NCBI GenBank assembly: GCA_003162695.1 | Contig: PMML01000058.1 | Coordinates: forward strand, 11,816-73,749 | Source of the DNA: Ignavibacteriota bacterium | GTDB lineage: Bacteria > Bacteroidota > Ignavibacteria > UBA10030 | DNA length: 61,934 nucleotides | Reading direction: 5' to 3' | Part shown: positions 1 through 61,934 of the stretch, piece after piece | How positions within the stretch are numbered: position 1 is the stretch's first letter | How the letters are laid out: each line of letters begins with the position of its first letter | The notes under the pieces: generated by a model | Seen by the model: only the letters and a program-made list of their open reading frames with translations | Told to the model about the DNA's origin: nothing | Databases searched by the model: none | Program-made: the position numbers and the translations under genes

Positions 1-219
1 AACATGTTTATTCGATTTTCAAAAGTATTACCGATCTATGTCTGTCAGGTAGAACACTATAAAATAATGCAATTTCTATGCCAAAACAAAATGTTGCACT
101 ATTGATGCGGGACTGCTTTTTCCGTCAAATATGCGGATTCAAATTTACAAGCCTGTTTTATCATCGTATACAGTGGGAAAATTCTTCGGTTGATTCTCTT
201 CTAAAATAGGTGAATATTC

Positions 220-1137
220 ATGCGTATGGAAAAGGAGCATTGGAAATCATGGTGTCTTGCGGTTCGTCCGAAAACGCTGCCTCTTTCAATGTCGAGCACT
301 ATACTCGGAAGTTTCCTTGCCGGGGCGGAAGGCAAATTCCACCTGGATGTTTTTATCCTTGCGTCCATTACAACGATTCTGCTTCAGGTCCTGTCCAATT
401 TGGCGAACGACTACGGTGATTTTGTCAACGGAACGGATGGTGCCGGGCGCATCGGGCCGAAACGGATGGTGCAATCGGGATCTATTACTCCGCGGCAAAT
501 GATCGGAGCCATTATTGCAGTCGTTGTTGCTGTACTGATTTCCGGAATTGCACTTATCCGGGTAGGGACAGCAGGGATGCCTCTCGATTTTTCCGCTCTG
601 TTTTTTATTCTTGGACTCCTCTGCGTCATGGCGGCATTGAAATATACGATAGGGAAGAACCCGTACGGATATAGAAGTCTCGGCGATATTTCCGTTTTTA
701 TTTTCTTTGGACTGGTCGGTGCGATCGGGACGTTTTTTCTGCATACGCATGAATTTAGATTCGATGTGTTCCTTCCGGCAGCTTCCATTGGATTTCTCAG
801 CACGGGCGTTCTCAATTTGAACAATATGCGCGACTGCCGCAGCGATGAAAAAGCGATGAAGCGGACAGTGGCTCTTGTTCTGGGGAATTCACTTGCAAAG
901 ATCTATCATGCAATTCTCATCCTCAGCGCCGTAGCGGCCGGATTATTGTATACGCTTCTCAATTTCAAATCCGTCTTTCAATTTCTCTTTATTTTGCCGC
1001 TGCCTTTTCTGTATCTTAACGTCCGGGCAGTTCTTCTGCATCGGAAGCCTGCGGAACTGAATGTGGAATTACAGAAACTTTCTTTCTCGACGATTCTTTT
1101 TGCATTATGTTTCGGACTCGGACTGGTCATCGGTTGA
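220..1137 (+). CDS. menA: 1,4-dihydroxy-2-naphthoate polyprenyltransferase (MenA-like, UbiA superfamily)
   Basis: 305-aa multi-TM protein with AVRPKTLPLS start region, NDYGDFVNGTD and NNMRD motifs typical of MenA. Confidence 0.92.
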   Translation: MRMEKEHWKSWCLAVRPKTLPLSMSSTILGSFLAGAEGKFHLDVFILASITTILLQVLSNLANDYGDFVNGTDGAGRIGPKRMVQSGSITPRQMIGAIIAVVVAVLISGIALIRVGTAGMPLDFSALFFILGLLCVMAALKYTIGKNPYGYRSLGDISVFIFFGLVGAIGTFFLHTHEFRFDVFLPAASIGFLSTGVLNLNNMRDCRSDEKAMKRTVALVLGNSLAKIYHAILILSAVAAGLLYTLLNFKSVFQFLFILPLPFLYLNVRAVLLHRKPAELNVELQKLSFSTILFALCFGLGLVIG

Positions 1138-1425
1138 CCACCCATGAGAACATCTCGATCTTACTGCCGTCATAAAATAAAAACGAAGAGCCTGAACAAA
1201 GCTCTTTGTCGGGCGCGTGAAGTTTCCGAAGAAAAACACGGCAGATTCACTTATAAAAATTCTTCTGATGGAAGAAGAAGCGGTCGGTTGAATAAGCAAG
1301 AGATCGGATTGAAATAAAAAGACTATCCGGTAAACTTGTGCCGTGAAAAGAATGCGCTGCATTATGCGGGAAGAAACCATACTTATGGTTCAACTGTTCA
1401 TTCTCATGTATAGAAAGATTGTCAC

Positions 1426-2496
1426 TTGAAACTCTTTACTTCTCATATGAAGATGGCGGATGTCGTTCACGGCAATTATCTCCTGATGCCGGTGATCGAC
1501 CGTTTCGGCATTCCTTTGGGCTTTGGTGAAAAATCCGTACAAATGATATGCCGGAAGCATAATATAGACGTCGATTTTTTTTTAACAATCATTAATGCAT
1601 ATACCAACGAACAGTATTTCCCTGAAAAGAAACTCCAAGCGTTCAATGTGCTGATGATTATCGATTATCTGAAGAAAACGCACTTCTATTACATTCATAC
1701 TCAAGTGCCGCTTATTGAAAAACTGCTCACGGGTATGCTGCGTCGTCGTCCTTCTGATTCTCATAAATTAAGGCTTATCAAACGATTCTTCCTGGAATAC
1801 AAACGCGAATTATTCAATCATTTGGATCGAGAAGAAACAACAACCTTTCCTTATGTGAAAACCGTTTACCGGCTTTTCCATAATTCCCATGCATCGGCGC
1901 GGGAGAAGCGCGCACTCTCGAAATATTCCATGCATGTCTATGAAGAAGAGCATACCGACGTTGATGAAAAACTCTATGATCTGAAAAATATCCTTATCAA
2001 GTATGTGCGCGGTGATTCGATGAATGCGGTGTATCAGGAAGTGATTTTTGAATTGTTCCGCTTAGAAAAAGATATTCAGGATCATACACGCATCGAAAAT
2101 AATATTTTGCTGCCGCTTGTGGAAGAGATGGAGGACGCATTATTTTATCCATTAGAGCATTCTCGGCGTACTGCAGGCAAAAACGCTCTTACGGGACCGG
2201 AAAAAGAATCGTCTCCTCAAACAGAAATATATAAAATAGAGCCGGCACAGGAAATCTATAGAATACCTCAAAGAATACGGAAATTAGAGGGACTTACATC
2301 TCGCGAACTTCAAGTTCTTCAATTAGTTGCCTGCGGCTCGATCAATAAACAAATTGCCGATAAACTTTCTATCAGTCTCCATACGGTTATTTCGCATAGA
2401 AAAAATATCACGCGCAAACTGCAAATTAAAACTGTCGCAGGACTAACGATCTTTGCTTTACTCAATGGATTGATTTCGTCAAATGATATCAGTTAG
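1426..2496 (+). CDS. Hemerythrin-like (HHE) domain protein with C-terminal LuxR-type HTH
   Basis: N-terminal DUF542/ScdA_N-like segment (VIDRFGIPLGFGEKSVQMICRKHNID), His/Glu-rich HHE-like middle, C-terminal LTSRELQVLQLVACGSINKQIADKLSISLHTVISHRKNI; the listed start is TTG, with a later in-frame ATG at 1447. Confidence 0.8.
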   Translation: MKLFTSHMKMADVVHGNYLLMPVIDRFGIPLGFGEKSVQMICRKHNIDVDFFLTIINAYTNEQYFPEKKLQAFNVLMIIDYLKKTHFYYIHTQVPLIEKLLTGMLRRRPSDSHKLRLIKRFFLEYKRELFNHLDREETTTFPYVKTVYRLFHNSHASAREKRALSKYSMHVYEEEHTDVDEKLYDLKNILIKYVRGDSMNAVYQEVIFELFRLEKDIQDHTRIENNILLPLVEEMEDALFYPLEHSRRTAGKNALTGPEKESSPQTEIYKIEPAQEIYRIPQRIRKLEGLTSRELQVLQLVACGSINKQIADKLSISLHTVISHRKNITRKLQIKTVAGLTIFALLNGLISSNDIS

Positions 2497-2640
2497 GTTT
2501 GTCCTCTCTGTGAAGAACGACGGCGTCAATGTATTTATTCCTTCTTTGTCTCAACGCTGAGAACGAACATCCCCATAAATAGGGATTGTTTGGCCTTTTC
2601 TCTTTCCTTATTATATCTCATGTTCAGTTGAAAACGGAAA

Positions 2641-2928
2641 ATGACGGAACGGACGATGGATAATTCAACAAGAAAAAAAGAAACACGCCTTTCGGATGTT
2701 CCATTGGGTATGCAGTGTATTATCCGGGACATTCATTCACACCCTGAAACCTGCCAGAGATTACGAGAGATAGGATTCAATAAGCATACGAATATTCGTA
2801 CTCTTGTCTTGAATTCCTCGCAATTTATTTGCGAGGTCAACAACACGCGGATCGGCATGCACAGGCGTATTGCAAACGAAATCATTATCGAATTCGCCGC
2901 GACACCCCTTCTCGATAAGAATGAATGA
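2641..2928 (+). CDS. feoA: FeoA family ferrous iron transport protein
   Basis: LSDVPLGMQCIIRDIHSHPETCQRLREIGF, overlaps the start of feoB. Confidence 0.85.
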   Translation: MTERTMDNSTRKKETRLSDVPLGMQCIIRDIHSHPETCQRLREIGFNKHTNIRTLVLNSSQFICEVNNTRIGMHRRIANEIIIEFAATPLLDKNE

Positions 2929-5018
2929 GTAACAGCCTTTCACAACATCCCTCTATAGCAATCATCGGCAACCCAAATTGCGGCAAGACGACAATTTTTA
3001 ATGAACTTACAGGATTGCGTCAAAAGGTCGGCAACTATCCGGGCGTTACGGTTGAGAAAAAAGAAGGAACGATTTTATTCAACGACGGCAAGGAGGTCGC
3101 AGTTCTTGATTTACCCGGCACCTACAGCTTATCTGCAAATTCCCCCGATGAAAAGGTTGCAACCGACATTCTTTTAGGCAAGCTTGCCGGTGTTCATCGG
3201 CCCGAAGGCATTATTTGTATTGTCGATGCGAGCAACCTCGAACGCAGCCTTTATCTTGTTTCGCAAATTATCGATCAACGATATCCGATTCTTATTGTGC
3301 TGAATATGGTGGACATAGCCGAGCGCAATGGAATCCATGTCAAAAGTGAAGTCCTGGCTAAAACTCTTGGTGTGCGAGTTATCCCGACAATAGGCAGCAA
3401 ACGCTCCGGCATTGCAGAGCTCAAAGCGGCAATCGTTAATGGGTTTTCAATTTCACCCGAGGCGCGGAAGTGGAAACTTCCTGAACCGGTTGGTGAGGAG
3501 CACGGGGAACTTATCAATCTGCTGCTTATACATAATCACACGAAAGAAGACGATGCCTTTCATGTGGCCGCGATGCTTCTTTCTTCGCCCCGTCCTCTCA
3601 AAGAATTCCAGGGAATAATTGCACAGCCCGTTCTGGATCGGGCGGCTCAAGATTATAACCGGCTTCGTGAACTTGGCTTTGATCGTCATTCCGTTTTTGT
3701 TGAGTCAAGGTACCGATGGATTAAAAAGATCTGCGGTGAAGCCGTTTCCTACGGCCCAAAGAAAACCGATTACACGGATAAGATCGATGCAATTGTGACG
3801 CATAAATTTTGGGGTTACGTTATCTTCTTTGTACTTATGACGCTGATGTTTCAGTCGATTTTTACATGGGCAACTATACCGATGGAAATGATCGGCAGCG
3901 GATTCTATTGGCTTGGCAGGCACGTTGGAACGATTATTCCGCAGGGAGATTTGCATGATCTCATTGTATTCGGCGCCCTCAACGGTGCAGGGGCAGTGGT
4001 CGTATTTCTTCCGCAAATTCTCCTGCTGTTTCTCTTCCTCGGTATTTTGGAAGACACCGGCTATATGGCGCGAGCCGCCTTTATCATGGATCGGCTGATG
4101 AATAAAGTTGGGCTGCATGGGAAATCCTTTATTCCTATTCTCAGTTCCTTTGCCTGTGCCATTCCCGGAATTATGGCGGCGCGTACAATAGGGAATCATC
4201 GGGACCGGCTTGTCACCATGCTTGTTGCACCATTAGCAAGCTGCAGCGCACGGCTGCCGGTGTATTCGCTCCTCATTGCTGCGTTTATTCCCGGCACACT
4301 TATTTTTGGCTTCTGGAATTTACAAGGCATCGTCATGGTCTCGATGTATCTGCTCGGTATCTTTACGGCACTGGTCATGGCATGGCTGTTTAAGAAGACG
4401 ATTCTTAGGGGAAGAACACCGGACTTTATTCTGGAACTCCCGCCATACCGGCTTCCATCAATCAAGAGCCTCCTCCTGCAAATGTGGGAACGCGCTCTCT
4501 TATTTCTCAGACGAGCAGGCACGATCATCCTCGGCGCCTCTCTCGTTCTCTGGTTTCTTGCAACATATCCCAAAACAGACAGTGCTGCACCGTCGGAAAG
4601 ACTTGCTCATAGTTTTGTTGGACAGGCAGGACATATCATCGAGCCGTTGATACGGCCGCTCGGATTCGATTGGAAAATCGGCATCGGCATATTAACTTCG
4701 TTGCTGCAGCGGGAAGTGTTTGTCAGCACTGTGAGCACAATTTACAATATCCAGGGCGGCAACGGCAATTCGGTATCGCTTCGAGCACAGATGCAAAAGG
4801 ATGTCGATCCTTCCACAGGGCTGTCGAAGTTCAATGTTTTGACAGCCATTTGTGTTATGGTTTACTATGTTCTTGCTATGCAATGTATGTCGACGCTTGC
4901 GGTCATGCGGCGGGAAACCAACGGCTGGAAATGGCCGCTGTTTCAACTGGGATACATGACCACACTTGCTTATGCCGTAACATTTGCGGTGTATCGTATA
5001 GGATCATTATTCTTGTAA
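2925..5018 (+). CDS. feoB: Ferrous iron transport protein B
   Basis: G1 motif GNPNCGKTTIFN, NYPGVTVE, DLPGTYSL, multi-TM C-terminal Gate domains. Confidence 0.97.
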   Translation: MSNSLSQHPSIAIIGNPNCGKTTIFNELTGLRQKVGNYPGVTVEKKEGTILFNDGKEVAVLDLPGTYSLSANSPDEKVATDILLGKLAGVHRPEGIICIVDASNLERSLYLVSQIIDQRYPILIVLNMVDIAERNGIHVKSEVLAKTLGVRVIPTIGSKRSGIAELKAAIVNGFSISPEARKWKLPEPVGEEHGELINLLLIHNHTKEDDAFHVAAMLLSSPRPLKEFQGIIAQPVLDRAAQDYNRLRELGFDRHSVFVESRYRWIKKICGEAVSYGPKKTDYTDKIDAIVTHKFWGYVIFFVLMTLMFQSIFTWATIPMEMIGSGFYWLGRHVGTIIPQGDLHDLIVFGALNGAGAVVVFLPQILLLFLFLGILEDTGYMARAAFIMDRLMNKVGLHGKSFIPILSSFACAIPGIMAARTIGNHRDRLVTMLVAPLASCSARLPVYSLLIAAFIPGTLIFGFWNLQGIVMVSMYLLGIFTALVMAWLFKKTILRGRTPDFILELPPYRLPSIKSLLLQMWERALLFLRRAGTIILGASLVLWFLATYPKTDSAAPSERLAHSFVGQAGHIIEPLIRPLGFDWKIGIGILTSLLQREVFVSTVSTIYNIQGGNGNSVSLRAQMQKDVDPSTGLSKFNVLTAICVMVYYVLAMQCMSTLAVMRRETNGWKWPLFQLGYMTTLAYAVTFAVYRIGSLFL

Positions 5019-5024
5019 AGAAAT

Positions 5025-5213
5025 ATGGACGGACAGCAGATAATCTCGTTGGCGCTTGTTGCGCTTTCGCTCGGATTTTTAATCCGCTCGGCAGTTCGGA
5101 AACGCCGGCTGCGGAAAACAATGCCCTGCGCCGGAGATTGCGGATGCGGAAGGCTCAAGACGGGTCAGCCATTTATCCGGCAAAAAACTGTCTTTGAAAA
5201 GCGAAAAGCTTGA
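5025..5213 (+). CDS. FeoB-associated Cys-rich membrane protein
   Basis: Short protein with one TM segment and CAGDCGCG motif directly downstream of feoB. Confidence 0.75.
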   Translation: MDGQQIISLALVALSLGFLIRSAVRKRRLRKTMPCAGDCGCGRLKTGQPFIRQKTVFEKRKA

Positions 5214-5274
5214 AGATGAGAGCAGTGTCTAAAAAGAATACCTGTGTCCGGTTTGCCTGCAATTCCGGATTTGT

Positions 5275-7983
5275 TCAGTCTTCCGAGTTGTCGAGTAGAT
5301 CATCAGTATCTTCCGAAGACTGAGCATAATCGGGATAAAATATTTTTGCACAATCCGGACAAATGCCGTGGGAAAATTTCGCGTCGGAATGTTCTTGAAT
5401 ATACCTTTCCAATTGATCCCAGTATCCTTTATCGTCCCGGATTTTTTTGCAATTTGCACAAATTGGAATTAGGCCGCCGAGTACTTTGATTTTTGCAACT
5501 GCCTCGTCCACACTCATTTTCAATTCCTTCTCCCGCAGCAGCAGCTGCCACATTCGCAGCCGGTATAAACCGAACCCTGCTCCGGCAATTACAATGATCA
5601 GCAGTCCATAGAACCACGTAGTCTGATAGACATGAGGTTCTAATTTGAAGGCAAAGCTTGCTCCTATTTCATTCCAGATGTTGTCATTATTACAGGCCGT
5701 AACACGAAACCGATAAGTTCCGGGAGGAAGGTTGGTATAGTATGCTACACGCCGCGTCCCTGCATTCACCCATTCATGATCATATCCCTCAAGTAAATAT
5801 TTGAAGTGCACTCGTTCCGGAACGAGAAAACTTAAAGCAGTATAGTGGAATTCCAGTTTTTCTTTTCCGGGCGAAAGACTGGCAAACCGGTCAAGCGGGA
5901 TAAGCTTTTGATCGGCAACCATTTGTTCGATCAGCACCGGAGGAGGGTAGATATTCCGCTTGAACGTTTTTGGATCAATCATAACTGCACCCTTTTTGGT
6001 CGCAAACCAGAGGCGTCCGTCAAGTGCTTTCCAACCGGCCGGCTGCCAATCACCGAAACATTCGTCCGATTTCATGCCATCAGCTGTAACAAAGACTTGC
6101 GTGTGAATAGACTTTATTCGTCCCGCGATAAAATCGTCAAGCTCCGCCCGCTTGATATATCCGATACCCCTCGGACTGCTCATCCATACGCTTCCATCGT
6201 CATCGCAGAGGATGCAGTAGATTTCGTCCGTGAAAAGACCGTCTTTGAATGTAATCGGAGTGAATTTTCCGTCTTTGTAAAGGGTAATTCCTCCGCGCGG
6301 TGAACTGATCCATAGATCTCCCTTCTTATCGTCGAACATGGATCCTACCCAATTTTGTGCCAATCCATCTTTCTGTGAAAATACTGTGCTGATTCCATTT
6401 TGTATTTTCACCAATCCTGCCGAACTGCCGATCCACAATGTTCCATTATGCTGGTAATGCAAAAACGAAACAAATTCCAGTGACGGATATTGTTTACCGT
6501 CCCTCATGAGATACGGTTCGAGCCGGCCTTTGAAAAATCGGCGGATACCGATTTGATCAATATCCAAGATTAAACTTTTATCGTCTTCCGTCAATGCCGA
6601 TATCCAGTTAACCGGGAGGCCATTGTTTGTGTCGTATTTTGTAATCTTTCCATCTTTTACTTGCTGGAGTATCCCGGTTTGGCCAATCCAGAGGCTGCCA
6701 TCCCGCGTCACTGCTGCAGTTCCGACTAAGATATTATCCATAATGGAAAATCGGCCGTTTTTTAATCGTGTGATTGTGCTGCTCACGTTGCTGAGAAAAT
6801 ACATGATGCTGTCAGGTGTTTCTGCTATGCCGGAAAGATTGTCGTTCGCCAAACCGTCTGTTACTGTAAATGGAGTGATATTAACATCCATAAATCTGTT
6901 CAGTCCTTCTACCGTACATACCCAGAGACTTCCTTCATAATCTTCTATTATCGATAGTATTTGATTATTAGTCAGTCCGTCATCTGCAGTAAAAAACGAC
7001 CATTTTCCGCCGGAGAATCGGCTCAAGCCGCTATAGGTTCCGAACCAAAGATTATTGTCCCGATCTTCGCATATTGCAGTAATATGATTATCCGGCAGGC
7101 CTGTTACTGATTGATACGTAGTGGTTCTCTTATGATTTAAAAAGACGAGCCCGCCATAAGTACCGATCCAAATATTTCCGCGGCTGTCGCAAAAAAGCGA
7201 GCTGATCATGTTATGCGGCAGCCCGTTCGATGTCGTGACACTATCGACTTGCTTGGCAAGAGTATCATTATAAACACGAACACCGGCATGCGTACCGACC
7301 CAAATTCTACCGAGAGAATCTTCTGCTAAAGACGTGATAAAATTCGGATGGATAGGAATCATGAAAAATCTTCCATCGATATATTTATAAAGACCATAGG
7401 ATGTGCCGACCCAGAGATTTCCCGCCCGGCTTTCCAATAAAACTTTTATTTGAGTCGTTTTTAATCCGATTGTTGAATCGTCAGACGCATCAAAGAGGGT
7501 AACTTCTTCATTTTTAATTCGAACCAAACCGCTGTAGGCCGTTCCTACCCAAAGCGAGCTGTCTTTTGTGACACATAATGCAGCAATTGTTTCAACCTCT
7601 TTATTATTTGCAGAACTTGTATTGACTGATTTGAAATTTACGCCGTCAAAACGGAACAATCCTGCCGATGTGCCGAGCCAGAGATATCCGTCGCGCCCAT
7701 GGAAACCGACATTCACCGCATTCGCTGGCAGCCCGTTCTGACGATGCCACACACTATGTCCATATTGATGAATGGACTTATGCGGGTCAAGAGCAAAGGC
7801 TGTCCTCGTTCCGGCGGTGAGCATCATGAACAAAAGGAAAATGAAGGTTCCATTTATTCTGTTTTTCATGCGGGATGTTCTAATTCTGACATTTTGTAAA
7901 TCCCCTGGAGTGAACAACATTCTTTGATGCAAAGTATAAAAAATGTTTTCCATTTTCAAATATATTTGTATGAATGAACGCAC
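5275..7983 (-). CDS. Two-component-regulator-type propeller protein (Reg_prop repeats, Y_Y_Y domain, TM) ending in a Cys-rich domain
   Basis: Repeated NLWFGTYSGLSRF-type propeller repeats, Y_Y_Y domain, TM helix, C-terminal ICANCKKIRDDKGYWDQLERYIQEHSDAKFSHGICPDCAK; no kinase domain. Confidence 0.85.
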   Translation of the reverse strand: MRSFIQIYLKMENIFYTLHQRMLFTPGDLQNVRIRTSRMKNRINGTFIFLLFMMLTAGTRTAFALDPHKSIHQYGHSVWHRQNGLPANAVNVGFHGRDGYLWLGTSAGLFRFDGVNFKSVNTSSANNKEVETIAALCVTKDSSLWVGTAYSGLVRIKNEEVTLFDASDDSTIGLKTTQIKVLLESRAGNLWVGTSYGLYKYIDGRFFMIPIHPNFITSLAEDSLGRIWVGTHAGVRVYNDTLAKQVDSVTTSNGLPHNMISSLFCDSRGNIWIGTYGGLVFLNHKRTTTYQSVTGLPDNHITAICEDRDNNLWFGTYSGLSRFSGGKWSFFTADDGLTNNQILSIIEDYEGSLWVCTVEGLNRFMDVNITPFTVTDGLANDNLSGIAETPDSIMYFLSNVSSTITRLKNGRFSIMDNILVGTAAVTRDGSLWIGQTGILQQVKDGKITKYDTNNGLPVNWISALTEDDKSLILDIDQIGIRRFFKGRLEPYLMRDGKQYPSLEFVSFLHYQHNGTLWIGSSAGLVKIQNGISTVFSQKDGLAQNWVGSMFDDKKGDLWISSPRGGITLYKDGKFTPITFKDGLFTDEIYCILCDDDGSVWMSSPRGIGYIKRAELDDFIAGRIKSIHTQVFVTADGMKSDECFGDWQPAGWKALDGRLWFATKKGAVMIDPKTFKRNIYPPPVLIEQMVADQKLIPLDRFASLSPGKEKLEFHYTALSFLVPERVHFKYLLEGYDHEWVNAGTRRVAYYTNLPPGTYRFRVTACNNDNIWNEIGASFAFKLEPHVYQTTWFYGLLIIVIAGAGFGLYRLRMWQLLLREKELKMSVDEAVAKIKVLGGLIPICANCKKIRDDKGYWDQLERYIQEHSDAKFSHGICPDCAKIFYPDYAQSSEDTDDLLDNSED

Positions 7984-8396
7984 TTTGCAAAAATATTATT
8001 TCCGATTATTAAACTTCATTTTTGTAACCAATGCCGATATTCTCTGCGGCCATCCTGAATGGATAAACCGTCCATGGCTGCAGGGTTGTCGATCACGGCT
8101 CCAATAAAAGAGGATTTCGGATATCAAGACAATCTGCATAGGAAAAATCCTACTCAGACGAGGGTATTCCATTTTTTGTTTCAAACGGCTGAAGAATCGT
8201 TTTTTCCACATATATAATTCATCGAATACTTAGGTGTTTCCATATCAAGCAGCGGAATGTCGGGAAAAAACAAACTACAGAAATGATTTTAACATCAAAG
8301 AATACGATGTTTTCGGCCGTTTCTTGTGTCCCGGCCTTTCGGTTGGTATCTTTGGTATGAGGACACAACCTAATAGGAATAAAGGAAGTCCAACCT

Positions 8397-9002
8397 ATGA
8401 CCGAAAGAATAAGGAATTCCGAGCGTATGAACGCAAACGACACCGAGCTGATCCGTTCTTCCCGGGATGGGAATATGGATGCGTTTGAGGAACTCGTCCA
8501 CCGTTATGATAAACAAGTGCTGACGATTGCGGCTGGATATGTACAGAACGCCGATGATGCAAAGGATATTTATCAGGAAGTATTTATACGCGTCTACCGC
8601 AGTCTTCCGAAATTTCAGATGCGCAGCGAGTTCTCGACGTGGCTTTTTCGCATAACGACCAATGTGTGTTTGACGCACCGTTCGCGCAGCAAACGGCATG
8701 TGCATGCATCGCTCGACCAGCAGGTGAACGATGAGGACGGACAGCCGCATGCATTGAAGGAAATTATTCCGGACAGGTCTGCGGAAACCGATGCGTCGGA
8801 AAGATCGGAGATTTTCGGCCGTGTAACGCAGGCTTTGGAAAAACTTTCTGCACGGCAGCGGCTGGTCTTTACGCTCCGGCATTATGAAGGATACAAAGTG
8901 AAGGAAATTGCTCATATGACAGCATGCACGGAAGGAACCGTTAAACGATATTTGTTTGAAGCGACAGCACGAGTCCGCAAAGAACTTGCAGATCTTGTCT
9001 GA
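8397..9002 (+). CDS. RNA polymerase ECF-type sigma factor
   Basis: Sigma70 region 2 (DAKDIYQEVFIRVYRSLPKF) and region 4 (RQRLVFTLRHYEGYKVKEIAHMTACTEGTVKRYLFEA). Confidence 0.95.
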   Translation: MTERIRNSERMNANDTELIRSSRDGNMDAFEELVHRYDKQVLTIAAGYVQNADDAKDIYQEVFIRVYRSLPKFQMRSEFSTWLFRITTNVCLTHRSRSKRHVHASLDQQVNDEDGQPHALKEIIPDRSAETDASERSEIFGRVTQALEKLSARQRLVFTLRHYEGYKVKEIAHMTACTEGTVKRYLFEATARVRKELADLV

Positions 9003-9016
9003 AAAGGAGATTAACA

Positions 9017-9988
9017 ATGAAACACCGACAATGGAAAGAATGGCTGCAGCTCTCGCTGTATGACGAACTTGCATCCGAAGAGCAGCGGCAGCTCGATATG
9101 CATATAAAAGAATGTGCATCATGCCGGAAAGATTTGGAAGAAATAAAACACATACACGCGCTTCTTGCGCATTACACGACGGCTCCCGTGACGGAAATGC
9201 AATTGCAGGATGCCCGACGCAGCATGCGAAGCGCGGTTCTGGGCGAACGCTTCCGTCTATCGTTTGCGGAATTATTTTCTGCAAAGTTGAATGCCTTTTT
9301 AATCCCTAGGTGGGTGACGGCAGCCGGAAGCATTGTGCTCCTTGCTGCAGGCGCTGCTGCCGGATATTTATTCTTTAAAACTCCGGAAAATCTGAATGGC
9401 TTTCAAACGGCATCCGCAGGAAGTACGGTCGAGCGGGGAGAATCGCAGATTGCAAACATCAGGTTTATCGACCGGGACGAGAAAAGCGGAACGGTTGACT
9501 TTTCGTTCGATGCTTTAACGCCGGTTCATGTCCGCGGCAGTCTCAACGATGAACGGATTCAAAAAATGCTCGCCCGTGCACTTGTCAGCGAACAAAATGC
9601 CGGTATGCGTCTGCGTACCGTAAACTTGTTCGGTACTTACGGGGAATCAAAAGAACAGAGTCCCAATGTAATGGACGATGAAGTGAAAAAGGCGCTGATA
9701 ACGGCATTGCAGTACGATCAAAATCTGGGCGTGCGGAAACAGGCGCTGGATGTCTTAAGCCGATACCTTCCCGATTCCACTGTCACGCGGGCGTTTCTCT
9801 TCGTCCTAGCAAATGAAAAAAATACGGGTTTAAAAATAGCGGCAATTAATTCGCTCGACCTGTCCAAATACGAACACCGTCCGATCAGTAAGGATCTGCT
9901 GTCTGCTTTTCAGCAGAAAGCGCAATCGGATGAAAATAGTTATATCAGATTAAGAGCCGGTGCGGCTCTTCAGGAGATACATCAATGA
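9017..9988 (+). CDS. Anti-sigma factor-like protein: zf-HC2 zinc finger, TM, C-terminal HEAT-like repeats
   Basis: HIKECASCRKDLEEI motif, one TM, repeated KKALITALQYDQNLGVRKQALDVL-type helices; follows the sigma factor. Confidence 0.85.
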   Translation: MKHRQWKEWLQLSLYDELASEEQRQLDMHIKECASCRKDLEEIKHIHALLAHYTTAPVTEMQLQDARRSMRSAVLGERFRLSFAELFSAKLNAFLIPRWVTAAGSIVLLAAGAAAGYLFFKTPENLNGFQTASAGSTVERGESQIANIRFIDRDEKSGTVDFSFDALTPVHVRGSLNDERIQKMLARALVSEQNAGMRLRTVNLFGTYGESKEQSPNVMDDEVKKALITALQYDQNLGVRKQALDVLSRYLPDSTVTRAFLFVLANEKNTGLKIAAINSLDLSKYEHRPISKDLLSAFQQKAQSDENSYIRLRAGAALQEIHQ

Positions 9989-11148
9989 AAAATATTTTAA
10001 AACACAATCGATGGATTTTTCTCGCCGTGGCGGCCATTTGTATGCTCTCTCTGACTGGCGCAGAGGAATCGGGCCGTTCGAAATCGTTCACTGCCGGCAA
10101 AGGCGGAACATTGGAAGTGTCGACAAGCGTCGGCGATATAAAGATAGTTCCGTGGGACAAAAATGAGGCAAGTATTCAAGTCGAAGGACTGGACGATGAA
10201 GAATTGGACCGCGTCAAAATGACGCAAACCGGTTCCGTAATTCACGTCGAGTACCGTTCCCGGTGGAGCAACTGGTCGGGACGCGTTCAGTTCACTGTTC
10301 ATGTACCGTCGCAATTCAATCTGGATCTCTCGACCTCCGGAGGTGATCTGACAGTCAGCGGCGAGTTGAGCGGAAAAATCGACGGCACGACATCCGGCGG
10401 ATCGATCAATTTGGGAACTGTTCGCGGCGGTCCTGTCGAAATGACGACATCCGGCGGGGATATTTCCGCAAAGAACCTGGAGGGGGAGGATCTTCTCAAG
10501 ACGGCCGGAGGGAACATTCATGTTGAATCCGTAAACGGTTCGTTGACGGTCAATACTTCCGGCGGCGATATTCACATCGGGTCGGTATCGAAAACGCTCG
10601 ACGCCAAAACGGCCGGGGGAGACATTGTTATTGGAGACGTGGGAGGAGAAGCACGGGTCTCGACTTCGGGCGGCGATATTGAGGTCGGCAAGGTTTCCGG
10701 TACGGCCGCGCTCAATACAGCCGGAGGCGATATCGTTTTAAAAGGAGCAAGCGGCCGAGTTACGGCAAAAACTTCGGGCGGCGACGTTCAATTGTATAAC
10801 ATCACCGGATCAATCAATGCATCTTCTTCGGGCGGTTCGGTGGAAGGGCGATTGATCCCGGCGGGAAACGGCAGCAGCAGGCTTTCAAGTTCCGGCGGTA
10901 CAATCCGGCTGTATGTTTCTGAGAAAGCGCACGCAACCATCGAAGCGACAATTAAGACGAACGGCTGGTCAGGCTTCTCCGGAAAACACGGTTCCCGTTA
11001 TGTCGTTCGGTCCGAGTTTACGCAGGATTCATATGAGACGGACAGCGATTCAAGAGAAGTCCGGGCTGTCTATAAAATAAACGGCGGCGGTGATTTGATA
11101 GAATTGTCGACCTCGGATTCGGATATAGAAATTTATAAGCTCCGGTAA
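9985..11148 (+). CDS. DUF4097-type beta-helical adhesin-like protein
   Basis: Signal peptide and regular TSGGDI/TAGGDI repeats. Confidence 0.85.
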   Translation: MKNILKHNRWIFLAVAAICMLSLTGAEESGRSKSFTAGKGGTLEVSTSVGDIKIVPWDKNEASIQVEGLDDEELDRVKMTQTGSVIHVEYRSRWSNWSGRVQFTVHVPSQFNLDLSTSGGDLTVSGELSGKIDGTTSGGSINLGTVRGGPVEMTTSGGDISAKNLEGEDLLKTAGGNIHVESVNGSLTVNTSGGDIHIGSVSKTLDAKTAGGDIVIGDVGGEARVSTSGGDIEVGKVSGTAALNTAGGDIVLKGASGRVTAKTSGGDVQLYNITGSINASSSGGSVEGRLIPAGNGSSRLSSSGGTIRLYVSEKAHATIEATIKTNGWSGFSGKHGSRYVVRSEFTQDSYETDSDSREVRAVYKINGGGDLIELSTSDSDIEIYKLR

Positions 11149-11170
11149 GCAAAACCGTGGAATGCAGGTG

Positions 11171-11212
11171 AGGCCGCTGTTCGGGACACTGTCCATGACT
11201 GCGGCCTTTTTA
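11171..11212. terminator. Rho-independent (probably bidirectional) terminator
   Basis: AGGCCGC (11171-11177) / GCGGCCT (11201-11207) followed by a T run, between convergent genes. Confidence 0.8.
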
Positions 11213-11239
11213 ATTCTTCATGTACGCACACCCCGGCCT

Positions 11240-12448
11240 TTACTTGATAAGCATTAACTTCTTTGTTTCCATATATGCCCCTGCACGGAGAGTATAAAAA
11301 TAGACTCCGCTCGGGAAAGCGCTTCCGTCGAATATTGCCACATGATCTCCTGCCGGCTGAGCCGCATTTACAAGTGTCGCTACTTCCTTGCCGAGCATGT
11401 CGTAAATTTTTAATGTTACAAGAATGTTCACCGATAACCGGTATTTGATGACTGTCGAGGGATTGAACGGATTCGGATAGTTTGCGGAAAGCTGGAACAA
11501 TTTAATCGGATGTGCCGGTGAGTTTTTAACATCGGTCGCTAAGAACCGAATTTTATACAGGCTGGAATCTGTTGCCGTAATATACAGCGTTTTTCTATCG
11601 GCATCTCCCCATGCACAATTCGACGGTGATTTTGACATGGAAATTTTATCAAGATATGTCCCGGAAGAAGAAACTATCCATATCCCCATCGGACCGGTGC
11701 AATAAATATTTCCGGCAGAGTCTGTTTTCATGCCGTCAGCGTAATTTATATTGTCTTCAGAGATGCTCGTTGGAAGCGTATAAAAAACACGCTTTCCGGA
11801 AATGACGGAATCGTCGACAACATCCCATGCATAAATAATACATTTATGTGAATCGTTCACATACAATGTCTTTTCATCAGGTGAAAAGCAGATTCCGTTC
11901 GGTTCATTTAATGTGCTGTCCAGCAGCGCTACGGTGCCGGATGGACTGATCCGGTAAATCCCCTGATAATTCAGCCGTGTTCCGTAGTTGCTCGGGATAT
12001 TGTAGTTCGGATCTGTGAAAAAGATAGAGCTGTCGGATTTGACGACGACATCGTTCGGGCTGTTGAATTTTATACCTCTAAATGTCGATGCGAGAGAAAT
12101 GATCGTTCCGTTGAATTCCCGTCTCGAAACGCGGCGCAAACCCATTTGTGTCAGAATAAGCCGTCCCTGCCGATCGAGCGCTAATCCGTTGGAATTATAA
12201 GACGGATTTAAGAAAGATTTCACAGAACCGTCTGTTTTCGACCATTCATAAATTTTATTTCCCTGGATGTCGCTGAGGAGGAGTCCGATCGAATCGACCC
12301 AGACCGGTCCCTCGGGCTGGATAAAGCCCCTGTAAAGTTTTTGCACGATTGCGCCGGATGGCAGAGGAGATTGAGCTTCTCCAAATGTGAAGAATGTCGA
12401 AAGAGCTGCGGTAGTAAGGATAAAAAGTCTTTTCCAGTTTATGCTCAT
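11240..12448 (-). CDS. SMP-30/gluconolactonase-like beta-propeller protein with T9SS C-terminal sorting domain
   Basis: PEGPVWVDSIGLLLSDIQGNKIYEW; C-terminal NYPNPFNPSTVIKY...GVYFYTLRAGAYMETKKLMLIK. Confidence 0.88.
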   Translation of the reverse strand: MSINWKRLFILTTAALSTFFTFGEAQSPLPSGAIVQKLYRGFIQPEGPVWVDSIGLLLSDIQGNKIYEWSKTDGSVKSFLNPSYNSNGLALDRQGRLILTQMGLRRVSRREFNGTIISLASTFRGIKFNSPNDVVVKSDSSIFFTDPNYNIPSNYGTRLNYQGIYRISPSGTVALLDSTLNEPNGICFSPDEKTLYVNDSHKCIIYAWDVVDDSVISGKRVFYTLPTSISEDNINYADGMKTDSAGNIYCTGPMGIWIVSSSGTYLDKISMSKSPSNCAWGDADRKTLYITATDSSLYKIRFLATDVKNSPAHPIKLFQLSANYPNPFNPSTVIKYRLSVNILVTLKIYDMLGKEVATLVNAAQPAGDHVAIFDGSAFPSGVYFYTLRAGAYMETKKLMLIK

Positions 12449-12603
12449 GATGGATTTCTTTTCCGTGAGGCTGTGAATCGCTCAGCAAAAAATGTTTAAC
12501 ATGTGAAAGATATAAATATTTTATAAGAATAGCTGTTGTAAATGTACGATATGGCGAACGGACGGAAATCCGTTTGTCTTTAAGGAACGTATGAACATAT
12601 ACT

Positions 12604-13785
12604 TTGACGGCTCGTTATTTTTTTGTATTATCGATATCAATCATGCGCGGAAACAGATTCTATAAACTGCTCGATCTTTTCATAGGTACTTTTTTGATAG
12701 TGCTGCTGCGGTGTGCGGGATTCAAACGGCGGCAGACGTCGAATTTATCACCTCGGAATATCGCTGTTATAAAACTGGCGGCAATCGGAGATACGCTGCT
12801 GCTTGTTCCTGTTCTTCGTACGCTGCGCACGGCATATCCTACTGCTAAAATTTATTTTATCGGCACAAAGATTAATGAAGAACTCATTGCTCTCTTCCCT
12901 GCCTATGTCGATCGTTTCTTCCGCCTTGATATACACCGATCCGTACGCCGTCCGTTTTCATTTATTCAGTTCATCAGGCGAGTAAGGACTCTCGATCTCG
13001 ATATAATTCTCGATTTTGAGCAGTGGTCGATGATAACGCCTGTCATTGCGGGATTATCGGGAGCGAAGGCGGCTGCCGGTTTTTATGGTTCGCATTGGGC
13101 GCGTCATTTTTTATATTCGACCGCAATTCGGCGAAAACCTGATACGCATGAAGCGGAAAATTTTCTTCGTCTTCTGAATGCCGGTCTTGGATTGCACGGA
13201 GTTCCGGATTTGGAACTTCCCGTGCAGCAGGAAGCTGTCGATTCAATAATACTGGATTTGCAGCGATACGGCTGGACGCCGAATCGAAAATTAATCGTTA
13301 TGCATCCCGGATGCGGATCGCACGGATTCCCGCGCGAATGGCCGATTGATTCGTACCGGGCGGTCTGCAACCGCTTGTCGAAAGAGCAAAAAATGTTTTT
13401 CGTGTTCACGGGAAACGGGGTTGAACGGAATTTGACTGCGAAATTGGAACAGGCATATCCAGGAACGAGTTGTTCGTTCAACGACCTCTCGCTTGTTCGG
13501 TTGATTGCAGTGCTGTCGCTGGCGGATATTTTTATCTCCGGCAATAACGGTGTTATGCACCTCGCCGGCGCTTTGAAGAGGCCTCAAATTGCTTTACACG
13601 GCCCGACAAATGCCCTCAAGTGGGGTCCTCTTAATCCGGCAGCCATCGTCATTCGTTCCACCTGCCCCGGATGCCCGTGTCTCGATCTCGGTTATGAATT
13701 CCACCGTGTCGATGGTTTTTGCATGGCACAAATAACCGCTGATGAAGTATATCAAGCATTCAAACATCTCCTGCTGCATTCATAG
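12604..13785 (+). CDS. Glycosyltransferase family 9 (heptosyltransferase-like)
   Basis: IAVIKLAAIGDTLLLVPVLRTLRTAYP and GNNGVMHLAGALKRPQIALHGPT motifs. Confidence 0.9.
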   Translation: MTARYFFVLSISIMRGNRFYKLLDLFIGTFLIVLLRCAGFKRRQTSNLSPRNIAVIKLAAIGDTLLLVPVLRTLRTAYPTAKIYFIGTKINEELIALFPAYVDRFFRLDIHRSVRRPFSFIQFIRRVRTLDLDIILDFEQWSMITPVIAGLSGAKAAAGFYGSHWARHFLYSTAIRRKPDTHEAENFLRLLNAGLGLHGVPDLELPVQQEAVDSIILDLQRYGWTPNRKLIVMHPGCGSHGFPREWPIDSYRAVCNRLSKEQKMFFVFTGNGVERNLTAKLEQAYPGTSCSFNDLSLVRLIAVLSLADIFISGNNGVMHLAGALKRPQIALHGPTNALKWGPLNPAAIVIRSTCPGCPCLDLGYEFHRVDGFCMAQITADEVYQAFKHLLLHS

Positions 13786-13821
13786 TTCTAATTATTTCCC
13801 GGACCAGTCCGATTTCTTCTC

Positions 13822-13848
13822 ATAATATTTTAATAATAATTTAGTAAT
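13822..13848 (+). promoter_or_regulatory. Putative PhoB-type box: three NTAAY half-sites, 11-bp period
   Basis: ATAAT at 13822, ATAAT at 13833, GTAAT at 13844; TAGACT at 13859, 15 nt from the start of the last half-site. Confidence 0.55.
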
Positions 13849-13919
13849 GCAGAGTTTTTAGACTTCCGCATATCGATTGGATATATTGATTCACAACAAT
13901 ACAAAAAAGGAGTGAATCG

Positions 13920-15794
13920 ATGATCTCTATTGTACATTCAAAACAAAATCAACAACTTGCACACGAACTCAGTCTCTGGCTTGAAGAAGGCGGATATACA
14001 ACGGGAGGACTATCGTTCGGTGAAGAACATCAGCCGACAATTATTGCTTCGCTTGCGGTTTCCCAAATGGTCATTCTTATCGTTTCTCCGGAGCTCAATG
14101 CAGAGGCGGAAGCGTTTCAATTGCACATCGAAACGATAAAACGGCTTCATATTCCGATCATACCGCTATTGCTCAATTTGTCCGATGCAGAATTTCGCCT
14201 TCAAGAAACTCCATGGACTTCTCTCGTCGGGCGCGGATCGACCATGGAAATACCCAAAGAAGGAACGGAATCCATTCTCTCACGTGTTCTTGCGGCTCTG
14301 AAAGCTCTCGGCGTACAACCGAATGAAAAACCGGATAAAGACCGTATTCGAGCATTGCGTCAATTTACGGGACGGGATGCTGCGGGAGGAACGGGTGTTA
14401 TCGGAAAACGGAAAAAAACAAAAAGACGATATCTTTTTGCAGCATTAATTGTAATTCTTTGTTGTGTGAGTGCCTATCAAGGAATTCAATCTTATCTCCT
14501 TAAAAAACAACAAGCAATGCCACCGCGTATTGTGCTTCGTCTTCATGGTTCCAATACAATCGGAGCGTCGCTTGCGCCTGCACTTATCGAACGGTTTACG
14601 GCAATCAAAGGAGGAATGAATTACTTCTGGCACAACGGCGCAAATGTACTGGAAAAAAAGCTTGTGTACCGCCTGCCGCAAGATTCAACCCGCTATGCTG
14701 TCGAACTCTTCACGCATGGTTCGGCCTATGCATTTATCGATCTTTCCGACAGCTCAGCGGATATAGGTATGGCATCGCGTTCGGTCAAACCTGAGGAAGA
14801 AGATTTTCTCAAACGAGTTAAAATGGGCGATATGGGTTCATCCGGCTGCGAACATATTATCGGTCTCGACGGTGTTGCAGTCATAGTCCATCCCGCAAAT
14901 CCTATCCAGTCACTTACGATCGAACAGATTGCTGGAATATTCGGCGGAAAAATAACACTTTGGTCGCAGGTCGGAGGGGAACAGAAGCCGATTCTCTTAT
15001 TCGCGCGTGAAAAAACTTCCGGGACTTTCGATACCTTTGAAAACCTTGTCTTAAAGCGGTACGGTTTTAAGGATGTGGATACTTCGGCAAAACGTTTTGA
15101 GGACAGCAATGAACTTTCAAAACGAGTCTCTTCGATGGAAAACGGGATCGGTTTTATCGGCTTGCCGTACGTGAATGATGCAAAAGCAATCGCCGTAGCG
15201 GACGGGGATGCGCCGCCGGTCTACGCCAATGCCCTTACGATTGCCCGGGAAGATTATCCGCTCGCACGGCGTTTGTTTCTCTATATCCCATCGAATCCGG
15301 CAAGTTCGTGGACCCGCGATTTTGTCCGGTTCACATTGTCCGATGAAGGGCAGGAAATTGTGAAACGCATCGGATTTGTGGATATACGCATTACAACAGA
15401 AAGTAATGTCGTTCTGTCCGCTTCGGCACCGGCGGATTATACCGCTCTTACAACATCGTCAAAGCGGCTCTCAATGACATTTCGGTTTAAAACAGGAAGC
15501 GAGTCTCTCGATAATAAAGCGCTTCAGGATATCGACCGTATCGTCAAGTATGAACGCCAGAACGGAATACCGCAATTGATATTAATTGGTTTTACGGATA
15601 ATGAAGGGGATACAAAGCATCTTAAGGAAATATCCCTTCATCACGCCCATGTCGTTGCCGATGAATTTCATGCACGAGGCCTCAATGTTGACGAACAAAA
15701 TATTCACGGTTTCGGAACGGCACTGCCTCTGACAACCAATGCGACCCCCGAAGGAAGACAGAAGAATCGTCGTGTTGAAGTGTGGATGAAGTAG
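13920..15794 (+). CDS. TIR-like domain - TM - PstS-like phosphate-binding domain - OmpA-like peptidoglycan-binding protein
   Basis: N-terminus ISIVHSKQNQQLAHELSLWLEEGGY...MVILIVSPE...IPIIPLLL (TIR-like); TM RRYLFAALIVILCCVSAY; PBP region RLHGSNTIGASLAPALIERF; C-terminal OmpA (GFTDNEGD...RQKNRRVEVWMK). Confidence 0.78.
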   Translation: MISIVHSKQNQQLAHELSLWLEEGGYTTGGLSFGEEHQPTIIASLAVSQMVILIVSPELNAEAEAFQLHIETIKRLHIPIIPLLLNLSDAEFRLQETPWTSLVGRGSTMEIPKEGTESILSRVLAALKALGVQPNEKPDKDRIRALRQFTGRDAAGGTGVIGKRKKTKRRYLFAALIVILCCVSAYQGIQSYLLKKQQAMPPRIVLRLHGSNTIGASLAPALIERFTAIKGGMNYFWHNGANVLEKKLVYRLPQDSTRYAVELFTHGSAYAFIDLSDSSADIGMASRSVKPEEEDFLKRVKMGDMGSSGCEHIIGLDGVAVIVHPANPIQSLTIEQIAGIFGGKITLWSQVGGEQKPILLFAREKTSGTFDTFENLVLKRYGFKDVDTSAKRFEDSNELSKRVSSMENGIGFIGLPYVNDAKAIAVADGDAPPVYANALTIAREDYPLARRLFLYIPSNPASSWTRDFVRFTLSDEGQEIVKRIGFVDIRITTESNVVLSASAPADYTALTTSSKRLSMTFRFKTGSESLDNKALQDIDRIVKYERQNGIPQLILIGFTDNEGDTKHLKEISLHHAHVVADEFHARGLNVDEQNIHGFGTALPLTTNATPEGRQKNRRVEVWMK

Positions 15795-15795
15795 C

Positions 15796-16704
15796 TTAAG
15801 CGCGTTTCTGAACGTTGAGCGATTCGGATAGAGAATGCTGCCCGATTTTTTTTCTTCGGGCAACATTTTCGTATTCATAAGCAAGCGTTTGCAACCGTTC
15901 ATTTAGGGGATCATTCCGCAATTCAATATGTATCTCTTCCAGCAAGGCTGTAATATGTTCATAGGAAGCGGATTCAAGATCGTGACCTGTCTCTTCGCTT
16001 TGCGCTGCGGCCGATTTTGCCGCAGCCCGCTCAATGTTTAGCCGGTATTCTAAAAGGGCTTCATTGAGAGGATCCCGGACGAGAGCCTCGGCTAAAATTG
16101 CCTTTGCCGAATCGAAATTTCCTTTTGCAACGGCTTCTTTTATTTTTATCAAGAGAGGAGAAATGGAAATCGCTGATTCCGAAGGCTTAGACTGATGTAC
16201 GGCTGAATTATTGGCTGCTGCGGTTTCGGCATCGGTAATTTCTTTGTTGAGAACTCCGAGGAGCGAATGGCCGGGGAAAAGAATGCCTGCCCGATTGAGT
16301 TCGTTTCGAGCCCGTTCATATCGGCCCAGATTGAGGGAATTTTGTGCGGAATCGATCAGTTGAAGAAATTTTTCCTCCAGAGCTTGTTTCCGGGCATCAT
16401 GTCCGGTTTTTGAATTATTCTTGTTCTCAGAAGTCTTGCGGGTCTTTTCTTTGCTCTGGAGATCCCGGAGGATCAGAATGAAGATCCGGTCGAGCGACTC
16501 AATGTCGGAATGATTGAGCACACCGGACTTTTGAAATGATTCTAAACGCCATAAATACATGGGAACGAATATGCTCGGCGATTCTATGGACTGTAATTCT
16601 TTGATATCATTCTTTGCATCGGAAAAAGTTCCGGACTTTATGTGTGTTTGGATCGAAGCCATCAATGCGCGGACACGGCTATGAAGTTCAGGTAATGAGG
16701 TCAT
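15796..16704 (-). CDS. Hypothetical TPR/coiled-coil-like protein
   Basis: Helical repeats such as GNFDSAKAILAEALVRDPLNEALLEYRLNIERA. Confidence 0.65.
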   Translation of the reverse strand: MTSLPELHSRVRALMASIQTHIKSGTFSDAKNDIKELQSIESPSIFVPMYLWRLESFQKSGVLNHSDIESLDRIFILILRDLQSKEKTRKTSENKNNSKTGHDARKQALEEKFLQLIDSAQNSLNLGRYERARNELNRAGILFPGHSLLGVLNKEITDAETAAANNSAVHQSKPSESAISISPLLIKIKEAVAKGNFDSAKAILAEALVRDPLNEALLEYRLNIERAAAKSAAAQSEETGHDLESASYEHITALLEEIHIELRNDPLNERLQTLAYEYENVARRKKIGQHSLSESLNVQKRA

Positions 16705-17088
16705 GAGGAAGCCTTATTGTTTTAAAAATGACGATTAATTCTCTCTTCATAAAACTCATTTCTCTGAGAATAATCAATCTCTTTTCTGTAAAGAAAATGT
16801 TAAGAAAAAGAACTCGTATAAAATTCTAATATTTAACTGATTCTTAATCTCACGGCATTATTCATCTCTTTGCTCATGAAAGAATATGTTCGATTGTGTT
16901 TTATCCTTTTTATTCTCACGCTTCATGTGTTTTATTTTTTTATAACCAGAAATACCTGCTTCTGTTTTAGGCATGGGCGCATATGCGGTATAGAAATAAC
17001 TCTGAGAGAGTAATACGTGGAGAGCATAATATTCAAACACGGATCTCATCGCTCGAAAGATGCCGTCGATCCTGTCTCCAGCACTTTC

Positions 17089-18765
17089 TCAGAGAACCGA
17101 TACGGTTGTTTCCGGGGAATTTATAATAAGGTCTTTTATTTTTTTTGAGAAGAGTGACAATGGAATTGGTTTCTTAAACCATGCGAGCGCGCCTTCCTTC
17201 ATGACATCGGCAAAATGATGTTCGTCCGCAAATCCGCTAATAAATGCCACACGGACTTCCGGATTAATCTTCTTGAGCATCCGGAATGTCTCGCGTCCGT
17301 CTTTTCCCGGCATAAGCATATCGAGAACGATCAATTGAATTGCGCTGCCATAGTGCTGTACCTGATCTATGGCTTCGTCACCGGAATATGCCTTCAGTAC
17401 TGAGTATCCTAGAGATTCAAGATATTCACAGTTGATATCGAGGACGGCTTTTTCGTCATCGACAAGAAGAATCGTCCCTTGCCCATAGGTCTGGGATTTG
17501 TTTAGTTGTTCATGGCTTGAGTTTATTGGATTGCGCAGTGAAATTGCCGGGATGTAAACATCGAATCGGGTACCTTGACCGAAATTGCTTGTTACGTCGA
17601 TAAAGCCATGATGCCTCTGTACAATGCCGTAGACAACCGACAACCCGAGACCGGTTCCTTTTCCGATATCTTTTGTTGTGAAAAAAGGATCGAATATTTT
17701 CGGCAAAGCATCCGGAGAAATTCCTGTTCCGGTGTCCTCAACAAAAAACCGTACATAGACACCCTGCTTAATGAAAGGATGGGCTTCGCAGTATTCCTCG
17801 TCGGCAGCCTGCAGATGTGTGCCGAGCTTTAATATTCCACCGTCCGGCATAGCATCACGCGCGTTCAGCGACAGATTCATCAGAATCTGCTGCAATTGTG
17901 TTTCGTCTCCTAAAATCATGGTAATAGAATCATCGATATCGGTTTTGATGGCGATATTCATACCGATTGAGCGTTCCAGAAGATGCACCGTTTCTTCAAT
18001 AATGCGGTTCATATTCACGCTCATGAATATCACAGGGGACTTTTGTGAAAAATCCAGCAGCTGCCGTGTTAAACTTGCCGAACGATTCGCAGCGCTTTCG
18101 ATCATTGTGCAGTATTTTTGTATTGGGGAATCCTTTTCAATTTTATTTTTCAGCATATAATTGCTCGAAATAATCGCTGTGAGCATATTATTGAAATCAT
18201 GGGCTATACCGGATGCGAGAGTGCCGATACCTGCCAGTTTTTCAGATTGAATAATTTGATTCTCTTTCGTCTTTAAGTCCTCAAATGCCTGATTGAGAAT
18301 TCCATTCGTTTCTTCCAGAAGAGCTTGTTGTTCTTGCAATCGATTCATCTGAAATACAATACGCTGCCGCTGTTCCGAAAGCACACGTGCGATGGAGAGC
18401 AGCCCGATATAACTGCCGTCAGAGACAACGACAATATCTTCATACAGCGATTCCTGTTCGCGTTCCAGAGCCTGATTGACGATTTCGGAAAATGTAACAG
18501 ATGCCTCGACATACAGGAAGTCGGCAACCATCAAATCCGTAACGGGATGTTTTTGATATAAGGCATAACCATATTGCGTTGATGTAGCATCCTTGACATG
18601 CCTGTAGGTCAGCAATCCGATTGGACGCCGATTCTGAACAACAACGAGTGATGAACATCTATGCTGTGCAAACAACGGACTCAACCGGTCGCAGGATGTC
18701 GATGGTTCCAATCCCGGAATCGGACTAGCAAGGTCTGATATGGATAATTCTGATGTATCGTTCAT
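17089..18765 (-). CDS. Hybrid histidine kinase: N-terminal CBS-like pair, HisKA/HATPase, C-terminal REC
   Basis: LASGIAHDFNNML, GTGLGLSVVYGIV, ILLVDDEKAVLDINCEYL...LIVLDMLMPGKDG. Confidence 0.92.
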   Translation of the reverse strand: MNDTSELSISDLASPIPGLEPSTSCDRLSPLFAQHRCSSLVVVQNRRPIGLLTYRHVKDATSTQYGYALYQKHPVTDLMVADFLYVEASVTFSEIVNQALEREQESLYEDIVVVSDGSYIGLLSIARVLSEQRQRIVFQMNRLQEQQALLEETNGILNQAFEDLKTKENQIIQSEKLAGIGTLASGIAHDFNNMLTAIISSNYMLKNKIEKDSPIQKYCTMIESAANRSASLTRQLLDFSQKSPVIFMSVNMNRIIEETVHLLERSIGMNIAIKTDIDDSITMILGDETQLQQILMNLSLNARDAMPDGGILKLGTHLQAADEEYCEAHPFIKQGVYVRFFVEDTGTGISPDALPKIFDPFFTTKDIGKGTGLGLSVVYGIVQRHHGFIDVTSNFGQGTRFDVYIPAISLRNPINSSHEQLNKSQTYGQGTILLVDDEKAVLDINCEYLESLGYSVLKAYSGDEAIDQVQHYGSAIQLIVLDMLMPGKDGRETFRMLKKINPEVRVAFISGFADEHHFADVMKEGALAWFKKPIPLSLFSKKIKDLIINSPETTVSVL

Positions 18766-18913
18766 TCAAATGGTTTTCGCAGTAAGAGTCTATATCTAAA
18801 ATACGAAAACTATAACCGTGCAGTGTTATGCGAATGTAAAATATATGTATAAAGTTTGCATGATGAACAATAGAAGAGCATTGGAGTCCTGGCCCAAAAG
18901 ATAGAGAAGGAAA

Positions 18914-20467
18914 TTAGTCTTGATCAAAATTTATTTTTTTGTGAAACGCCTGCTCAAACAATTCTTTTTTACGTTCCGCTCCCCATATTTCCATTTCAAT
19001 ATTTTTAGATTTACGATGCAGGAGATGGAACCGTAAATGATCGCCGTATTTACGGCATTCGATGCCTCTGATGACGGCAGAGTGCGTACGATCCAGGCCG
19101 TCTGCAATGCGAAGAATAGCGGCAAGTTTTATAACAACATTTTGCTCTTCTGAAGAAAGCATCTGGAATTGTTCATGCTTCAGCTTTGGATGGCTTTTTC
19201 TGTGGTAGCGTGCTATGTTGGCGATGATCTCTTTTTCATTTTCCGTAAAACCCGGGAGTTCTGCATTGCGAATTAAATAATACGAATGCCGGTGGTGCTG
19301 CGCATGAGAAATGAACAAACCGGTTTCATGCAAGAGCGCCGCTGCTTCCAGATATTCTTTTTCACGATCCGTGAAATGGTGAAGGTAGTTTGTTTTTTCG
19401 AATATTTCGAGCGCAAGTTTGGAGACATGTTTGGCATGGCCGTATTCCACATCGAAAGTTTCTGCGAGACGGATAATATTATTCATGCGAATGTCATGGA
19501 GATAATTGGATGTTTTCAACGAAAATACTTTTCCTATCGAATCGAAGAGTATTCCTTCTCTTAAGGCGGATTCCGACACAACCATCTCTTCAATGGATAA
19601 TTCCAAAAATGTCTGCTCAAGAATAATGGCCCCCGCTGCAATTATATCGGCGCGCGAGACATCCAAACCGTCGATGTTTTTACGTTCGGACAATGTCCGT
19701 GCGGAAACGATGCGATCGACAGTAGCGAACAGTTCGTCTTTTGTAAAGCTGTAATTATTGATCGAACTGCCTTCGTCATGATCTTTGGCGCTGCGTATAA
19801 TTCTTGCGAGTGAATTAATGGTTCCCGAGCTTCCTACGACAGCATGGTATTGATATTTATCGATGTCCCGGACAATCGGACTCAGTGTTCCTTTTACGTA
19901 TTTCCGGCACTCTTTGAGATTCCGAGACGAAAATGATCCGCCGGGGAAAAATCGCTGGGTCAGCCGCACGGCGCCGAGTTTCAAGCTGTTGCTGAAAAGG
20001 ACATTTTGTTTTAATCCGATGATATATTCCGTACTTCCCCCGCCGATATCGATACACAGCGCTTTTTTCTTGAACATCGGCAGGGCCTGGAGAATGCCGA
20101 GATAAATCAATCGTGCCTCTTCGGTACCGGCTACAACTTCGATTTTAATTTTTGCTTCGGATTTTGCACGGCGGATAAATTCATTTTTATTTAATGCCTC
20201 GCGGATGGCGCTTGTTCCGACGGCACGAACAGGCGCATTGAAGATGTCTGCAATCATTTTCATTCTTTTAAGGGCACGTATGCCCCGGTTCATTGCAGAA
20301 GGGGTCAGGTATTTCATATCGGTCGACCCGGAACCAAGCCTCACAATATCCTTTTCGCGGTCAAGTATGCGATATTGCCCGGTCGACATGACCTTTGCAA
20401 CAATGAGATGAAACGAATTTGTTCCGACGTCGATTGCTGCGAGCGTTTGCGGTTGTTGACTATTCAT
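18914..20467 (-). CDS. ppx: Ppx/GppA family exopolyphosphatase with C-terminal HD-like domain
   Basis: AAIDVGTNSFHLIVAKV, CIDIGGGSTEYIIG, VGSSGTINSLARI; C-terminal HETGLFISHAQHHRHSYYLI. Confidence 0.93.
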   Translation of the reverse strand: MNSQQPQTLAAIDVGTNSFHLIVAKVMSTGQYRILDREKDIVRLGSGSTDMKYLTPSAMNRGIRALKRMKMIADIFNAPVRAVGTSAIREALNKNEFIRRAKSEAKIKIEVVAGTEEARLIYLGILQALPMFKKKALCIDIGGGSTEYIIGLKQNVLFSNSLKLGAVRLTQRFFPGGSFSSRNLKECRKYVKGTLSPIVRDIDKYQYHAVVGSSGTINSLARIIRSAKDHDEGSSINNYSFTKDELFATVDRIVSARTLSERKNIDGLDVSRADIIAAGAIILEQTFLELSIEEMVVSESALREGILFDSIGKVFSLKTSNYLHDIRMNNIIRLAETFDVEYGHAKHVSKLALEIFEKTNYLHHFTDREKEYLEAAALLHETGLFISHAQHHRHSYYLIRNAELPGFTENEKEIIANIARYHRKSHPKLKHEQFQMLSSEEQNVVIKLAAILRIADGLDRTHSAVIRGIECRKYGDHLRFHLLHRKSKNIEMEIWGAERKKELFEQAFHKKINFDQD

Positions 20468-21194
20468 CTTCCAGTATGCCCAGGATGCCTTGCTTCAAAT
20501 CACGGTTTATTTCTTCGAAGTTCTTCGATGCATCGATAGTTTGAAAACCAAACTCTTTCGTCATTTTATCGAATTCTTTTAAAATGCGTTTCTGATATTC
20601 AACAAAACTGTCGTAAAAATCGCCGCCCAGTCTCATGTCCATGCCCGATTCCCAGTAGTCCATTCCTTCGCCGGAAAGTTCTTCCCAATACCGTTTTTGC
20701 AGAGTCTGACTGTTGATAACCCTTGGAATTAAATCTTCGACCCCTATGCGCATATAAAAAACAGCATCGGGATTGAGTGCAAAACCAAACACTTTTCGTA
20801 TCCAATGACGGTTTGCGCCGCGGACAGCAGATCGTGCAAATGCAGTATAAATATACCGGTCGGCAAGTACAATAAAACCGGAACGGAGCGCCGGAATAAT
20901 TTCATGTTCAAGACGGTCGGCAAAATCCGCCGCATACAAAAGGCTGAATGTATTGACATTCAGCGTATGTCCGGATTTTGCCTCGTCGATTGCCTTGCCC
21001 ATAAGAGGCGAACGCGTCCATCCCGTCGTAACGACGCCGAATCCTTTTACTTCGAGCCATTTTTTTAGATCGTCAATCTGCGTAGACCGTCCGACGCCGT
21101 CTGTTCCTTCAACAACAATAAGCTTTCCTGATAAATCTTCAGTTTCAACATAGGGTAATCCAAATCCGTAAAAATGCCTTTTCTTAAGCGACAT
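20460..21194 (-). CDS. Thymidylate-kinase-like P-loop protein, copy 1 (Walker A Lys replaced by Arg)
   Basis: GKLIVVEGTDGVGRSTQIDDLKKWL, ADRYIYTAFARSAVRG; probable start MSLKKRHF within ORF 20460..21239. Confidence 0.85.
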   Translation of the reverse strand: MSLKKRHFYGFGLPYVETEDLSGKLIVVEGTDGVGRSTQIDDLKKWLEVKGFGVVTTGWTRSPLMGKAIDEAKSGHTLNVNTFSLLYAADFADRLEHEIIPALRSGFIVLADRYIYTAFARSAVRGANRHWIRKVFGFALNPDAVFYMRIGVEDLIPRVINSQTLQKRYWEELSGEGMDYWESGMDMRLGGDFYDSFVEYQKRILKEFDKMTKEFGFQTIDASKNFEEINRDLKQGILGILEDE

Positions 21195-21897
21195 AAATAT
21201 TCTCTTTCTTTTGAAGAAATGGCGCCGGTTTGTAGGCATTTAGTTTCTGACGCACGATTTCGCGAATTATCGCTTGCTGTTTTTGAATTGACTGTGTTGC
21301 GTCAACGACCGTTAATCCGTATTCAGATGAAATAGCATTATATTCTTCAAGGATTTTCGATTGAAAGATGCGGTAGCTTTCTTTCGGATCGTCGCTTAAT
21401 CCGAGATCCATTCCAGCTTCGTGAAATTTAAGATCAATGCGTCCGTTTAAAATTCTTTTCAATGAAATCTCGATAGGTACTCGGAAATAAAGTGCGATAT
21501 CGGGTTTTACTGCAAATCCGTATATGTTGCGCACCCATTCGCGATGTACACCGCGGACGACATCGCGGGCGAATGCCGTAAAGATATAACGATCTGCGCA
21601 CACAATCATACCTGCTTTGAGCGGCGCAATGATAAGATGTGCAAGGCGGTCGGCAAAATCTGTTGCGTGTAAAATGCTGAAAGTTGTGGGCGTTAATAGA
21701 TTTTTCTTTTTGCCGTGTTTTATCGTCTCGTTAACAAGAGCAGAGGAGTTCCATTCCGTGAAAAATACCCGGTAGTGAGCGTCGAGCAGCCATTTTTGAA
21801 GCAGCTGGAGCTGCGTCGATTTCCCGGAACCGTCGATTCCTTCCACGATAATCAGTTTTCCGGGATACGGATGGTTTTGTTCGAACAGTCTTGACAT
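21184..21897 (-). CDS. Thymidylate-kinase-like P-loop protein, copy 2 (canonical Walker A)
   Basis: GKLIIVEGIDGSGKSTQLQLLQKWL, ADRYIFTAFARDVVRG; probable start MSRLFEQ within ORF 21184..21948. Confidence 0.87.
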   Translation of the reverse strand: MSRLFEQNHPYPGKLIIVEGIDGSGKSTQLQLLQKWLLDAHYRVFFTEWNSSALVNETIKHGKKKNLLTPTTFSILHATDFADRLAHLIIAPLKAGMIVCADRYIFTAFARDVVRGVHREWVRNIYGFAVKPDIALYFRVPIEISLKRILNGRIDLKFHEAGMDLGLSDDPKESYRIFQSKILEEYNAISSEYGLTVVDATQSIQKQQAIIREIVRQKLNAYKPAPFLQKKENIYVA

Positions 21898-21908
21898 GAG
21901 TATATCCT

Positions 21909-22409
21909 TTATCCTATGTCTCTTAAAAATCTCGGCGGCAGGTGCCATAGAAGCCTGCCATGTTTTCTCGACGGAATGGTTTCTGTTTCAATACAGCACA
22001 AGGCGCCCTTTTTAAATTCTATGATGTCGCCGGAATTACCGAGCAGAGCCGATGCAATAAATCCGATATCTGGTCCATGGCCGACAATTAAGAGGGATTG
22101 CAGATCCTTGTATTTCGCAAGGTAGGTCATTACATTTTTCATTGAACTGTTCGGCAGCAAATATTTACATATCTCCAGCCGATGTTCTGCACCTATTGCT
22201 TTTGCCATTATCACGGCAGTCTCATATGCACGTTTGAGCGGGCTTGCCAATATAATGTCAATGGGCGGCAGGATAAGTGCGGCACCTTTTGCCGCTTTTG
22301 CCATCTTTTTAATTCCTTCTTCCGTAAGCGGACGATCATCATTCGGGAAACTGATCGATCCGCGGGGAACCGCTATGGCATGTCGTAATAAGTAAATCTG
22401 CATAAACAC
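21909..22409 (-). CDS. sixA: SixA-like phosphohistidine phosphatase (histidine phosphatase family)
   Basis: IYLLRHAIAVPRGS...RPLTEEGIKKM...ASPLKRAYETA...LLIVGHGPDIG. Confidence 0.9.
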   Translation of the reverse strand: MFMQIYLLRHAIAVPRGSISFPNDDRPLTEEGIKKMAKAAKGAALILPPIDIILASPLKRAYETAVIMAKAIGAEHRLEICKYLLPNSSMKNVMTYLAKYKDLQSLLIVGHGPDIGFIASALLGNSGDIIEFKKGALCCIETETIPSRKHGRLLWHLPPRFLRDIG

Positions 22410-22467
22410 TTTCTCAAAAGCTGTTTTCTATAGTACAAATTAATGATCCGTGATTGCGAACCTTAAG

Positions 22468-22494
22468 GTTAAGAAAAAGTTAATTTTATGTTAA
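22468..22494 (-). promoter_or_regulatory. Putative PhoB-type box: three TTAAC half-sites, 11-bp period
   Basis: Plus-strand GTTAA at 22468, 22479 and 22490, upstream of sixA-tmk-tmk-ppx. Confidence 0.65.
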
Positions 22495-22661
22495 GCCGTA
22501 AACGATCCTTCGAAGAGCCGTTCGGGCGGTACCTTTTAGAAGTTAATGACGACCATAAAATTTACTTTTTAAAATTCATAAAAAGAGTGTAATGTGTAGA
22601 TGATATCAAGGTAATGATTTACTCAGTCGGGTTGTTGTTTATTTCCACTATACAAAGGAAA

Positions 22662-22716
22662 TTAACAATCCAATAATCTCGTCATAACATTACTGTAACG
22701 ATGCGGGAGTATATTC
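22662..22716 (+). promoter_or_regulatory. Putative PhoB-type box: four NTAAY half-sites, plus -10-like TATATT
   Basis: TTAAC 22662, ATAAT 22673, ATAAC 22684, GTAAC 22695; TATATT at 22710. Confidence 0.65.
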
Positions 22717-22867
22717 ATGAGTGTATAGAGTCGCTTTTTTTCTATCAAAGTCAATATCGGTATATAATTCGTTTATGAAATTATCACAAAGAATATATAA
22801 TCTGAGAGGAAAAGCATTAAAATCGGCAGGAGATTGCATCCCTGAAAGGTAATTCAAAAGGAAGAGA

Positions 22868-23869
22868 ATGATGATGAAAAATCAGTCAATTATAAAAAAT
22901 ATAATTCGGTCGACAGTATTCATTTTACTGGTCTCAGCATCTTTAGCAATGCTGCATTCTCAAACAGTAAAACAAAATGCCGATCAACTGATACTCGCAA
23001 AAGGATCGTTAAAATTTCTTATCATCAGCGACTGGGGCAGAGACGGAATCCATGATACGAACAAAAAAACTCCGGGCCAGCTCAAAGTAGCGAAGCAGTT
23101 CGGAGTTACATCTCAAAAGATTCATGCTTCATTCATTGTAACCTGCGGCGATAATTTTCATGATGGAGGAGTTAAAGCTCTTGCGGATCCTTTTTGGAAG
23201 GTGAATTATGAAAATGTTTATACCGCAACATCGTTGATGATTCCCTGGTATATAACGCTCGGCAATCACGATTATGAGGGCAATGTCGAAGCAGAACTTG
23301 AATATGCAAAGACCAGTAAACGATGGATTCAGCCGGGGAGATATTTTAGTTTTACAAGGAAAACTCAGGATTCGACATCCATACTTTTTCTCGTTCTTGA
23401 TTCTTCACCCTTTATTCAGAGTTATAAAAACGACGAAAGGGATAAACATCATGTCAAAGACCAGGATACAACTGCACAGGTACTATGGTGCGACAGTATT
23501 CTCAGTACGTCAAAGGCAAAATGGAAATTCGTGTTTTTTCATCATCCCGCATATTCTGCCTCATCCACGCATGGAAGCACACTCGAAATTCAAAACACAT
23601 TTGTCCCTTTATTTGAAAAATATCACGTTGACGCTTGTTTTTCCGGCCATGATCACGACTTGCAGCACTCTCGTCCGGAAAATTCAGCAGTTGAATATTT
23701 TGGATGCGGCGGTGGTTCCGAAACGCGGCCTGCGGGAAAATCGTTGTTTACAAAGTTCAGCAAAGCTTCGCTCGGATTTGGAGTGGTATCAGTGACTCGA
23801 AGTACAATGAAATTTAGCTTTATCAATGAAAAAGGAATGCGCATCTATACGTATGAAATTAATAAATAA
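22868..23869 (+). CDS. Secreted metallophosphoesterase (purple/tartrate-resistant acid phosphatase-like)
   Basis: SDWGRDG, CGDNFHDGG, LGNHDYEGN, FFHHPAYS, SGHDHDLQ metallophosphoesterase motifs; signal peptide. Confidence 0.88.
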   Translation: MMMKNQSIIKNIIRSTVFILLVSASLAMLHSQTVKQNADQLILAKGSLKFLIISDWGRDGIHDTNKKTPGQLKVAKQFGVTSQKIHASFIVTCGDNFHDGGVKALADPFWKVNYENVYTATSLMIPWYITLGNHDYEGNVEAELEYAKTSKRWIQPGRYFSFTRKTQDSTSILFLVLDSSPFIQSYKNDERDKHHVKDQDTTAQVLWCDSILSTSKAKWKFVFFHHPAYSASSTHGSTLEIQNTFVPLFEKYHVDACFSGHDHDLQHSRPENSAVEYFGCGGGSETRPAGKSLFTKFSKASLGFGVVSVTRSTMKFSFINEKGMRIYTYEINK

Positions 23870-25580
23870 TTCAACAGCGTATAAAAAAACGATAACCGCT
23901 CTGATAATTATTCAGTTATCGCTTTTTTCAACCTTGTTTGGTGCGCCGCACAAAAATGATCGAATATTGAGAAAACCCAAGCTTATTCTTGTCATCGTCG
24001 TCGATCAAATGCGCGTTGATTACCTTGATCGGTTTCGTGATCTTATGTGTGATACGGGATTTCGTTTCCTTATGGAAAAAGGAACTCGATGTACCAACTG
24101 TCGGTATGAATACACACCCACAAATACGGCTCCGGGACATTCGTTTATCCTTTCCGGAATTTATCCTGGTATTAGCGGCATTATTTCCAACGAATGGTAC
24201 AGCACCGTACGGAGAAGAGAGGTATATTGCGTAGAAGATTCGTCTGTTTTTTCAATCGGAATAGATCCATGGGAAGCGGCAGGAAGAATGTCGCCAAAGA
24301 ATTTTTCCGGAACGACCGTTGGTGATCAGTTAAAAACAATATCTCCGGATTCTAAGGTTATTGGAATCGCTATCAACGACCGTGGTGCAATACTTCCTGC
24401 CGGAAAACATGCTGACGGAGCTTTTTGGTTCGACCCGCAATCGGGAAAATGGATTTCCAGCAATTATTATTTCAAACATCTTCCTTCATGGGTATCTGCC
24501 TATAACGATCGTCATCTTCCGGAGTCGTACCTGAACAAGCAATGGATCAAATTGCTGCCGGATTCCGATTACGTACGTCAAGGAATAGATGATGCTCCGG
24601 GTGAGGGAACGATTGCCGGCGAAACAACGCGCGTTTTTCCGCACTTAGCTGCGGATTTAAATGATCCGAACATTATACGAACATCGGTGTTCCGGCGATT
24701 CGATGCTCTTCTTCCGACAACATTCGGAGATGATCTTACCCGTCAATTTGCAGAAGAAGCCATTAGCGGTGAATGTCTCGGACAGTGCGGGGTTACTGAT
24801 GTGCTCACAATCAGCTTTTCTTCTCTCGATTATTGCGGGCATATTTTTGGCCCCGATAGTTATGAAATTGAAGATATGATTATCCGGTTAGATCGGCAGC
24901 TTGCCGGATTGTTTTCCTTTGTGGATTCCACGATTGGCGTGAAGAATACGGTCATCGTATTAACTGCAGATCACGGCGTGTGTTCACTGCCTGAAAAATC
25001 GATTGCAGGCATGGCCGGCAGAATCAACGGTAAAGATGTCTTGGTCGACATCAAAGTTCGCATCGGACAAAAATTCGATTATAACGAAGGATCCGACAAT
25101 CTTCTTTTGGCCTTTTCCAATGATTATGTATATCTTGATTATGACGGTATCAAGGAGCATGGATTCAATATTGATTCCTTTGAAGTTGCAGTCGGCGAGG
25201 CTGGTTTAAAAGAGCCGTATGCGTCCCGTTATTATACGCGTACACAAATAGAACAATCCATGGCTTCAGGTGGATCCACAGATTCCATTTTATGCTGAAT
25301 TGAAAAAGGATTTAATAAAGAATTGAGCGGCAGCGTCGCCATTGTTCCGAAAGAATATTCTTTTTTTTCCAGCGGCCAAACAGGAACCACACACGGCACT
25401 GCCTATGAATATGACACGCATGTGATGCTTTTATTTTATGGTTCCGACTTTCGGCAGGGGACGTTCTCCGAACGGATTTCTCCATCCATAATCGCAGGAA
25501 CACTTTGCTTTCTTCTAAATGTTCCTTTGCCGGCATATTCGTCCGGTATATTCTATTCAAATATTATGATCACGAAATAA
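23853..25580 (+). pseudogene. PafA-type alkaline phosphatase interrupted by an in-frame TGA at 25296-25298
   Basis: VIVVDQMRVDYLDRF, NTAPGHSFILSG, LDYCGHIFGPDS, TADHGV upstream of the stop; same-frame continuation IEKGFNKELSGSVAIVPKEYSFFSSGQTGTTHGTAYEYDTHVMLLFYG downstream. Confidence 0.75.
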
Positions 25581-25724
25581 AAGCCGTGCTCGCAGAATCA
25601 GTAAAAGCGAGATAACAATTGCCGTCATGAATGCATTCGTGCCAACTTGATACAGCGTCCTCTCTAATAGAAAGGATGCTTGCTTATATGACCAAATTAA
25701 AGAGTTTAATGAAAAACAACGGAG

Positions 25725-26729
25725 CTATTCTTTCATTCCAACAACAATAATCATCATCTCTCCCTTCAGTCTGCCCTGACCGTCCATTTGACGAACTGCA
25801 GGCAGAAACACACGATGCGATTGCGGGTCAAGTGCAAGCGTTTTTGCACCCGGAGAAGTTAAAACTTTTCCCACGGCTGTAAATTTTAAAGGTCCTTCTT
25901 CATGCATAATATCGAGACTGCCATCTTTGTTTGAAACATAAATCAATCCCATGTTTGCATCGAACGCCGTGCCGTCGACGCCTTTTCCGATTGGAAAGCT
26001 TGCCAGAATTTGACCGTCATTTGCACTGAGAGCGACAAAAACCTGATTCCTTCCACCAGCGAAAAGCACACGATTTTTGCGGTCCATCGAAAGTCCGGTC
26101 GGTGTTTCCGCCGGTGCAAGCGGCCATCGCGACCGGATCTTGAGGGATGCTGCATCGAATCGAACGATTTCGTTTTTATTTTCTATATTTATATAAATAT
26201 CTCCGTTGCCGTCTGCGACAGGACCTTCCGGCGAACCGCCCAGGTCCAGCGAGCCGACAACTGTCATCGTTGATGCATCGATGGCAGTACAATTTTCACT
26301 TTCTCCGTTGAAAGTAAAGATTCGTTTTGTCGCCGGTTCATACAAAATAGCATCGGGCTTTTTTCCTTTTACATCGACAGTTCTCACGACGGCTAGTGTT
26401 TTAAGATCGAAAACAGTAACGTCGTTGCTTTTACCGTTGCTGGTGAAGCCTCGGGAAAATTCAGAAGCGAGTGCAATTCCATGAACACCCGTTGTCTTTT
26501 CAATGCTCCCTAAACGGGTCTTTGTGTCGTACTGAACGACTTCGACGCATGTACTATGAGAAATATACAAACGGCGAGTTATTGTATCGCACGTGATATA
26601 ATCCATACTTCCGGAACCTCCGACAACAATCGTATCAAGGACAACAGGGAGAACTGATTGAGAGTATAGCTGAGTTGAGCAACAGCTGAGGGCTGTAAAA
26701 ATCATTAATTGCTTAAAGGTGTACGACAT
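25725..26729 (-). CDS. YncE-family beta-propeller protein
   Basis: Repeats of RLYISHSTCVEVVQYDTKT and TFDLKTLAVVRTVDVKGKKPDAILYEPATKRIFTFNG type. Confidence 0.82.
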   Translation of the reverse strand: MSYTFKQLMIFTALSCCSTQLYSQSVLPVVLDTIVVGGSGSMDYITCDTITRRLYISHSTCVEVVQYDTKTRLGSIEKTTGVHGIALASEFSRGFTSNGKSNDVTVFDLKTLAVVRTVDVKGKKPDAILYEPATKRIFTFNGESENCTAIDASTMTVVGSLDLGGSPEGPVADGNGDIYINIENKNEIVRFDAASLKIRSRWPLAPAETPTGLSMDRKNRVLFAGGRNQVFVALSANDGQILASFPIGKGVDGTAFDANMGLIYVSNKDGSLDIMHEEGPLKFTAVGKVLTSPGAKTLALDPQSHRVFLPAVRQMDGQGRLKGEMMIIVVGMKE

Positions 26730-26738
26730 GAGTGCTCC

Positions 26739-27650
26739 TTATTTTGTAATTGTGCATGAATCAATAATTTTAAGATGACTTTCCGGTCGTGCATCAACTG
26801 TGCGAAGTTTCGCAATGCCGCCTTCAAAGGTGATAAATGTAATAACAGGAAAAGATTTTACAGGCAGCGTGAAGGCAATTTGCGGATTCATCGGTACGGG
26901 GTCCTTCCAGCTTGCACCGCCCGTTCCGTTGATGATATGGATCAGACCTTTTTTTCCATCCACTGTTCCGTCGGGAAGTAGCCGTTTGGTACGGACATAA
27001 ACGTGTGCATGTCCGTTAAAAACAAAATCTCCGCCATGGCGCGAAAGCGACTCAAGCCATCCGCGGCAGTGATCCAAATATGTTTCCTTGTAAGTAAAGC
27101 CGTATGCCGGGTTGTGCCATACGCCGATCAGCCATTCACCCTGCTTCACATGGTCGAGATAGAGATCAAGCCAGTGCTGCACTGTTGCAGAATCTGAAAA
27201 GTATGCATCAAGTACAACAATATGGACGTTTCCTTTATGCCATGCATAGAAATGCGTCGTACTATCGGCATCATTAATCGGCAAAATACCGCGTGTATGT
27301 TTGTCATATATATCCCGAACAGTTATTGAGTTTCCCCCTTCACCTCCGGCATCATGATTGCTTGTGCAGAGCAGAAATTTATCCGGTACATACAGGTCTT
27401 TGATTCCGGGAAACGCAAGAGTTCTTTGCCAATCTGCTTCCGTACCATGATGTGTAAAATCTCCCGTGTGTACTTGCACATCCCAATTTGTGATCTGATG
27501 CTCCAACACGGATGCGATTTGTTCACATGCGTGGTCGAGATTTTCCCGTGAGTCTCCCCAGAGGGCGATCGTAATTTTATTCTGAGTACGAGCATTGTCG
27601 GAAAGAAACAAAAGAAAAAAGAAAAGAAATGAAAGGCGGAAACATTTCAT
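26739..27650 (-). CDS. Secreted calcineurin-like metallophosphoesterase
   Basis: LWGDSREN, HTGDFTHHG, CTSNHDAGG, GVWHNPAYG, FNGHAHVYVR; probable start MKCFRLSF. Confidence 0.85.
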   Translation of the reverse strand: MKCFRLSFLFFFLLFLSDNARTQNKITIALWGDSRENLDHACEQIASVLEHQITNWDVQVHTGDFTHHGTEADWQRTLAFPGIKDLYVPDKFLLCTSNHDAGGEGGNSITVRDIYDKHTRGILPINDADSTTHFYAWHKGNVHIVVLDAYFSDSATVQHWLDLYLDHVKQGEWLIGVWHNPAYGFTYKETYLDHCRGWLESLSRHGGDFVFNGHAHVYVRTKRLLPDGTVDGKKGLIHIINGTGGASWKDPVPMNPQIAFTLPVKSFPVITFITFEGGIAKLRTVDARPESHLKIIDSCTITK

Positions 27651-27760
27651 GTCGGATTCCTTTATTGACAGGATAAAAAATACTTGGTCGGCGGTGAGTA
27701 ATTCTCTGCACCGCCGGCTGTGATTAGAGATTGAACAAAAAATAATCGAGTACATTGTTC

Positions 27761-29296
27761 TTATTTCAGCATCAACATACGGCTCACAATACTCAATGGA
27801 CCGGATTGTAATCTATATAGATACATGCCGGATGATAATTTTGATCCGTCGAATTGGACAGTGTGCGCACCTGCAGTTTCCACACTGTTGACGAGCGTTT
27901 GAACCAACTGGCCGAGTAAATTATATACTTTCAGAGTCACCTGTCCTTCATGCGGCAATATATATTGAATAGTCGTTGTCGGGTTGAAAGGATTTGGATA
28001 ATTCTGTTTCAAAGCAAATTCGATTGGATTGTTCGTATGCGCTTTGTCGACGGCAGTTATCGTTTCACCTAAAGCACCGACGTTTGAGGCGCCGGGTAGC
28101 TGTCCGGTGAATGCCGGATTCGTCCATGTTAAAGGCGGCGTGTATCCCAAGCCGGTATACTGAGCAATGAGATGATAATCGTTATTGCTGTCCATAGTCG
28201 TGAAATCATTCCCAAACCATGGATTATAGCGAGCAAATGGAGATCCCGTAACATGTCCTGTCATATATTTATCGTTCGCTTGTGGACGAGTGATATCATC
28301 ACCAAGTCCGTCGTTCGTATAGAAAACAGACATCTGGTTCATGCTGTCGACGGAACTGAAAAAGAAATTGTTATTATAATGTATGTTCATTGTATCAGTT
28401 AACGCGGTGATATCCATATCACCAAGGTTGTCGCCAAAAATATTATTGTATATCTCTGCGCGAGCGCCTGCATCGACGAGAATACCATAGCCGGGCTCTC
28501 CAGTTCGACGCCATCCGCTAGCTATGCATGTATTATTATGAACACACACATTCGTAAATCGTGTTTTAGAACTTGAATTAATTTTGATAGCGCTTCCGCC
28601 GGCTGCCCAGACGATATTGTACGCTATTTCTCCGCACGCGCCGCTTTTAATATTGATGTTGTCGCCATCGGGTGCACCGCAATATTTGCAGACATTTCGC
28701 AGAATGCTGAAGTTGCCGCCATGGATTCCGATTGCATCGTCGACGGTACCATCGATTAAATTGTCCGAAAATATTATTTGCTGCAGGTTTTGATAATCCG
28801 ACGTCACATCCACTGTTCTATATGCATGTCCGGTAAAATCGACACCGCCTGCACAGTATATTTTTGTAAATTTCATACTGAATATTCCGCAAGAATCTGC
28901 GACAATGCCGCCCCACTGTCCGGGTCCAAGATGTCTGAGCGAATCAGGCACGGTAATGACGATGGGATTAGAAGAAGTCCCTTCAAAATAGAAATGTCCA
29001 TACACAAACATCGCTCCAAACGGGCTTGCCATAATGATCGTATCACCCGCGCTCACATGAAGTGAGTCGCCCGGGTTGACTACAATAGAATCTGTGACGA
29101 TATAGGTCGTATTCGGAACTGTTGTTCCATGAATAGGTCCGGAAAGCGGTCCCGATGTGATCGTTTGTGCATGCAGAACGGCATGCCATGATATTAAAAC
29201 CACGATAAGAAGTACATTGACACAACTTCCTATTGTCGTTCGTTGTTTCGGATTCAAATGGTTTAAAAATGCACGCATAAAAAATACTCCTCTCAT
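27761..29296 (-). CDS. Right-handed parallel beta-helix protein with T9SS sorting domain
   Basis: NIINVKSG-like beta-helix repeats; C-terminal NYPNPFNPTTTIQYILP...SGMYLYRLQSGPLSIVSRMLMLK. Confidence 0.85.
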   Translation of the reverse strand: MRGVFFMRAFLNHLNPKQRTTIGSCVNVLLIVVLISWHAVLHAQTITSGPLSGPIHGTTVPNTTYIVTDSIVVNPGDSLHVSAGDTIIMASPFGAMFVYGHFYFEGTSSNPIVITVPDSLRHLGPGQWGGIVADSCGIFSMKFTKIYCAGGVDFTGHAYRTVDVTSDYQNLQQIIFSDNLIDGTVDDAIGIHGGNFSILRNVCKYCGAPDGDNINIKSGACGEIAYNIVWAAGGSAIKINSSSKTRFTNVCVHNNTCIASGWRRTGEPGYGILVDAGARAEIYNNIFGDNLGDMDITALTDTMNIHYNNNFFFSSVDSMNQMSVFYTNDGLGDDITRPQANDKYMTGHVTGSPFARYNPWFGNDFTTMDSNNDYHLIAQYTGLGYTPPLTWTNPAFTGQLPGASNVGALGETITAVDKAHTNNPIEFALKQNYPNPFNPTTTIQYILPHEGQVTLKVYNLLGQLVQTLVNSVETAGAHTVQFDGSKLSSGMYLYRLQSGPLSIVSRMLMLK

Positions 29297-29322
29297 GATT
29301 TGTGTTAGGTTATGATGTTGAC

Positions 29323-32133
29323 TTATAAGCGAAAACTGATTCCAATAGTGCCGCGAAGCTTATTAGTATCCTGTTGAACAAAGAGAGTAGGATGTACCAT
29401 CATCTTGCCTGTCGGTACTTCTTCCACAATTTTAGAATTCAATAAGTTCGAAAGTTTTATTGAAACCTTAAGCCCGGGAAGAATTTCTTGATCTGCGGCA
29501 CAATCCATATCACCGACAGCATCTTCATAAATATCATGTCCATCTTCGTTATTTACGGCACTGAGCCGTCTGCCGGTATAATTGTAAGAGATGCGTAAGC
29601 CGGTACCCCATTGCGAATTATCGTATAAAAGGGTTGCATTCGCCAACACTGGAGATTGAGATTGAAGCGGACGTGTACGTTGGAAATAGGTCGTGACATT
29701 GTTGCCTTGATTATCGATCGCTACGGAATAGACTTCATCGGTGATTCGCGAATAGACGTACGTAAAATTTTCTGATATGCCAAAATTCCCGAAATGCACG
29801 ATACTCGATTCTTCGACACCATAAACATCAGCCGGATTGCCGTTACCTTTTGATCTGGTCGAAGTGATAGCGCCGGAAATTTCATCTTCAATCGGATCGG
29901 TGATTCGTTTCGCATAAGCGCCGATGGAGATTTGATTCGTTGTCGAAGTAACATATTCGTATTGCAAGTCGACGTTTGTCGCATGTGCAGGTTTTAAATT
30001 AGGATTACCCTGAGTTGTGTTAACGTCTCCCCTATCTTGCGCAGGAACAAGATCAAAATAACTCGGACGACTCATGGTACCCGAAATGGAAAGTCGAAAA
30101 ATATTTTCAGGATCGATGGCGTAACGTATGTGCATGCTCGGTAGCAAGTCGATGAATTTCGCCGTATCGCTCGTCGGACCTGTAATTGGTCCTTGTTTTA
30201 TGGGAGCTGCGGTCCAATATTGATCGGTTGCCTGCTCCCATCGCACTCCGGTAAGGATCTGAATTGAATTTGTATTTAATACATATTCGACATATCCCGA
30301 CCACAGCCCTTCATGTGCTTTATAGTTCTGGTAACCGAAAACGGCAGTTCCATAATATCCAAAAGGCGTAACCTGCATACTATCGAGTTCTGTGAACGTT
30401 TGCGTGCTCCCATTTTTCTGAATAGATGCATTCAATTGATAATCGTTTTGAAAGTTCACGCGCTTAAGGTCTATATAACTTGCCCCAGACTGAATCGTAT
30501 GCGTCCCGTTTTCCGTAAGTTTCCATGAAATATCCGCTTTCCCGAGATATTGCTTGTCATCATTTTTTCGCCACGAATGATAAATATTGCCAAATCCGAA
30601 TGTAGTAGGCGGATTTCCATGTTTATCATATTTCCCCAGCAACGTATAGTCGGCGTCATCCGGGCGATCTTGAATTGCGTCCGAGTAATTTGCCGTCCAC
30701 CGGAGAGAGATCGGTTTAGATGTAAAATGTTCTCCGGATAATGTGTAATTTGCTATGGTTTGTTTTCGGAGTGCCGACTCATTCGTATATGTAAAAGGAG
30801 ATCCTCCCTTTGAGCCGAACACCGTTGCTGAAAGGCCATGCATAGTCAAATCTTCAACTTGATTGAGGTAAATGAATGTCGCCGACAATTGTTGATCGAT
30901 AGCCATAATAAAATCAGCTTTAACCGTAGCTCCGCTGCGCATTTTATGTGATCCATAAGTTCGATCATCCCTTGTTGCATCATACGGTGCATAATTATTA
31001 TTAACGTTTTCGTCAAGTGTATAAACCTCTGTCTGTGTTACGTTATAAGTATTTTGATAACTTCCGGCAGCAATAATACCCAATTGCTTATCAAAGAACC
31101 TGTTGCCGATGACAAGCGAATATAAGCCGTCCGGCGGCGCAGTCCGATTTGTAAATTTGAGATTATTGATTGTGAAATCAGATGCACTCGTTTTATAAAT
31201 CGGTCCTAACAAAGTGGTCGGATCGGCGTCGCTTGCTCTGCCATGGAGACGTTCCGGATCAAATTCGGGAACTGTACTCGGATCGAAAGTAGAAATAGTT
31301 TTATGTATGAGTGACGAACTGTATCCCGTAGCAGCGCTAATATTAAAAACAAAAGATTCCGGTGCGCTGCGAAAGATAAGATCCGTGGTTCCACCGATTG
31401 CATCGCCGGGAAGATCGGGCGTCAATGATTTCGTTACATCGATCCGTTCGAATAATGCTGATGGAAAAATATCGAGGGGAATAAATCTGTCTTTCGATTC
31501 AGGACTTGGAATTTTTATTCCGTCAATCAATGTATTATTATACTGCTGCTCCAATCCGCGCATAATAACATAGCGTCCTTCTCCGTTGTTCTTTATAAGG
31601 GACAGCCCGGATATTCTCTGAAGTACTTCGGCCGCCGTCTTGTCTGTGGAACGTTCTATGGTCTGGGCGGTAACAACATTAATAATGTTATTTGCCTCGA
31701 ATTCGCTTCTGACGCCTGAAGCTTCAAGTTCCTGATTTGCCCGCCCTTGAACGACAATTTCTGCCATATCCACGGGTTTTTCTTCCAGAAAAACATCTTC
31801 TATAACGACGGACGTATCGGAATCGATCTTTATGTGATCGATCTCCATTTTTTTATAGCCCATCATGCGGACATGGAGTGAGTACTCGCCTTTTGGGATC
31901 TTTTCAATCTTGAAAAATCCGTTTAGATCGCTTACTGTCCCCAGTTCCGTTTTTTTTAGCATGAGGTTTGTGCCCATAAGAATTTCATTTGTTCCTTTGG
32001 CATGTACGATACCGCGTATCGAGCCGGCATACATAATGCTCATAAAGAGTACGGTAAAGAACGTTATTGCAAGGGTTCGAACAGAACGTCGAGGGTATAT
32101 GAATGGATGGATTGAGTCGGCACGATATGCCAT
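29323..32133 (-). CDS. TonB-dependent receptor with N-terminal carboxypeptidase-like regulatory domain
   Basis: GIVHAKGTNEILMGTNLMLKKTELGTVSDLNGFFKIEKIPKGEYSL, plug domain, C-terminal barrel; probable start MAYRAD (signal peptide RRSVRTLAITFFTVLFMSIMYA), not the ORF start at 32292. Confidence 0.9.
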   Translation of the reverse strand: MAYRADSIHPFIYPRRSVRTLAITFFTVLFMSIMYAGSIRGIVHAKGTNEILMGTNLMLKKTELGTVSDLNGFFKIEKIPKGEYSLHVRMMGYKKMEIDHIKIDSDTSVVIEDVFLEEKPVDMAEIVVQGRANQELEASGVRSEFEANNIINVVTAQTIERSTDKTAAEVLQRISGLSLIKNNGEGRYVIMRGLEQQYNNTLIDGIKIPSPESKDRFIPLDIFPSALFERIDVTKSLTPDLPGDAIGGTTDLIFRSAPESFVFNISAATGYSSSLIHKTISTFDPSTVPEFDPERLHGRASDADPTTLLGPIYKTSASDFTINNLKFTNRTAPPDGLYSLVIGNRFFDKQLGIIAAGSYQNTYNVTQTEVYTLDENVNNNYAPYDATRDDRTYGSHKMRSGATVKADFIMAIDQQLSATFIYLNQVEDLTMHGLSATVFGSKGGSPFTYTNESALRKQTIANYTLSGEHFTSKPISLRWTANYSDAIQDRPDDADYTLLGKYDKHGNPPTTFGFGNIYHSWRKNDDKQYLGKADISWKLTENGTHTIQSGASYIDLKRVNFQNDYQLNASIQKNGSTQTFTELDSMQVTPFGYYGTAVFGYQNYKAHEGLWSGYVEYVLNTNSIQILTGVRWEQATDQYWTAAPIKQGPITGPTSDTAKFIDLLPSMHIRYAIDPENIFRLSISGTMSRPSYFDLVPAQDRGDVNTTQGNPNLKPAHATNVDLQYEYVTSTTNQISIGAYAKRITDPIEDEISGAITSTRSKGNGNPADVYGVEESSIVHFGNFGISENFTYVYSRITDEVYSVAIDNQGNNVTTYFQRTRPLQSQSPVLANATLLYDNSQWGTGLRISYNYTGRRLSAVNNEDGHDIYEDAVGDMDCAADQEILPGLKVSIKLSNLLNSKIVEEVPTGKMMVHPTLFVQQDTNKLRGTIGISFRL

Positions 32134-32281
32134 ACAGACATCATGGTTCGATGCTTTCCCGATAGATGGGATGCAATCGAATTGGACGGATCTATTTGCA
32201 TATATTTTTTGGAACAAAATTATATCCTTCTTTGCATAAGAAAAATCAACACATGAAGATGTACCTGAAAATTGCATAACC

Positions 32282-32324
32282 AATATACTCATGTATTGTT
32301 ATGCGGAGATTACCGTACAGTTAA
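32282..32324 (-). promoter_or_regulatory. Putative PhoB-type box: three NTAAY half-sites, plus TATATT
   Basis: Plus-strand GTTAT 32298, ATTAC 32309, GTTAA 32320 (gene strand TTAAC, GTAAT, ATAAC); gene-strand TATATT starting at 32287, 15 nt from the start of the last half-site. Confidence 0.6.
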
Positions 32325-32788
32325 GAGACTGATGTTAGATTGTTGCAAAAATAAATTCCGCAATGAGAGCGATACAACCGGACTGATACTTTGTCATCAA
32401 CATGGGAATTCTGCAGAACTTCGGCCGGCCAAATGCATGGAATTCTGATTTCACTTTCAATCAAATCAAACGTGGAATAGTCAGAACCATTTTAAGGGCT
32501 ATAGATCTGCCGTATTTGGCTATCAGTTCGGGAAGAGAGATACAGCCAATGATACAACCGCGTAGGTGAGAGATGTTCGTCGCAAGCTGAGTGCAGCCGT
32601 TTATTCAGCAACTGACACTCCATATACCTCAAAGCTCGTCTGGTCACGATTTTACCGTTCATGGCTTTGATGCTTCAAGTGGTTCTATCGTATCTAAACT
32701 CAGTTAATAACTTTCAACTCTCTCGATAAAGAGCGGATAAATTTCTTAACCGATTCTTAATATTCAAGCATTGGAAGCGCAGAATAAA

Positions 32789-33579
32789 ATGAATACCTTT
32801 TTTACCATGGAACGTTTCCGATCGTACTTTTTCTGGTTTATTTTTGGGTTGTATGCGCCGTGTGTCTTTTCACAAACGCCGGACGACTTTATCCGGCTCG
32901 GTGATTGTGCGTATGCACAATGTCTGAACGACTCTGCAAAAGTCCAATATGAACGTGCCTACAAACTTGCACCCGATTCATTTGAAGTTTTAAAACGCAT
33001 GGCGACGGTGTATAACGACGAAGGAAAGGTGCTTCTGCATTCTTCCGACAGCGCTGAAGTAAAATACCGGATGGCCATCCCGTTTGCGCGTGAACTCGCA
33101 GCGCGGTATCCGGATCGTGCCGAATCGCATTTTTGTCTTGCCTTGTGCCTGGGGAGCCTGATTCCGTTCCAGAGTGTGCGGCAAAAAATATCCAACAGCA
33201 AAGAGGTTCTGTACCATCTCAACGAAACGCTGCGGCTGGATTCGTCGATGGTTCTTGCATACGTTCTTCTAGGAGTTTTTTGGCGGGAGGCGGCGTCGCT
33301 TTCATGGCTGGAAAAAGCGTTTGTCCGGATCGTCTACGGCGAATCGATCGACAAAACAGTTCAAGATTCGGAAAATATTCTGCTTCGCGCGAAGGAAATG
33401 AACCCGCGGTGTCCTTATGTATATTATGAATTGTACTGGACATACAAATCAATGGGAAAAAAAAATTGGCCTTGCAAAATTTATCGGCCGTTCTCGCATT
33501 TTCACCGGTCAACCTTCGCGAAAAAATACAGCAGCAAGAGGCGCGCGAAGAATGGGCGTCTCTTGCTGCAAAAAATTAA
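32789..33579 (+). CDS. TPR-like secreted protein, apparently frameshifted at an A9 run (33457-33465)
   Basis: N-terminal signal peptide and TPR-like repeats; the alternative frame after A9 reads LALQNLSAVLAFSPVNLREKIQQQEAREEWASLAAKN*. Confidence 0.65.
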
Positions 33580-33591
33580 TACATTTTTTTG

Positions 33592-33622
33592 TTGACAAAT
33601 GAAGAAACTCTTCTTAGCTTTG
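33592..33622 (+). promoter_or_regulatory. Promoter: TTGACA - 17 bp - TAGCTTTG
   Basis: TTGACA 33592-33597; TAGCTTTG 33615-33622 matches the Bacteroidetes TAnnTTTG -7 motif. Confidence 0.6.
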
Positions 33623-33627
33623 TTGTA

Positions 33628-33706
33628 CCCACGCCTACCGTTTGGTAGTGGCGGTAGGCTAAATCCCCCGAAGCCCGTGGTTTTCCCCTGGCCACGGGCT
33701 TTTTTT
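33628..33706 (+). ncRNA. Candidate small RNA of about 79 nt
   Basis: Starts after the promoter above; 8-bp stem GCCTACCG/CGGTAGGC (33633-33640/33652-33659); ends in a strong terminator. Confidence 0.5.
33672..33706 (+). terminator. Rho-independent terminator
   Basis: AGCCCGTGG (33672-33680) / CCACGGGCT (33692-33700) followed by T7. Confidence 0.85.
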
Positions 33707-33821
33707 AAGCCCGATTTTCCTCGAAAACTTTCAAATCGAATATTCTTCTCGAATTTCATAATTCTTTTCTGTTATATTTCGTATAACGAAAAGCTTCAAT
33801 ATCATTTATTTGAAAATAATT

Positions 33822-34514
33822 ATGTCCAAAAAAATATTAGTTGTCGATGACGAAGCCGACATCGTGCGGCTTTTAAAATACAATCTTGAAAAAGAAGGGT
33901 TCGATGTCATCGCTGCGCAGGATGGAAAAGCGGCGATTGAAAAAGCCCAGACGCGTCCTGACTTAATCGTCCTGGATGTTATGATGCCGCAGATGGACGG
34001 CTGGGAAGTCATCCGTGAGCTGAAAAAGAAAAAAGAGACCGCGGATATCCCGGTCCTTTTTCTGACGGCAAAAGAATCGGAGATCGACGAAGTGCTCGGC
34101 CTCGAACTGGGCGCGGACGATTATATCATCAAACCGATAAGTCCCCGCAAGCTTGTCGCACGCATCAAAGCGACATTGAGGCGGAACGATGCCTCGGCAG
34201 CCCCGGCTGATCTCCAGGATATTTTACATCTTCCGCATATCATTATCAATATTCCGAATTATTCCGTCAAGGTGGATAAACAGGAAGTATTTTTTCCGAA
34301 AAAAGAATTTGAAGTTCTCTCTCTACTCGCACGGAAGCGGGGCCGTGTGGTGACTCGTGAAGAACTTCTCGATTCTGTGTGGGGAAAAGGCGTCTATGTC
34401 GTGGACCGTACGATCGATGTTCATATAAGAAAAATTCGAGAGAAACTTAACCGGCATGCAGATATGATTGAAACGGTGAAAGGTGTCGGTTACCGGATCA
34501 AGGGAGATGAATGA
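33822..34514 (+). CDS. phoB: OmpR/PhoB-family response regulator
   Basis: KILVVDDEADIVRLLKYNLEKEGF...LIVLDVMMPQMDGWEV; winged-helix VWGKGVYVVDRTIDVHIRKIREKL. Confidence 0.85.
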   Translation: MSKKILVVDDEADIVRLLKYNLEKEGFDVIAAQDGKAAIEKAQTRPDLIVLDVMMPQMDGWEVIRELKKKKETADIPVLFLTAKESEIDEVLGLELGADDYIIKPISPRKLVARIKATLRRNDASAAPADLQDILHLPHIIINIPNYSVKVDKQEVFFPKKEFEVLSLLARKRGRVVTREELLDSVWGKGVYVVDRTIDVHIRKIREKLNRHADMIETVKGVGYRIKGDE

Positions 34515-35935
34515 AGCATATCCGTACAAAGTTAAATGCGACGTATATCGGTTTGACGGTTCTTGTCCTGCTCGTTGCCGGATTTATTATCGATATCGAA
34601 ATTGATGCCTACTTCCATAGTAGGCTTGCGGACGATCTCGAACACCGTGCAGATTTGATTCTCGATGCTATAAAACCGGATTCCGGAAATTCTGATGAAC
34701 GTATTAAGATGCTTGCACGTTCTGCGGGAGCGCGCATCACGCTGGTTGCAGAAGACGGCAGGGTTGTGCTGGATTCGGAAGTTCCTGTGGAAAAAATTCC
34801 CGCTCTTGAAAATCATCTGAACCGTCCTGAAATTCAGAAAGCGCTTCGTGCCGGCAGCGGCACGGATATACGACGGAGCGTGACAGTCGGAGTAGATTAT
34901 TTTTATATGGCCAAACGCATCGAATATCTTGAAAATGCGCTTCATGCAATTGCGTTCATTCGGTTAAGTGTCCCGTTGACCGAAGTGCAGGCGGTATCGC
35001 ACGGCATCCGGCTGAACATTATGTTTGCGGGAATCTTCGTTCTTATCCTCGTCGTCATCGTCAGTTCGTTCGTATCCCACCGCATCACCGGTCCGCTGGT
35101 TCATATTGCGGAGGCTGCCGGCGCAATCCGGCACGGGGATCTCGATACACGCATCACAATTAATTCTACGGATGAAATCGGGCAGGTCGCTCACGCAGTG
35201 AACGAAATGGTCGATCGCTTGAAAACGGATATAGGCCGGCTTCGAAAGCTGGAGCAGGTACGCAGCCAGTTCCTGGGCAATGTTTCTCATGAGCTCCGTA
35301 CGCCGATTTTTGCATTGCAAGGTTTTCTGGAAACGCTGCTCGACGGCGCAATCGACGATCCGAATGTGAGCAGGGATTTTTTAGAAAAAGCATATTCGAA
35401 TGCGATGCGCCTGAACACACTGTTGAACGATCTCATCGATATATCACGCATCGAATCGGGTGAAATGAAAATGAGTTTCCGGTATTTCGATGTGAGGGAA
35501 TTTGTGGACTCCGTTATTGCCGACCTGCAGTCCGTAGCGTCGTCGAAAGCAATTACGCTGAAGGCGGAGTACGGAACCGAAACGTCGCTGCAGGTGATGG
35601 GGGACCGGGACCGTCTGGTTCAGGCGCTCACGAACTTGATCGACAATGCCATCAAGTATACGCAAAATGGGGGAACGATAACGGTGCAAACGAGAGATGA
35701 AGGTGAGAATGTCTGGATCGATGTTGCCGATACGGGGATCGGAATTTTACCGGAACATTTGTCCCGCATCTTCGAACGATTTTACCGTGTGGATAAGGAA
35801 CGTTCGCGCGAAGCTGGGGGAACCGGCCTGGGTCTTGCCATTGTCAAGCATATTATCGAAGCGCACGGCAGCAAGGTCGAGGTCCGCAGCGAAGCCGGTA
35901 AAGGCAGTGTGTTTTCGTTTCCGGTGAAAAAATAG
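34511..35935 (+). CDS. phoR: PhoR-like membrane sensor histidine kinase
   Basis: TM, HAMP, NVSHELRTPIFALQGFLETLLDGA, GTGLGLAIVKHIIEAHG; sensor region RPEIQKALRAGSGTDIRRSVTVGVDYFYMAKRI as in PhoR-type kinases. Confidence 0.8.
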   Translation: MKHIRTKLNATYIGLTVLVLLVAGFIIDIEIDAYFHSRLADDLEHRADLILDAIKPDSGNSDERIKMLARSAGARITLVAEDGRVVLDSEVPVEKIPALENHLNRPEIQKALRAGSGTDIRRSVTVGVDYFYMAKRIEYLENALHAIAFIRLSVPLTEVQAVSHGIRLNIMFAGIFVLILVVIVSSFVSHRITGPLVHIAEAAGAIRHGDLDTRITINSTDEIGQVAHAVNEMVDRLKTDIGRLRKLEQVRSQFLGNVSHELRTPIFALQGFLETLLDGAIDDPNVSRDFLEKAYSNAMRLNTLLNDLIDISRIESGEMKMSFRYFDVREFVDSVIADLQSVASSKAITLKAEYGTETSLQVMGDRDRLVQALTNLIDNAIKYTQNGGTITVQTRDEGENVWIDVADTGIGILPEHLSRIFERFYRVDKERSREAGGTGLGLAIVKHIIEAHGSKVEVRSEAGKGSVFSFPVKK

Positions 35936-36072
35936 GAAACCCGATTTTTAAATAATCGGTAATCAGATGGGCAAATTATTTTCATGTTTTCTTTTTGCAT
36001 TTTGAATGCATTTAATCATACATTCAGAGTAATTAATCAGCATAATTTAACACAATTATTTTTTTCTCAGTT

Positions 36073-36180
36073 ATCAATCCCCCTTTTTCCCCCTTTTGAA
36101 CAAAAGGGAGTTGGAAACATAAAAATGTATCATGCGAATGCATGATAGTTAATTTTCCTCTTTTACAGGGGGATTTTGAT
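36073..36180. repeat. MITE/REP-like intergenic element with terminal inverted repeats and internal hairpins
   Basis: ATCAATCCCCC (36073-36083) vs GGGGGATTTTGAT (36168-36180); hairpins CCCTTTTGAACAAAAGGG (36091-36108) and ATCATGCGAATGCATGAT (36129-36146). Confidence 0.6.
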
Positions 36181-36467
36181 CTTTCAATATCTCGCTGAGT
36201 AATAACGAACTGCCTATAATAAGTTATACTCCATTTACTCTTTTTGGTTATTGACAATAATCGAGAAAAACCGTACATACACAGGAAGTATAAAATAATT
36301 CGGCGGGATTTTTAGAGGGTACCTTCCGAATGAAGTTTTGCAATTCTTTTACGTTTCAATATAAAAAAAATATTTGTTGCCATCTTGGGGGTATAAATCC
36401 CATGAGACAGTTATTCGATGCATTGTGAGTTTTAGGCTGGGCAATAAATGAAAAAACAGGAGGATCT

Positions 36468-36812
36468 ATGGAATGTCCATCGTGTCATCAATCGGCTTCG
36501 TCCGTCTTTCGGACGGCCTTTTCCTTGCAGGGCGTTACATTTTCCAAAGCGATGAAAGGCTATTTTAAATGCCGGCATTGCGGCACGCTTCTTCAATTTA
36601 TCAATGGTAACTTAACGATCATGCTGCAGATCCTTGCCGGCCTCGTGTCCGTGGCCGTCTACGTAATCCTCTTTCGTTTCATGAATTCCCTGGTCGGATA
36701 CAAGATTGCAGTCGGACTGTTCTTTCCGTTCCTCTTCTTCATTGGTCTGAGCTTTGCCGCATTCCTGGTCGGAGTGTTTGCAAAGGTTGCAAGTGTGGAT
36801 GAGAAAAAATGA
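36468..36812 (+). CDS. Zinc-ribbon plus two-TM hypothetical protein
   Basis: CPSCHQ...CRHCG followed by two TM segments. Confidence 0.65.
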   Translation: MECPSCHQSASSVFRTAFSLQGVTFSKAMKGYFKCRHCGTLLQFINGNLTIMLQILAGLVSVAVYVILFRFMNSLVGYKIAVGLFFPFLFFIGLSFAAFLVGVFAKVASVDEKK

Positions 36813-36942
36813 AGAAGACATTCTGAACGAGAATTCTTCGCAGGCGAACAAGATGATTTCTCTCCCGTTTAATCGGGATCGAAATGAAAATAAATTCTTT
36901 TAATCCAAAAAATAATCACACTTCTCATAGGGGGAAAAAGTT

Positions 36943-37377
36943 ATGGATCAGCTCTTCAACAAAATCATCAAATCGGGGAATAATACGTATTCCCTGGATG
37001 TAAAGGAAGCAAAGAACCAGTCGAAGTATCTCGCAATTTCTTCGACGATGCCGTCCAGGGACGATCCGCAGCAAATGGTCACGCGAAGCGTTCTTGTTTT
37101 TAATAATGCCATCGATAATTTTGTCAGCACATTGAAAGAGGCTTCAAAGGTGATGAAGTCGGAATCGGATTTCAGTAAAATGATTCATTCCGGAAAAACC
37201 ACTTATTCCGTCGATGTACGAATATCGAAAAATCAGAATAAGTATCTTTCCATTTCTTCGACGCATCCCTCCAAAGAGGACGCTCATAAAATGAATCGGC
37301 AGAGTATAGCGATTTTCGACACGACAGCGCCGGATTTTGTAGGCGCCGTCGAGGAATCGCTGCCGTTCTTGAAATAG
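36943..37377 (+). CDS. Tandem PUR-like (DUF3276-like) domain protein
   Basis: Two ~70-aa repeats: FNKIIKSGNNTYSLDVKEAKNQSKYLAISSTMPS and FSKMIHSGKTTYSVDVRISKNQNKYLSISSTHPS. Confidence 0.65.
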   Translation: MDQLFNKIIKSGNNTYSLDVKEAKNQSKYLAISSTMPSRDDPQQMVTRSVLVFNNAIDNFVSTLKEASKVMKSESDFSKMIHSGKTTYSVDVRISKNQNKYLSISSTHPSKEDAHKMNRQSIAIFDTTAPDFVGAVEESLPFLK

Positions 37378-37403
37378 GCCCGTGCTGTCCGATGCTGCGA
37401 ATG

Positions 37404-37429
37404 AGCCCGCCCTTTGGCGGGCTTTTCTT
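37404..37429 (+). terminator. Rho-independent terminator
   Basis: AGCCCGCC-CTTT-GGCGGGCT followed by TTT. Confidence 0.8.
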
Positions 37430-37471
37430 TTTCTTGTTTGTTCTCTCTTTATTGGGTAGATTTTAGAAAGT

Positions 37472-39358
37472 ATGCGTATTCCCGAGGAAAAAATAGAAGA
37501 CATTCGCCGTTCAAGCGATATCGTGGACATCCTTTCTCCTTATGTCCGTTTAAAAAAACGGGGAAAGAACTACATCGGGCTATGCCCTTTCCATAAAGAA
37601 AAAACCCCTTCCTTTACCGTGAGCGCGGAAAAACAAATGTACCATTGTTTCGGGTGTTCCAAGGGGGGGAATGTCTTTACCTTCATAATGGAAGTGGAAA
37701 AAGTTTCCTTTGTCGAGGCGGTTCGATCTCTTGCCGCCCGTGCCGGCATTGAACTTCCCGACGATTCGCAATTCTCTTCCGAACAGAAAACCGAATCGGA
37801 TCAATTGCTTGCCGCCTGCCGGTTCGCCGGCGCCGTCTTTTATGAAAATCTTGTTAAGAGCGATGAAGGAAAATATGCGCTTGAATATTTTCACAAGCGT
37901 GGATTCACGGATGAAACAATCCGTACATTCGGATTAGGATACTCGCTGAATTCCTGGGATGCATTTATTCTGCGTGCGAAGCAGGAAGGTTTCCGGACTG
38001 AGGATCTCATCAAGGCGGGATTAGCCCGTCAGCGCGAAGACGGTTCGCCGTACGATTACTTCCGGGGACGCGCGATGTTTCCGATATTTTCCACGGTTGG
38101 CCGTGTGATCGGTTTCGGCGCCCGGAAAATGCGCGACGACGATCCGGTTGCAGGAAAATACATTAATTCTCCGGAAACGCCGATCTACAATAAAAGCCGC
38201 GTCCTCTTCGGTCTTTCGCATGCAAAAGAAGCGATACGTCATGAAGAGAGCGTTCTGATGGTGGAAGGATATGCGGACCTTATTTCCCTTTATCAGGCCG
38301 GAATTCAAAACGTCGTGGCGTCCAGCGGAACTGCTCTGACCGAGGAACAGCTTACGCTGATTGGTCATTATACGCACAACCTGACTTTAATATACGACGG
38401 CGATTCCGCCGGTTCGAATGCCACACTCCGGGGAATCGATCTGGCGCTGGCTCAGGATTTCGACATTAATATCGTGGAACTGCCGGAAGAAGAAGATCCC
38501 GATTCGTTTGTACAGAAAAACGGCGGGAACGCGTTCAAAGAACTTATGAAGAACGCGGTTTCCTTTATAGAATTTAAGACAAAAAAATATTTGGATGCTG
38601 GTGTACTGGCGACTCCTGCAGGAAAAACAAATGCTCTTCGTTCCATCGTTCAATCCATCGCCCGGATCAACGATGAATTGAAACGTAATTTCTTTATTAA
38701 AGACGTATCGGATAAATTTCAGATATACGAAAGCGTCCTTTTTCGTGAACTTGAGCACGCGCTTTCGCAGGAGAAAAAAGATTCGCGCCGTTCCTTTGAA
38801 ACCGAACGTTCTGCGGAACGAAGAGAGCAGGAGATCGTTCTGCCGGCCAAATCCGTCCCTCTGGTTATTCTGCCGGAGGAAAAGGATATTCTTAAAATAT
38901 TTCTGGACGGGAATTTTGAAGTTATACAGTTTGTTCTCTCCCATATCGGAATCGATCAAATAACCGACACGCACGTCCGTGCCATTCTTCAGCATGTGCT
39001 CGATATGGCGGATGAATCCGGATCGTTCGATGTGAACCGTCTTATGGCGGAAATGCAGGATCCGGAAATGAAAGGCTTGATCAGCGACGCAATGGTAAGT
39101 AAATACGAGTTAAGCCGCGGATGGCTCGATATGGAAAAAGAGATAGATGAACCGAATCCGTGGAAAATTGCTCGTGATTCCATCATCGCAATTCAGAAAA
39201 AGAACGTTTTGAAAGAAATGGAACAAAACGAACGCAGCCTCAAAGAAATCATGCAGCAGAGAGGGGATACGATGCCGTATATGCAAAGGCATGAAGAGTT
39301 GAAGAAAGTACAGAGAGAGCTGAATTCTCCTGAGTACTTAAAAGTGAGAACACAATAA
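37472..39358 (+). CDS. dnaG: DNA primase
   Basis: CHC2 zinc finger (CPFHKEKTPSFTVSAEKQMYHCFGCSKGGNVFTFIM), TOPRIM (VEGYADLISLYQAGIQNVVASSGTALT, IYDGDSAG). Confidence 0.97.
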   Translation: MRIPEEKIEDIRRSSDIVDILSPYVRLKKRGKNYIGLCPFHKEKTPSFTVSAEKQMYHCFGCSKGGNVFTFIMEVEKVSFVEAVRSLAARAGIELPDDSQFSSEQKTESDQLLAACRFAGAVFYENLVKSDEGKYALEYFHKRGFTDETIRTFGLGYSLNSWDAFILRAKQEGFRTEDLIKAGLARQREDGSPYDYFRGRAMFPIFSTVGRVIGFGARKMRDDDPVAGKYINSPETPIYNKSRVLFGLSHAKEAIRHEESVLMVEGYADLISLYQAGIQNVVASSGTALTEEQLTLIGHYTHNLTLIYDGDSAGSNATLRGIDLALAQDFDINIVELPEEEDPDSFVQKNGGNAFKELMKNAVSFIEFKTKKYLDAGVLATPAGKTNALRSIVQSIARINDELKRNFFIKDVSDKFQIYESVLFRELEHALSQEKKDSRRSFETERSAERREQEIVLPAKSVPLVILPEEKDILKIFLDGNFEVIQFVLSHIGIDQITDTHVRAILQHVLDMADESGSFDVNRLMAEMQDPEMKGLISDAMVSKYELSRGWLDMEKEIDEPNPWKIARDSIIAIQKKNVLKEMEQNERSLKEIMQQRGDTMPYMQRHEELKKVQRELNSPEYLKVRTQ

Positions 39359-39369
39359 AGGATTATCCG

Positions 39370-39633
39370 ATGCCTCGAAAAACTCCATTGATGATATATA
39401 TTACGCCCGGCAAATGCGATTTTTGCGGCTGCTGTGTAGGCGTATGTCCGGAAGATGCCATTGAACTGATGGAGTCGCGGATATCCATTATCGATGAACG
39501 CTGCACGAATTGCAGCAAATGCGTCTGGGCATGTCCATGGGAGGTTATAAAATTTCATCGGGAAGGCGTTGCAGAGCTTCCCTCCGGGCAGCCGATGTTT
39601 CTGAATACAGCACAAACCGAGCCGAACAAGTAG
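39370..39633 (+). CDS. 4Fe-4S ferredoxin-type protein
   Basis: CDFCGCCVGVCPEDAIE and CTNCSKCVWACPW. Confidence 0.92.
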   Translation: MPRKTPLMIYITPGKCDFCGCCVGVCPEDAIELMESRISIIDERCTNCSKCVWACPWEVIKFHREGVAELPSGQPMFLNTAQTEPNK

Positions 39634-39642
39634 GATAACAGA

Positions 39643-40812
39643 ATGAAAAAAGAATATGACGTCATTGTAGTCGGCGGCGGTCCCGCCGGATCGACAGCCG
39701 CGCGCTATGCGGCCTCCGGGGGCGCTTCTGTCTTGATGCTGGAAAAAGACCGCGATATCGGTTATCCGGTACGCTGCGGCGAGGCTGTGAGTCATGAAGG
39801 CGTGACGCAGTTCATCGAGCCGGATCCGAAATGGATTGCCGCGACCGTTACAAAATTCCGGCTTGTGGCTCCGAACGGAAAAGAAGTCACTCCGCGTCTG
39901 GACGGCAATGGATACGTTCTGGAACGCCGCTTGTTCGATTATGCAGTGGCGAAGCTGGCTGCAGATGCTGGAGCGGAGATTATTACAAAAGCATATGCCT
40001 ACGATCTGCTGACCGATTCAGCCGGGCGTGCTGTTGGCGTTAAAGCGCTGATTAAAGATGAACAGGTCGAAATCCGTTCTCGTATCGTGATCGGTGCGGA
40101 CGGTGTGGAAAGCCGGGTCGGACGATGGGCCGGAATCGATTCCGTTTGTTCCATCCACGACATGGAAAGCTGCGCGCAGATGACGCTGAGCGGAATCGAT
40201 GTCGTACAGGACCGGCTGGATTTTTATTTCGGCGAGGAACTTGCACCCGGCGGCTACTTATGGGTTTTTCCAAAAGGGAAAAATTCCGCAAATGTCGGCA
40301 TCGGCATTTCCGTCGAAGAGGCGAAGAAAAAATCCGCGATAAAATATCTGGAAGAATTCGTCGACCGTATTTTTCCGCACGCGGCAATGCTGACCCGCAT
40401 TGCAGGCGGCGTGCCTTGTGCTGCAACGTGCGACACGCTTGTTAAGAACAACGTCATGCTGGTAGGCGATGCGGGACATCAGGTCAACCCGACCTCCGGC
40501 GGCGGCATTATCAGCGGTATGATCGGCGGCATGATCGCAGGTCAGGTTGCTGCGGAAGCAATCAAAGCGAACGATTTATCACTTCTGCCGGAATACCAAA
40601 AGCGCTGGCAGAGGCGGCTGGGCTGGCGCCACGAGGTGTTCTATACTATTAAAGAAGCGATCTCCGATTTTTCCAACGAGACGCTGAACTCCATCGCAGA
40701 ATCCGCATTGAAACTGCCTGAAGGAAAGAGAACGCTCGGCGGAATTTTCCGCGCAGCGTTGTGGAACAAGCCGTCTCTTTTAATTGATGTTGCAAAAGTG
40801 TTTATTTCTTAA
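39643..40812 (+). CDS. Geranylgeranyl reductase family FAD-dependent oxidoreductase
   Basis: VIVVGGGPAGSTAARYAASGGASVLMLEK, IGADGVESRVGRWAG, LVGDAGHQVNPTSGGGIISGM. Confidence 0.9.
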   Translation: MKKEYDVIVVGGGPAGSTAARYAASGGASVLMLEKDRDIGYPVRCGEAVSHEGVTQFIEPDPKWIAATVTKFRLVAPNGKEVTPRLDGNGYVLERRLFDYAVAKLAADAGAEIITKAYAYDLLTDSAGRAVGVKALIKDEQVEIRSRIVIGADGVESRVGRWAGIDSVCSIHDMESCAQMTLSGIDVVQDRLDFYFGEELAPGGYLWVFPKGKNSANVGIGISVEEAKKKSAIKYLEEFVDRIFPHAAMLTRIAGGVPCAATCDTLVKNNVMLVGDAGHQVNPTSGGGIISGMIGGMIAGQVAAEAIKANDLSLLPEYQKRWQRRLGWRHEVFYTIKEAISDFSNETLNSIAESALKLPEGKRTLGGIFRAALWNKPSLLIDVAKVFIS

Positions 40813-40820
40813 GGAAGACA

Positions 40821-40904
40821 GGAGTCAGGAGTTAGGAGTTAGAAGTCAGGAGTCAGAATTTAGGAGGCAGGAGTCAGGAGTCAGGAGGTAGAAGCCAGTA
40901 GTGA
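40821..40904. repeat. Degenerate 7-bp tandem repeat array, about 12 units
   Basis: GGAGTCA GGAGTTA GGAGTTA GAAGTCA GGAGTCA GAATTTA GGAGGCA GGAGTCA GGAGTCA GGAGGTA GAAGCCA GTAGTGA. Confidence 0.9.
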
Positions 40905-40941
40905 AGAGCAGTTATGCCATTTTTTACATTTGTTTTCCGTC

Positions 40942-40983
40942 ATTCTATATTCTTCATTCTTCATTCTGAATTCTGTATTCTTT
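40942..40983. repeat. 7-bp tandem repeat array, 6 units
   Basis: ATTCTAT ATTCTTC ATTCTTC ATTCTGA ATTCTGT ATTCTTT. Confidence 0.88.
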
Positions 40984-41090
40984 CTCGCCGTTGCTTTTCC
41001 TGCAATTTTTGGCTTAATTAATATGATTAAATAGTTTTGGCGATGCCGTTCCCTTTGCACATAACGGGAAATCCGGATTTTTATAAATAG

Positions 41091-42422
<1,332 letters not shown>

Positions 42423-42442
42423 TAAACAGCAGTTCCTGCAAG

Positions 42443-42480
42443 GGTTGGCAGAAATGGATTCCTTTTCTGCCAACCTTTTT
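42443..42480 (+). terminator. Rho-independent terminator of eno
   Basis: GGTTGGCAGAAA / TTTTCTGCCAACC followed by T5. Confidence 0.85.
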
Positions 42481-42529
42481 CTTTTGGAAAAATTACTAAG
42501 CATGGCATTAAAGGAAAAGGGATAACATC

Positions 42530-43927
42530 ATGATACCAAAAATAAAATTCGGAACGGACGGCTGGCGGGGCGTTATTGCGGCCGATTTTACATTCGATAA
42601 CGTTGCAAAAGTTGCCCTGGCAACGGCGAATTTTTACAAGAAGCATAAAAAAATCAAAAACGGCATCGTGGTCGGATATGATTCACGCTTCCTTTCACAG
42701 GAGTTTGCAGAAAAAGTTTCCGAAGTCATAGGCAATCGGGGAATCAAGGTCATTTTATCGGATAAGATTTCTTCCACCCCGATGGTTTCGCTATTGACAA
42801 AAAAACTGAATGCTGCGGCAGGAATTATCATTACAGCCAGCCATAACCCGGCGCGCTATAACGGCTATAAGATTAAGGGCGATTTCGGCGGGCCGGCATT
42901 TCCGGAAACGATTGCAAAAGTAGAAAAGGAACTGAAAAAAGTCATCAAGACCAATGTCGTATCGAAAAAATCGTTCGACGAATTAGTGGAAAAAGGAGTT
43001 ATTCAAAAAATCGATTTTACTGCAGCGTATGTAGCCGATGTGAAGAAGAAATTAAATATCGACGTTATTACATCTGCCGGAATCAAGATTGCGTACGATG
43101 CCATGCACGGAGCCGGACAGGGTGTGATGGGGCAGATCGTGCCTCTGAAGGTCTCATTGCGCGGGGATTTTAACCCGTCCTTCGGAGGTGCGCATCCCGA
43201 ACCGCTGCCGCAGCATACCAGGGGACTCGGTGAAGCGGTGGTGAAAGAAGGATGCGATATCGGCATTGCGACCGACGGCGACGCGGACAGGATCGGCGCC
43301 TACGATGAAAAGGGAAATTTTGTAGATTCGCACCGCATCTTTGCTCTTTTGCTGAAATACTTTGTGGAAGAAAAGCATCTGACCGGCGAAGTGGCAAAGT
43401 CGTTTTCCGTCAGCCAGTTGATCGATCAATTGTGCAATAAGTTCGGAGTGAAGCTGAACGAGACACCGGTCGGCTTTAAGTACCTTTGCCAATTGATGAT
43501 CGAACGGGATATTCTGATTGCAGGGGAAGAAAGCGGCGGGCTTGGCGTTAAAGGGCATTTGCCGGAACGGGACGGTATTTATATAGGGTTGATCCTCTGT
43601 GAAATTCTTGCGGTGCGCAGGAAAAAACTCAGCGAATTGGTGGAAGAACTGATGAACGAATTCGGCTGGCATTATTACAACCGTTACGATGCGCATCTGA
43701 CGGAAAAAGAGAAACAGCGGATTTTAAAAACATACAAAAAAGGGGTCAAATCAATCGCAGGCGTTCCGGTGCTTCGCGTGGAAACGAAAGACGGTTTCAA
43801 GCTCTTCGTGGAAAAAGGCTGGGTGCTTGTCCGCGCATCCGGAACCGAACCCCTCATCCGCTTTTATGCGGAAGCGGATGCGCCGGAGAAAGTGGAAGCA
43901 CTGCTCAAGGGCGCGCAAGCAGTATAG
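42530..43927 (+). CDS. Phosphoglucomutase/phosphomannomutase family protein
   Basis: FGTDGWRG, TASHNPARYNGYKIKG, ATDGDADRIGAYDEKG, GEESGGLGVKGHLPERDG. Confidence 0.95.
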   Translation: MIPKIKFGTDGWRGVIAADFTFDNVAKVALATANFYKKHKKIKNGIVVGYDSRFLSQEFAEKVSEVIGNRGIKVILSDKISSTPMVSLLTKKLNAAAGIIITASHNPARYNGYKIKGDFGGPAFPETIAKVEKELKKVIKTNVVSKKSFDELVEKGVIQKIDFTAAYVADVKKKLNIDVITSAGIKIAYDAMHGAGQGVMGQIVPLKVSLRGDFNPSFGGAHPEPLPQHTRGLGEAVVKEGCDIGIATDGDADRIGAYDEKGNFVDSHRIFALLLKYFVEEKHLTGEVAKSFSVSQLIDQLCNKFGVKLNETPVGFKYLCQLMIERDILIAGEESGGLGVKGHLPERDGIYIGLILCEILAVRRKKLSELVEELMNEFGWHYYNRYDAHLTEKEKQRILKTYKKGVKSIAGVPVLRVETKDGFKLFVEKGWVLVRASGTEPLIRFYAEADAPEKVEALLKGAQAV

Positions 43928-43958
43928 TCCGGGTTTTAATCAGTTTTAATGAACATTC

Positions 43959-43994
43959 AAAGCCTCCAAATTCGATTTTTATGGAGGCTTTTTT
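43959..43994 (+). terminator. Rho-independent terminator
   Basis: AAAGCCTCCA / TGGAGGCTTTTTT. Confidence 0.8.
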
Positions 43995-44114
43995 GTGGTT
44001 TTTTAATGGAATAGGGATTAAATAAATCGCTTTTTAGGGAACAAAATAACCCCGCCTTGCGTTTAATATAATGACACACAAAAAGAAAAACCTTACCTCC
44101 TCCCTAAAAATAAG

Positions 44115-44142
44115 GAAGCCAGATTGTAAAAAATCTGGCTTC
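44115..44142. terminator. Perfect hairpin, possible terminator
   Basis: GAAGCCAGATT-GTAAAA-AATCTGGCTTC. Confidence 0.55.
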
Positions 44143-44156
44143 TCTCTCCTTTAAAA

Positions 44157-44184
44157 TTGCAAATGTCAAATTTCAAATCGCAGA
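44157..44184. repeat. 7-bp tandem repeat, 4 units
   Basis: TTGCAAA TGTCAAA TTTCAAA TCGCAGA. Confidence 0.6.
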
Positions 44185-44209
44185 TTTATTGGTTCTGAAA
44201 AACGCTAAA

Positions 44210-44249
44210 GGTGCTTCGGTGCTGCGGTGTTGCGGTGCTGCAGTGCTGC
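44210..44249. repeat. 8-bp tandem repeat, 5 units
   Basis: GGTGCTTC GGTGCTGC GGTGTTGC GGTGCTGC AGTGCTGC. Confidence 0.85.
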
Positions 44250-44280
44250 AGTTCGACGTAACGGTGAATGATAACTGAAC

Positions 44281-44308
44281 TAAGAACCAAGCACTAAGAA
44301 CTACGAAC
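44281..44308. repeat. 7-bp tandem repeat, 4 units
   Basis: TAAGAAC CAAGCAC TAAGAAC TACGAAC. Confidence 0.7.
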
Positions 44309-44323
44309 TCATTTATTCATATC

Positions 44324-45541
44324 TCATTCATATCTTAATGCATCGATCGGATTCAGCATCGCAGCTTTGCGTGCAGGATAATATCCAAAGAAAATTCCGA
44401 TGATAAAAGAAAACCCAAACGAAAGAATGATAGAGAACGCAGTTATGATCGTCGGCCATTTTGCGAGTGAAGAAATGACGGTCGAGCCGACAATTCCTAT
44501 AATGATGCCGATGACGCCTCCAAGTATGCTTAATACGAGCGCTTCGATAAGAAACTGAGTTAAAATATCTCTGCCGCGTGCACCGATCGACATCCGTATG
44601 CCGATTTCACGCGTCCGTTCAGTCACGGAAACGAGCATAATATTCATAATGCCGATGCCGCCGACTAAAAGCGAAACCGAAGCAATACTGGCGAGCAGTA
44701 TCGTAAGAATTTCGGTGGTCGCTGTCGCCGTATTGGCAATGTCCGTCTGATTACGAATGGTGAAATCATCCGCGTCGCCTACGGCAAGCTTGTGACGAAT
44801 GCGCATCAATTCCGATATTTGAGATTGCGCAAGCGTCATCGTCGTTGGAGATGTCGCCGAAGTCAATATGTATCGTAAAAAAGTAGTGTGTTGCAGGCGT
44901 TTCAATATAGTCGAATATGGAACTATGACAATATCATCCTGATCCTGTCCCATCGCATTTTGGCCCTTTTTCCCGAGAACGCCTATAACTTTGAACGGTA
45001 CGTTGCGAATACGGACCGTCTGATCGATGGGAGATGTGTCCGGGAAAAGATTGTCGACTACCGTTTGTCCGAGCACGCATACTTTCCCGGCCGTTTTGAC
45101 GTCCGCATCGGTAAAAAAGTCGCCGTCGGCAATAGTCCATAACCGTATGGACATATAATCCGCGCTTCCACCTTCGATGCCGGTCGACCAGTTCATATCA
45201 CCGGCAATAACCTGTGCACTGGTACGTGTGCCCGGAGAGACGAACGCAACAGCCGGACATTCTTTTGTAATAGCAAAAGCGTCGTCTTCAGTCAGCGTAG
45301 TCATGGTTCCTGCACCGGTCCGGATTCCTCCTTGCTGCTGTGAACCGGGGAAAACGATCAGCACATTCGTTCCAAGTGCGGCAATTTGCTGTTTCACTGA
45401 TATTTCGGCTCCCTGTCCGATGGCAAGCATAACGATGACCGCTCCGACACCGATAATGATCCCCAGCATGGTAAGAAATGAACGCATTTTGTTGCGCTGA
45501 AGAGCGCGAAATGCCGAGAGGAATATATTTAACATCTTCAT
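44324..45541 (-). CDS. MacB-type ABC transporter permease
   Basis: [31 protein letters not shown]-terminal [27 protein letters not shown]. Confidence 0.93.
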
Positions 45542-46323
45542 ACTGCATCCTCCTCGTCGATGGCAGGCATATCTTTCAGAACTTCAGATGCGATTTTGCG
45601 TGAGGTGTTGAGTTTGTCTGTCCTCACCCTTCCGTCGCGAAAAATAATCTGGCGCCGGGAAAATTGTGCTATGTCCGGTTCGTGTGTAACAATGAGAACC
45701 GTAATGCCGTGGTCGTTCAATTGCTGGAAAATTTCCATCACTTCGACGCTTGTCCGGCTGTCCAGATTTCCGGTCGGTTCGTCGGCCAGTACGATGCTCG
45801 GATCGTTCACCAATGCGCGCGCAATGGCAACACGCTGCTGCTGCCCGCCGGAAAGCTGGTTGGGATAATGATGAATGCGGTCTCCGAGTCCGACGCGTTC
45901 AAGTGCGCTGATTGCTTTTTCTTTGCGGATTTTTCCCGGCGTGGATCCGTAGAGCAGAGGGAGCTCGACATTTTCAATGGCGCTTGTTCTGGAAAGCAGG
46001 TTAAAGCCCTGGAAGACAAAACCGATTTTATGATTACGGATTTGTGCAAGGTTGTCCCGCGTTAATCCGCTGACGTCGATACCGTCCAGACTGTATATAC
46101 CTTTTGTCGGCTTATCGAGGCAGCCGAGGATATTCATAAACGTCGATTTTCCGGATCCCGATGCTCCCATAATGGCGACAAATTCGCCGGAATGAATTTC
46201 GAGAGTTACACCGCGGAGGGCGTGCACTTCAATCTCACCCAATTGATACGTCTTGGTCAAGTGTTCGACGCGGATAACCGCATCGGTCGTTTGCGGAGTG
46301 CGAGGTTCGCTCCCGGTACTCAT
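45538..46323 (-). CDS. ABC transporter ATP-binding protein (MacB/LolD-type)
   Basis: [56 protein letters not shown]. Confidence 0.96.
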
Positions 46324-47852
46324 CGCATACCCCGGCCGCCCGGACCCTGCTGCTGACCTGAGAGCGGGCTGCGCATTTGTTGAGTTGCGGCATCGTCTCC
46401 GCCGCTGGTGACAGCAATGACGATTTGATCGCCGGATTTAAGCTTATCCGTCGTAATCTCTGTAAATTTCCCGTCGCTTAATCCGGTTCGTACATACACA
46501 GGCTCCAATTTTTTATCGGCACTGAGAATCCACACTCTGCCGAATCCGCTTTGATGTTCGGCTATGTACGGGCTTTTTTCGTACTCAGGAAATGTCTGAG
46601 TAATCCCGAATGTCGTTGTGGTTCGTACACGAGTGGCTATCGGTTGTCCCTTTGTGGATGCGCGTCCGTGCTGTCCCTTTTTTGCAAAGTATTTTTGTGT
46701 TTCTGCCATCAGATCTTCACGGCTCATATCGCTGTGAACTTTTTTGATCGAATCGCGGACGGCCCGGAAAAGTGCGCGGTCGGCATCGGAAAGTGGAAAC
46801 ATGCCGCTGCCGTTTTGACTGCCCGAAATTCCTCCGGATGAAGGCTGTGCTGCAGATTTATCCTGACCTGTCTGGCCTTGAGAGGATATTCCGCCTGCGG
46901 ATCTGCGCTGTATTTTTGTCGAGTCGATAAGTTCCGCGGGGGGCTGCAAGCGCAAAGCGAGGTTTGTTACACGCATGGCGTTTTGACTCGATCCTATCAT
47001 GATCTTGACATTTGCTGTCATTCCAGGCATAAGTTTGAGATCGCTGTTATTAACGTCGATGATGACGATATAATTTACCACATTGGAAACACTTGTCGGA
47101 TTGAGTCTGATCTGTGAGATCTGGCCGGAAAATTTATTGTCCGGATAGGCATCGACGGTAAAGTATCCTTCCTGTCCAATGGAGACTCTGCCTATATCGG
47201 ATTCGTCGACTGTGGTTTCCACCTGCATTTTCCGCAAATCGTTTGCGATGGTATAGAGAGTCGGAGAGGATAGACTTGCTGCAACCGTCTGACCGATATT
47301 AACCGCACGATTGACCACGACACCGTCGATAGGCGCGTAAATGGTTGCATATCGTAAATTGATAACGGCGCGGTCGAGCGCGGACTGTGCCGATTTCAAC
47401 GCTGCAATATTCTGTTGATATGTCAATTCTGCTGTGTCGTAATCAGACTGGGACATAAGCTGCCGGGCGAGTAAATCCTTATCACGGTCGAGGCTGACTT
47501 TGCTGTAGGTGAGCTGGGCCTTTGATTTATCCAGCGTCGCCTGGGCATCGATGACCGCCTGCACGAGAAATGTCGTATCGATACGGGCAATGACCTGTCC
47601 TTTTTTTACGACCGAATTGAAATCGGCATATAGTTTTGTGATAATTCCCGAAACTTGAGTTCCGACGTCGATCGTAGTGACCGGATTGATTGTTCCCGTA
47701 GCCGTGACATAGACGGTTATATCTCCCTGCGAAACCGTATCCAGACGAAAATCATATTTTATTTTGCCGTTACGAATAAAGAGGAAATAGCAAACAAGCA
47801 AAAGAAGAACTGCCCCCGAAATGGAAGACCAGAGTATTATTTTTTGTTTCAT
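46320..47852 (-). CDS. Efflux transporter periplasmic adaptor subunit (MacA/HlyD-type)
   Basis: TGTINPVTTIDVGTQVSGIITKLYADFNSVVKKGQVIARID; probable start MKQKIILW. Confidence 0.9.
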   Translation of the reverse strand: MKQKIILWSSISGAVLLLLVCYFLFIRNGKIKYDFRLDTVSQGDITVYVTATGTINPVTTIDVGTQVSGIITKLYADFNSVVKKGQVIARIDTTFLVQAVIDAQATLDKSKAQLTYSKVSLDRDKDLLARQLMSQSDYDTAELTYQQNIAALKSAQSALDRAVINLRYATIYAPIDGVVVNRAVNIGQTVAASLSSPTLYTIANDLRKMQVETTVDESDIGRVSIGQEGYFTVDAYPDNKFSGQISQIRLNPTSVSNVVNYIVIIDVNNSDLKLMPGMTANVKIMIGSSQNAMRVTNLALRLQPPAELIDSTKIQRRSAGGISSQGQTGQDKSAAQPSSGGISGSQNGSGMFPLSDADRALFRAVRDSIKKVHSDMSREDLMAETQKYFAKKGQHGRASTKGQPIATRVRTTTTFGITQTFPEYEKSPYIAEHQSGFGRVWILSADKKLEPVYVRTGLSDGKFTEITTDKLKSGDQIVIAVTSGGDDAATQQMRSPLSGQQQGPGGRGMR

Positions 47853-47941
47853 TCTAAACCTCGAATCCTGAAAACTGTTTTTTTGTTCAATCATATCTAT
47901 AAAACGACAGCTGACTAAATTTGTTTCTCAAAATATACAGG

Positions 47942-48706
47942 TTAATTCCCGTCCAGCTGATCGACAGGAACCTTGCGCCGGGCGGCGACGGCCTGCATAA
48001 TCTGCGTGCGGATTCTTTCCCGCAGGGCCGGAACTTGATCAAGCGTCATTGATGAAGTATCGACCGGCGGAAGGACGATGAGTGCAATTTCGGAAGGTTC
48101 GCCGAATTTCCATCCGTGTTTCGGAATACAATGCATGGTGCCGTCCAGAGCGATCGGGAGTATCGGAGTTTTTGTTTTTACGGCAAGATGAAACGCACCG
48201 TCGCTAAATGGACGAAGCCGACCGTCCGTAGTACGCGTTCCTTCCGGAAAAATCATGACGGAACAGCGCAGTGCGAGAATATGCTGTGCTTTGATCAATG
48301 CCTTTGCTCCGCTGCGCGCATTCCGGCGGTCGACCTCAATATCGCCGGCAAGCCGCATCATCCAGCCGATGATAGGAAGAGAAAATAATTCCTTTTTTGC
48401 CATCCATTTCATTTCCCACGGCAGATTGCTGATAATCGGAATGTCCGCCATCGATTGATGATTGGAAACAACGACGTAGGGGTTTCGGGGGTTCAGGACG
48501 GTTTCTCCGGAAATATGAATTTTCCATGCCGGGTTCAGAGCCGTCATTGCTTTGCCGACCTTCCGGAACAGGTATCCGGTTGCATAGTGTGCAGGATCGC
48601 GATCGAAAATCCTTTGAAGCGCCAGAAGTGGCAGCCAGATAAGAATGAGAAGGGCAATAATGCTCCATATATAAAGGGAACGAATTGCCGAAAGAATGTT
48701 TTTCAT
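47942..48706 (-). CDS. plsC: 1-acyl-sn-glycerol-3-phosphate acyltransferase
   Basis: VVSNHQSMADIPI and FPEGTRTTDGRLRPFSDGAF motifs. Confidence 0.93.
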   Translation of the reverse strand: MKNILSAIRSLYIWSIIALLILIWLPLLALQRIFDRDPAHYATGYLFRKVGKAMTALNPAWKIHISGETVLNPRNPYVVVSNHQSMADIPIISNLPWEMKWMAKKELFSLPIIGWMMRLAGDIEVDRRNARSGAKALIKAQHILALRCSVMIFPEGTRTTDGRLRPFSDGAFHLAVKTKTPILPIALDGTMHCIPKHGWKFGEPSEIALIVLPPVDTSSMTLDQVPALRERIRTQIMQAVAARRKVPVDQLDGN

Positions 48707-48850
48707 AGCCTCGTCTGTTCGAATGTGAACGAACTGTAATTTTTTAGGGGACAGCTAAAATATAACTGATTTTGTTTTCAGTATGAAATAAATATACAGC
48801 GTCTCTGTATCGACGGACTGAAAAATAATTCTTCAGCTGATACCTAAGAC

Positions 48851-49411
48851 TCAGATTTGTATTCCCGGCATTTTAAGCGCTTCCGCCAATTTCAATGATT
48901 TGAGAACGAGCGTTTTCAAGTGGTTTTCAGTGTTTTTATCGGTCAATTCTTCCGATGGCGTAAACGCTTCATTCCCATTCCGTATGCATATCTGCGGTTT
49001 CGGGAGAACTATGCTTCCCAGATTCGCCAGCACCTGCCTTAGCTGCGGCTGCATCCGGACAGTACCGAACGGCCCGTTCGAAACACCGAATATTGCTGTG
49101 ACTTTTCCGTCGAAAGGATTATCCATTACCGAGAGCCAATCGAGGACGTTTTTTAAACCTCCGGGAATCGAATGATTATATTCCGGGGAAGCGATTAATA
49201 TAACGTCGGTTTCGAGCAAAACCGACTGCAGAATCAGCAGGTCCGGCGGAGGAGCCGGAATATCTTCCGAGTATATTGGTATTGCCATCTGTCCGAGATC
49301 CACAGCGCGCACCGCTGCTCCGGCTTCCCGTGCAAACCGCAAAGCGATATTCAATGCCTTGGTGTTCGTCGATTCTTTTCTTAAACTTCCCGATATCCCG
49401 ATGACATCCAT
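48851..49411 (-). CDS. NADPH-dependent FMN reductase
   Basis: VIGISGSLRKESTNTKALNIA, ASPEYNHSIPGGLKNVLDWLS; start trimmed to MDVIGISGS. Confidence 0.9.
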   Translation of the reverse strand: MDVIGISGSLRKESTNTKALNIALRFAREAGAAVRAVDLGQMAIPIYSEDIPAPPPDLLILQSVLLETDVILIASPEYNHSIPGGLKNVLDWLSVMDNPFDGKVTAIFGVSNGPFGTVRMQPQLRQVLANLGSIVLPKPQICIRNGNEAFTPSEELTDKNTENHLKTLVLKSLKLAEALKMPGIQI

Positions 49412-49611
49412 TGTTCTTTCACTCCTTCCTTCGTTTATAGTAAAACAGATCTCTGCTGCAAGAAGTTCCGATAATACAAATTCAAAATTAATATCTGAAA
49501 CGGTATTGTAGTCCGCGGAATCCCGGGTCTGCACATGAACCGCCGCATGCGTTGCATCCAAACCGGGGTTTGATTATCTTTTTATAAAGTACTATTTTAA
49601 AACGGAAATTC

Positions 49612-50064
49612 ATGGAAGATTACAATAAAAATCCAAAAGACTATAATGCACCGATGCATTCGGCCGAGCATATACTCAACCAAACGATGGTGCGCATGTT
49701 CGGCTGCGGCCGGGCATTCAGCGCGCATATCGAAAAGAGGAAATCGAAGTGCGATTACCGTTTCGGAAGGAACCTGACGCCGGAAGAGATTTTGCAGGTT
49801 GAAAAAAAAGTCAACGGGGTCATTCAATCCAATGTCCCCGTAACAGAATCGTTCCTTACCCGGAGCGAGGCGGGTCAGCGCTTCAACCTGACGCGCCTGC
49901 CGGAAGAATCGGGGGATTCGATACGGGTCATTACCATCGGAGATTACGATGCGTGTCCCTGCAGCGGCATCCATGTGCCTTCAACAAAAGAAATCGGGAT
50001 GTTGAAAATTATATCGACCGATTGGAATGATGGAGTTTTAAGGGTGCGGTTTAAACTGCAATAG
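49612..50064 (+). CDS. Stand-alone alanyl-tRNA editing (AlaX/SAD-like) domain protein
   Basis: HSAEHILNQ and CPCSGIHV metal-binding motifs of the AlaRS/ThrRS second additional domain. Confidence 0.8.
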   Translation: MEDYNKNPKDYNAPMHSAEHILNQTMVRMFGCGRAFSAHIEKRKSKCDYRFGRNLTPEEILQVEKKVNGVIQSNVPVTESFLTRSEAGQRFNLTRLPEESGDSIRVITIGDYDACPCSGIHVPSTKEIGMLKIISTDWNDGVLRVRFKLQ

Positions 50065-50147
50065 ATCGGAAGCGATCTCTTTGCCGAAAATGGAAAGATA
50101 GGAAGCCGATTGTTTTGTAGTGTGTGTTGATGCCCGCATAATGAAAG

Positions 50148-50714
50148 GTGAAGAGAACGATGAAACATCATATATGCCCATGGTACATGGGATATATTCT
50201 GGCAAGCCCGCTCAGACGGCTGTACCAGAATCCGGAAACGATTGTCTTTCCATACTGCAAGCCGGGAATGCGCGTTCTGGAAATCGGTCCCGGCATGGGA
50301 TTTTTCAGTCTGCCGATGGCGGAAAAAATCGGCAGCAGTGGAAAAATATACTGTGTCGATGTGCAGGAAAAAATGCTGCGGACTCTCCGCCGGAAGGTTT
50401 TACAAAGAAAGCTCGATTATAGAGTTGAACTCCGTCGCTGTTCGGAGGCATCTCTTGAAGTTCACGATTTGAACGGAACGATCGATTTTGCGCTTGCATT
50501 CGCCGTTGTTCATGAAGTTCCCGATCCGGATTTTCTCCTGGATGAGATTGCTGTGTCTTTACGGCCTGGGGGAATCCTCCTTATTGCAGAACCGCGCGGG
50601 CATGTAGACGAAACAGGTTTTGCCGAATTGATTCGCCGGGCGGAAACACATGGGTTCCGGAATACCGCTTCGCCCGATATCCGCGGAAGTCATGCCGCTC
50701 TTTTGAAACATTGA
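50148..50714 (+). CDS. Class I SAM-dependent methyltransferase
   Basis: RVLEIGPGMGFFSLPMAEKIGSSGKIYCVDVQEKML. Confidence 0.88.
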   Translation: MKRTMKHHICPWYMGYILASPLRRLYQNPETIVFPYCKPGMRVLEIGPGMGFFSLPMAEKIGSSGKIYCVDVQEKMLRTLRRKVLQRKLDYRVELRRCSEASLEVHDLNGTIDFALAFAVVHEVPDPDFLLDEIAVSLRPGGILLIAEPRGHVDETGFAELIRRAETHGFRNTASPDIRGSHAALLKH

Positions 50715-50717
50715 AAA

Positions 50718-51533
50718 ATGAATATGCCTTTTCTCCATAGAAAAATTATCGTTCTCATCTGGTGCATCTGCGCATCCGCGCCGATTTTTCCCCGCAATGC
50801 CGCCGATACCGCATCGACTGCTTCCCGTTCGATAGTACGGACTGACTCGTGTTTAAAACTGCCGTATCTGAAAAAAGCCGGAATGCAGGGACCGATCGTT
50901 GTATGGATAGTGGATGGCGCATATATACGGACATTTATCGACGAGGAATTTACAAATTTTGGACAGCACGATAATTTTTCCTTTATCCCAAAAAACGAAT
51001 TTTGGCTCGATCGTGAAGAACAGGAAGACGAGCAGACTTTTTTTATCGATCATCTTATCGTCGAGTCCCGGCTCATGGAAAAAGGCGTTTCGTACGATTC
51101 GGCGCTGGAAGCTGCAGACCGGCAGGAAATGGTCGAACGAAAACAGTCAGGCGACGTGCGGAAAGTTTTGCAGAAAAACGGTTTACCGGATCCTGCAAAA
51201 GTGCATCTCCGGCTCTGGAAAAAGCTTGAATCGGGACTCAGCGTATGGATTGTAGACGGCCGTTTGGTGCGAAGTGCGTTCGACGTGGATTTTACCGAAG
51301 GAGGTCATGAGTTTGTCTACGAATTCGTCCCCCACAACGAAGTCTGGATCGATAACGATCTTCAGGAATCAGAGAGGCCGTTTGTCCTGGTTCATGAACT
51401 CCATGAACGCAATCTCATGATGGAGGGATGGGAATATTCACGAGCGCATCAAGATGCAAGCGTGCTGGAATCGTATTGCCGGCATCATACCGACGAGCTG
51501 CATGTGAAACTGGGAAACGAAGGGTGGGAATGA
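50718..51533 (+). CDS. Hypothetical exported protein with tandem WIVDG...HELHE-type domains
   Basis: Copy 1 IVVWIVDGAYIRTFIDEEFTNFG...FFIDHLIVESRLMEKGVSYDSAL; copy 2 LSVWIVDGRLVRSAFDVDFTEGG...FVLVHELHERNLMMEGWEYSRAH. Confidence 0.75.
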   Translation: MNMPFLHRKIIVLIWCICASAPIFPRNAADTASTASRSIVRTDSCLKLPYLKKAGMQGPIVVWIVDGAYIRTFIDEEFTNFGQHDNFSFIPKNEFWLDREEQEDEQTFFIDHLIVESRLMEKGVSYDSALEAADRQEMVERKQSGDVRKVLQKNGLPDPAKVHLRLWKKLESGLSVWIVDGRLVRSAFDVDFTEGGHEFVYEFVPHNEVWIDNDLQESERPFVLVHELHERNLMMEGWEYSRAHQDASVLESYCRHHTDELHVKLGNEGWE

Positions 51534-51550
51534 AACGCTCCACCGTAAAA

Positions 51551-51584
51551 CAAAAGCCGGCCCGTTGCAGCGGATCGGCTTTTG
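51551..51584. terminator. Bidirectional hairpin terminator
   Basis: CAAAAGCCG / CGGCTTTTG between convergent genes. Confidence 0.65.
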
Positions 51585-51619
51585 ATAAGATGTTTTCTGC
51601 AGAGGTATCGAACCGCGGA

Positions 51620-52237
51620 TTATTCCTTTAAGCGCTGGAAGATAAAGAAACGATCGCCGTAGCTGATCGGTTTCGTGAAATCGTTCACACCCAGATCTTG
51701 AATGGGAAGGCGCAGATCTTCCGGGAAAGAATAAATGTTCGTCCTTCCGATTTTTCCGTCATGTTCACGCGAAGGAGAATCAATCGAAAATATTTTTGCC
51801 AGTTCTTTAATACCGGTGCCGCGTTTGAGGGCGGCATACGCTGAGTCGGCGTCCGCTGCTGAACGGCAGAGGATCTCTGCAAGGAAATAATCGACCGGAG
51901 CAGCAAAACGGACGATGGTCTGCAGATGATACCATGTTGAAACCGGCTTATCATTGATCACAGCCGGCAGGAATCGCCATTGTTTCATGGTCGCTGCGGC
52001 TTGAGTATTCCAGTTCGTGTCCTCGGTTCCTTTTGAAATCTGTACTTCGTCGACGGTCCCGTTTTCCATGATATGAAGCATAGCGTCCAGGTTTATGGGA
52101 CCGGGGTTTATACCCGTTGGAACGGGAGGGAGCTGGTTTTGACTGATCAACTTCGGCGTTGGCGCCTGCTGAGCTTCTTTTACGCCAGAACACGAAAAAA
52201 GCCAGGCGGTGGACAGAAGAAGAATAAAATATTTCAT
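51620..52237 (-). CDS. Lipoprotein: TonB C-terminal-like domain fused to parvulin-like PPIase domain
   Basis: Lipobox LFSCSG; VDEVQISKGTEDTNWNTQAAATMKQWRFLPAVINDKPVSTW; AEILCRSAADADSAYAALKRGTGIKELAKIFSIDS...GKIGRTNIYSFPEDL. Confidence 0.72.
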   Translation of the reverse strand: MKYFILLLSTAWLFSCSGVKEAQQAPTPKLISQNQLPPVPTGINPGPINLDAMLHIMENGTVDEVQISKGTEDTNWNTQAAATMKQWRFLPAVINDKPVSTWYHLQTIVRFAAPVDYFLAEILCRSAADADSAYAALKRGTGIKELAKIFSIDSPSREHDGKIGRTNIYSFPEDLRLPIQDLGVNDFTKPISYGDRFFIFQRLKE

Positions 52238-52716
52238 AATTTACCTCCTATATATATGACATGGCGGATGACTGCGATGAAATTTTTTTTGAAAACGTAC
52301 TGTGTTCCCAAAACTTTCCATACAGACGCAGTTGTATATATAAAAAGGCAACTCCAAATTCGATCGAATATATATATTTAGATGATAAAAGTAAACCGGC
52401 TGTTAAAACGCCCGTAAATCACGGAATATAGATCAAATATCGCATTTTTACTGCGATATTTGCGAACCCATGAAAAAAAAACTCTGTCCGCAAAACGATC
52501 GGACGGGAATGAAAGAGCGCCGGCTATTTTCCTGCGCAGACATAAAATTCTTTTCGTCGATATATTTTTTGTGCACTTCCGCGGCGTGCAGGCAATCTTG
52601 AAATGTACGGAGCATCCCGTCAAAAAGCTGGGCGCCGAATAAGCTTTTTCCCGGCATTGCAATTCGGACCTTTTTTCGGTACCGTTTATACACACTTTAA
52701 ATGAATTATCGGTGTA

Positions 52717-55473
52717 ATGAAGACAAGAATATTTTTAACAACAGTAGGTTTGGCCTTTCTATTCTCGTTTCCACTTTCTCTGCAAGCACAACAAAATGGC
52801 GATGGCCGAATTGTTCTTGTTCCCGACCTGATAGAGTCGAAATCTCAAATTCCCCTTTTTGTTCGTATACGGCTGCCGAAGCGGCCGAAAATTGCACTCG
52901 TTCTCAGCGGCGGAGGTGCACGTGGAGTTGCTGCTATCGGCATTCTCAAGGTTTTTGAACGCGCTCATATTCCGATCGATCTTCTCGTTGGAAACAGTAT
53001 GGGAAGCATAATCGGCGGATTGTACGCATCGGGATATTCATCTGCGCAGCTTCAGAAGATGGCCGAAACGACCAATTGGGATGAGGTTTTAAGTTACGGC
53101 GATCAGGCCCGGCGCGCAGATATGTTCCTTGATAAAAAAATCGAACGCGACAAAAGTATTTTAGTCTTACGCTTCGACGGTTTGGAGCCGGTCATTCCAT
53201 CCGCGTTTTCCTCAGGACTAAACCTTACGAATTATCTGAACATTGTAACCTTGCAAGGCATATATCATCCGGATCCCTCGTTCGATGACCTACGAATTCC
53301 GTTCCGTGCAACTGCAACCGATCTGGTTTCGGGCAAGAGGGTGGTAATTGATCGGGGAGATTTAACGAGTGCGCTGCGTGCCAGTATGTCCGTCCCGCTG
53401 CTTTTTACGACAGTACAAAAAGACACTATGCAGCTTCTCGACGGCGGCCTTATCGGCAATCTTCCCGTAGAAGTCGCCTTTCAAGAAAAGGCGGATATTA
53501 TCATTGGTGTCGATATGATGGGACCGCTTCGTTCGCGCCACCAGCTTAATACGCCGTGGGAAATAGCAGATCAGATAACGACTATTATGATGCAGGAAGC
53601 GAATGAAGTATCGCGTAAAAAAGCCGATATCATGATTACGCCGAAACTCGGCGATCACCTTTCGACGGATTTCACACAGCTCGATTCTCTCATTGACTGC
53701 GGTGCAGAAGCTGCGGAGTCGGTTCTTCCGGTTCTCCGGCAGCTTATAAAAACAAAATCGGTACATTCGCCGCGCGACACCTTTTCTTTTGCGAATCCGC
53801 ACTGGACATTCGATTCGAGTTCGGTGCCCTGGCCCATTCAGCAGCGGCTGCGCGAATATTCCGGTGAGTATAAAGTTTCATACGACGGTATTCTTCATAT
53901 ACTCAATGAGCTCTCTGCAGCGGGCGATTATGATACCGTTGAGGCGATAGCGGACCGCAGTACCGGTGGAACGGATATCTCGCTGCATCTTGTACGATAT
54001 CCGGTACTGGACAGCGTAACGTTTACCGGCAACCGGATGATTCCTTCCGACACGCTGCAAAACGCATTCCGTTCTATTTTGGGAAAACCGATCAATGCAC
54101 GGGAGCTGCTGAACGCTCTCGAAAACGTTCTGCGTCTCTACCGGGCTGCAGGTTATTCAATGGCGCGAATTCTTGAAACGCACTATAGCGCTGCCAATCG
54201 ATGCGGGACGGTAATTCTCGATGAAGGCATGATCGGCCGGATCGATATCAGCGGCACGAGAAAAACACGGGATTGGGTTCTTCGGCGAGAACTGCCGATG
54301 ACCGTCGGTTCTGTTTTTTCGATCCAAAACGCGAAACAGGGTATCGCAAATTTGAATGCGACCAATTTATTCGAGCAGGTTATTCTATCCGCACATCATG
54401 AGGGAAATACGGATGAAGAAAATGTTCTGACTCTTCAAGCGCATGAGAGAAACACCGACCTCATCAGTTTCGGTCTGCGTGTGGATAATGAACGGAATAT
54501 CCAGCCTTCCATCGATCTCCGGGATGAAAATTTTTTAGGAACTGGATCCGAATTCGGGATTATGGCGGGAGGCGGTTCAAGAAATCAAAGCTATATGGGA
54601 GAATTGAAAACAACGCGGATTTTCAATTCCTATTTGACCTTCGGCCTTCAGGGGTATTTTCTCAATAAAGATATCAACGTCTATCGGGATGTCCCGCAGT
54701 CCTCTCTCAACGATTTTGAGCGGACGAATGTCGGGGAATACGAGCAGGTTCGCAACGGCGGAACCGTGAGTTTTGGAATGCAGCTTGCACGTCTCGGAAG
54801 CCTTATCATTCAGGGAAGAATGGAACATATTAAAATATATAATATTTTAAACAATCCGATTAACGATCAGACCTACGATCTTTCTGCGCTGCGGTTCGGA
54901 ACGTATGTCGATACGCAGGATAAAGTTCCGTACCCGAATTCCGGCGAAGTTCTCAACCTCTATTATGAATCGGCTCTTGTCGATATCGGCAGCACCGTAG
55001 GATATACGAAGTTTTCGATTTCGTATGACAAGTATGTGGCGATTTTCAATACTCTTGTTATGCATCCGCGTGTATGGATCGGTGTCGGAGACAAATCCCT
55101 GCCTCTCAGTGAAGAATTTTCTCTCGGTGGGCCTGAAAACTTTTGGGGATATGCCGAAGACGATTCTTTGGGTCGTCAGGTTTTTTTAGCAAGTCTGGAA
55201 TATCGCTATAAACTCCCTGTTTCCCTTTTTTTTGATACATATTTTAAGTTTCGGTACGACTTCGGAGCAATCCGGTCGATAACGGGGGACGTGGCTCTGG
55301 CGGATTTCAAACACGGGCTTGGTGCTACCCTTGCGCTTGATACGCCGGCCGGTCCGGTGGAGTTCTCGGTGGGGGAAGCTTTTTATTCTCGTCCGGAACT
55401 TAATCACCTGGTTTGCTGGGGACCCGTCATGTTCTCGTTCAGTATCGGGTATTCGATTCTTGGCGTGCATTGA
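52717..55473 (+). CDS. Patatin-like phospholipase with POTRA and BamA-like outer-membrane barrel (PlpD-like)
   Basis: LVLSGGGARGVAAIGILK, GNSMGS, LLDGGLIGNLPVEVA; C-terminal surface-antigen barrel ending GPVEFSVGEAFYSRPE...FSIGYSILGVH. Confidence 0.9.
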   Translation: MKTRIFLTTVGLAFLFSFPLSLQAQQNGDGRIVLVPDLIESKSQIPLFVRIRLPKRPKIALVLSGGGARGVAAIGILKVFERAHIPIDLLVGNSMGSIIGGLYASGYSSAQLQKMAETTNWDEVLSYGDQARRADMFLDKKIERDKSILVLRFDGLEPVIPSAFSSGLNLTNYLNIVTLQGIYHPDPSFDDLRIPFRATATDLVSGKRVVIDRGDLTSALRASMSVPLLFTTVQKDTMQLLDGGLIGNLPVEVAFQEKADIIIGVDMMGPLRSRHQLNTPWEIADQITTIMMQEANEVSRKKADIMITPKLGDHLSTDFTQLDSLIDCGAEAAESVLPVLRQLIKTKSVHSPRDTFSFANPHWTFDSSSVPWPIQQRLREYSGEYKVSYDGILHILNELSAAGDYDTVEAIADRSTGGTDISLHLVRYPVLDSVTFTGNRMIPSDTLQNAFRSILGKPINARELLNALENVLRLYRAAGYSMARILETHYSAANRCGTVILDEGMIGRIDISGTRKTRDWVLRRELPMTVGSVFSIQNAKQGIANLNATNLFEQVILSAHHEGNTDEENVLTLQAHERNTDLISFGLRVDNERNIQPSIDLRDENFLGTGSEFGIMAGGGSRNQSYMGELKTTRIFNSYLTFGLQGYFLNKDINVYRDVPQSSLNDFERTNVGEYEQVRNGGTVSFGMQLARLGSLIIQGRMEHIKIYNILNNPINDQTYDLSALRFGTYVDTQDKVPYPNSGEVLNLYYESALVDIGSTVGYTKFSISYDKYVAIFNTLVMHPRVWIGVGDKSLPLSEEFSLGGPENFWGYAEDDSLGRQVFLASLEYRYKLPVSLFFDTYFKFRYDFGAIRSITGDVALADFKHGLGATLALDTPAGPVEFSVGEAFYSRPELNHLVCWGPVMFSFSIGYSILGVH

Positions 55474-55672
55474 ATAAGTGCTGCCGTGCAACTTGATGCC
55501 GTTGCGCATCACCGCAGTGCGGCAGAGCAGCATGACGATATCACGATGATTATCGTTAAATCAGGAGCATCCGGAACATTCTAAATCCTGCATGACAGCT
55601 TTTCTTTGTCTTTTCTTGAAAAACTCTCTATATTTTCTTAACGGATGAAGCGATAATAATTTTTGGACTTTT

Positions 55673-55942
55673 TTGATGTCTACAAAACCTCCTTTACAGT
55701 TCCGGGAACATCCTGCGGATTCGCTGGAACGGCTGGCCTCTGCGATTGCATCGACCATACCGGCTCAAGAGCCGAACGATCAAGTTCGTCTTGCGTATTG
55801 CCTCTGGGCATGGCTGAATGAACGCCGCGGATCATTGGATCAGGCAGTGCGTGCGGCTGGCGTGCGTACTTCCGTTTCAGTGGAGCAGATGGTGGAAAAA
55901 ATTGGCCGGCAATTGGAAGAAAAAGGCATCAAACGTTCATGA
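55673..55942 (+). CDS. Small hypothetical protein
   Basis: 89-aa ORF in a plausible intergenic position; no recognised family. Confidence 0.5.
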   Translation: MMSTKPPLQFREHPADSLERLASAIASTIPAQEPNDQVRLAYCLWAWLNERRGSLDQAVRAAGVRTSVSVEQMVEKIGRQLEEKGIKRS

Positions 55943-55978
55943 AGATAAGCCGGCTGCTTTTTCAAAAGAGGCATTCCT

Positions 55979-56569
55979 ATGATCGATTTTAAAACGTTCC
56001 TTCTTTCTTTTATTCCGCTCTTTGTCGCTATCGACGTTATCGGCGCTGTTCCGCTTTTCATTTCTCTGACGAACGATATAGAAATGCCGAAGCGCAAACG
56101 CTTAATTACAGATTCGACGCTGACGGCGCTGATTATCGCCGTGATTTTTTTACTCGGCGGCAAAATGATTTTCAACTATCTCGGCATTACGGAAAACGAT
56201 TTTCGCGTGGGAGGCGGTATTCTTCTTCTTATTCTTTCGGTCGTCGACCTGGTATTTTCGTCGGATAAACCAAAAAAGCCGGATACGACCATCGGAGTCG
56301 TACCGCTGGGAATTCCGCTGATTATCGGTCCAGCAGCGCTTACGACAATTTTAATTATTGTCGATCAGTACGGCTACTTCATGGCGATTACTTCAATTCT
56401 TGTAAACTTAATCATCGTGTGGGCGGTCTTGAGAAACTCATCCCTTCTTATGCGCCTTATGGGAGAGGGTGGATCCAAAGCATTTGCCAAGGTAGCAGCG
56501 CTCTTGATGGCGGCCATAGCTATTATGATGATTCGCGTCGGTATGACGGGAATGATCAGGGGAAATTAA
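55979..56569 (+). CDS. MarC family membrane protein
   Basis: FIPLFVAIDVIGAVPLFISLT...VVPLGIPLIIGPAALTTIL. Confidence 0.92.
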   Translation: MIDFKTFLLSFIPLFVAIDVIGAVPLFISLTNDIEMPKRKRLITDSTLTALIIAVIFLLGGKMIFNYLGITENDFRVGGGILLLILSVVDLVFSSDKPKKPDTTIGVVPLGIPLIIGPAALTTILIIVDQYGYFMAITSILVNLIIVWAVLRNSSLLMRLMGEGGSKAFAKVAALLMAAIAIMMIRVGMTGMIRGN

Positions 56570-56597
56570 GAAGTCGGAATTAAGAATACCGAAAAAT
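56570..56597. repeat. 7-bp tandem repeat, 4 units
   Basis: GAAGTCG GAATTAA GAATACC GAAAAAT. Confidence 0.6.
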
Positions 56598-56610
56598 TTT
56601 ATCACCATGA

Positions 56611-56638
56611 ACAATTTACTATTTACAATTCACTTGCT
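56611..56638. repeat. 7-bp tandem repeat, 4 units
   Basis: ACAATTT ACTATTT ACAATTC ACTTGCT. Confidence 0.65.
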
Positions 56639-56649
56639 GCACTAGAAAA

Positions 56650-57450
56650 TTGGAAATGCAAATGATCGATCTACTGCATACAATCTTATTGGGCATTATC
56701 GAGGGAATAACGGAATTTTTACCCGTCTCCAGTACAGGACATTTACTCATTGCTGAAAAGCTTGGTCTGGGGCATCGCTCGGATTTATTCAACGTCGTTA
56801 TTCAAGCGGGAGCTATTCTTGCGGTCACAATTATTTACTGGAAACGGCTCTGGTCGCTTCTCGCCGATTTTCAGAAACCGGAGAATCGCGATTATGCACT
56901 CAAACTTCTCACGGCGTTTGGAATTACCGGAGCGCTCGGACTTCTTGCCAAGCATCTCGGTTTTCGACTGCCGGAATCGATTACACCGGTTGCATGGGCG
57001 CTGCTAATAGGAGGCGTGTATATGCTTGCCGCGGAATGGCTGGCGGCGAGAAAACCCGAAAGCGCATTGATTACATGGCAGGTTGCCGTTGTCGTCGGTC
57101 TTGCGCAGGTTGTTGCAGCGGTCTTTCCGGGCGCATCACGCTCCGGCGTGACAATTTTTGCTGCGATGCTTGTCGGCGCAAACAACCGCGCCGCTGCAAC
57201 AGAATTTACATTCCTCGTCGGAATTCCGACAATGTATGCGGCAAGTGCAAAATTGTTCTGGGATGCATATAAGCAGGGAGGAACCGGAGAAAACTGGACG
57301 GATCTTGTCATCGCGTTCGTTGTGGCAACCATTGTTGCATTTGTGGCCGTCAAATGGCTTCTCCGCTATATCCAGACTCACCGCTTTACGGTTTTTGCAG
57401 TTTACCGAATCGTTCTTGGTGCGCTTTTACTTTTATTCCTGCAGGGATAA
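56650..57450 (+). CDS. uppP: Undecaprenyl-diphosphatase
   Basis: GIIEGITEFLPVSSTGHL and FPGASRSGVTI motifs. Confidence 0.95.
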   Translation: MEMQMIDLLHTILLGIIEGITEFLPVSSTGHLLIAEKLGLGHRSDLFNVVIQAGAILAVTIIYWKRLWSLLADFQKPENRDYALKLLTAFGITGALGLLAKHLGFRLPESITPVAWALLIGGVYMLAAEWLAARKPESALITWQVAVVVGLAQVVAAVFPGASRSGVTIFAAMLVGANNRAAATEFTFLVGIPTMYAASAKLFWDAYKQGGTGENWTDLVIAFVVATIVAFVAVKWLLRYIQTHRFTVFAVYRIVLGALLLLFLQG

Positions 57451-57589
57451 GAGTGCACGGGAAAAAGGATGTATCGGGCTCCGGCTGGTAAGCGGATTCG
57501 GGCGGGAAGAGTATGCGCATGAATTTTATAAGCAGCAGGGATTTACGGTCAATGGTTACAGGTTCGTAAAAACTTTTCAGCAGGAGTAG
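57446..57589 (+). pseudogene. Remnant of GNAT acetyltransferase C-terminus
   Basis: SAREKGCIGLRLVSGFGREEYAHEFYKQQGFTVNGYRFVKTF, no start and no N-terminal domain, abuts uppP. Confidence 0.7.
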
Positions 57590-57634
57590 AAAAGCCGTTC
57601 GCAAATTTCGGCGTTCGGTTTCTTACACGAGAGT

Positions 57635-58468
57635 ATGGCACGTTTTAAACTTTATATCGAATACGAAGGAACGCGGTTCAGCGGATGGCAGGTGCAAAAA
57701 AATGCACGAACGGTACAGGGGGAATTGATCGGCGCTATGAAATCGGTTTTCGGAACCGGCGACTTCGAGTTGTACGGCTCCGGCCGGACGGACGGCGGCG
57801 TTCATGCGCTCTGTCAGGTGGCGCATCTTGATGTCAAAACAGTGCTTGCACCGCCGGTGATCCGCATGAAAGTAAACGATCTTCTTCCGGCGGATATCAA
57901 TATTATCGAAGTGGAAAAAGCAACGCCGGATTTTCATGCAAGACACGATGCGGTTGCGCGCAGCTACCTGTATCAAATTTCCAGGCGGCGAACAGCATTC
58001 GGAAAACGCTCTGTCTGGTGGATTAAAGATACGCTCGACGGGGAGAAGATGTGGCAGGCGCTGCAATGTTTTACCGGCTTTAACGATTTTCAATCGTTCA
58101 GCGCGGACGATCCGGAAGAAAAATCGACCCGCGTTCAGATCGATTCCGTGGATATGAAAGAAGCGGGAGATTTGATTCTCATCCGCATTGTCGGTTCGCA
58201 TTTTATATGGAAAATGGTAAGGCAGATCATCGGAACCATCGTTGAAGTCGGACGCGGGAATCTGGCAATGAACGACCTGAAAAGTTTTCTGCATAATGCT
58301 TCCGACGAACCGGCTAAATTTACGGCTCCGCCGTCCGGATTGTTTTTGGAAAGAGTCTATTACCGGGGTGATCACCGGTTGAGGGATTTGCGTCCGGTAC
58401 TGGAAGTCAGTTCACCGATGATTCCCCGGCATCAAGATCAGGAAAAAGACACAAAAGAGAAAAAATGA
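57635..58468 (+). CDS. truA: tRNA pseudouridine(38-40) synthase
   Basis: YEGTRFSGWQVQKNARTVQGEL, GSGRTDGGVHALCQVAHLD, SHFIWKMVRQIIGTIVEVG. Confidence 0.95.
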   Translation: MARFKLYIEYEGTRFSGWQVQKNARTVQGELIGAMKSVFGTGDFELYGSGRTDGGVHALCQVAHLDVKTVLAPPVIRMKVNDLLPADINIIEVEKATPDFHARHDAVARSYLYQISRRRTAFGKRSVWWIKDTLDGEKMWQALQCFTGFNDFQSFSADDPEEKSTRVQIDSVDMKEAGDLILIRIVGSHFIWKMVRQIIGTIVEVGRGNLAMNDLKSFLHNASDEPAKFTAPPSGLFLERVYYRGDHRLRDLRPVLEVSSPMIPRHQDQEKDTKEKK

Positions 58469-58528
58469 TAATCTTCTGCTGAAAGTTTTAAAAGCGCAAT
58501 ACCAAGAATTTTCAATGTCCTGAAAAAT

Positions 58529-59119
58529 ATGAAAATCAGATATTCGTTTATCCCCGTCTGCATTACCATTTTTATTTCAGCCGCCTTTGCGGGGGATCCG
58601 CCGGCTCTACGAAGAACGCTGCTGGATGAAGTGCGGCGCCATCCGCAGTTACAAATGCAGGATCTTTATAAATTTGCATTTCAGGCAGCGATGGGCAACG
58701 AACATATCATGGCCGATTCCGCGGAAATGGAAAAATATTTATGTCAAGAGCTTGCCGGCATAACTCCCGGCGGTCCGGAAGATTTGGTGGAATATCTGAC
58801 GCCGGACAGTTCAGCCGTGCGCGTCAACCTGCGGCCGTTTAAGAAATTAAATGGAAACGCAGTGAAGCTTGTTTCGTTGATGATCAAAAGCACGCGTGTT
58901 TTTAAGCCTTCACGCGAGAAACTCCGGATCTATCTGGCCGGTATCGAAAAACTTGCAGAGGACGGCCTTATTCCTTTTAAAGCGGAATCGATAAGGACGT
59001 ATTTTAAGCAGCTTGAGGAAAAACAATTTCCTGCGATGCATCATTCGAAAATTTTTGAAGAAACATATAAACCGGCGTACCGGGTTATTGCCGGATGCTA
59101 TGTCTCCGATATTCATTGA
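58529..59119 (+). CDS. Hypothetical exported protein
   Basis: Signal peptide and long intact ORF. Confidence 0.65.
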   Translation: MKIRYSFIPVCITIFISAAFAGDPPALRRTLLDEVRRHPQLQMQDLYKFAFQAAMGNEHIMADSAEMEKYLCQELAGITPGGPEDLVEYLTPDSSAVRVNLRPFKKLNGNAVKLVSLMIKSTRVFKPSREKLRIYLAGIEKLAEDGLIPFKAESIRTYFKQLEEKQFPAMHHSKIFEETYKPAYRVIAGCYVSDIH

Positions 59120-59152
59120 CCGGAGACGGAAATAATTCAACACGAGGCGTTT

Positions 59153-60388
59153 ATGCCGATTTCCTTTGACGATGCTGCGGAACAGTATGTCAAACTCGTT
59201 CTTGCGCTCGGTCTGCACGATGCCGATGAGGTCGATGCGTATTTCGGTCCGCCCGAATGGCTGGAAATGGAAAAAGCGCGGAAACGAACGCTTGATCAAA
59301 TTTCCTATGAGGCAACTCTTCTGTATTCGCAGCTTGCTGTGTCCGAAAAGGCCGATTCAAAGGAAAATGAACTTACTCAACTGCGGCGCCTGTATTTGTC
59401 CAAGCAGGTTTCCGCAGTTGGTTCTCGATCGTCCATACTCTCCGGACGCAATCTATCGTTCGATGAAGAAGCACGTGCATTATACGATGCAGTTCCCCCG
59501 GTTTTTACGGAAAAATCTTTTCAGGAGATCGTTGCGCACCTGGATGCGCTCCTTCCCGGCAGCGGTCCGATTCCGGAACGGGCAGAGAAGTACCGTCAGC
59601 AGTTCGTCATAGAAATGAACGATCTCGATAAAGTATTTCAGACCGCCATTGCAGAATGCCGGTCGCGGACAAAAAAATATATACCGCTGCCGGAACACGA
59701 TTCGTTCCATATCGAATATGTCCGGAACAAATCGTGGAGCGGCTACAACTGGTTTAAGGGAAACGGCGAAAGTCTGATTCAGATCAATACCGACCTTCCT
59801 ATTTTTTTAGAACGGGCTGTCGACCTTGCGGCTCACGAAGGATATCCGGGTCATCATGTGTACAATTCGCTTTTAGAAAATGAATTCGCCCGCCGCCGCG
59901 GATGGAAGGAATTTACGGTTTATGCATTGTTCAGCCCGCAGTCCCTTATTGCGGAGGGTACGGCGAATTTCGGAATTGAAGTCGCTTTTCCGGGAAACGA
60001 ACGGATGGAGTATGAACGGGACGTTCTTTTTCCCGCTGCGCATTTGGATGCCTCACAGGCGGAACAGTATTCCGAAGTTCAGGCGCTGTCCGCCCGTCTG
60101 GGATATGCCGGGAACGAAGCGGCGCGGAATTATTTAAACGGAGTCATGAGCCGGAGCCAGGCGGTCGAGTGGCTTGTTGCTTATGCACTGATGTCTCCGG
60201 AACGTGCAGAACAGCGCACGCGTTTTTTTGATCAGTACAGAAGTTACGTTATCAACTATAATCTCGGCCAGGATCTGGTCAAGCGGTATATCGAAGCGCG
60301 CGGAGGGACTGAGGCGGATCCGGCAAAACGCTGGGAGGAATTCGCGAAACTTATTTCATCACCGCGCCTGCCGTCCGGAATGCTCTAA
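59153..60388 (+). CDS. DUF885-like putative metallopeptidase
   Basis: LAAHEGYPGHHVYNSLLE and SLIAEGTANFGIEVAFPG motifs. Confidence 0.78.
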   Translation: MPISFDDAAEQYVKLVLALGLHDADEVDAYFGPPEWLEMEKARKRTLDQISYEATLLYSQLAVSEKADSKENELTQLRRLYLSKQVSAVGSRSSILSGRNLSFDEEARALYDAVPPVFTEKSFQEIVAHLDALLPGSGPIPERAEKYRQQFVIEMNDLDKVFQTAIAECRSRTKKYIPLPEHDSFHIEYVRNKSWSGYNWFKGNGESLIQINTDLPIFLERAVDLAAHEGYPGHHVYNSLLENEFARRRGWKEFTVYALFSPQSLIAEGTANFGIEVAFPGNERMEYERDVLFPAAHLDASQAEQYSEVQALSARLGYAGNEAARNYLNGVMSRSQAVEWLVAYALMSPERAEQRTRFFDQYRSYVINYNLGQDLVKRYIEARGGTEADPAKRWEEFAKLISSPRLPSGML

Positions 60389-60448
60389 GCATTCGTACAG
60401 GAAAGAACAATTTATAACCGAAATGGAAAGATTCTAAAGCACAGAATT

Positions 60449-60478
60449 AAAGGCCGGATTTCGAATAATCCGGCCTTT
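60449..60478. terminator. Bidirectional Rho-independent terminator
   Basis: AAAGGCCGGATT-TCGAAT-AATCCGGCCTTT between convergent genes. Confidence 0.85.
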
Positions 60479-60499
60479 ATCGTTACATTTCACAGGGTG

Positions 60500-61348
60500 T
60501 TAAAACACAATACCCAGATAAGTAAAGAGCAGCTGGGTCGGCTGTTCTCTTGTATCGGATATCGGAGTAGGATACCCAATTCCGTTTATTGTGGAGGTTT
60601 CGGAATTGCTGTAATTCGGTTTGCTTATTAAGAACCTGGCACCAAGGGCAAGATGTCCCAGATCGAACTCAATCATTCCGCCATACGCTAATGCAGTAGC
60701 TGACATTGATTGTGTCGTGGAATTATTATAATAATCCGTACTTGTTGCCGACAATTTACCGAAATCAGCGCCGATAAGAGGCGCAATAAAAAAATTAAAG
60801 CCTGAAACATTTGCAGTTCCGATTTTCAATCCCAGAAGTGCCATTATAGATTGATATTTTTCAGAATTTCCTGATGATTCATCGGTTGAATTTAAGGCAT
60901 ACAACCCGCTGATTAATAAACCTACCTCTCCGCTTGTAACGAATTGCAGACCGGCTGCAAAACCGGTTTTTGCGTAGCCGGCATTTCCATTAGTAAAGTC
61001 TGAACTGGCGAAATCGCCCATGGGAAACGCCGCTCCCCCGAAGATACTGAAGGATGGGGATGGGCCGGAGGCATGTTCCGCAGATTCCTTGGAAGAAATC
61101 GACGGTTCGGTTTCGGGCACCAGTTCTTTGCCGTACTTGTCAATGTCAGAAAAGTTATAGACAAAAATATTGCCGTCTGCCGTTTGAATTTTAATGGAAA
61201 CATTCGGTATGGTTTCAATGATCATTCCATGTATAACGCTGCCGTTTTTCAGATAGACGACATCGCGTGTTGCTGTCTGTGCAAAGAGGCTGGTGACGCA
61301 AAATATAATGACGATTCCCACTATGACAAAACGGTAACTTGTTTTCAT
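60500..61348 (-). CDS. Hypothetical outer-membrane beta-barrel-like protein
   Basis: Signal peptide, RDVVYLKNGSVIHGMIIETIPNVSIKIQTADGNIFVYNFSDI module then barrel-like glycine/aromatic pattern to LLFTYLGIVF. Confidence 0.7.
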   Translation of the reverse strand: MKTSYRFVIVGIVIIFCVTSLFAQTATRDVVYLKNGSVIHGMIIETIPNVSIKIQTADGNIFVYNFSDIDKYGKELVPETEPSISSKESAEHASGPSPSFSIFGGAAFPMGDFASSDFTNGNAGYAKTGFAAGLQFVTSGEVGLLISGLYALNSTDESSGNSEKYQSIMALLGLKIGTANVSGFNFFIAPLIGADFGKLSATSTDYYNNSTTQSMSATALAYGGMIEFDLGHLALGARFLISKPNYSNSETSTINGIGYPTPISDTREQPTQLLFTYLGIVF

Positions 61349-61934
61349 GAAGAACTCCTTTTATTAAAGATCGTTTTGATTAAAGATCGCAGCCTTTGAT
61401 ATGTAATTGAATAAATAAATGTATGTAAGGCATCTGGCACTCCGCGCGGCAACCTTTTTCGCGCAGGGTTATACACTTTTCAAAATATTTTCTTGAGCTG
61501 CTTGATTCCAAATATAAAGCCAGAGGGTAAACGACGCAACGTTTAAAAAATTTTAAGCGGAGAAAAAATAGTCAGTCCTTACCTTCGTTTTTTCTCTGCC
61601 GGAACACTTTCATAGAATACTTAATAAAAATTAAGAGCAAAAGCAAATGAGAAAGAATTACCGTGTGATAGAGGTCATGCATTGCGGGAGAAGGACTGAT
61701 ATTTCGGCTCTGAAAGTATGTTAAAAAAGGTTTTTTTGATTACGAAATACAATCATCATTTTTTGAGCCGTTAGAATCCTCCGGCAGAATGCTCGTGTAT
61801 TTGATCCAATTATTTTGTCTTTAATATGCCGGTATATGTAATTTTATGTCCGCGGTATCGTCGTTTGCCAAATAGTGCCGCTTCAAATATGCAGTATTGT
61901 GTTTTGCTTTGCAGAAGTGCGTTATTTTCGCGGC

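Follow-up and report, generated by a model that had tools for sequence, protein, structure and literature searches.

The closest described relatives of the protein studied here bear the NCBI product name 'Phosphate ABC transporter substrate-binding/OmpA family protein' (PBP_like_2 + OmpA), and combine a transmembrane (TM) helix or signal peptide with a PstS-type domain and an OmpA domain. The PstS proteins of the TIGR02136 branch (C. perfringens 4q8r/4gd5 and V. cholerae 1twy) share the fold of the PstS-type domain, together with its MASR and R-x3-SGT motifs, but serve as free or lipid-anchored transport partners. We analyzed a gene in a window of 61,934 nucleotides from an Ignavibacteriota bacterium, on a contig of 76.8 kb in a 98.7%-complete genome. 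Its product is mostly 39–46% identical to members of the family, but carries a TIR-like N-terminus found in no relative examined; its phosphate-binding protein (PBP) domain, unlike PstS, is fused into a longer chain, and no PstCAB genes lie alongside. The frame is open throughout without a stop, and GGAG is found about 8 nt 5' of the ATG. The features of the gene are as follows.

13920–15794, + strand: gene for the 624-aa TIR-TM-PBP-OmpA protein (ORF with an ATG start)
13920–14309, + strand: TIR-like domain, residues 1 to about 130 (Pfam, AF2, Foldseek, and TIR profile)
14403–14429, + strand: basic stretch GKRKKTKRR, residues 162–170 (positive-inside signal)
14430–14486, + strand: single predicted TM helix, residues 171–189 (strongest hydrophobic stretch of the protein)
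14532–15389, + strand: PstS-type phosphate-binding domain, residues about 205–490 (Pfam, TIGR02136, and AF2)
15483–15770, + strand: OmpA-like domain, residues 522–617 (Pfam and AF2)

The preliminary description of this locus had proposed this domain order, a single TM helix, and a PBP-OmpA fusion of a kind already known. Pfam and AF2 analyses of the ORF agreed with the order, residues 171–189 with the single helix, and the family named above with the known fusion. Because the basic stretch directly precedes the hydrophobic segment, an N-in/C-out topology is predicted, which would place the N-terminus in the cytoplasm. The end of the gene (15794) almost abuts a convergent TPR-repeat gene (15796–16704, − strand).

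In the putative periplasmic part, the protein matched Pfam PBP_like_2 at residues 271–476 (E 3.5e-24) and NCBIfam TIGR02136 (PstS branch; E 2.4e-49), and the AF2 model of residues 159–624 had a pLDDT of 93.4 and a pTM of 0.86. The closest solved folds to the core were phosphate-binding proteins, with 4q8r and 4gd5 the best by both sequence and fold; the 4gd5 entry is titled as having bound phosphate. The motifs GSNT (210–213), HGS (266–268), MASR (284–287), R363, and SGT (367–369) were recognized, and each of the 13 site or motif positions tested holds the residue present in at least 22 of 24 relatives. The residues T213, S268, R363, S367, G368, and T369, as well as MASR, are all kept; by analogy with E. 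coli PstS, these positions would form the phosphate site. These data agree with the earlier proposal of a periplasmic phosphate-type PBP, suggesting phosphate as the probable ligand. The OmpA domain matched its Pfam profile at residues 522–617 (E 1.9e-10; 41.4 bits versus a cut-off of 27.2), and the assignment of the PBP and OmpA parts is secure at the level of profiles and predicted structure. In OmpA domains, an Asp and an Arg presumably hold the peptide stem. Asp560 is kept, and the second ligand residue is His575, where 22 of 24 relatives have Arg; this replacement may weaken or alter the hold on the wall. The OmpA profile and fold are supported, and the peptidoglycan anchoring proposed earlier is weakened by the same replacement.

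The N-terminus was compared with TIR domains by profile and by structure prediction. TIR_2 was the sole plausible Pfam family, with a match at residues 3–103 in the whole protein (E 0.0084); on the N-terminus alone, the match (E 5e-4, 21 bits) stayed below the cut-off of 28 bits. An independent TIR profile, made from relatives' TIR domains (30 in all), gave 17.2 bits; the highest score among 2,000 shuffles was 8.8 bits. The TIR part alone had no match in the PDB by sequence. As the preliminary description had suggested, an AlphaFold model of this part was made, and it folded as a TIR domain with a pLDDT of 78.8; it may lean toward that fold and is not fully independent, because the input alignment was made up of TIR domains, with 25 taken from relatives. 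A combined full-length alignment misplaced the TIR rows onto the PBP domain and was left out. The PDB structures that Foldseek ranked highest for the model included the SPARTA TIR, TRIF, TIR-STING, and RPS4, with a TM score of up to 0.65 (RPS4), but with an E of only about 1e-3 and with AdiA, PurE, and MurR nearly as good. Though weak at the sequence level, the TIR match clearly exceeds shuffles, and we read the N-terminus as a cytoplasmic domain of probable TIR fold.

The TM-PBP-OmpA core occurs in several phyla with differing cytoplasmic ends. Over residues about 200–624, 23 of 24 aligned relatives are 39–44% identical to the window protein and one (L039) is 34% identical; tblastn segments reach 46%. 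Ten relatives were searched with Pfam, and the heads of the remainder were sorted by motif and length, as listed here.

Ser/Thr kinase head, TM, and core: L071, L072, L080, L106, and L188 (Pkinase E 1e-34 to 1e-49 in L071, L080, and L106 by Pfam)
Receiver and DUF4388 head: L088, L090, L104, and L189 (Response_reg and DUF4388 by Pfam in L088 and L090)
DUF4388-like head without a receiver: L091 (sequence similarity only)
Roadblock head: L069 (weak Robl_LC7 match by Pfam)
Zn-ribbon-like head: at least 10 relatives (by inspection)
Helical-domain head: Psychromonas, Sinimarinibacterium, and Lysobacterales (by inspection)
Signal peptide only before the core: most Pseudomonas (by inspection)

The Pfam-verified kinase-headed (L071, L080, and L106) and receiver-DUF4388-headed (L088 and L090) relatives resemble the window protein in having a cytoplasmic signaling module, a TM helix, and the same periplasmic core, but hold a kinase or receiver in place of the TIR, and their cores are about 40–46% identical. 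No description of a kinase-PBP-OmpA fusion was found in the literature searched. A tree of 25 cores was a poorly resolved radiation. The kinase label requires three changes on this tree, so that kinase heads may have been acquired repeatedly, but the well-supported branches do not force this. The window protein and one kinase-headed relative clustered at 90/79, below the support threshold. In two Zn-ribbon-headed cases (L114:2733-5687 and L116:2714-5722), a tubulin-like gene (PF13809) lies directly upstream of the PBP-OmpA gene. OmpA-family proteins have been described as adjoining FtsZ-like-1 genes and have been linked to an FtsZ-like membrane system (Makarova and Koonin 2010, PMC2875224). 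PF13809 probably corresponds to their FtsZ-like-1 family, and no tubulin-like partner gene was found in the genome of the window protein.

Among the relatives examined, the TIR head is present only in the window protein, and none was found among the 84 full ORFs scanned. The architecture search proposed in the preliminary description likewise yielded no second TIR-headed protein: there was no orthologue with a TIR in 31 genomes of the family of the window organism, and no TIR-headed version in samples of 391 genomes of its class, 396 genomes of its phylum (five core matches, including the protein itself), and 395 genomes of the phylum of the Desulfuromonadaceae relative, or in viral contigs. 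The sole other core in the class sample (L192:2-2128) has a charged coiled-coil N-terminus that is truncated where the contig ends, and its phosphate site is degenerate. A literature search, made largely without subscription papers, found no TIR-PBP-OmpA protein. The architecture is real, and its TIR head is new as far as searched, on a PBP-OmpA chassis that is already known.

The promoter had been described as carrying 11-bp-phased boxes (13822–13848). The following repeats were compared.

13829–13848, + strand: TTTAATAATAATTTAGTAAT, the 11-bp-phased repeat claimed upstream of the TIR gene, not supported as a Pho box
22463–22495, − strand: Pho-box-like CTTAAC repeats with 11-bp spacing, upstream of the SixA-like/thymidylate-kinase-like/Ppx cluster
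16788–16804, − strand: Pho-box-like CTTAAC repeats with 11-bp spacing, upstream of the TPR gene
32745–32761, + strand: Pho-box-like CTTAAC repeats with 11-bp spacing, upstream of gene 32771

A TTTAATA-N4-TTTAGTA repeat is present at 13829–13846, but it does not fit the CTTAAC-N5-CTTAAC boxes that occur at other sites of the window. The best match of this promoter to the local box had five mismatches, the commonest value among shuffles, and a Pho box at 13822–13848 was rejected since it scored no better than shuffled promoters. Pho control of the TIR gene is not supported, because its promoter lacks CTTAAC boxes. Pho-box-like CTTAAC repeats with 11-bp spacing were also seen upstream of a glycosyltransferase gene in L177 (1501–1527, − strand). 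To the right of the TIR gene lie genes for Ppx/GppA, a SixA-like protein, two thymidylate-kinase-like proteins, phosphoesterases, and a PhoB/PhoR-like pair, named by inspection except for the thymidylate-kinase-like pair. The two members of that pair are adjacent (20460–21948, − strand), between the SixA-like and Ppx/GppA genes. No transport gene adjoins the TIR gene, and no RNA families were found near it.

What the N-terminus is and does was weighed against two other readings. That it is a generic Rossmann/flavodoxin-like domain, as the sub-threshold TIR_2 match and the closeness of AdiA, PurE, and MurR to the TIRs at a Foldseek E of about 1e-3 would permit, is highly improbable, since no other Pfam family is plausible, the independent TIR profile stands well above shuffles, and the strand-helix order and SP-helix segment agree with those of TIR domains. 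It is somewhat less improbable, but still distinctly so, that Glu71 or another acid is catalytic, which would make the protein an NAD+ hydrolase or cyclase gated by phosphate. The short pAgo TIR (SPARTA) structures were the best fold matches, and Glu71 lies, like the region of His69, within the helix predicted by AF2 at 57–75, two residues from the expected place. However, unlike other bacterial TIR_2 domains, whose predicted fold and weak profile match it shares, the window protein has degenerate motif residues: the profile alignment sets His69 in the catalytic Glu column, followed by an ungapped helix, with Glu71 two residues further on, and W-x-x-x-E, with the usual Trp and Asp, is missing. 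The TIR part also matched no PADLOC defense model; a defense system was rejected as a reading, the sole PADLOC match being MotB-like, through the OmpA domain. The displaced Glu makes NADase activity doubtful, so the offset noted in the preliminary description was right in substance, and the TIR-fold domain has probably lost this activity. The same description had foreseen a cytoplasmic effector or scaffold; relatives with signaling heads at the same place back this idea, whereas its enzymatic form is disfavored by His69.

For the whole protein, we lean slightly toward a cell-wall-anchored receptor for phosphate or another anion that passes its ligand state to a non-enzymatic, self-associating TIR. 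It would be an inner-membrane receptor, N-in/C-out, whose periplasmic PstS-type domain closes around phosphate or a similar anion and whose OmpA domain anchors it in the cell wall. The altered state would be relayed via the single TM helix to the TIR-like domain, which would most likely self-associate as a scaffold rather than act as an NADase. The protein would then represent a TIR-headed form within a widespread family of PBP-OmpA proteins with varied cytoplasmic output modules. The domain order, folds, core-family membership, module swapping among relatives, and phosphate-site residues are seen in sequence comparisons or predicted models; the topology, phosphate as the ligand, the signaling step and its direction, and the oligomerization of the TIR are inferred. 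The varied heads on a common core are most simply read as a receptor with exchangeable outputs, and the relatives with a kinase, receiver and DUF4388, roadblock, or zinc ribbon at the same position give strong context to a receptor or scaffold. Counting against it are the single TIR-headed member known here, the TIR_2 match below the Pfam cut-off, the loss of the OmpA ligand Arg, the lack of an adjoining transport gene, and a promoter without the local Pho-like box; there is also no TIR partner in sight, as the genome yielded no second convincing TIR_2 protein. An unlikely alternative is a structural tether linking inner membrane, periplasm, and cell wall, in which the PBP fold serves as spacer or scavenger while the TIR docks a cytoplasmic partner, and no signal passes. 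It would suit the 55 of 84 full ORFs, mostly from Pseudomonas, in which the core is preceded by nothing but a signal peptide or TM, and the Zn-ribbon versions directly after tubulin-like genes, given the published FtsZ-like membrane system with which OmpA proteins were linked (PMC2875224); however, the phosphate site is fully kept, and a pure tether does not readily account for the clear kinases or receiver modules of several relatives.

Beyond the wall-anchored receptor favored above, it is a tentative and rather doubtful proposal that the protein works as a bacterial counterpart of Toll-like receptors, in which phosphate binding by the wall-anchored periplasmic domain would make the TIRs cluster by way of the single TM helix; the family as a whole would exchange TIR, kinase, receiver, and adaptor heads. 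The likeness is one of working only (one TM helix, an outer ligand domain, and an inner TIR); the outer domain is unrelated, the TIR is at the opposite end of the chain, and the architecture carries no evidence of common descent. If true, one periplasmic phosphate-sensing chassis would have been repeatedly combined with different cytoplasmic outputs, the kinase-headed members would offer a direct route to what orphan PBP-OmpA proteins sense, and the window protein would be a bacterial example in which a ligand controls TIR clustering from the other side of a membrane.
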